This document shows, piece after piece, positions 1-22,485 of a stretch of 22,485 nt of DNA. A model generated the notes under the pieces. The model worked only from the letters and a program-made list of their open reading frames with translations. It did not search any database and was not told the DNA's origin. The stretch lies in the IMG/VR virus record IMGVR_UViG_3300026278_000005, positions 1 through 22,485 of that record. The stretch is one strand, 5' to 3'. Position numbers and translations under genes: made by a program. This stretch comes from a virus. Positions within the stretch are counted from its first letter, which is position 1, and every line of letters starts with the position of its first letter.

Positions 1-9
1 GATGTTTCC

Positions 10-1494
10 ATGACCACCTTGCATACAATGCTCAAGACCGAACTACGAGCGATGAATGACGTTCTGTTCTTCGTAGAGAATGAGCATTTGCTAAATGCAC
101 CGTGGCTTTGGCCGAAGCAGAAGCAGAGCTTACAAGAGTTCTATGACCCTAAAAAACAGTATCAAGACATGATTCTCATTTGGGGAATGAGAGCCGGTAA
201 AACGACAGTAGCTTCCGTGATTGCCTGCTATGAGGCCTTTAAGCTCATCAACACGGGGTATCCTTGCAGGAAGTACGGCCTTCCCAGAGGGACTGAGATT
301 TTCATTATCAACGTAGCCACCAGCGATAGGCAAGCGAGAGACACGGTTTTCGCTCACACGAAAGCTAGGATTGATAGCTCACCGTGGTTCCAAAACCAGG
401 AGTACGTTGAGCACTTTAATGAGTTTATTTTCCCTGTGAGGGATGGCAAAATCATCATACGATCGGAGCACAGCAACAGTGCCTCACTGGCAGGTAAGAC
501 AGTAATAGCGGTAGTATTTGATGAGCTCTCGCGATTTAAGGATACTGGAGGAAACGCTTCCGCGGAAATGGTTTACGATACCTTGAGCAGGTCTGTAAAG
601 ACCTTCGGGAAGGATGGGAAGAGGGTGGTTATCACCAGTCCTATGTATAATGATGACTATGCGATGAGGCTTTTCAGGACGTACAGGGATAATCCGCGCT
701 GGTACTGCAGAAGGTATCCGACATGGGAAGTGAATCCTACGATTACGTTCGAAAGCCTCGAGGATGAGTTTACCAAGGACCCTGAGACTGCGTGGCGTGA
801 CTATGGAGCAACGCCGACAAGCTCACTGGAGGTCTACTTCAAGGAATCAGACCGCTTAGAGTTGTGTCTAGATGTCAACAGACCGAATCCAGTGAATACT
901 GATATGGTGTCTCCCGCGGAACAGCTGAAAGCGTTTCAAGGGATTCCTGGAGTTCCGTACACACTTGCAGGTGACCCGGCTCTTAAGAATGACGCCTTCG
1001 GGCTTGCACTCGTACACCATGGGCAGGGGGATGTAATTATCTGCGATTTATTACATAGGTTCACGCCGTTTAACACAAGAGAAGAAGGGGATGAAAGTAA
1101 AACTTCACATGAGGTGAATGCATCCTTCGTAAGGGAGTTTGTCCATGAGCTCAATAGGCGGTGCTGGATTGAGACATTCGTTACGGACACGTGGCAATTC
1201 CCTGAGACGATTCAGAGCATCAGATCAGAGGGAATTAATGTCATGCAGAACCATGTCACTAAGGAAGAGTATGATAAGCTGAAGGAGCTGTTTTACACTC
1301 ACAGGATAACGTTGCCCAACTATCCGTTCGTAATCGATGAGCTTAAGTCTCTTGAACTCAGGCGGGGACAAAGGGTTGACCACCCAAGGGGCGGATCGAA
1401 GGATGTCGCCGATGCACTTGCAAATGCGGTATGGGCAGCATCAAATAGCGAAGTAAGGTCCGAGGAGCCTGTAGCAGTAACATTCAGGATGTGA
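10..1494 (+). CDS. terL: Terminase large subunit (ATPase-nuclease DNA packaging motor)
   Basis: This is the motor that drives DNA into the prohead through the portal and cuts the concatemer. The N-terminal ATPase shows a Walker A motif GMRAGKT at residues 59-65 and a Walker B VVFDE at 168-172. A coupling-type motif VVITSP follows at 206-211. The C-terminal RNase H-like nuclease keeps its acidic residues: D322 in LAGDPALKND, D393 in FVTDT, and D465/D468 in KDVADAL. At 494 residues it has normal length for the family. The frame stays open to the left edge, so the start could lie further upstream; ATG at 10 is the first start in the window and its ribosome site cannot be judged. A small terminase is not in view. 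The portal gene follows after 4 bases, as expected. Motifs are seen; the role is family knowledge. Confidence 0.95.
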   Translation: MTTLHTMLKTELRAMNDVLFFVENEHLLNAPWLWPKQKQSLQEFYDPKKQYQDMILIWGMRAGKTTVASVIACYEAFKLINTGYPCRKYGLPRGTEIFIINVATSDRQARDTVFAHTKARIDSSPWFQNQEYVEHFNEFIFPVRDGKIIIRSEHSNSASLAGKTVIAVVFDELSRFKDTGGNASAEMVYDTLSRSVKTFGKDGKRVVITSPMYNDDYAMRLFRTYRDNPRWYCRRYPTWEVNPTITFESLEDEFTKDPETAWRDYGATPTSSLEVYFKESDRLELCLDVNRPNPVNTDMVSPAEQLKAFQGIPGVPYTLAGDPALKNDAFGLALVHHGQGDVIICDLLHRFTPFNTREEGDESKTSHEVNASFVREFVHELNRRCWIETFVTDTWQFPETIQSIRSEGINVMQNHVTKEEYDKLKELFYTHRITLPNYPFVIDELKSLELRRGQRVDHPRGGSKDVADALANAVWAASNSEVRSEEPVAVTFRM

Positions 1495-1498
1495 GATT

Positions 1499-2806
1499 GT
1501 GGATTTCTTTAATACGAAAAAGGTCAGAAAACTTGAGAGAAAGGTCAGAGACCTGCAGGTAAAGACAGCAGAGAAGAAGGAGCTGTCTGCCGTGCTTTAC
1601 GGGAGTGTCCTCTACTCCGAGGACTGGCTAGACGCTTTGCAGAATGACCTTACGGTCTCTGGACCCTGGGATGCCTACAAGAAGGTTTCCCTCGTGACTC
1701 AGTGCATAAATGCCACATCACATTACGCAACAAGGAAGGGCTTTAGAACAGCGATAGAGGTTAATACCCCGCAAGCGCAAGAGATTTTGAGCAAAATCAA
1801 CAATATCAATAGAAAGGTGAACTTGGATAACATAATCGCTATGGCGATTATCAAGAGGGAAATAACAGGGAGGGCTGCGTTCGAGATTGTAAAGGACGGC
1901 AATGGACAGATAGTTGCGCTACTACCTTTAAGCTCAGAAGCTATTACTCCCCACCTTGATGAGGAAACGCAAATGATCGACTATTTCGAGTACACAAGCG
2001 CAAAGAACGGACGGTTAGAGGTAGAGGACGTCTTGTACTTCCCTAGGATGCCATTCGGAAGGGACATGCGCGGTGAAAGTGCGATAAGTCCTATAATGAA
2101 TGTCGTGAAGCTCAAATTAGAGTTGTATAAGGACCTGCTAGAAAGTGCAAAACGACTTTGGGGGCCTATGGGTCTTTTCCAGATGGATACCACCGATATA
2201 AGGGATCCTGCTAAGAAAGAGGAGAGAATGAATGCCTTCGCAAACAAGCTTAAGCCCGGCAGAAGCATCGTGTACAATAAGGCCATAGAGGCTAAGGTGA
2301 TTGATCTTAAGCCCGACATCATGGGACTAGTACGCGCGATCGAGAAGGCAGACGAGGAGATAATGGGCAACTGGCAGATGCCTAAAGCTATCTTTGCTAG
2401 GGAGAAAACTGTTACGAAGGCAACACTCTCTGCAGCCTTAGATGCACTATACGAGGGACCGATTGAGAGCGTACAGAGGTTCTTTAAGCGCGAAATCGAG
2501 AGGCAGTGGTACGATAGGATTGTAAGGAACGAGCTTAAGATGGACCCGGAGGTATATGCAGTAAAACACCTATGGAATCCTGTCACAAGACCCGATGCCG
2601 ACCTGATTCGGGCCCTAGCTTACTCTGTAAGGGTTGGTGCAATGACTAAGGAGGAATTCTTCGCGATCATGGGGTGGCAAGTTATGACGCCTACGAATGC
2701 ATCGCCACCCGTTCAAGAGGTGAAATCTCCTACGGATATCGAGGATGTAATTGCCGAAATACAGGAGATGAAGAAGGAGCCAAAAGAATTTCCAGAGGAG
2801 GAATAA
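1499..2806 (+). CDS. Portal protein
   Basis: The portal forms the dodecameric ring at one capsid vertex, through which DNA is pumped by the terminase and to which the neck and tail attach. The 435-residue protein starts with GTG, 4 bases after the terminase stop. Residues 1-25 are a charged helix. The rest fits a phage portal: an N-terminal wing, the segment ITGRAAFEIV (about 121-130), then VEDVLYFPRMPF and RGESAISPI near 176-200. Long helices rich in K/E/R follow (stem and crown). The C-terminus from about 405 is acidic and probably disordered (EIQEMKKEPKEFPEEE). Position between terminase and prohead protease agrees. I recognise it by pattern and context; the exact portal family is not assigned. 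Confidence 0.9.
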   Translation: MDFFNTKKVRKLERKVRDLQVKTAEKKELSAVLYGSVLYSEDWLDALQNDLTVSGPWDAYKKVSLVTQCINATSHYATRKGFRTAIEVNTPQAQEILSKINNINRKVNLDNIIAMAIIKREITGRAAFEIVKDGNGQIVALLPLSSEAITPHLDEETQMIDYFEYTSAKNGRLEVEDVLYFPRMPFGRDMRGESAISPIMNVVKLKLELYKDLLESAKRLWGPMGLFQMDTTDIRDPAKKEERMNAFANKLKPGRSIVYNKAIEAKVIDLKPDIMGLVRAIEKADEEIMGNWQMPKAIFAREKTVTKATLSAALDALYEGPIESVQRFFKREIERQWYDRIVRNELKMDPEVYAVKHLWNPVTRPDADLIRALAYSVRVGAMTKEEFFAIMGWQVMTPTNASPPVQEVKSPTDIEDVIAEIQEMKKEPKEFPEEE

Positions 2807-2809
2807 AAT

Positions 2810-3079
2810 ATGGACAAACAGGTAAGTGACCCTTTTGAGCTCGTACAGATGGGAATAGCAACCATCGTTGAACTTGAACAGAAGGAGTTTAAAACAACTC
2901 CTCCTATGGGCGTTAGGCCAGGAGCCCCACAACCTGAAAATCACACCCACGTAGCGGTTGTCGATGAGAACGGCATGGGAGAGACTAAAGCTGACAACAC
3001 TGGGCATCAGCACAAGGTACGCAACTGGGTGGCTCTGTACTCGGGTGTAGGACCACACATTCACAAGGTCGAGAGGTAA
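2810..3079 (+). CDS. Small HxH-rich protein, probable metal-binding virion component
   Basis: This 89-residue protein is preceded by a good ribosome site (GAGGAGG) and ends directly against the ATG of the giant frame. Residues 1-35 form a short helix-like part. Residues 44-86 contain three HxH motifs: H45/H47 (NHTHV), H66/H68 (GHQHKV) and H83/H85 (PHIHKV). The first two are separated by a turn rich in D, N and G (VDENGMGET). Such HxH pairs bind metal in several phage fibre and spike proteins, where they stabilise oligomers; that comparison is inference here. The same three-motif module recurs inside the next gene at residues 1183-1222. The gene lies between portal and protease, so it is probably made with, and built into, the prohead. 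No function is assigned. Confidence 0.75.
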   Translation: MDKQVSDPFELVQMGIATIVELEQKEFKTTPPMGVRPGAPQPENHTHVAVVDENGMGETKADNTGHQHKVRNWVALYSGVGPHIHKVER

Positions 3080-6000
3080 ATGCCATTCTATAAAGGGCGT
3101 AACTGGAAGAACCTTCCTGACCAAGAGCTCGTCTGGGCTCACTTTCAATGTCACCGCGCTTACGGGACGTACTTAAGATACGGGAAGTATCATGATGAAA
3201 AGAACAATTCCTGGTCGTTGGAAGACTTTTACAACCAGCATAAGCTGATATGGCAGGAAATGAAAAGACGGGGTATGAATGTAGACCCGAACGATGAACT
3301 GCTGAAGATTGGACCACGAACTCATGAAGATTGGAGCTCTATTCACTCAGGCAATATTACTCAAGATGAGATAGAGCGATGCGTAAAGGACCCTAAGTGG
3401 CAGGCGTTCAGAGAGTCTTTAAAAGGATTGCCTTTAGGAGAGCAGTTCACAAAACTGAAGCAATGGAATAATCAAAACTCAAGATGCGCAAAAGTTCAAG
3501 TAACCAATTACATTAATGCCTTAAGACGTGGAGGATTACTGGAGGAGATTGCAATGACCAAACAGAAGAAGCTTAAGATGTTTCTGGTCGGTGCTCAAAA
3601 GAAGCCGATAGCAGACTTAGCGGATGGTGTCATGATAAGTGCCGTTCAGACTAAGTCTCGCGGTGCTCTAAGGCCTTGGATCGATAGCTATAAGGGCATG
3701 ATAGTAATGGACAATGGTATCTTTAGTAACATTGTCATGTCCGTCGAAGAGCTAGCGCAGAGGACTAGAGAGGTTGTTCCTCATGTTGTTTGTGGTCCTG
3801 ACGTATTGTTCCAGCATGACATACATATCAAGAGTATTAAGAGGCAGCAGGATTTCCTCAAGCAGAAGTTGCCTAAGGAAACCGAGGTCATGCTTATCCC
3901 TCAAGGGAACACCTGCCTGGAGTATGAGTGGTGCATAGGTGAAATCATCAAGATGAACCCTGCTTGGATTGGACTGGGTAGGATGAGCATGAAAGTCGCA
4001 GGTTACCCTGGGAAGGGACATGCGCAAAGGACGTACTGCCTGAAAAGACTAGAGGAGCTTGGACTTTTGGATAAGATCAAGAGCCAAGGTATTAAGATGC
4101 ATGCCCTCGGGGTTTCAAAGCCATTCGAGTTCAGGTACTTTAATCGCTTTGGATTCGATTCATTCGACAGTATGTCATACATTTACGCGAGCATATTTAA
4201 TCAGTTAGTTTATCCTTTGGACGCTACAGAAAGTCAGTTTGCCCTAGAGAACGGTGAGGTTAAGAGGAAGAAGGGGGAAAGTGATGAGCTTTACCAGGCC
4301 AAAGTGGAGTTTGCCAAGGGGTATCCTTGGGATAAGTCCTTAGAAGAGAGACAGGAGTGGATTATAAAGAACATTTGGCGCCCCATGATGGAGCAGTACG
4401 CTCAAGATAAGCATATTGAGAGACTGACTGGACATCTGCGGTGGGAAGACAGGGATGATACTCCAATGCTTCAGAAACCAGGCAAAGAGAAACTCAGGGA
4501 AGCTATCCAGATGGATGAAGTACTATCCCTCGAGGACCTTAAGCACATTGAAATTGAGACTCTTGACGAGGACTATGTTCGTTCGTATCATCTCATGATT
4601 CACAACGCTTTGAACAGACAGACGATAGACGAGAAACAGCCCTTCGATCCAAAGGAGTTAAAGCAGCTTCACGAGAAGGTAGTAAAGAGGATGGAAGAGC
4701 TTGGAATTGCACACCAGAGCCCTGTAGAGCTAGACGAGAAGTTTGCTCCGGTGGGCTCAAGCGGACACGTTATCGGAGAGGAAATTGTCCTGGAAGATGT
4801 ACTTAAGCACTTCGAGGACTTTAGGGTGTCGTGGCCACATGTCTATCTTACCGGCGGCATCGTTAATAGGGGCAAAACCAAGGGAGACATCGATATACTG
4901 ATTAAGAGCATCGAGAAAGACCCTATGAATGTGCCTATAATGTTTAGGATCTTGCGTATGTTACCCCCGGAGCTTGCGAACAGGGTACAGTTCTTATTTG
5001 AAGATACAACGAAGTCACATGGACATGTTCCTGGGCCATATACAAATCACATCCCACTATATGGGATTCAGATGCAGGCATTGAAGCCATTTAAGACGGT
5101 AGAGATGGCTAGGGGAATTGTGCCAATGGAGTTCTTCACTCCGCTTAAGCCAACCATTGGATATAAAGCGGGGTTTGTCTTTGGTTGGGACGCCCTAGTG
5201 GAGGTAGTGGAAGACGATATGTATCCTGTTGTCGTGCAAAAGAAGTATGATGGAGCGCGAGTTCAGATTCACAGAAAAGGTAAAGATGTAAAAATCTTCT
5301 CAGACGATGGACACCGCATCGACCATAGGATGCCTACCTTCGTGGAGGAAGTTCAAAAGTCAGAGTGGCCGGAAGAATTCGTAATTGATGCGGAATGCGA
5401 GATGTGGATAAGGGGTAAACACCAGGGACGAGAGATCGTTAGTGGCTTCCTTAGAAAGACGGACTCGCTTCAAAAGGGTGAAGACAGCTATCTTGTGCCT
5501 AATGTATTCGATATCCTCTATATCTCAGGGAAAGGCGATCTGCACGACTACTCTTTGGACGAAAGAATGAAGCATCTCGATAAGTTACCTATTAAGCAGA
5601 GCACTGATAGGGTGCCGCGTACTGGAGAGTTCAATCGTACGCCTTCCTATGTGGCACAGGACGCTAAGACGATGGTTCAGTTTGGTAAGAAGGTGGCCGA
5701 GCTTCCCGGGAGCGAGGGAGCGATGGTCAAGAGTCTCAAGAGCAGATACGAGTTGGATGGACAAACGAGTGAGTGGGTGAAGTACAAGAGGACAGTGGAA
5801 TTCGTTGTAGCTGCCATTGAGAAGTTGCCTACAAAGACGGAGGGTGTTTTTAACTATCAGATGGGCATAGTTCCAACAGGCATGGACATCGCGGAGTCAG
5901 ATATTAGGATGGTTGGTGGTAAGAAGTACGCGTACATCGGTAAGACGATGAATACGGTTTTGGATGTTGCTCTAGGGACCCCGTTACGGGTTACAGCGGA

Positions 6001-8038
6001 GAACCTATTTGTATATAAGGATAAGCTTAGGTTATATTTACCGGTGGTCATCGAAGAGAAGGTCAGCGACAAGATTTATGACGCAAAAACAACGATAGAG
6101 GTGGCTAAGGAAGCTGGACTTTTGCAGGAGAAGGAAATGCAAACATCCTGGCCGGATGAGTCAAAGACCCATAGGTTCGTTATTCAACTACACTTCCGCG
6201 GAAAGTCTGTCCATCATGACTTTAGGACTAACATTAACGGCGAACTGGAAGGGTGGACGATCTTCTCACAGCCTGCTGGCGTCGTGAAGAAGGAACCTGA
6301 ATCTATCAGTGAGGCTAAGAAGTATGAGAAATCAGTGAACTGGAAGTGGCCGAAATCAGATGTCCACGCACAAGCAGGACAGAAGGCTCGACAGCCAGTT
6401 GACTGGCTAGACGTTCAAGGTAAATTTGAGCCAGGGACCGTGGGTGCGACTAGGGAGAAAGCGGGATTCATGCTCATCGTTGACAAGGGTGAAGTTGAAT
6501 TCGGGGCTAGGAAAACGTGGTTTTATGAGTATTTCCTGCATGGAGCAAAGTTTAGTGGACGTCTGATTTTCCGCTTCATCCCAAGGGTTGGCATGGTGGC
6601 AGAAGTACAGACGGATGACAGCGATAATCACCATCATGCAGTGCACATAGGAAAGGACGGTAAGGGAAAGACTACTGTGGCAGAAAATCACTGGCATGAA
6701 GTTGAAAACTACGAAGTCAAAATGGCAAATAATCACACTCACAAGCTTCCATGGTCGAAGCTCGAGGGTGAAGAGGTTGGTTTCTGGAACTCTTGGATGC
6801 CAGAAGACCAGCTACCCTATGTGCTAACAAAGAGCGCTGTCGAAGAGAACTGGATTCCTCCTCAAGGGATTAGCGCCTTGCCGAAAGACATTAGGGACAA
6901 AATTCCCGAGAGGTATAAGTACTGGCTTAGTGCCTCTAGGGAAGAGAGAATTAGGATTAGGAACGAGTTAGTGAAGGCAAAGGACATCAAGTTCAAGGTC
7001 AAGCAGAAGTACGACTCTAAGCACTTCTTGCTAGAGAAAGATGACAAGTACTACTTGGGAACTACGACAGATTGTGAGTTGGCTGAGAATAGCACGGCAA
7101 CGTGGGCGTGCTTCGAGAGTGTAGTGGCGGTCGACCTGAAGAAAGGGTCTTTTGTCCTACAGCATCACTGGTGGAAAGGACAAGTAGTTATAAGGGCTGG
7201 TCCTTCTGTAGAACACTGGGATTTGTTTATTCTACCCGAGGGAAAGATGTACGTTCTTAACCAGAACCCCTTGGAAGGACCCTCGAGTGCTAGCATTCGG
7301 AACCCGTATTCAAAGGAGTTTTGGAAGAAGGGTACCAACGGTCCTGAGCTAATAAAACCTGGGGAGCCTGGTAACCCGACAAAGAACACACCTGCATGGA
7401 CAGAGATTGTTGACAGCGGGGAGGTTAACATACTGGAAGATGGAAACCTTTTCAAGAGGTTCAATTTCTCGGGAAAAAACCTCAAAGGAACCTACGCCAT
7501 GAAACGAGAGGATGCGGACATTAACCTCTGGGAGTTTGCCAAAGTGGAACTTCCAGGGTTGCAGAAAACCTTAGAAAAGGGCGAGTGTCTTAAGCAGCAG
7601 TCCATGTACTTGTCTATCGAAAAGTTCGGAAGGTACGGGGACAAGTACGTTGTAGTTGGTAGTGCACTCTCATATGGGGTTTGGAACGGTGATTGGTACT
7701 CTCCTGAGGTTTTGGATGATAGGCCAGAGCGAGTCCTAGGAATCCCTGTCGGTGTTGGAAGTCACAAAGACAAGACTAACCATGGGAGGGTTATCGATTA
7801 CGAGTATGATAAGGAGAAGCACACAATCAAGATTGCAGTTGAAATTGATACTCCGGAAAAACAGCTTGAAATCGAGAATGGAGACTATACAGGCTTTAGC
7901 GTTGAAATCACTGTCCTTAGCTGTGATGTACGTCATATCATTGAGAAGATTGTCAGTTATGACAGAGTATGCATAGTTAAGAATCCTGCTTGTGAGGTGT
8001 GCACAATTGAACGAGTTGAAGGGAAAGCATCTAGTTAA
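3080..8038 (+). CDS. Multi-enzyme polyprotein: TGT/DpdA-like, nucleotidyltransferase, ATP-dependent DNA ligase, LigD phosphoesterase-like (x2) and XkdF/S78 prohead protease
   Basis: A 1652-residue frame in the place of the prohead protease. Domains seen: helical HxxxH domain (16-76). TGT/DpdA-like barrel (165-385) with MDNGIF (D211), PQGN (Q275) and GFDSFDS (D360, D363), without the Cys zinc cluster of tRNA enzymes. Second HxxxH domain (499-553). Nucleotidyltransferase fold (570-680) with GG 592-593 and DID 603-605. Ligase core (685-1000) with KYDG (K722 adenylation site), motif III-like VIDAE, motif IIIa VFDILY, EGAMVK (E879) and WVKYK, without the N-terminal DNA-binding domain of archaeal ligases. 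Phosphoesterase-like domain 1 (1030-1170) with H1038, H1045, D1047, R1049. Triple HxH module (1183-1222). Divergent phosphoesterase-like domain 2 (1300-1490) with HWD 1379-1381. Protease (1505-1648) with GSHKD (H1562) and GFSVE (S1607). The protease probably processes itself and scaffold; release of the enzymes is inference. Confidence 0.9.
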   Translation: MPFYKGRNWKNLPDQELVWAHFQCHRAYGTYLRYGKYHDEKNNSWSLEDFYNQHKLIWQEMKRRGMNVDPNDELLKIGPRTHEDWSSIHSGNITQDEIERCVKDPKWQAFRESLKGLPLGEQFTKLKQWNNQNSRCAKVQVTNYINALRRGGLLEEIAMTKQKKLKMFLVGAQKKPIADLADGVMISAVQTKSRGALRPWIDSYKGMIVMDNGIFSNIVMSVEELAQRTREVVPHVVCGPDVLFQHDIHIKSIKRQQDFLKQKLPKETEVMLIPQGNTCLEYEWCIGEIIKMNPAWIGLGRMSMKVAGYPGKGHAQRTYCLKRLEELGLLDKIKSQGIKMHALGVSKPFEFRYFNRFGFDSFDSMSYIYASIFNQLVYPLDATESQFALENGEVKRKKGESDELYQAKVEFAKGYPWDKSLEERQEWIIKNIWRPMMEQYAQDKHIERLTGHLRWEDRDDTPMLQKPGKEKLREAIQMDEVLSLEDLKHIEIETLDEDYVRSYHLMIHNALNRQTIDEKQPFDPKELKQLHEKVVKRMEELGIAHQSPVELDEKFAPVGSSGHVIGEEIVLEDVLKHFEDFRVSWPHVYLTGGIVNRGKTKGDIDILIKSIEKDPMNVPIMFRILRMLPPELANRVQFLFEDTTKSHGHVPGPYTNHIPLYGIQMQALKPFKTVEMARGIVPMEFFTPLKPTIGYKAGFVFGWDALVEVVEDDMYPVVVQKKYDGARVQIHRKGKDVKIFSDDGHRIDHRMPTFVEEVQKSEWPEEFVIDAECEMWIRGKHQGREIVSGFLRKTDSLQKGEDSYLVPNVFDILYISGKGDLHDYSLDERMKHLDKLPIKQSTDRVPRTGEFNRTPSYVAQDAKTMVQFGKKVAELPGSEGAMVKSLKSRYELDGQTSEWVKYKRTVEFVVAAIEKLPTKTEGVFNYQMGIVPTGMDIAESDIRMVGGKKYAYIGKTMNTVLDVALGTPLRVTAENLFVYKDKLRLYLPVVIEEKVSDKIYDAKTTIEVAKEAGLLQEKEMQTSWPDESKTHRFVIQLHFRGKSVHHDFRTNINGELEGWTIFSQPAGVVKKEPESISEAKKYEKSVNWKWPKSDVHAQAGQKARQPVDWLDVQGKFEPGTVGATREKAGFMLIVDKGEVEFGARKTWFYEYFLHGAKFSGRLIFRFIPRVGMVAEVQTDDSDNHHHAVHIGKDGKGKTTVAENHWHEVENYEVKMANNHTHKLPWSKLEGEEVGFWNSWMPEDQLPYVLTKSAVEENWIPPQGISALPKDIRDKIPERYKYWLSASREERIRIRNELVKAKDIKFKVKQKYDSKHFLLEKDDKYYLGTTTDCELAENSTATWACFESVVAVDLKKGSFVLQHHWWKGQVVIRAGPSVEHWDLFILPEGKMYVLNQNPLEGPSSASIRNPYSKEFWKKGTNGPELIKPGEPGNPTKNTPAWTEIVDSGEVNILEDGNLFKRFNFSGKNLKGTYAMKREDADINLWEFAKVELPGLQKTLEKGECLKQQSMYLSIEKFGRYGDKYVVVGSALSYGVWNGDWYSPEVLDDRPERVLGIPVGVGSHKDKTNHGRVIDYEYDKEKHTIKIAVEIDTPEKQLEIENGDYTGFSVEITVLSCDVRHIIEKIVSYDRVCIVKNPACEVCTIERVEGKASS
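3541..3556 (+). promoter_or_regulatory. Internal Shine-Dalgarno and in-frame ATG within the polyprotein
   Basis: GGAGGAG at 3541-3547 lies 6 bases before ATG 3554, which is codon 159 of the giant frame. This is one of the best ribosome sites in the window, and better than the one before ATG 3080 (GAGAGG only 3 bases away). The start sits just in front of the TGT/DpdA-like domain. It could give a second product of 1494 residues lacking the first helical domain. GGAGGAG also encodes in-frame residues of an acidic helix (LLEE), so chance is possible. Confidence 0.45.
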
Positions 8039-8408
8039 GCGTGCGACCGTCGGTATCTCGGTCAATCGCAGACCCAAGATGCGGTTTGGTATTAAGCTCT
8101 TACCATACGTAGAGATTTATGGGAAAATCGACGAGCTCGAGAGTCTTAAGGCAGAGCTCCTCAATTATTCTATCGGAAGCACCCTCAGGAAGAAGTCCCT
8201 ACGTATTCAGGGAATCGAAAACTGCTCTGTAATGACGAGATTTTTGAATAAAGAGAAATACTCCTGGTGGTTTGAGTGCATAGAGATGTTTGTTGAGGGG
8301 AAGCATCTCACTAGAAAGGGGATTAAAGAAATCCTTGACAAGAGGCCTCGTATTAGAAACCAGGGGCTAAGGCTTCGTGATGAAGACATCTTGAACGCCC
8401 TTTCATGA
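8007..8408 (+). CDS. LAGLIDADG-endonuclease-like protein lacking the motif (possible remnant)
   Basis: The frame overlaps the end of the protease in another phase. I choose TTG 8007 because GAGGTG (7994-7999) lies 7 bases ahead; an upstream GTG at 7992 is also in frame. About 133 residues. The layout fits the body of a LAGLIDADG homing endonuclease domain: a beta pair (ATVGISVNRRPKMRFGIKL), a helix DELESLKAELL, the segment IGSTLRKKSLRIQGIEN, then WWFECIEMFVEGKHLT and a helix beginning RKGIKEIL. The LAGLIDADG helix that should precede TVGISV is not recognisable; the residues there (LKGKHLVKR) are basic and lack the catalytic acid. It is therefore either a decayed endonuclease or a non-catalytic DNA-binding derivative. 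The family call is tentative and rests on pattern only. Confidence 0.45.
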   Translation: MNELKGKHLVKRATVGISVNRRPKMRFGIKLLPYVEIYGKIDELESLKAELLNYSIGSTLRKKSLRIQGIENCSVMTRFLNKEKYSWWFECIEMFVEGKHLTRKGIKEILDKRPRIRNQGLRLRDEDILNALS

Positions 8409-8416
8409 GGATATCC

Positions 8417-8444
8417 TTTACCCTTCACCCCCTATTTATATATT
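8417..8444 (+). promoter_or_regulatory. Candidate promoter for the scaffold-capsid block
   Basis: In the gap after the preceding stop, TTTACC (8417-8422) and TATATT (8439-8444) stand 16 bases apart, matching a bacterial -35/-10 pair moderately well. The same A/T run (TTTATATA, 8435-8442) would also pass as an archaeal TATA box, but no purine-rich BRE precedes it. A transcript from here would have a very short leader before GTG 8477. The location before the most abundant virion proteins supports it. Confidence 0.4.
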
Positions 8445-8476
8445 CGCCAGAAGCTAAAGTATTCTTGGTGGTTATT

Positions 8477-9124
8477 GTGGATGGTAAGGACACACCACAG
8501 GAATTCATGCAGCAGGCATACCCGCCTGCTCAGGAACCTGAGACTCCTCCGCCGCAGACTCCGCCAGAGGAAGAGCTAGCAGGCTACCCATTGCCTTCGA
8601 AGAAAGTCCTCAAGGTCGATGGGGCAGCTCTGGAGTATGTTGTACTGGTGCCGAAGGGTATGAAGTCAACGTACCCTGCATATCCGGCCCAGCAGACAGC
8701 TCCAAAGCCCGCTACGCCAACTCCCCCTGACAAGGAGAAGGACGAGCTCAAGAAGCAGAACGAACAGATGAAGGCAGAGCTAGAGGCTCTTAGGCAGGAA
8801 AAGCTCCAGCGAGAGGCTGCTGAGCTTAAGGCCCTTGCCGAGTCTGTTGTCGACAAGCGGATTGAGAAAGGCTTGACGACCAAGGACAAGAGGGACACGA
8901 TGGTCGCTGAGCTTAGTAAGCTGCCCAAGGAGCAGCTGAACGTCCTGCTCAATGACGTCAGGATGCTGGAGAAGGCAGACGCGAAGCCTCAGCCGCAGAC
9001 CTCTGGTGCCCCGGAGCAGAGGGAACTTTCTGAGAGGGAGAGCAAGAAGAAGGCTCTTAGGAAGGAACTGCTTGGGCACGAGGAACCGGTAGAGGAGCTT
9101 ATCAGGAAAGGGACGGTGAGCTAA
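8477..9124 (+). CDS. Probable capsid scaffolding protein
   Basis: I place the start at GTG 8477, preceded by GGTGG (8467-8471), giving 215 residues. An ATG at 8405 would add 24 hydrophobic residues with no ribosome site and would run through the promoter-like sequence, though it overlaps the previous stop as ATGA. Residues 1-90 are rich in P, Q, E and T and look unstructured. Residues about 91-145 form a long charged coiled coil (KDELKKQNEQMKAELEALRQ and onward). The C-terminus is a basic/acidic helix (RESKKKALRKELL). Composition, and position between protease and capsid protein, fit a scaffold that nucleates prohead assembly and is later removed, probably by the upstream protease. No sequence family is recognised; the call rests on composition and order. 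Confidence 0.7.
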   Translation: MDGKDTPQEFMQQAYPPAQEPETPPPQTPPEEELAGYPLPSKKVLKVDGAALEYVVLVPKGMKSTYPAYPAQQTAPKPATPTPPDKEKDELKKQNEQMKAELEALRQEKLQREAAELKALAESVVDKRIEKGLTTKDKRDTMVAELSKLPKEQLNVLLNDVRMLEKADAKPQPQTSGAPEQRELSERESKKKALRKELLGHEEPVEELIRKGTVS

Positions 9125-9125
9125 A

Positions 9126-9521
9126 ATGACGAAGACCGAGATAATGCAGACAAGCGATATGTACGTGATCAAAGCGAAGAGCAAGACTACGACAGCAGTC
9201 ACTGCTAAGCGCTTCCACGTATTCGACACAAGTGGTTGGGCACAAGCAGGCGCAGGTGCACGGGGACCTCATGGAGTGCCGGTGGAGTCTGTCGCGGCTC
9301 CAGCGTCCGGACAGTCGGACATCGAGATACTTCTGGAGGGTACGTGCAAAGTAGAGAAGGCTGCAGGTGCTCTGAACCAGGGTACTTACGTCAAGTCGGA
9401 CGCAAACGGCAAGGCCGTTGCTTGGGTGGGCGGTGTCGATGAGCTGGAGATTGCCGCCGGCGTGGTTGTTGAGGACGCAGCCAATGACGACACCGAAGTG
9501 ATGATAAAGCTCATAAAGTGA
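9126..9521 (+). CDS. Capsid decoration protein, DUF2190-like
   Basis: A 131-residue, beta-rich protein made mostly of small residues. After a short N-terminus there is a stretch AKSKTTTAVTAKRFHVFDTS, then repeats of G, A, V and D. The middle segment LEGTCKVEKAAG-LNQGTYVK and the end AAGVVVEDAANDDTEVMIKL match the pattern of DUF2190 capsid decoration/cement proteins, which stabilise the outer surface of expanded heads. ATG 9126 has GGTGAG ahead of it and begins one base after the scaffold stop. The gene directly precedes the major capsid protein, as usual for this family. Codons are richer in G/C than in the baseplate genes, in keeping with high expression. Confidence 0.75.
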   Translation: MTKTEIMQTSDMYVIKAKSKTTTAVTAKRFHVFDTSGWAQAGAGARGPHGVPVESVAAPASGQSDIEILLEGTCKVEKAAGALNQGTYVKSDANGKAVAWVGGVDELEIAAGVVVEDAANDDTEVMIKLIK

Positions 9522-9531
9522 GGTGACTAAA

Positions 9532-10347
9532 ATGCCAGGCATAGTAATCGATAGTGACATCACAGATGGGATGAAGGCTGAGGTCATCGTCGAAGAGATT
9601 CTAGGGCTTGCCCATCCGAAGTATAACCTCAGGCCGTTCTGCAGGGTTATCGATACCGGGACCAAGAGGTCTGGAAAGTGGCCGGTAGCTACCAAGCTGG
9701 CTGGTCACGAGAAGGTTCCGCCTCTCGTCGAAGCTCCTCTGAGTGCTCAGGCCTACCAGGACCTGGACTTCGAGGAGTGGAAGAACGTTGTCCATGTGGC
9801 TATCAGCAAGGAAGCCGAGATGGACAGCAAAGTCGACATCATGCGGATGAACATCAAGGATGCTGCGCGTGACCTCGCTAGGATGGAGAACAAACAGATA
9901 GCTGAGGAGTTCGCGAAGTTCACTGACGTCGCTGGTGGAGACTGGACGGGGACGGACAACCCGATGGACGACATAATGCCTGTGGTTGCAACTATCCAGG
10001 ACCTTGGGTATGATCCGAATGCAATCGTGATGCAGTCCCAGGTCTACGCTTACTTCCTTGCGAACGAGAACATTAAGGAAGTCTACGAGCGTGGAGCTAC
10101 TGTTGCGAGGGGCGGCATCGAGATGCTAGGGAACCTGAGGGTTGGTACGGAGTCAGCGTTGGCTTCGGAAACCGCGGTCATCCTGGACACGGAAGCACCG
10201 GCATGCACTCTGTTCGACGGTCCGAGCGTAGTCGAGAGGTATTCGATGCAGGCGAAATTCGCGATGGGGTACGCTATCGCGAAGTTCCTGCAGCCGATGA
10301 AGACCCTCGATGATGCGGCTCGCGAGCTGACTGGCCTACTGTCGTAA
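9532..10347 (+). CDS. Major capsid protein, HK97 fold
   Basis: The main shell protein of the icosahedral head. ATG 9532 is chosen because GAGGTGA (9520-9526) lies 5 bases ahead; the in-frame GTG at 9523 is part of that ribosome site. The product has 271 residues, at the short end for HK97-type capsid proteins. Features that fit are an N-terminal arm, the spine-helix region (DIMRMNIKDAARDLARMENK, about 104-123), the P-domain segment VVATIQDLGYDPNAIVM with the helix SQVYAYFLANEN, and a C-terminal segment LDTEAPACTLFDG-PSVVERYSMQ. There is no long N-terminal coiled-coil delta domain, which agrees with a separate scaffold gene upstream. Codons are G/C-rich compared with neighbours, as expected for the most abundant virion protein. 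Confidence 0.88.
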   Translation: MPGIVIDSDITDGMKAEVIVEEILGLAHPKYNLRPFCRVIDTGTKRSGKWPVATKLAGHEKVPPLVEAPLSAQAYQDLDFEEWKNVVHVAISKEAEMDSKVDIMRMNIKDAARDLARMENKQIAEEFAKFTDVAGGDWTGTDNPMDDIMPVVATIQDLGYDPNAIVMQSQVYAYFLANENIKEVYERGATVARGGIEMLGNLRVGTESALASETAVILDTEAPACTLFDGPSVVERYSMQAKFAMGYAIAKFLQPMKTLDDAARELTGLLS

Positions 10348-10353
10348 GGCCAG
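10331..10353 (+). promoter_or_regulatory. Hairpin over the capsid-gene stop codon
   Basis: CTGGCCT (10331-10337) can pair with AGGCCAG (10347-10353) across a 9-base loop, enclosing the TAA stop at 10345-10347. No T-tract follows, so it is not an intrinsic terminator. It could protect the 3' end of a processed capsid message or lower translation of the next gene, whose GGTGGG site lies 5 bases downstream. Function is inference. Confidence 0.35.
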
Positions 10354-10370
10354 CTCTTGGTGGGAACGCC

Positions 10371-10769
10371 ATGACTGTGACCATCACGGACGTGAGGATA
10401 CACCTCAATGGTATCACACCGAAGGAAGTCGCGGATGACACCATACAGCAGAAAATCGATGATGCTGAGGCATTCGCAACGGAACTCGGTGTTGGTACAG
10501 GTTCCGCGAGGGACAGGTTCGTAAGGGCCTGGGCAGCATGGCGTTCTTTTATTGTTTCACGCTCATACTCTCAAGTACGCATCGGAGTAGTTTCAGTGAA
10601 AGATGACCTTGAACTGAAAGCTCAAGCCTTGAAGGAAGAGGCCCAGGAAGCTCTAAATGAGATTGCTGACGAATTCAAGGCTACGAGTACCCCGATGTTT
10701 GACGATAGGCCTCAAGACCCGTTCGAGCTGGGCGAAGACCCAGAGACAGTTGACCAGACGAAGCTCTAA
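10371..10769 (+). CDS. Head completion / connector adaptor protein
   Basis: A 132-residue, mainly helical protein right after the capsid gene, with GGTGGG 6 bases before ATG 10371. The N-terminal part (VRIHLNGITPKEVADDTI, then a helix KIDDAEAFATELG) and the following helix (ARDRFVRAWAAWRSFIV) have the layout of gp6/gp15-type adaptor proteins. These bind the underside of the portal ring and begin the neck. The middle helix (DDLELKAQALKEEAQEALNE) is strongly charged and the tail from about 105 is acidic and probably disordered. Assignment rests on gene order and fold-like pattern more than on clear sequence identity. Confidence 0.6.
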   Translation: MTVTITDVRIHLNGITPKEVADDTIQQKIDDAEAFATELGVGTGSARDRFVRAWAAWRSFIVSRSYSQVRIGVVSVKDDLELKAQALKEEAQEALNEIADEFKATSTPMFDDRPQDPFELGEDPETVDQTKL

Positions 10770-10779
10770 AGGTTTCGTC

Positions 10780-10804
10780 CCTCCAAGGACTGGAGGAGGA
10801 ATCA
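10780..10804 (+). promoter_or_regulatory. Hairpin that can hide the Shine-Dalgarno of the next gene
   Basis: CCTCC (10780-10784) can pair with GGAGG (10792-10796) over a 7-base loop. The second half belongs to the extended ribosome site GGAGGAGGA (10792-10800) that serves ATG 10805. Pairing would cover part of the site while leaving a downstream GGAGG copy free, so it may tune rather than block translation. The 5 bp stem is short; regulatory use is inference. Confidence 0.35.
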
Positions 10805-11347
10805 ATGTCTATCGCGAACGCTATAGATGGATATAGACAGTCTATCCAGAAGAAGGTTGCACAGCTCTCGGACTACATGGCGATGCGTTTTGAGCAGCTC
10901 TGGAAAGAGCAGTTCGACACAAGTGGCAGGTCCGTTGGAGCTAACTGGCATGCTCTGAGTCAGTTTACGATTTGGGCGAGAGCAGTTTTCGGACAAGGTG
11001 GAGAGACACCGTTGCTGCATACAGGAAAACTCCGCGATTCGTTGTCCATCGTACAGGATGACGAAACGACCTATACTGTGAGGGTCAGCGATCCCTTGGC
11101 ATTGCTTTTTGAGTATGGGTTCACGGTTGATGTAACTCCAGGTACTCCGAAAGGAGATGCAGTCAGAAGGTTCTTTAGTGCACTTGGCTGGCCTCTTGGC
11201 ATGCATACCACGAAGCTAATGATTCCTGCCAGGCCTATCTTCGGACCTTTGCTCAGCAAGCTTAGCGATGATGTTAGTCAGTATGCTTCTAATCTCTTCG
11301 GAAGGCCTATCCGAGTGAGTATCTCAATGGAGGTTCAGTCTACATGA
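10805..11347 (+). CDS. Mu gpG / virion morphogenesis-like neck or tail completion protein
   Basis: A 180-residue protein. An N-terminal helical part contains MAMRFEQLWKEQF (about 26-38). The family signature follows: FDTSGRSVGANWHALS (about 38-53), a helix, then GGETPLLHTGKLRDSL (about 62-77). This pattern (F-x-T-x-G-x-W-x-x-L, then L-x-x-T-G-x-L-x-x-S) is shared by the Mu gpG virion morphogenesis family and related HK97 gp10-like proteins, which act in joining head and tail. The middle continues with YTVRVSDPLALLFEYGF, and the C-terminus has PARPIFGPLL, which resembles the usual R-P-F motif. It sits in the connector block, consistent with that job. The start has a strong ribosome site that may be folded in a hairpin. 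Confidence 0.72.
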   Translation: MSIANAIDGYRQSIQKKVAQLSDYMAMRFEQLWKEQFDTSGRSVGANWHALSQFTIWARAVFGQGGETPLLHTGKLRDSLSIVQDDETTYTVRVSDPLALLFEYGFTVDVTPGTPKGDAVRRFFSALGWPLGMHTTKLMIPARPIFGPLLSKLSDDVSQYASNLFGRPIRVSISMEVQST

Positions 11348-11439
11348 ACGTTGAAGGCACAGCAAAGGTTAAAATGGAGATTGAAGGAGTAGCTTTAAGG
11401 AAAATCTCTCTGGAGGGTATTTGTCATGTCGGATGCTGA
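11344..11439 (+). CDS. Possible 31-residue coupled small protein
   Basis: ATG 11344 overlaps the previous stop as ATGA, and the frame ends at TGA 11437-11439, inside the next gene, whose ATG is at 11426. The peptide starts MNVEGTAKVKMEIEG and goes on with alternating hydrophobic/charged residues (VALRKISLEG), which would make beta strands. The triplet -EG- recurs at regular spacing. Both junctions would give translational coupling. Without it the 78 bases between neighbours would be the largest gap in this block. It may be only a leader for coupling; no family is recognised. Confidence 0.35.
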   Translation: MNVEGTAKVKMEIEGVALRKISLEGICHVGC

Positions 11440-11779
11440 GATTAGGATTTATCAGGGTGACGCAATTAAGCTGGAGTTTCACATTATCGATGATGAAGGG
11501 GACGATTTTGATTTGACTAATTTCACTGAGCGCAAGTTCATAGTCAAAGAGAGTAAGGACGACCTTGATGCATTGCTTGAAAAGACGGAGCTAGACATAG
11601 TGGTAACCTCCGCGGTTGCAGGAAGGATGGAGCTTCAGCTTAAGAATGATGATACTAAAGTCATCACAGTGGGAAGGAACTGGTATGAGCTACAGGTGGT
11701 TGACCCGCTCAATGATTTGCAGTACACCGTCTTGCAGGGCTACTTTACAGTGATTCAGAAGGTTGCGGAAGTGGTTTAG
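11426..11779 (+). CDS. Beta-sandwich (BppU N-terminal-like) structural protein
   Basis: A 117-residue acidic, beta-rich protein with GGAGGG 8 bases before ATG 11426. It begins IRIYQGDAIKLEFHIIDDEG, then DLTNF, a strand FIVKES, and later AGRMELQLKNDD and WYELQVVDP, closing with VLQGYFTVIQKV. This order matches the immunoglobulin-like domain found at the N-terminus of BppU-type proteins, which occurs in baseplate proteins and in head-tail structural operons. Its place in the connector block suggests a small neck or head-surface protein. The fold call is by pattern; its exact location in the virion is unknown. Confidence 0.55.
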   Translation: MSDAEIRIYQGDAIKLEFHIIDDEGDDFDLTNFTERKFIVKESKDDLDALLEKTELDIVVTSAVAGRMELQLKNDDTKVITVGRNWYELQVVDPLNDLQYTVLQGYFTVIQKVAEVV

Positions 11780-12146
11780 GTTGCCAGCACCCTTTGGAGA
11801 TCTGGGACAAACACTGCTGACCTTCGAGCAGACGCTTACTTTGAAGAAGAAGGGACAAACCCAGATAGTTGATGGGTATGCTGAAGAGAGCACGGAAAAG
11901 CAGATACAGTTTGAAGGTGTCATAGTGCCGGTATACTCGCTGCAATTGGAAGAGAGAGGTGCTCACTGGAAAGGGGACTCAATACTTTACGTCAGAATCT
12001 CACAGGACACCTTACCAGAGATTGAGCTTCAGGACATCGTGATCGATGAAGAGGGGCAGCAATGGAAAGTCCTCGGAGCAGAAGACTACTCTCAGCATGG
12101 GTGTGTGATGCTGTATGATATTCAGAAGGTGACGGGTAAATGCTAA
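11763..12146 (+). CDS. Head-tail stopper-like connector protein
   Basis: A 127-residue, mainly beta protein. The frame has no early ATG: TTG 11763 overlaps the previous gene by 17 bases, and TTG 11781 directly after that gene's stop is an alternative; neither ribosome site is strong. The body reads TLTLKKKGQTQIVDGY, then IQFEGVIVPVYSLQL, and ends with IELQDIVIDEEGQQWKVLGA followed by strands. That last pattern (dIV.DeeG..wkV) is typical of head-closure stoppers such as SPP1 gp16, which bind the adaptor ring and hold DNA in. It overlaps the next gene by 7 bases. Start and family are moderately certain. Confidence 0.55.
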   Translation: MRKWFRLPAPFGDLGQTLLTFEQTLTLKKKGQTQIVDGYAEESTEKQIQFEGVIVPVYSLQLEERGAHWKGDSILYVRISQDTLPEIELQDIVIDEEGQQWKVLGAEDYSQHGCVMLYDIQKVTGKC

Positions 12147-12886
12147 GTGAAGAGCAGAAAAGAGTCATCATCAGAGGGATTCCTGAAGACTTCACAGTGG
12201 AAGGTGTCCCTTTTCATGCTCAGAAGATATACGCAAATCAGTACCAGTGTCAGAGCTTTCCTGCTATCGTACTACAGTACACCTTACAAGATGCGGTTGA
12301 TAATAGGGTATTGAAAGATATCATTGTACAGCAAAAGAAGGTTACCTGCACGGTAAGGTATATGGAACCAACCCATGAGTATGTGCTATGTACAACGAAA
12401 ATAACACAAATTGTGAGGGTTGAAGGCATCTACGGTGATGAAGAGTATGTCTTTGATCCCTCGGAGTACGAGCTAGTGGATGACAAAATCAAGTTCCTCG
12501 GACCTAAGTATCCGGATGACAATACGGATGTGGCAGTTACAGTCATTGCATCTTGGGTGAGGAGAACACTAGGCGCAAAGAAGCATGATGTTCTGATGGT
12601 ACAGATCTACGCGGAAGACGTCTTTGAGGGACAGCGTAAGATAAATGGAATCATCATTGCAGAGCAAATCGCCAAAGAGGTTCATCAATGGTTCGAGTAT
12701 AAGTTTCAGAGGGACGATATGGCTGTGATAGCCATCTCCGCGATAAGTAATACGGACTTCGAGATTGAGGGCGCAATCACAAGGAGAAGGACGTTTACGC
12801 TTAATGTATCCTACTGGGAGGTTCTTGAGAAAGAACCCATTGAATCCATCGATGTGATTGAGAAGGTTCCAGTGTATCCAGGGTGA
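12140..12886 (+). CDS. Neck / tail terminator-like protein
   Basis: A 248-residue protein beginning inside the end of the previous gene (7-base overlap). The N-terminal half is beta-rich, with SFPAIVLQYTLQDAV and the acidic segment VFDPSEYELVDDKIKFLG. The C-terminal half reads KHDVLMVQIYAEDVFEGQRK, a helix (AEQIAKEVHQWFEYKF), then strands ending TFTLNVSYWEVL. Helix followed by strands, in the place between stopper and sheath, resembles tail terminator or tail completion proteins that cap the tube and join it to the neck. The N-terminal half would be an extra domain for such a protein. No family is recognised with certainty. Confidence 0.5.
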   Translation: MLSEEQKRVIIRGIPEDFTVEGVPFHAQKIYANQYQCQSFPAIVLQYTLQDAVDNRVLKDIIVQQKKVTCTVRYMEPTHEYVLCTTKITQIVRVEGIYGDEEYVFDPSEYELVDDKIKFLGPKYPDDNTDVAVTVIASWVRRTLGAKKHDVLMVQIYAEDVFEGQRKINGIIIAEQIAKEVHQWFEYKFQRDDMAVIAISAISNTDFEIEGAITRRRTFTLNVSYWEVLEKEPIESIDVIEKVPVYPG

Positions 12887-12895
12887 GGTGAGAAG

Positions 12896-13240
12896 ATGGT
12901 TAAGAAGGTAAAAGCAAACCGAGCAGTTCAGCTCGTAAGTCTGAACACGACTCTTATGCCCGGTGAGGAGCTTGTCCTTGATAAGCTCTCCGCTAGGCAG
13001 GAGTTCGAGGTCGGACGTGCCCTTAAGATGGGACTAATTAAGGAGGTCACGGTGGCCGTGGACAAAAAGAAGGTCGAAGTGACCCCGTCGAAGAAGAAGA
13101 GCTACACCCCCGAGGAGCTAAGCGGCAAGCTCAAGTCTGAAGTGGTCAAGATTGCCGAGGAAGAGTTCCTTTTGGATGTAGACCTGAAGGACAAGAAAGA
13201 GGAAATCATCGCGAAGATAATGAAGGCGCAAAAGGAGTGA
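12896..13240 (+). CDS. Small protein with SAP/HeH-like C-terminus, upstream of the sheath
   Basis: A 114-residue protein, start supported by GAGGTGA (12885-12891). Residues 1-50 form a small beta/alpha unit (LNTTLMPGEELVLDKLSARQ, then a helix EVGRALKMGLI). A lysine-rich linker follows (VDKKKVEVTPSKKKS). The C-terminal 35 residues (SGKLKSEVVKIAEEE, then KDKKEEIIAKIMKAQ) form two helices in the style of SAP/HeH modules, which often bind nucleic acid or act as protein contacts. Its position immediately before the sheath suggests a structural or assembly role in the tail; nothing more specific can be said. Confidence 0.6.
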   Translation: MVKKVKANRAVQLVSLNTTLMPGEELVLDKLSARQEFEVGRALKMGLIKEVTVAVDKKKVEVTPSKKKSYTPEELSGKLKSEVVKIAEEEFLLDVDLKDKKEEIIAKIMKAQKE

Positions 13241-13245
13241 GCTAG

Positions 13246-14553
13246 ATGCCAGTCGAACCAGTCATAATTGATACGACGATTCAAGCCGTTGGGGAAGTGT
13301 CACCGTCCTACGGTAACATTCTCCTCATTGGTGAGAATGAAGGTGGCGGACTAGGAGAAAATGTAGTGAAGTCCTACACTAGTCTCGATGATATCGAGAC
13401 CGATTTCGGTAGCTCTAGCAAAGTGTATAAAGCCGCTCAGATGGTCTTCAACCAAGGCGTAGCCAAGCTTTGGGCTGTGAAGGTGGACGTCAAGAGCGTG
13501 GTTGCCGAGTCGATAGCTGCAGGGGCTGCTGCCTCGTTCGCCCATTCGCCTGTGAAAGGAGGGACCGTGGCCATTGTCGGGTACACCGTACAGTATGGTT
13601 ATAATGATCCTCCAGTAGACCCAGGGGCCAACAAAGCGGAGGTCGGCTCAGAAGGCACCAAGATCTTCATCAATGGTGCTGGTAACAAGAACGTTGACTA
13701 CGACTACTACGATCTGACGTCGTTAGAGGCAGTCATCAAGGACTACGAAAGCGACATTGATATTGTTTACTTCTGCGCGTTCACCGATGGAGCCGGTAAC
13801 GGAGGTGCTGGACCGCAGGACTGGGGTATCTTGTCTGAGATCGTAGACCTTTGTGACACCTACACGTGGATGACGGTCATCCCAGGCAGGGGTGACGAAA
13901 CCAAGGATACTCAGAAGACGGATCTCAGTATTACATCCTATGTGTCTATGAACGTGATGCTCATAGCTCACAAGGATTCGAGTTCAGACGACGATGTCGG
14001 AGCAGCAGTGGCTGGTAGGATGTCACTAGTCGTTCCCTGGGATAAGATGATGTGGAAGCCTATCAAAGGGCTTGACTCGGACAACATTACCGAGTTCTCG
14101 AAGACTGAAGTCACTGACCTTGAGACATCGAAGATAAACGCCCTGTTCTACAGGTCAGGGGAGTATCGCCCGAGTGATGGACTAACGTCTGAGGGAAGTA
14201 ACTACAAGTACGTGGACATAACGAGGACGAGGTACTGGCTCGAGAAGTCTATCAAGCAGGACCTCGGGGACCTTATCCAGGATACGGCTATCCCGTACGA
14301 TGCGAGTGGTATCGCAATCGTGAAGAGCACGATCCAGCACACCTGTGAGGACGCTGTTCTCCAGGGTGCGTTGAGAGTTCCGTGGACCGATTCGGGAGGA
14401 GATTTCCACCGCGGCTACGTGGTTGAAGTGCCTGATTTCGCGGATATCCCTGAGGCAGATAGGACTGACAGGATATTGAAGAATGTCTATGTCACCATAT
14501 ACCTGAGGGGTCACATCCAGGAGATTAGGCTGAATCTCGCGATACAGCTGTGA
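13246..14553 (+). CDS. Tail sheath protein (contractile tail)
   Basis: The subunit of the contractile outer tube. The 435-residue product begins MPVEPVIIDTTIQAVGEVSP and has the usual N-terminal arm, then YGNILLIGENEGGG and SYTSLDDIETDFG. This is the layout of sheath proteins, where an early beta unit asks whether the shared edge strand is filled. The variable middle (about 90-330) contains Y/D/G-rich loops. The C-terminal domain ends DRILKNVYVTIYLRGHIQEI then RLNLAIQL, the strand that joins neighbouring subunits. It stands directly before the tube gene, the classical pairing, and shows that the virus is a myovirus. Codons are G/C-rich, fitting a protein made in many copies. The sheath subfamily is not assigned. 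Confidence 0.88.
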   Translation: MPVEPVIIDTTIQAVGEVSPSYGNILLIGENEGGGLGENVVKSYTSLDDIETDFGSSSKVYKAAQMVFNQGVAKLWAVKVDVKSVVAESIAAGAAASFAHSPVKGGTVAIVGYTVQYGYNDPPVDPGANKAEVGSEGTKIFINGAGNKNVDYDYYDLTSLEAVIKDYESDIDIVYFCAFTDGAGNGGAGPQDWGILSEIVDLCDTYTWMTVIPGRGDETKDTQKTDLSITSYVSMNVMLIAHKDSSSDDDVGAAVAGRMSLVVPWDKMMWKPIKGLDSDNITEFSKTEVTDLETSKINALFYRSGEYRPSDGLTSEGSNYKYVDITRTRYWLEKSIKQDLGDLIQDTAIPYDASGIAIVKSTIQHTCEDAVLQGALRVPWTDSGGDFHRGYVVEVPDFADIPEADRTDRILKNVYVTIYLRGHIQEIRLNLAIQL

Positions 14554-14563
14554 GGTGACGTAA

Positions 14564-15022
14564 ATGGCTGACCAGGGAGCAGAACCTCCAAAGGTTTTCG
14601 ATGTGCGCAGGGTCACCTTGAAAATAGGTGGCGAAGTCATAACGGGCATAGGCCCGGATGGCTTTGGAATAACGCCGACTGCTGAGACGACGCTGATAAG
14701 CGGACTTAAGGGCGAGGTCGGGTTTAATGTGGACCCGTCCTCTGGGGCTGAAGCAACCGTTACCCTGAAGTCCGTCAGCGATAGTAACGAGTACTTGAGG
14801 CAGCTCTTGAATAAGCAGCGTGAAGCGATGCAAAGCGATGCACCTTTCCAGCCTTTCAAGTTCGAGGTCATTGTTGACCCAGGCTGGGAGGATGCGTTCG
14901 GCTTTAAGCGCAAGGTCATCGAGTACTGCGTTATAACGAAGTGGCCGGAGTTCGCTACCAACGAGAAGGAAGCCCCAGACTACGAGTGGGGTTTCATGGG
15001 TTACGGGTACAAGGAAGAGTGA
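14564..15022 (+). CDS. Tail tube protein
   Basis: The inner tube of the contractile tail. It has 152 residues, with GAGGTGA (14552-14558) before ATG 14564. The order of strands fits phage tube proteins of contractile tails: VRRVTLKIGGEVITG, then GITPTAETTLISGLKGEVGF, DPSSGAEATVTLKSVSDSN, a short helix (EYLRQLLNKQREAM) and a strand pair near PFKFEVIVDPG. The TVTLKSVSDSNEYLRQL segment is very typical of tube proteins, where the helix packs under the ring. The C-terminus (YEWGFMGYGY) gives the closing strand. It follows the sheath directly and is followed at once by a terminator. Confidence 0.85.
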   Translation: MADQGAEPPKVFDVRRVTLKIGGEVITGIGPDGFGITPTAETTLISGLKGEVGFNVDPSSGAEATVTLKSVSDSNEYLRQLLNKQREAMQSDAPFQPFKFEVIVDPGWEDAFGFKRKVIEYCVITKWPEFATNEKEAPDYEWGFMGYGYKEE

Positions 15023-15050
15023 GGCGGAGAATAACTCCGCCTTTGTTTTT
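15022..15050 (+). terminator. Intrinsic terminator after the tube gene
   Basis: AGGCGGAG (15022-15029) pairs with CTCCGCCT (15035-15042) over the 5-base loop AATAA, and TTGTTTTT follows. The hairpin begins at the tube stop codon. It would stop or thin transcription between the abundant tube protein and the chaperone/baseplate genes, which have no clear promoter of their own, so partial read-through is likely. Confidence 0.85.
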
Positions 15051-15070
15051 CCTTACCAGGAGTGAAAGCT

Positions 15071-15400
15071 ATGGAAGAACCAAAGCGACCAGGGCCTGAC
15101 CTTAGCAGGATGTACTGCGATGGGGAAGTGCTGCATGAAGAGCTCATAATGGGGATTCCCTTCAAGATAAGGGAAATAAGTGGCGAGCAATATACCGCCA
15201 TCATCGATAGGTGTACGGATGTTCGCCGCGGAACGCTGAACAGGAAGCAGTACTTCTCTGAGCTGGTGAAAGCATGCGTAGTGGAGCCTAGTGTGGATGT
15301 TGATAGACTGAAGCCGGGACCATTGACACTGCTCATTTCTGCTATTGAGAATGCCTTGGGACTATCTGAGGTGGTGCAAAAAAACTTGCTCGGAAAGTGA
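15071..15400 (+). CDS. Tail assembly chaperone, short form (G-like)
   Basis: The shorter of the two tail chaperones, which bind the tape measure during tube assembly and are not in the finished virion. ATG 15071 is chosen because AGGAGTGA (15058-15065) lies 5 bases ahead; the GTG at 15062 belongs to that site. The product has 109 residues: a proline-rich start (EEPKRPGPDLS), a beta segment GIPFKIREISGEQYTAI, then RCTDVRRGTLNRKQYFSELV and SVDVDRLKPGPLTLLISAIE. That run (R...fs..lv...vVeP) is typical of tail chaperones of this type. It ends 215 bases before the tape measure ATG. The slippery heptamer lies 5 codons before its stop. Confidence 0.8.
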   Translation: MEEPKRPGPDLSRMYCDGEVLHEELIMGIPFKIREISGEQYTAIIDRCTDVRRGTLNRKQYFSELVKACVVEPSVDVDRLKPGPLTLLISAIENALGLSEVVQKNLLGK

Positions 15401-15597
15401 AGGAAGAGGAGTATGATTTTTTTCTGGTCGCGAAGGAATTTGGCAGGGACGTAGACACCGTTATGCGATGGCCTTTGCAAAAGTTCTTTCGCCACAGAAT
15501 TTTCCTCAAGGAGTACTATGAGAACCAAGTCTTTAGTGAGAAGCGGGGGCAGTCGAAGCCAAGGCCGGTAAGTAAGCACGCTGTTCAATTCAGGTGA
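15071..15597 (+). CDS. Tail assembly chaperone, -1 frameshift form (GT-like)
   Basis: The longer chaperone made by ribosomes that slip back one base at A-AAA-AAC (15379-15385). The downstream frame is open from the slip to TGA 15595-15597, giving about 104 shared residues plus 71 new ones, near 175 in all. The added part starts KLARKVKEEEYDFFLVAKEF and is helical and basic, with ENQVFSEKRGQSKPRP near the end, as in T-domains that bind the tape measure. The shifted frame has no ATG start of its own in a proper place (GTG 15397 overlaps the stop of the short form, without a ribosome site at the right distance). Production by frameshift is the known mechanism in lambda-like and many myoviral tails; here it is inferred from the sequence. 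Confidence 0.75.
15368..15385 (+). promoter_or_regulatory. Programmed -1 ribosomal frameshift site with upstream SD-like element
   Basis: The heptamer A-AAA-AAC (15379-15385) is in exact X-XXY-YYZ phase with the chaperone frame (codons CAA AAA AAC). An SD-like GAGGTGG (15368-15374) lies 4 bases upstream of the heptamer, comparable to the stimulatory element of bacterial dnaX. No strong downstream hairpin was seen. Slippage joins the short chaperone to the frame ending at 15597. Confidence 0.75.
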
Positions 15598-15601
15598 GAA
15601 C

Positions 15602-18247
15602 ATGGTTGGAAGGCCGAGGGAAGAAATCGTTGGTCCCGGAGCTGGAGGCATCGCGTTCAAAATGAAGATAGAGGGCATGGATCAAGTCGTTGAACAGATG
15701 GACAAGGGCAGGAAAGCGGCAGATGCTGAAGCTCAAGCAATGACTGGTCTTCGAACCTCGCTTCTATTTCTTTCGTTCGGTATGCTTGCTGCCGGAGGAC
15801 TGATGTCAAGGGCCTCTATGCAGTTTAGGAAAGCGATGGGAGACATGGTGGAGGCTTACACGGAGGTTGAACATCAGTCCGTCGTCGTTGGCACTATTAT
15901 GAATGCTAACGAGGAAAACACGCGAGCGCTTCGTCAAGAGATGATAAGGCTAGGAAGAGATACCGAGTGGACAGCAGCACAAGCAGGCGAAGCAATGAGA
16001 GAGCTCGCCATGTCGGGTTTGAGCTTCCAGGAAACGATGGGTGCTGCACGAGGAGTTTTGAAGCTTGCTACCATTGGGCTTGTGGATACTGCAGCTGCTG
16101 CTAATCTGGCTGTCGGTGTTTTACGTGGATTCAATCTTAATACGGCTACTGCCGCTGATACTGCGGGCAGCATGACAGTAGTTGTTTCAGAGCTCGCTCA
16201 AGCAGCCACACATTCAGCTGCTACCGTGGATCAGTTCGCAGAGGCACTGAAGTTTGCTTCCGCTGCAGCAGAGGCTGCAGGAATCTCGATGGAAGAGACG
16301 CTTGCCGTTCTTATGATTGCCTCCGATAACATGGTCCGAGCGGGCTTGGCGGGTAGAGCGTTAAGAAGGTCTTTGATAAGGTTGCAACAGGCCGCTGGTG
16401 GAGTTGCAGAGGAGACAAAAGGTGTCCAAGAGATGCTTGACACCTTGGGATTGTCTCTAGTTGACGAGACGGGTAATGTTAAGTCTCTCGCGGACGTCGT
16501 GGATGAGTTGAATGGTGCTATGTCCGGGATGGCGACTGCTGAACGAAACTCTGCTTTAGCAGCCCTATTTGGTGCTGAATCGATCACCATGTGGTCAGCG
16601 CTGCTGCGTGAAGGCGGTGATGCAATCAGGGAGAGGGAGCTAGGTCTAACTGCAGCAGCTGCTAAGGAAGCTATTTTCATGCGGTTCTCCGAGGATTCGA
16701 CTCAACTACTCTTGAGATGGAGAGAGCAAGTCTCCCGGGGAACGGTGGACACTGCCGATTTGGCACGTCAGCTGTCAGAAATGGGGTTTGCTGGTGAAGA
16801 AATTGACGCGATAATTTCAACTATTACGGTGGATCTTGAGAACGCGGATAGCGTCATTCGGGATGCTGCAATCGCTTCTGAGGTAACAGCTAAAAGGCTA
16901 GAAACCCTAAAGGGAACTACGGAAATGTTCAAAAGTAGCTTAGAGGCATTATACGCGTCTATCTCTCAGGAGATTGCACCCATCTTTCTCTGGTGGAATA
17001 AGCTACTGAAAGCCCTTGCAGACTGGATGCTAGGACTTCCGACACCGATAAAGGTACTGATAGGGGTGTTAGTGATCGTGGGATATTTGTTTACGACGAT
17101 AGGGTCTAAGATCTTACTTACCACCGGTACCTTAGTCATGATGGCAGCTGCAGTCGTACTATTGAATAAGCAGATGGGTAAAGGAATGACGAGTGCGATG
17201 CTTTTCAAAGAGGCTTTCGGGGCACTCGGGATTGCGGCAAGGCAGACGGCAGTTAGCTTATCATTCCTGGCACTTAAGCTAGTAGCGGTGACAGCGGCCG
17301 CTGCTGGATTGATTCTAGAGTTCATGTTTCTTGATGACGCGATGAAAGAGGGTAACTACTGGGTGGCAGCCGCAACTGCAGGCATGATAGCACTGGAAAT
17401 TGCTACTGTAGCAGCGAATATTGCGTCTTTACACTTTACGACATCGATGAGGGTACTTAATGCCACGGTCAATAGACATATTATCGCACAGAAGATTTAT
17501 AATGCCCTGCTGGTGCTGTACAATAAGCTTATGAATATCACCGCTCTCTCGAACCTTCGCGCATGGGTAGCGATGAAGTTGCAAACGCTCCAGATGTACG
17601 CGCAGATTATGGCAACAAGGCTTGCAACCATCGCTCAGTGGAACTGGAATCTGGCCATGCGCGCTTCACCAATATTGTTTCTCATAGGTGCAATAGCAGC
17701 AATGGCAGGGAATCTGCCATTCTTAACGGTGGGCTTGACTGCTGTTGCGATTGCAACATGGGCATGGAACGCGAGTCTTTATGCTAACCCGATAGTGTTG
17801 ATCATAACAGCGATATTCGCGCTTATAATGGCACTGGTTGAGCTTGTGAGACATCTGAAGGAAGTCACCGAGTGGTTTAAGGCGGGATGGGACTGGATGT
17901 TTGGAAGCCCCGACACTATCTTCGATCATGTTGCCTGGGGAGCAAGCGCTGCACAGGCTTCTGTCGCTGACTTGGGTAACACTCTTAAGAGCACGAACAA
18001 GGAGTGGGCGAAGAGCGTTAAGTTGAGTGAAATGACCACTATAGGAGGGCCTAGAGCTCCCCCGGCTACGGTTAATAAGGGGGTTAGCATTATTAATCCA
18101 AGTCTTAGCGTAAACCTCGGAGGGGTTAAAATCGCAGGTCCAATGCAGGAGGACCAGTTAAAGAATGTGATTAATCAGGCTGCCGATGAAGCAATGAAAC
18201 GGTGGAACGCGTCTTTTGCAGCTGAATCAGAAGAGGTGACTCGATGA
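15602..18247 (+). CDS. Tape measure protein
   Basis: Sets tail length and is carried within the tube. 881 residues, ATG 15602 four bases after the chaperone stop. The N-terminal third carries the TP901/PhageMin_Tail core: segments such as SVVVGTIMNANEENTRALRQ, DTEWTAAQAGEAMRELAMSG (about 119-138), LGFN-type loop GVLRGFNLN, and QFAEALKFASAAAEAAGISM. Between about 480 and 580, and again 685-750, there are long hydrophobic helices (LIGVLVIVGYLF, FLIGAIAAMAG, IVLIITAIFALIMALVELV), usual in tape measures and thought to help in membrane passage. The C-terminal 80 residues are polar. By the common rule of about 0.15 nm per residue, the tail would be near 130 nm long. It overlaps the next gene by 4 bases (ATGA). 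No peptidase or lysozyme domain was seen. Confidence 0.9.
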   Translation: MVGRPREEIVGPGAGGIAFKMKIEGMDQVVEQMDKGRKAADAEAQAMTGLRTSLLFLSFGMLAAGGLMSRASMQFRKAMGDMVEAYTEVEHQSVVVGTIMNANEENTRALRQEMIRLGRDTEWTAAQAGEAMRELAMSGLSFQETMGAARGVLKLATIGLVDTAAAANLAVGVLRGFNLNTATAADTAGSMTVVVSELAQAATHSAATVDQFAEALKFASAAAEAAGISMEETLAVLMIASDNMVRAGLAGRALRRSLIRLQQAAGGVAEETKGVQEMLDTLGLSLVDETGNVKSLADVVDELNGAMSGMATAERNSALAALFGAESITMWSALLREGGDAIRERELGLTAAAAKEAIFMRFSEDSTQLLLRWREQVSRGTVDTADLARQLSEMGFAGEEIDAIISTITVDLENADSVIRDAAIASEVTAKRLETLKGTTEMFKSSLEALYASISQEIAPIFLWWNKLLKALADWMLGLPTPIKVLIGVLVIVGYLFTTIGSKILLTTGTLVMMAAAVVLLNKQMGKGMTSAMLFKEAFGALGIAARQTAVSLSFLALKLVAVTAAAAGLILEFMFLDDAMKEGNYWVAAATAGMIALEIATVAANIASLHFTTSMRVLNATVNRHIIAQKIYNALLVLYNKLMNITALSNLRAWVAMKLQTLQMYAQIMATRLATIAQWNWNLAMRASPILFLIGAIAAMAGNLPFLTVGLTAVAIATWAWNASLYANPIVLIITAIFALIMALVELVRHLKEVTEWFKAGWDWMFGSPDTIFDHVAWGASAAQASVADLGNTLKSTNKEWAKSVKLSEMTTIGGPRAPPATVNKGVSIINPSLSVNLGGVKIAGPMQEDQLKNVINQAADEAMKRWNASFAAESEEVTR

Positions 18248-18846
18248 ACGAAGACGTTTACCTTGCGTTCCTAGATAAGGACGGAAACGCAATCGAGGTT
18301 AGGCAGTTTAAGGCAGTCTCGGCACTTGACCTATCGCTTAGCTCGCAAGTGACTGAAGAAGTAGTAGAATCAGGAGCAGTCATCGCGGATCATATACTCC
18401 ATGCGCAGCCGAGCTTTGAGATGAGACTCCGCCTCTTCGATGACCATAGCCCTGGCAAATATGGGTTTAGGACAAGGTACGAGGCGTACGAGTGGCTGTA
18501 CATGACTTGGTGGAATAAGAAAACATTTACAATGTATTGTGATTTTGGACAATTTGATGGGATGGTGATTGCTTCACTAGAACCTACGGTCGAGAATACC
18601 TCGGCTAACACGTTCGATGTTAAGATATCTTTCAGGCAAATAATGACTGTGGAATACTTGCCTGCGAACTTCCAATATGTGACTGATAAAGATGGGAAAG
18701 TGTACGAGGTTTCACCGATTACGAAGGATGGAGAACAAGTAACCCTTTATCGGCCGCACAAGAAGAATGAAGAAAATAAGTCCGCTTGGGATAACTTTGT
18801 AGAGTGGGTTCAGAATAATCGTCCCGGATGGATTTGGCCTAAGTAA
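18244..18846 (+). CDS. Dit-like tail/baseplate adaptor protein
   Basis: A 200-residue protein translationally coupled to the tape measure (ATGA). The pattern VSALDLSLSSQVTEEVVESG, AVIADHILHAQPSFEMRLRL, and later TFDVKISFRQIM is that of Dit-like N-terminal domains in contractile tails. The family signature places a strand near the start, then the polar motif (v.....v..hpvesGa.isDHi...P..l.l) and ends with v.i.frqi. Such proteins sit between the last tube ring and the hub. The C-terminal 60 residues are charged and end in a tryptophan-rich helix (NFVEWVQNNRPGWIWPK). No LysM motif was seen. Family pattern is clear, its exact place in this baseplate is inferred. Confidence 0.7.
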   Translation: MNEDVYLAFLDKDGNAIEVRQFKAVSALDLSLSSQVTEEVVESGAVIADHILHAQPSFEMRLRLFDDHSPGKYGFRTRYEAYEWLYMTWWNKKTFTMYCDFGQFDGMVIASLEPTVENTSANTFDVKISFRQIMTVEYLPANFQYVTDKDGKVYEVSPITKDGEQVTLYRPHKKNEENKSAWDNFVEWVQNNRPGWIWPK

Positions 18847-18858
18847 GGAGGAGAAGTT

Positions 18859-19155
18859 ATGAATGTCTTTGAGATTAAGACAGATGCAAAGATCGGTTAC
18901 CCTCAGTCATTCTTCACGGTGATCAATGGAGTTAGTTTCATGTTTTCATTTAGATATAACGCTATAGAGGATTTTCTCATAGCATCTGTGGTTAGAGTAT
19001 TCGATAAGACGGTAGTGTTTCATGGGAAACTAGTTCCTGGGTACGATATCGCTGTTTATGAGCCTGTTTGGAGGACTCCGTACTTCTCAATGCTACCAAT
19101 TACAACGGATAAGGAAAATGTACAAATAGTGCTTGGACTTCCGGGGATGTCGTAA
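18859..19155 (+). CDS. Baseplate plug protein (Pam3 gp18-like)
   Basis: A 98-residue beta-rich protein, with AAGGAGGAG shortly before ATG 18859. It reads FEIKTDAKIGYPQSFFTVIN, GVSFMFSFRYNAIEDFLIAS, then LVPGYDIAVY, the layout of small plug proteins described for contractile baseplates (for example cyanophage Pam3 gp18). These fill the channel between hub and tube. It lies between the Dit-like adaptor and the hub, as in those viruses. The DNA here is A/T-richer than in the head genes. The assignment is by pattern and gene order. Confidence 0.6.
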   Translation: MNVFEIKTDAKIGYPQSFFTVINGVSFMFSFRYNAIEDFLIASVVRVFDKTVVFHGKLVPGYDIAVYEPVWRTPYFSMLPITTDKENVQIVLGLPGMS

Positions 19156-19156
19156 G

Positions 19157-20152
19157 ATGCTATTTGGAAGGTATACGGAAGTGGCAATAGGACCTTCTCC
19201 TAAGGCAGCTATAGGGGAGGCTCTCAAGGGAAGAATTTACGATACCGGAAAATATATTAATGGAAAATGGCGCCAAGGCATGAGGATCGAGTTTGAGGTT
19301 AACGGGGATAGTAGTTCCAAATCAGTGGAAACGACTATTGAGATTTGGAATATGGGAATCTTCGGGAGTTTATTTGGGCAGGACTCTGATGTAGTTCTAA
19401 AGAGTGGGTATTTAGATTTCTATAATACAATCTTTATAGGTAAAGTGCAAACTGTTGAGGTTAGAAGAGAGGGTGCTGATATTATTACTAAGTTTATTTG
19501 TAAAGAGCAAACGAAGGATTTATTGAATGTTTATGTTAATGCTTCATTTGTACAAGGGACTAAGTGGATGGATGTGTTAAAGAAGTTGTTGAGCTACACC
19601 GCGGTTCAAGTGGCATTCATTCAGGATGATGGTACAGTGGTCCCGGAAAAAAGGTTTTATGTCACATCCGACCAGTCTATTGGACGGTGGATCGATGTTA
19701 TTGTGAATAAGAAAATGGGAAGCGATTGGAAGTGGTATATCAGGAACGGGAACTTCTATGCTATGAGGAAAAATTATGCTTTTCCAACGGGGCTAAGGGT
19801 TAATGCTAAATCAGGACTTATTTCGGTGGTAAAAGCAGACACTAAGGCAACCGGGGAAAAGAAAGATGAATGGACCTTGCGTATGTTTCTCATTCCTAAG
19901 GTTAATAAGGACACTGTCTTCTTGGTTGAAAGCATTCCGGAGTCCTATGAACGAGGAAAAGGGGACATTATTACATACTCATCGGAACTTCAGCTATTCA
20001 AGGTTCAGAGCTTCAAGTATGTAAGTAATCAGAATGAACATGTGATTGAAGCGAACATAAAAAAGATCCAAGGGACTCAGGAAGCATTTCTTGCTTTTAG
20101 AGAAGGCATTCCATACGAATTTGATGAAGAGTTCGATGAGGAGGAAGGATAG
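19157..20152 (+). CDS. Baseplate hub protein (gp27/gpD-like)
   Basis: A 331-residue protein. I use ATG 19157, one base after the plug stop; an in-frame TTG at 19133 would overlap the plug gene. The N-terminal barrel reads GMRIEFEVNGDSSSKSVETT and IEIWNMG, then VLKSGYLDF and IFIGKVQTVEVRREGADI: the typical strands of hub proteins, with the G-x-v-x-x-v-x-v-x-r-x-G pattern. The middle helical part (FVQGTKWMDVLKKLLSYTA) and the segment YVTSDQSIGRWIDVIVNKKM fit the domain that binds the spike. The C-terminus is acidic (EFDEEFDEEEG). The gene before the spike is the usual place. This is the most A/T-rich gene of the window, with many AAT, TTA and ATT codons. Confidence 0.75.
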   Translation: MLFGRYTEVAIGPSPKAAIGEALKGRIYDTGKYINGKWRQGMRIEFEVNGDSSSKSVETTIEIWNMGIFGSLFGQDSDVVLKSGYLDFYNTIFIGKVQTVEVRREGADIITKFICKEQTKDLLNVYVNASFVQGTKWMDVLKKLLSYTAVQVAFIQDDGTVVPEKRFYVTSDQSIGRWIDVIVNKKMGSDWKWYIRNGNFYAMRKNYAFPTGLRVNAKSGLISVVKADTKATGEKKDEWTLRMFLIPKVNKDTVFLVESIPESYERGKGDIITYSSELQLFKVQSFKYVSNQNEHVIEANIKKIQGTQEAFLAFREGIPYEFDEEFDEEEG

Positions 20153-20154
20153 AG

Positions 20155-20883
20155 TTGCCGGTTGTAGGCCCTGGTCCAGCGAAAAGAGTCTGGGATTTAA
20201 TTAATCAGAGGCTCACTGGGGTTTGGACTTTAGTACCCGCCATAGTGGATGCTGTTCACCGGGAAGAGATGACGTGCGACATAAGGGTCAAGGTAACGAG
20301 GGAAAAGCAAAACTACGTGCAGGTTTTAGATGTACCGGTAGTGTTTCCTAAGGGTGGCACATCTGTTGTTCTAATGCCCATCCAAATTGGGGATGTGGTT
20401 CTAGCTGGATTCTCCAAGTGGTCGATGGAAAACCTTCTTGTGGACAATAAGCTAGTCGTCAAGAAAGACCTAGATAACGATGTACAGTTTCATTACCGCG
20501 ATGCCTTTATCCTTGGGGGTTTTGCCACACAGAACGAGCTCGAGATTAACGGGTGGGAGATTCCAGAGGGAGACATTGTCATTTTTGATAAAGATAAGGT
20601 ACAGTTAGGAAAAGTTGTTTGGCTAACTGACGGTGGTACTCCTGAGGTTCCTGAAAATGGAATGATATGGAGGGATGGAGACACAATTTACGGTCACTCA
20701 CAAGGGGTTACAAGCAAGTGGGGCTCAGGCGGTGGCGGAGGCACAGCGTTACCTACGTATGTGCAAGCAACCGAGCCAGCGCTGGCACCTAATACACAAG
20801 CAATCTGGAAGGAAACAGTCTCAGGGAAGGTTTGGCTAGTGGCTAACGTTTCAGGAGTACAGTATAAAGTGGAGGTGTCCTAG
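20155..20883 (+). CDS. Baseplate spike protein, Gp138-N/gpV-like
   Basis: The cell-puncturing tip below the hub. TTG 20155 is the start, with GAGGAGGAAGG ahead and no better choice; 242 residues. Residues about 20-105 form the OB-type domain: PAIVDAVHREEMTCDIRVKV, VLDVPVVFPKGGTSVVLMP, IQIGDVVLAGFSKWSMENLL. This is the Gp138 N-terminal pattern (QIGDVVLAGF). The segment DVQFHYRDAFILGGF follows. The C-terminal half is strand-rich, with a G-rich turn (GSGGGGG) and a last domain ATEPALAPNTQAIWKETVSG then VWLVANVSG, typical of small trimeric tip domains. Unlike many spikes it has no HxH metal motif; those are found in the head-side genes instead. Confidence 0.75.
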   Translation: MPVVGPGPAKRVWDLINQRLTGVWTLVPAIVDAVHREEMTCDIRVKVTREKQNYVQVLDVPVVFPKGGTSVVLMPIQIGDVVLAGFSKWSMENLLVDNKLVVKKDLDNDVQFHYRDAFILGGFATQNELEINGWEIPEGDIVIFDKDKVQLGKVVWLTDGGTPEVPENGMIWRDGDTIYGHSQGVTSKWGSGGGGGTALPTYVQATEPALAPNTQAIWKETVSGKVWLVANVSGVQYKVEVS

Positions 20884-21240
20884 ATGTACGGAAAGACGTT
20901 TAAACTCGATGATAAGATGGATGTTGTCTTTAACGACCTTAAGGAGATTGACATGATCGAGGGACAGGACAAAGTAAAGCAGGACCTCGAGGTCTTATTT
21001 CGTACTCACCTTGGGGATGATATCTTTGCTCCTGATTTTGGATTTGACTTCGCACATGTGATGTCCGTTGATACTGATGCTGTTAAGAAAAGAGAGCTAG
21101 AGCTGGCTGCAATGAAGTATACATATACGAAGAATGTACTCGCGATCTCGGTGACCAGGAGTCAGCAGCAAGAGAAATGGTCGATGTCTTTGCTAATGTT
21201 AACTGGTGAAGAGATCAAAACACAGGTAACCTTAGAGTGA
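20884..21240 (+). CDS. Baseplate wedge protein, GPW/gp25-like
   Basis: 118 residues, the ATG directly after the spike stop. The signature is good: DMIEGQDKVKQDLEVLFRTH then LGDDIFAPDFGFDFAHVMS, matching the GPW/gp25 pattern (gi..v.qdi..lL.T..GEr...PdfG). The C-terminus has strand-loop-strand (VLAISVTRSQQQEKW, LMLTGEEIKTQVTLE). In T4 gp25 starts sheath assembly on the baseplate; in this short baseplate it would bridge hub and wedges. The next gene, J-like, is its usual neighbour. Confidence 0.88.
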   Translation: MYGKTFKLDDKMDVVFNDLKEIDMIEGQDKVKQDLEVLFRTHLGDDIFAPDFGFDFAHVMSVDTDAVKKRELELAAMKYTYTKNVLAISVTRSQQQEKWSMSLLMLTGEEIKTQVTLE

Positions 21241-21250
21241 GGTGGTCGTG

Positions 21251-22363
21251 ATGTCCTATGGGGTAGTGCCAAACGGATTTGTGGTTAAGACCTACGAGAC
21301 GATTCTCGCAGAAAAGAAGGAGAAAGCGAAAGAACTCTTCGGGAGTGACATCGATTTGACGGATACTAGTCCCCTGATGAAGCTCCTACAGATACAGGCT
21401 CTTGAGGAGCAAAGGCTTTGGGAAATGGCAGAAGCATTTTATTACTCCGCTTTCGTGGACTACGCGACAGGAGAGTCGTTGGACAGGGTTGCTGCTCTCA
21501 TAGGTCAGACGAGGAATGCAGCCTCTAAGGCGACTGGGCAGGTTACCTTTAGCGGGGTTAATGGAACAGTGATTCCTGCAGGCACTGTGGTTCAGACCTC
21601 TGGTGATGAGGCAATCAAGTTTGAGACAGATGCAGCGGTAACAATTGCCGGCGGTACTGCGACCGCGAACATTACTGCACAGGACCCTGGGACGGATGGT
21701 AATGTGGCCGCAAACACCATCACACAGCTTGAAACTCCAATACCTGGAGTTGTCTCGCTCACAAACTCTAGCGCAACGACGGGAGGCTCTGATGCTGAAG
21801 AGGATGATGCATTTAGGGTTAGGTGCAAGGGGGCTTTAACTGCTCTGGCTAGGGGTACGCTGGAAGCGATTAGGTTAGCGATTTTGGAAGTGGATGGTGT
21901 TATAAGTGTCAGCATCTATGAAGACCTAGATATACATAAGGTTACGGCCTACGTGTGGGGTGTAAGCTCGCCGAATGCGGAGGTGGATGCGGCTATCGAG
22001 AATTCGAGACCTGCGGGCATTCCGGTTGACTGGTATGAGGTTACTCAGCAGGATATTTACGTTGACGTAAAGGTACAGGTTGACAGGAATTTGGTACCTG
22101 CCGATGGTGCAACACAGATTCAGGACAAGATCCTAGAGTATCTAGGGGCTCTTGGTGCAGGTGAAGATGTAGTTTACATGAAGCTGGTCGATAGCGTCTG
22201 GGATGCAGAAGAGGACGAGGAGCACGCGTGGATAAAGGATATTACCTCACTGAAGGTTGGGACTTCATCCCCGCCGTTAGGAACTTCGAACATTGCGATC
22301 GCGGTTGATAAGAAGGCCGACTCAGATGCCTCGAAGGTAGTTGTTAGCCTGGAAGTAGTCTAA
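21251..22363 (+). CDS. Baseplate J-like wedge protein
   Basis: 370 residues. ATG 21251 is chosen since GAGGTGG (21239-21245) lies 5 bases ahead; GTG 21242 is within that site. It has the order of the baseplate J/gp47 family: VVKTYETILAEKKEKAKELF, then DLTDTSPLMKLLQIQALEEQ, FVDYATGESLDRVAALIG with R-x-A-x-x-A-x-G after it. The beta domain follows (VTFSGVNGTVIPAGTVVQTS, GTATANITAQDPGTDGNVAA). Then come TTGGSDAEEDDAFRVR and the segment LARGTLEAIRLAILEVDGVI, and a C-terminal domain with RPAGIPVDWYEVTQQDIYVD. Length and motif order are complete. It forms the wedge ring that changes shape on contraction. A strong terminator follows after 29 bases. Confidence 0.92.
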   Translation: MSYGVVPNGFVVKTYETILAEKKEKAKELFGSDIDLTDTSPLMKLLQIQALEEQRLWEMAEAFYYSAFVDYATGESLDRVAALIGQTRNAASKATGQVTFSGVNGTVIPAGTVVQTSGDEAIKFETDAAVTIAGGTATANITAQDPGTDGNVAANTITQLETPIPGVVSLTNSSATTGGSDAEEDDAFRVRCKGALTALARGTLEAIRLAILEVDGVISVSIYEDLDIHKVTAYVWGVSSPNAEVDAAIENSRPAGIPVDWYEVTQQDIYVDVKVQVDRNLVPADGATQIQDKILEYLGALGAGEDVVYMKLVDSVWDAEEDEEHAWIKDITSLKVGTSSPPLGTSNIAIAVDKKADSDASKVVVSLEVV

Positions 22364-22392
22364 AATCACGATGAATATTTCCCCCGCAGTCT

Positions 22393-22434
22393 GTCCAAGG
22401 GAGTTAACTCCTGGCTCCCTTGGACATTTTTTTT
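22393..22434 (+). terminator. Strong intrinsic terminator after the baseplate J gene
   Basis: GTCCAAGGGAG (22393-22403) pairs perfectly with CTCCCTTGGAC (22415-22425) over an 11-base loop, and ATTTTTTTT follows. The 11 bp stem plus 8 T's is a textbook bacterial rho-independent terminator and the best evidence in the window for a bacterial host. It ends the transcript that carries the tail genes. Confidence 0.93.
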
Positions 22435-22450
22435 CGCAAAGGGCGTCTCC

Positions 22451-22485
22451 ATGAAGCTCAGAGGGTTTACCTCCATCACCTACCT
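22451..22485 (+). CDS. Possible start of a further gene (partial)
   Basis: ATG 22451 opens a frame to the right edge: MKLRGFTSITY and on. There is only a weak purine run (AAAGGG, 22438-22443) before it. In related viruses the gene after baseplate J is the gpI-like/tail fibre group, but 11 codons show no family. Confidence 0.35.
   Translation, partial: MKLRGFTSITY

Follow-up and report, generated by a model that had tools for sequence, protein, structure and literature searches.

The question raised by this locus is why a single viral reading frame should join a series of DNA enzymes to a prohead protease, and where such enzymes would act. The frame lies in the head module of a 22,485-nucleotide viral stretch (the window). 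The head-module genes of the window are the following.

1499..2806, + strand: portal protein (Pfam Phage_portal, E 3.4e-15)
2810..3079, + strand: His-rich protein of 89 aa, encoded between the portal and polyprotein genes, resembling residues 1173-1225 of the polyprotein in sequence
3080..8038, + strand: polyprotein gene, one uninterrupted frame of 1652 aa (190 kDa)
8405..9124, + strand: charged, coiled protein, possibly for scaffolding or assembly (phrog_2976 only, E 0.005)
9126..9521, + strand: head decoration or scaffold-type protein (phrog_673, E 4.6e-9; phrog_122, E 1.2e-4)
9523..10347, + strand: major capsid protein (MCP) of the HK97 type (phrog_1650, E 5e-15; Pfam Phage_capsid, E 1e-4)

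A 138-aa ORF lies directly 3' of the polyprotein gene and is followed by the charged, coiled-coil-like protein, while sheath, tape measure and baseplate genes lie 3' of the capsid gene. An NHxH-type His-rich motif was found twice, in the 89-aa gene (2810-3079) and within the polyprotein (6596-6754). Scanning the window for Rfam families and tRNA genes returned no matches.

The initial annotation had placed an uninterrupted frame of 1652 residues in the protease slot, and the frame proved to be real. A twin contig of 41,142 bp (G001) covers the whole window at 99.94% identity, with 13 mismatches and zero gaps, and the polyprotein is identical on G001/L002. A second virus (L003) carries an equivalent single frame with 72-73% amino acid identity from end to end. 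Joining of separate genes by sequencing error was considered and is ruled out by the twin contig together with the L003 frame at 72%. Between the window and L003 frames, synonymous differences approach saturation and non-synonymous ones stay low in all domains, which argues that translation and selection act on the entire chain.

From its N terminus the chain runs through a helical domain, a TGT/DpdA-type domain, a further helical domain, a nucleotidyltransferase (NTase), a ligase with its OB fold, a phosphoesterase-like domain (PE1), a His-rich stretch, a mid-domain, a second phosphoesterase-like domain (PE2) and a protease. The ligase is identified by sequence; the TGT, PE and protease identities come from predicted folds and profiles. 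The helical domains (1-113 and 486-556), the His-rich stretch (1173-1225) and the mid-domain (1233-1305) are additions to the earlier reading.

3080..3418, + strand: helical domain HD1 (aa 1-113), homologous to HD2, with a weak Pyr_excise match
3545..4513, + strand: TGT/DpdA-type base-exchange domain (aa 156-478), predicted from fold and PHROG profile
4535..4747, + strand: helical domain HD2 (aa 486-556), local profile, recurring in relatives
4745..5119, + strand: putative minimal Pol-beta-type nucleotidyltransferase (aa 556-680), motif G592-G593...D603-I-D605
5120..5794, + strand: ATP-dependent DNA ligase adenylation domain (aa 681-905), nucleophile K722 in K-Y-D-G
5795..6139, + strand: probable OB-fold region of the ligase (aa 906-1020), placed after motif V and matched by a local profile in 51 ORFs
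6140..6595, + strand: PE1, LigD-type 3'-phosphoesterase domain (aa 1021-1172), from profile, fold and alignment
6596..6754, + strand: His-rich NHxH repeat stretch (aa 1173-1225), read from sequence, low pLDDT in the model
6755..6994, + strand: conserved mid-domain with WIPPxGxSALPK...YW (aa 1233-1305), profile matches in 39 ORFs
7130..7564, + strand: PE2, second PE-like domain (aa 1351-1495), cross-matched by the PE1 profile at E 9e-11
7631..8035, + strand: S78/XkdF-type prohead serine protease (aa 1518-1652), H1562 and S1607

The ligase is the most readily recognised of these enzymes, matching Pfam DNA_ligase_A_M at E 2.8e-24 and archaeal ligases in the PDB at E 5e-16. Its catalytic residues are invariant among relatives (K722, D724 and G725 in 54/54 sequences; E879 and G880, and likewise K901, in 52/52), and the DNA ligase proposed by the initial annotation is thereby borne out. 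Assignment of the preceding segment (aa 556-680) as a Pol-beta-type nucleotidyltransferase rests on the GG...DxD motif and a marginal PDB match. The spacing GG-x9-DxD is kept in an alignment of 26 sequences and D605 is present in 57 of 57 rows, so the motif side of the earlier claim stands; its weaker side is the profile comparison with the PDB, whose best nucleotidyltransferase match reached just E 0.32.

In the N-terminal half, the base-exchange-like domain suggested earlier is likewise borne out, by a match to phrog_887 (queuine TRT) at E 2e-4 and by its predicted fold. The model has a pLDDT of 86.8, and its top fold matches are TGT, DpdA (7ui4) and Cap10, the last a protein-modifying TGT relative from CBASS. 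D211, D241 and D363 correspond by motif position to TGT-type aspartates, and the domain is kept in 7 aligned loci. The TGT alignment gave nothing above chance level against PDB sequences, so the fold was predicted instead. An N-terminal pyrimidine-dimer glycosylase was considered and dropped. The Pfam Pyr_excise match to HD1 (E 8e-4) falls under the cut-off, a single local profile picks up both residues 1-113 and residues 486-584, and what we take to be the catalytic residues of T4 endonuclease V are not visible at the polyprotein N terminus; the N terminus is therefore read as a helical repeat.

Two phosphoesterase-like domains had also been proposed, and both were recognised. The top seven PDB fold matches of PE1 are all LigD-type 3'-phosphoesterases, its profile likewise finds the LigD 3'-phosphoesterase family as best PDB sequence match, and a genome search matched Pfam LigD_N at E 1.9e-4, under the cut-off. 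PE1 retains H1038, H1045, D1047 and R1049, and this H/H/D/R set is kept nearly everywhere among relatives. At the position presumed to correspond to His84 (PaeLigD numbering) PE1 has Q1105, and all aligned relatives have E, Q or a similar residue there; in the alignment, PE1 thus lacks the complete LigD catalytic set including His84. In PE2 the alignment suggests a possible site formed by H1362/H1363, H1379 and D1381. The putative metal ligands are lost from PE2 in most relatives, where the domain looks degenerate. The residue at the His84 site and the ligand loss in PE2 make two working phosphoesterases less likely, and it is this part of the claim that is weakened. Each series of relatives contains two or three PE-like copies.

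The S78/XkdF protease family acts in proheads, and S78 peptidases are akin to assemblin. The window protein on its own did not match Pfam XkdF/PF14550, its protease domain falling under the Pfam cut-offs, and the protease alignment found no matches in the PDB. Evidence for the domain comes from its relatives. H, G, S, P and A residues, including H1562 and S1607, are invariant in 19 relatives, of which four match Peptidase_S78 (best 1e-13) and four match Peptidase_S78_2 (best 1e-7). In polyproteins of the same build a C-terminal XkdF domain is unmistakable (L019 at E 3e-30, L018, L052, L012 and L033). A fold model spanning PE1 to the protease, built from an alignment with the row of ANMV-1 (an uncultured ANME virus) left out, matched mostly prohead proteases in a viral structure library. 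The proposal of an XkdF/S78 protease as the last domain is upheld by this evidence.

A search for the same architecture in other viral genomes, put forward as a check by the initial annotation, found its core series in about 50 viral loci. Profile searches returned 48 viral loci and 9 genome-bin loci with the core series, and a TGT-based search returned three further contigs. Loci with the core series come from Methanosarcinales, Methanophagales, Archaeoglobales and other archaea as well as from Omnitrophota and Elusimicrobia bins. Local profiles reveal a recurrent order of helical domain, NTase, ligase, OB, PE1, mid-domain, PE2 and protease, and at the level of the module the genes run portal, (TGT), NTase, ligase, PE, protease and MCP on one strand, whether fused or split. 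In every case where a portal gene, a capsid gene or both could be located close by on the contig, the series occupies the interval from portal to capsid in their orientation and is fused to an S78/XkdF-type protease or placed just ahead of one; in two records one marker (portal or capsid) is distant, toward the opposite contig end. This placement between portal and capsid, beside the protease, gives strong synteny support to the earlier suggestion that the enzymes are linked to the prohead through the location of the protease.

The degree of fusion varies among these loci. The one-frame form occurs in the window and L003, the series is carried in two or three genes in L020, L071, L009, L011 and L010, and it is found as separate genes in L036, L043 and L049. 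The PE series is fused to a C-terminal S78/XkdF-type protease in L020, L071, L069, L012, L014/L015, L016, L018, L019, L021, L032, L052 and L033. In ANMV-1, L010 and L008 the protease is separate from the enzymes or none is fused, from which we conclude that the enzyme-protease fusion is not required for function. The L069 polyprotein (9084-12443) holds NTase, PEs and protease, with the ligase domain missing.

Polyproteins that have no TGT carry other modules. A D12-class adenine methyltransferase occurs in L018, L016, L027 and weakly in L012; 2'-5' RNA ligase/LigT-like domains occur in L019, L021, L016 and L033; a uracil-DNA glycosylase (UDG) sits at the OB/PE boundary of the L033 polyprotein; and a metallo-beta-lactamase fold is present in L010 and L037. 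Each of these modules is a nucleic-acid enzyme or could plausibly be one, and we read them as filling, in place of TGT, an exchangeable slot for repair and modification. Candidate methyltransferase-protease fusions from Lactococcus, Rhizobium and Pseudomonas phages were set aside, these genes coding for 153-350 aa only. The genes concerned (L073, L074 and L075, from Rhizobium, Lactococcus and Pseudomonas phages respectively) are short XkdF-type head genes named DNA methyltransferase, a name that is probably an annotation transfer from methyltransferase-protease fusions.

Several known systems share part of this organisation. In the polyvalent proteins of phages and conjugative elements, large chains taken to be processed and delivered along with DNA, assemblin-like peptidases are always C-terminal and are taken to process proteins in virion assembly (PMC5512222), and the hubs of the group are zincin peptidase, ArdC, MuF and methylase-helicase (PMC5512222, Iyer et al. 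2017). The window chain resembles them in combining several unlike activities (base exchange, nucleotidyl transfer, ligation, phosphoesterase-like and protease), in lying amid virion genes from portal to MCP and in having an assemblin-like peptidase at its C terminus. It differs from those in the main text of PMC5512222, where ligases are mentioned for RNA ligases only and TGT is unnamed, in its core of ligase, LigD-type PE and NTase and in its TGT slot. Polyvalent proteins are reported to be scarce in archaea, with almost no archaeal examples above 1000 aa (PMC5512222). Among the open-licence papers searched, no description was found of a ligase fused to a prohead or head maturation protease. 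We regard the window protein as a form of the polyvalent-protein theme whose core and TGT slot are absent from the main text of PMC5512222, and whose products would be delivered by the capsid.

With LigD, the NHEJ ligase of bacteria and archaea, the window protein shares an ATP-dependent ligase and a 3'-phosphoesterase domain with a PE fold match; unlike LigD it has a Pol-beta-type NTase, with no primase-type polymerase found by the Pfam scan, two or three PE-like copies, a PE in which the His84 equivalent is missing and a fused capsid protease. It can be likened to a LigD joined to a capsid protease, although it is not itself a LigD. A further comparison is AJP62006 of ANMV-1, an ATP-dependent DNA ligase with the same NTase-ligase-PE-mid-PE2 core, located immediately 3' of the portal gene. 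In contrast to the window protein, AJP62006 has neither the TGT half nor the protease, and the adjoining gene ends in a MuF-like stretch. At L004:5868-9368 (ANMV-1), 3' of the head ligase gene, we noted a Cys-rich protein of 1166 aa with a C-terminal stretch that appears MuF-like by eye. The window protease agrees with other XkdF/S78 prohead proteases in its placement (portal, protease, scaffold/decoration, MCP) and in its conserved His and Ser, whereas the usual proteins of this type (153-350 aa here) lack the approximately 1500 enzyme residues that precede it. Similarity to DpdA is seen in the TGT-family fold (7ui4 among the top matches), the catalytic-type aspartates and the preQ0 genes on the same genome; the difference from DpdA and viral preQ0 systems (PMC6884629) is that the window TGT lies within a capsid protease polyprotein, with a second TGT-like gene separate.

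The preQ0 genes are found on the twin contig beside the window end (L063:13652-17469), where QueD, a QueE-type radical SAM protein, a phosphoribosyltransferase, FolE2, UDG and QueC are encoded; PolB, RNR, dUTPase and the second TGT-like gene follow further along G001. Given this pathway, the virus likely makes a 7-deazaguanine DNA modification, and the base modification suggested by the initial annotation gains support from the pathway and from the D12 methyltransferase and UDG in polyproteins of relatives. QueC was found in 3 of 42 records of relatives, which are mostly fragments, and none of the three has a head TGT. The second TGT-like gene alone could carry out DNA modification, which leaves the head TGT as one of two candidates for this task. 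This second protein (L063:5969-6769) is DUF6610-like and matches Campylobacter, Cellulophaga, Bacillus and Flavobacterium phage proteins, the Flavobacterium match being annotated as a DNA guanine transglycosylase. Certain Campylobacter phages have modified DNA and no DpdA (PMC6884629), and on sequence grounds the DUF6610-like TGT family may be their missing enzyme. The PolB is nearest to those of haloarchaeal tailed viruses, at approximately 24% identity, and the virus is probably one of archaea.

We consider the gene product to be a DNA repair and modification polyprotein that would be loaded into the prohead and processed by its protease, and assign this reading, in which prohead entry, cleavage, retention, delivery, substrates and timing are all inferred, a probability of about 0.58. 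Because the protease family acts in proheads, entry of the chain into the prohead and its cutting there are to be expected. The C-terminal protease (H1562, S1607) would bring the entire polyprotein into the prohead during assembly, much as other tailed-virus proteases enter with the scaffold, and during maturation it would cut itself and its partners, freeing the TGT, NTase-ligase and PE parts inside the shell. The ligase may then seal nicks in viral DNA, the PE-like and NTase parts may prepare or tag DNA ends, and the TGT domain could place a 7-deazaguanine base of the preQ0 type against host nucleases. The enzymes would most likely act immediately after ejection into the next cell, since ligase and TGT need ATP and a free base, and action during packaging is ranked second. 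The loss of the His84 equivalent in all aligned relatives, the L069 series without ligase, the unfused members, the detection of QueC in only 3 of 42 records of relatives and the second TGT are points against this reading.

A different account, to which we give a good deal less weight, would confine the enzymes to the producing cell, where they would seal nicks and complete base modification of the DNA at or in the prohead during packaging and then be degraded or inert, with nothing delivered. It is favoured by a gene that adjoins portal and protease, by the ATP available to the ligase during packaging and by the preQ0 genes being expressed in the same cell. No sequence feature separates it from delivery, and the precedents (T4 Alt, P1 DarB/DdrB and the N4 virion RNA polymerase) enter the virion and are for the most part injected (PMC5512222). 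It is unlikely that these are ordinary cytoplasmic replication or repair enzymes made from a convenient polyprotein in which the protease serves head maturation alone: phages do commonly carry ligase, UDG and DNA methyltransferase genes for replication or defence, and the parts are separate genes in some relatives, yet distant viruses retain both the late position in the head module and the gene order, and the replication genes of G001 (PolB, RNR and dUTPase) sit elsewhere. Least probable is that the PE-like, mid- and His-rich domains form a structural scaffold or shell-binding part to which the enzymes are attached as cargo. Such a role would suit the missing PE2 metal residues of most relatives, the absence of a His84 equivalent from PE1, the retention of the mid-domain in 39 ORFs and the two or three PE-like domains of each series; it sits poorly with PE1, where the LigD-site residues (H, H, D and R) are retained nearly everywhere, and with the presence of a separate scaffold/decoration-like gene.

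Extending the prohead-loaded reading to the relatives, we tentatively suggest, at somewhat less than even odds, that widespread archaeal and bacterial tailed viruses carry a modular kit for DNA care in the capsid, in which the protease would dock and release the parts, the core would repair ends and the exchangeable slot would mark the genome at entry. Tailed viruses inject bare DNA. If the suggestion is true, the slot, occupied by a 7-deazaguanine transglycosylase, an adenine methyltransferase or a uracil glycosylase, would shield that genome at entry, which bears on how far tailed viruses, above all archaeal ones, repair or disguise their DNA at this stage. A ligase, a LigD-like PE and a base-modifying enzyme joined to a capsid protease would constitute a directly testable delivery route, and the order kept over dozens of contigs offers a set of exchangeable modules for asking which DNA chemistry packaging and entry need.

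Insertions were also observed among these loci. Intein or LAGLIDADG-type insertions lie in or beside the ligase and PE domains at L052:5778-10982, L027:7281-12404, L045:283-4290 and L035:3176-6265. At L046:7608-12997 approximately 2 kb splits the ligase, and at L060:647-6916 approximately 3.5 kb separates OB from PE1, each a possible intron or mobile element. The twin contig also has a minus-strand gene (L063:956-2839) with an intein splicing domain.

Follow-up and report, generated by a model that had tools for sequence, protein, structure and literature searches.

A tailed-virus polyprotein joining DNA-modifying, end-cleaning and sealing domains to a capsid maturation protease

A single giant protein of a tailed virus, whose host is probably archaeal, joins DNA-modifying, end-cleaning and sealing enzymes to a capsid-maturing protease. 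It is encoded in the window, the whole stretch of 22,485 bases that was analysed and a complete IMG/VR record, where one reading frame of 1652 amino acids (3080-8038, plus strand) holds all of the domains named in the original prediction, which had read the region 4787-6589 as a nucleotidyltransferase (NTase), ligase and phosphoesterase (PE) in an order recalling LigD of bacterial end joining. The residues singled out there (G592-G593, D603-I604-D605, K722, H1038, H1045, D1047 and R1049) all lie at the positions given for them. That cassette is the middle of a larger polyprotein whose capsid protease and DpdA-like domains had been missed, and their presence in the same protein changes its likely role. 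A module that mends and modifies virus DNA in or from the head fits better than end joining.

Architecture and genomic position of the polyprotein

The features of the window are collected in Table 1. The protein is identical in L001 and 72% identical in L002; a 41-kb record (L104, G001:C1) that contains and extends the window's sequence encodes the identical protein, and a 28-kb record the relative at 72% identity. The protein of ANMV-1 (AJP62006) shares 28.6% identity with the window protein across residues 552-1489. A helical domain related to the N-terminal region is found again ahead of the NTase. A 138-aa ORF in another frame (window 7992-8408) overlaps the end of the polyprotein and is conserved in L002 (E 8.8e-61).

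Table 1 Features of the window and the basis of their assignment
Feature	Position	Strand	Basis or remarks
Terminase large subunit	10..1494	+	
Portal protein	1499..2806	+	
Polyprotein ORF	3080..8038	+	[helical]-TGT/DpdA-like-[helical]-NTase-ligase-OB-PE1-helical-PE2-capsid protease
N-terminal helical region, aa 10-73	3107..3298	+	Weak Pyr_excise-like match (Pfam PF03013, E 0.0008, below cut-off); iterative HMM
TGT/DpdA-like domain, aa 161-470, predicted 7-deazaguanine DNA transglycosylase	3560..4489	+	phrog_887, E 2e-4
Helical HxxxxxEMxxRG-type domain ahead of NTase, aa 487-552	4538..4735	+	
Pol-beta-superfamily-like NTase, aa 566-666	4775..5077	+	GG 592-593, DID 603-605; third acidic position is Gly662
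ATP-dependent DNA ligase adenylation domain, aa 716-905, nucleophile K722	5225..5794	+	Pfam PF01068, E 2.8e-24; conserved motifs
Conserved region after ligase, presumed OB fold, aa 906-1000	5795..6079	+	Conserved in 42/45 loci; OB identity inferred from position
LigD-type 3'-phosphoesterase fold PE1, aa 1030-1243	6167..6808	+	Profile, predicted structure, conserved residues
Second PE-like domain PE2, aa 1357-1484	7148..7531	+	HHalign to cellular PE 96.6%, E 5e-10
Capsid maturation protease domain, aa 1506-1652	7595..8035	+	T4 gp21 fold; candidate catalytic residues H1562 and S1607, from the sequence
Head scaffold/decoration-like protein	9126..9521	+	
Major capsid protein	9523..10347	+	

The protease domain, formed by the last 140 residues, matches T4 gp21 (5jbl) with Z 13.2 and an rmsd of 2.9 over 133 residues, and the herpesvirus assemblins with Z of about 6. 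Pfam XkdF (PF14550) was found at the same protein end in 11 of 29 relatives scanned (best 4.2e-32), and in L046 and L047 the protease domain is matched by a separate downstream gene. Gene order in the window runs from terminase and portal through an 89-aa gene to the polyprotein, and on to head genes, the major capsid protein and contractile tail genes. Wherever flanks are informative, the family gene follows terminase, portal and MuF genes and precedes scaffold and capsid genes, and replication genes of the same virus lie far from it. Both fold and genomic position are shared with T4 gp21 and XkdF-type prohead proteases, to which the window protein adds an N-terminal chain of DNA enzymes. Being multi-domain and encoded beside portal/MuF genes, the protein is of the kind described as polyvalent.

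Conservation of the ligase, nucleotidyltransferase and phosphoesterase domains

Relatives were collected with an alignment of three of them, ANMV-1 included, as query, which retrieved 48 virus loci; conservation was counted over 45 non-redundant loci, and domain order across the family was derived with iterated domain HMMs. The recurring order is a helical domain, NTase, ligase, OB-like region, PE1, a helical stretch, PE2 and, in some members, PE3. The NTase lies inside the ligase gene in 35 of the 45 loci, and in seven of the other ten a separate NTase gene precedes the ligase gene by a few kb; of the last three loci, two have a short upstream sequence. All 32 loci with the three domains keep the order NTase, ligase, PE (in one ORF in 22 of these), and several relatives have two adjoining genes with the break between OB and PE1. 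The predicted motifs hold up well in relatives, as GG/GS...DxD of the NTase, K722, D724, G725, E772, D811, E879, G880, K884 and K901 of the ligase and the H/H/D/R set of the PE are nearly invariant across the 45 loci. Inteins favour conserved functional sites, and the independent inteins of family ORFs, which interrupt ligase motif I in L050, the NTase GP motif in L033 and L041 and the PE1 xP..W motif in L024, were therefore counted as support. In the phage collection, ANMV-1 was the sole relative found. A scan of genome contigs gave no match with the single window protein as query; with the family alignment it gave seven MAG contigs, of which all but one, a Planctomycetota contig, have archaeal labels. 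The authors of ANMV-1 name anaerobic methanotrophic archaea as its hosts (PMC4372165), and from this assignment and the six archaeal MAG matches an archaeal host for the window's virus is likely.

The ATP ligase is the sole strong Pfam match on the protein, LigD_N being weak (E 0.0016 with the region cut out). Its nucleophile lies in the motif QKKYDG, the nucleotidyl transfer motifs are intact and their residues are kept in 43 of 45 loci. The absence of an N-terminal ligase DNA-binding domain, as predicted, was borne out by the Pfam search, and the nearest solved ligases are archaeal replicative DNA ligases.

The NTase had been called Pol-beta-type, and its signature stands: the hG[GS]...DhDh motif of Pol beta and family X is present (G592 in 34/35, D603 in 34/35, D605 in 35/35), and the longer form G[GS]-x8-[GH]DhDh is nearly invariant in the family. 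In HHalign comparisons the NTase profile matched archaeal PolX at 57% and minimal MNT NTases at 60%, and no unrelated control exceeded 0.13%, but the alignments to PolX and MNT span the GG...DxD hairpin only and so do not settle the subfamily or polymerase activity. A predicted model (pLDDT 77.6) gave no significant match to PDB or viral models in Foldseek and VIA-align searches, MNT chains being among the top weak matches, so that the fold is not confirmed by structure. Profile A3 gave no credible match among PDB sequences. A third putative catalytic carboxylate, assigned by alignment rather than structure, is Asp at position 662 in 23 of 33 relatives, L016 and L025 among them; the window protein and L002 have Gly, and the two-gene clade has Arg, Lys or Ser. 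Gap filling may therefore be lost in the window NTase. With PolX and MNT near-equal over the hairpin, no thumb domain family matched in the Pfam scan and Gly at 662, the label of polymerase is unproven.

The claim of a LigD-type phosphoesterase was right as to fold. The family PE profile matches solved LigD PE structures (3p43, 1.3e-8; 3p4h, 7.4e-6), and an AlphaFold2 model (mean pLDDT 74.7) superposes on LigD PE structures with Z from 16.5 to 11.1 (16.5 for 3p43, 16.1 for 3p4h and 14.4 for 3n9b). The metal ligands and arginine of LigD (His42, His48, Asp50 and Arg52) correspond to H1038, H1045, D1047 and R1049, kept in 33, 39, 39 and 38 of 41 in the family, respectively. Two further residues, His84 and Tyr88, are essential in P. 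aeruginosa LigD (PMC8656161), and their equivalents in PE1 are substituted by Q1105 and W1109; position 1105 is Gln in 21/41 and Glu in 16/41, and position 1109 is Trp in all 41. The 3'-end healing activity of PE1 may therefore be altered or lost. In PE2, the catalytic residues are mostly absent across the family. PE1 also contains a His-rich insert (about residues 1168-1233, window 6584-6778) with three NHxH repeats, DNHHHAV, ENHWHEV and NNHTHKL, which is 57% identical to L002 compared to 72% for the remainder of PE1 and is possibly a metal-binding element.

DNA modification and repair genes

The TGT/DpdA-like domain falls below the cut-off of the DpdA family NF041059 (E 0.003, 16.6 bits against a cut-off of 200). 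HHalign gave 70% to DpdA and 80% to archaeal TGT, with controls below 1%, and a search of PDB sequences with its profile gave no credible match. In L007, L017 and L025, this domain is a separate gene upstream of the ligase gene. The 41-kb record holds a complete preQ0 cluster (L104:13652-17466) of QueD, a QueE-like radical SAM protein, FolE2 and QueC, interspersed with UDG and a phosphoribosyltransferase gene and with dUTPase, RNR and PolB nearby; the virus probably makes 7-deazaguanine DNA. Phage DpdA likewise has TGT-like motifs and is accompanied by preQ0 biosynthesis genes of the same virus; the window domain differs from it by its divergence, with scores far under the family thresholds, and by being part of a polyprotein of the capsid module. 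The same record also carries a 627-aa intein-containing ORF on the minus strand (L104:959-2839).

UDG is fused into the polyprotein in four scanned relatives and is located between ligase and PE in L031 and L037. Other domains fused to the same core in relatives are D12 and C5 DNA methyltransferases, metallo-beta-lactamase and LigT. In L008 (6327-10835), a metallo-beta-lactamase-fold domain, possibly a nuclease, stands at the polyprotein N-terminus.

Functional readings and relation to known systems

The reading that we put forward, and hold to be about evenly balanced between right and wrong, is that of a capsid-tethered polyprotein that cleans and seals the modified DNA of tailed, probably archaeal, viruses. 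It is favoured because ligase, PE, an optional UDG and base-modifying enzymes are joined to a capsid protease. Sequence or fold establishes the ligase, the folds of PE and protease, the place of the gene and the way in which the modules are conserved and occur together. We infer that the polyprotein is packaged in the virion and cut there: it would be made alongside the head genes, and its C-terminal maturation protease would carry it into the procapsid and then presumably free the enzymes by cleavage inside the head. Ligase, PE and NTase may then mend nicks, short gaps or damaged 3' ends of what would be the virus's own DNA. This could happen while the genome is packaged, afterwards or immediately upon entry, in a pathway probably resembling single-strand-break or base-excision repair, and the N-terminal slot would accommodate DNA-modifying enzymes, DpdA-like here and methyltransferases in relatives. 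An enzyme known to be packaged in the head and injected is T4 Alt, and packaging is predicted for polyvalent proteins of this kind (PMC5512222). Against this reading stand the third carboxylate missing from the window NTase and the His84 and Tyr88 equivalents missing from PE1; further, no AP endonuclease was identified in the polyprotein, and the UDG fusion is confined to a minority of relatives. A wider formulation, in which a Ku-independent end-healing and joining holoenzyme of LigD-independent origin, with a Pol-beta-type NTase, is assembled via the capsid protease and delivered in the virion with the genome to modify, repair and circularise it, is in our estimate rather doubtful.

Bacterial LigD combines a polymerase, an ATP ligase and a 3'-phosphoesterase, and a LigD-like role for the polyprotein, for example in circularising the incoming linear genome with the NTase as polymerase, either free of Ku or with an unrecognised end-binding partner, appears unlikely. 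In its favour are the three activities of LigD in one chain, the true LigD PE fold and the conserved order, and a precedent exists in mycobacteriophages, where phage-encoded Ku is used in genome circularisation. Against it, the PE departs from LigD at the His84 and Tyr88 positions, and the NTase has lost its third Asp in the window, L002 and the two-gene clade. The original prediction had noted that no Ku gene is visible in the window, which a search confirmed, and had suggested the rest of the genome as the place to look for one; no Ku was found in 44 family virus records (1.75 Mb, 15 of them at least 40 kb and many of them fragments), in ANMV-1 or in four archaeal MAGs that contain relatives. 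One Ku search gave none in 48 records and genomes and a second none in three, an absence that is not final since the records are often fragments. The primase-like LigD POL domain (TIGR02778) was absent from the 44 family records and ANMV-1, 45 records together, and no such Pfam match occurs in the protein. With neither Ku nor the LigD polymerase found in the family records, end joining is unsupported beyond the analogy of parts, and the LigD reading is partly supported, its domain order and PE fold standing and its end-joining role not.

An injected conflict effector, whose NTase would nucleotidylate host proteins or RNAs while the other parts disable or bypass host defences, we consider quite unlikely. 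The portal-adjacent, multi-domain architecture is typical of polyvalent proteins, among which Pol-beta NTases are listed as protein-modifying (PMC5512222), and HHalign links the NTase to MNT as well as PolX. Yet the invariant core of ligase and PE acts on nucleic acid ends, DNA bases are the target of nearly all accessory domains, and DNA ligase is not reported among polyvalent domains in the main text of that study. It is also improbable that the protein is an ordinary replication or repair ligase whose fusion is simply cut apart by the protease, the head location being functionless. Ligases are encoded by many DNA viruses, and the two-gene relatives indicate that fusion to the protease is not required, but in every locus with informative flanks the gene belongs to the head module, and the replication genes of the same virus lie far away. 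Very improbable indeed is an RNA repair enzyme composed of RNA ligase, NTase and phosphoesterase; LigT/2H domains in two scanned members and weak RNA_ligase matches point that way, whereas DNA_ligase_A_M is ahead of RNA_ligase by about 20 orders of magnitude, the nearest solved relatives are archaeal replicative DNA ligases and the accessory domains act on DNA. As the ligase is clearly a DNA ligase, this role was discarded.

Compared with known systems, the parts of the polyprotein are of known families, and their assembly is a polyvalent head-module protein with a LigD-like clean-and-seal cassette, of which no description was found in the literature searched; searches on combinations of ligase, prohead protease, LigD, XkdF and ANMV-1 did not find the fusion described. 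With the LigD (POL-PE-LIG) of non-homologous end joining it shares an ATP ligase lacking an N-terminal DNA-binding domain, a PE of LigD fold and a nucleotidyl-transferring domain, but it differs in having a Pol-beta-like NTase instead of the archaeo-eukaryotic primase-fold POL, a duplicated PE, a fused capsid protease and no Ku found. The 866-aa protein of ANMV-1 (KP703175) has the order NTase-ligase-PE1-PE2 directly downstream of the portal gene; it lacks the fused TGT-like and protease domains of the window protein, and it is annotated as 'ATP-dependent DNA ligase' only. Polyvalent proteins of phages and conjugative elements likewise are large, consist of several domains, have portal/MuF genes as neighbours and are predicted to enter the particle, but the combination of ligase, PE and capsid protease is not mentioned in the main text of their description (Iyer et al. 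2017). In coupling a ligase with a gap-filling-type NTase, and in the UDG fusions of its relatives, the protein resembles Pol beta and ligase of short-patch base excision repair, from which the polyprotein differs in its minimal NTase with no thumb found, its LigD-type PE and its viral head context.

The pairing of a capsid maturation protease with DNA repair enzymes in one polypeptide is unexpected. The family offers an NTase-ligase-PE arrangement to set beside LigD, and its PE forms a subclass whose active site differs, Gln or Glu and Trp replacing His84 and Tyr88. If the fusion puts ligase, PE and DNA-modifying enzymes in heads, the particles of tailed, probably archaeal, viruses would contain a kit for repair and modification, and, if this is true, one could test how virus DNA that is modified and long-lived stays intact in anoxic sediments and hot vents and how it establishes itself on entry.
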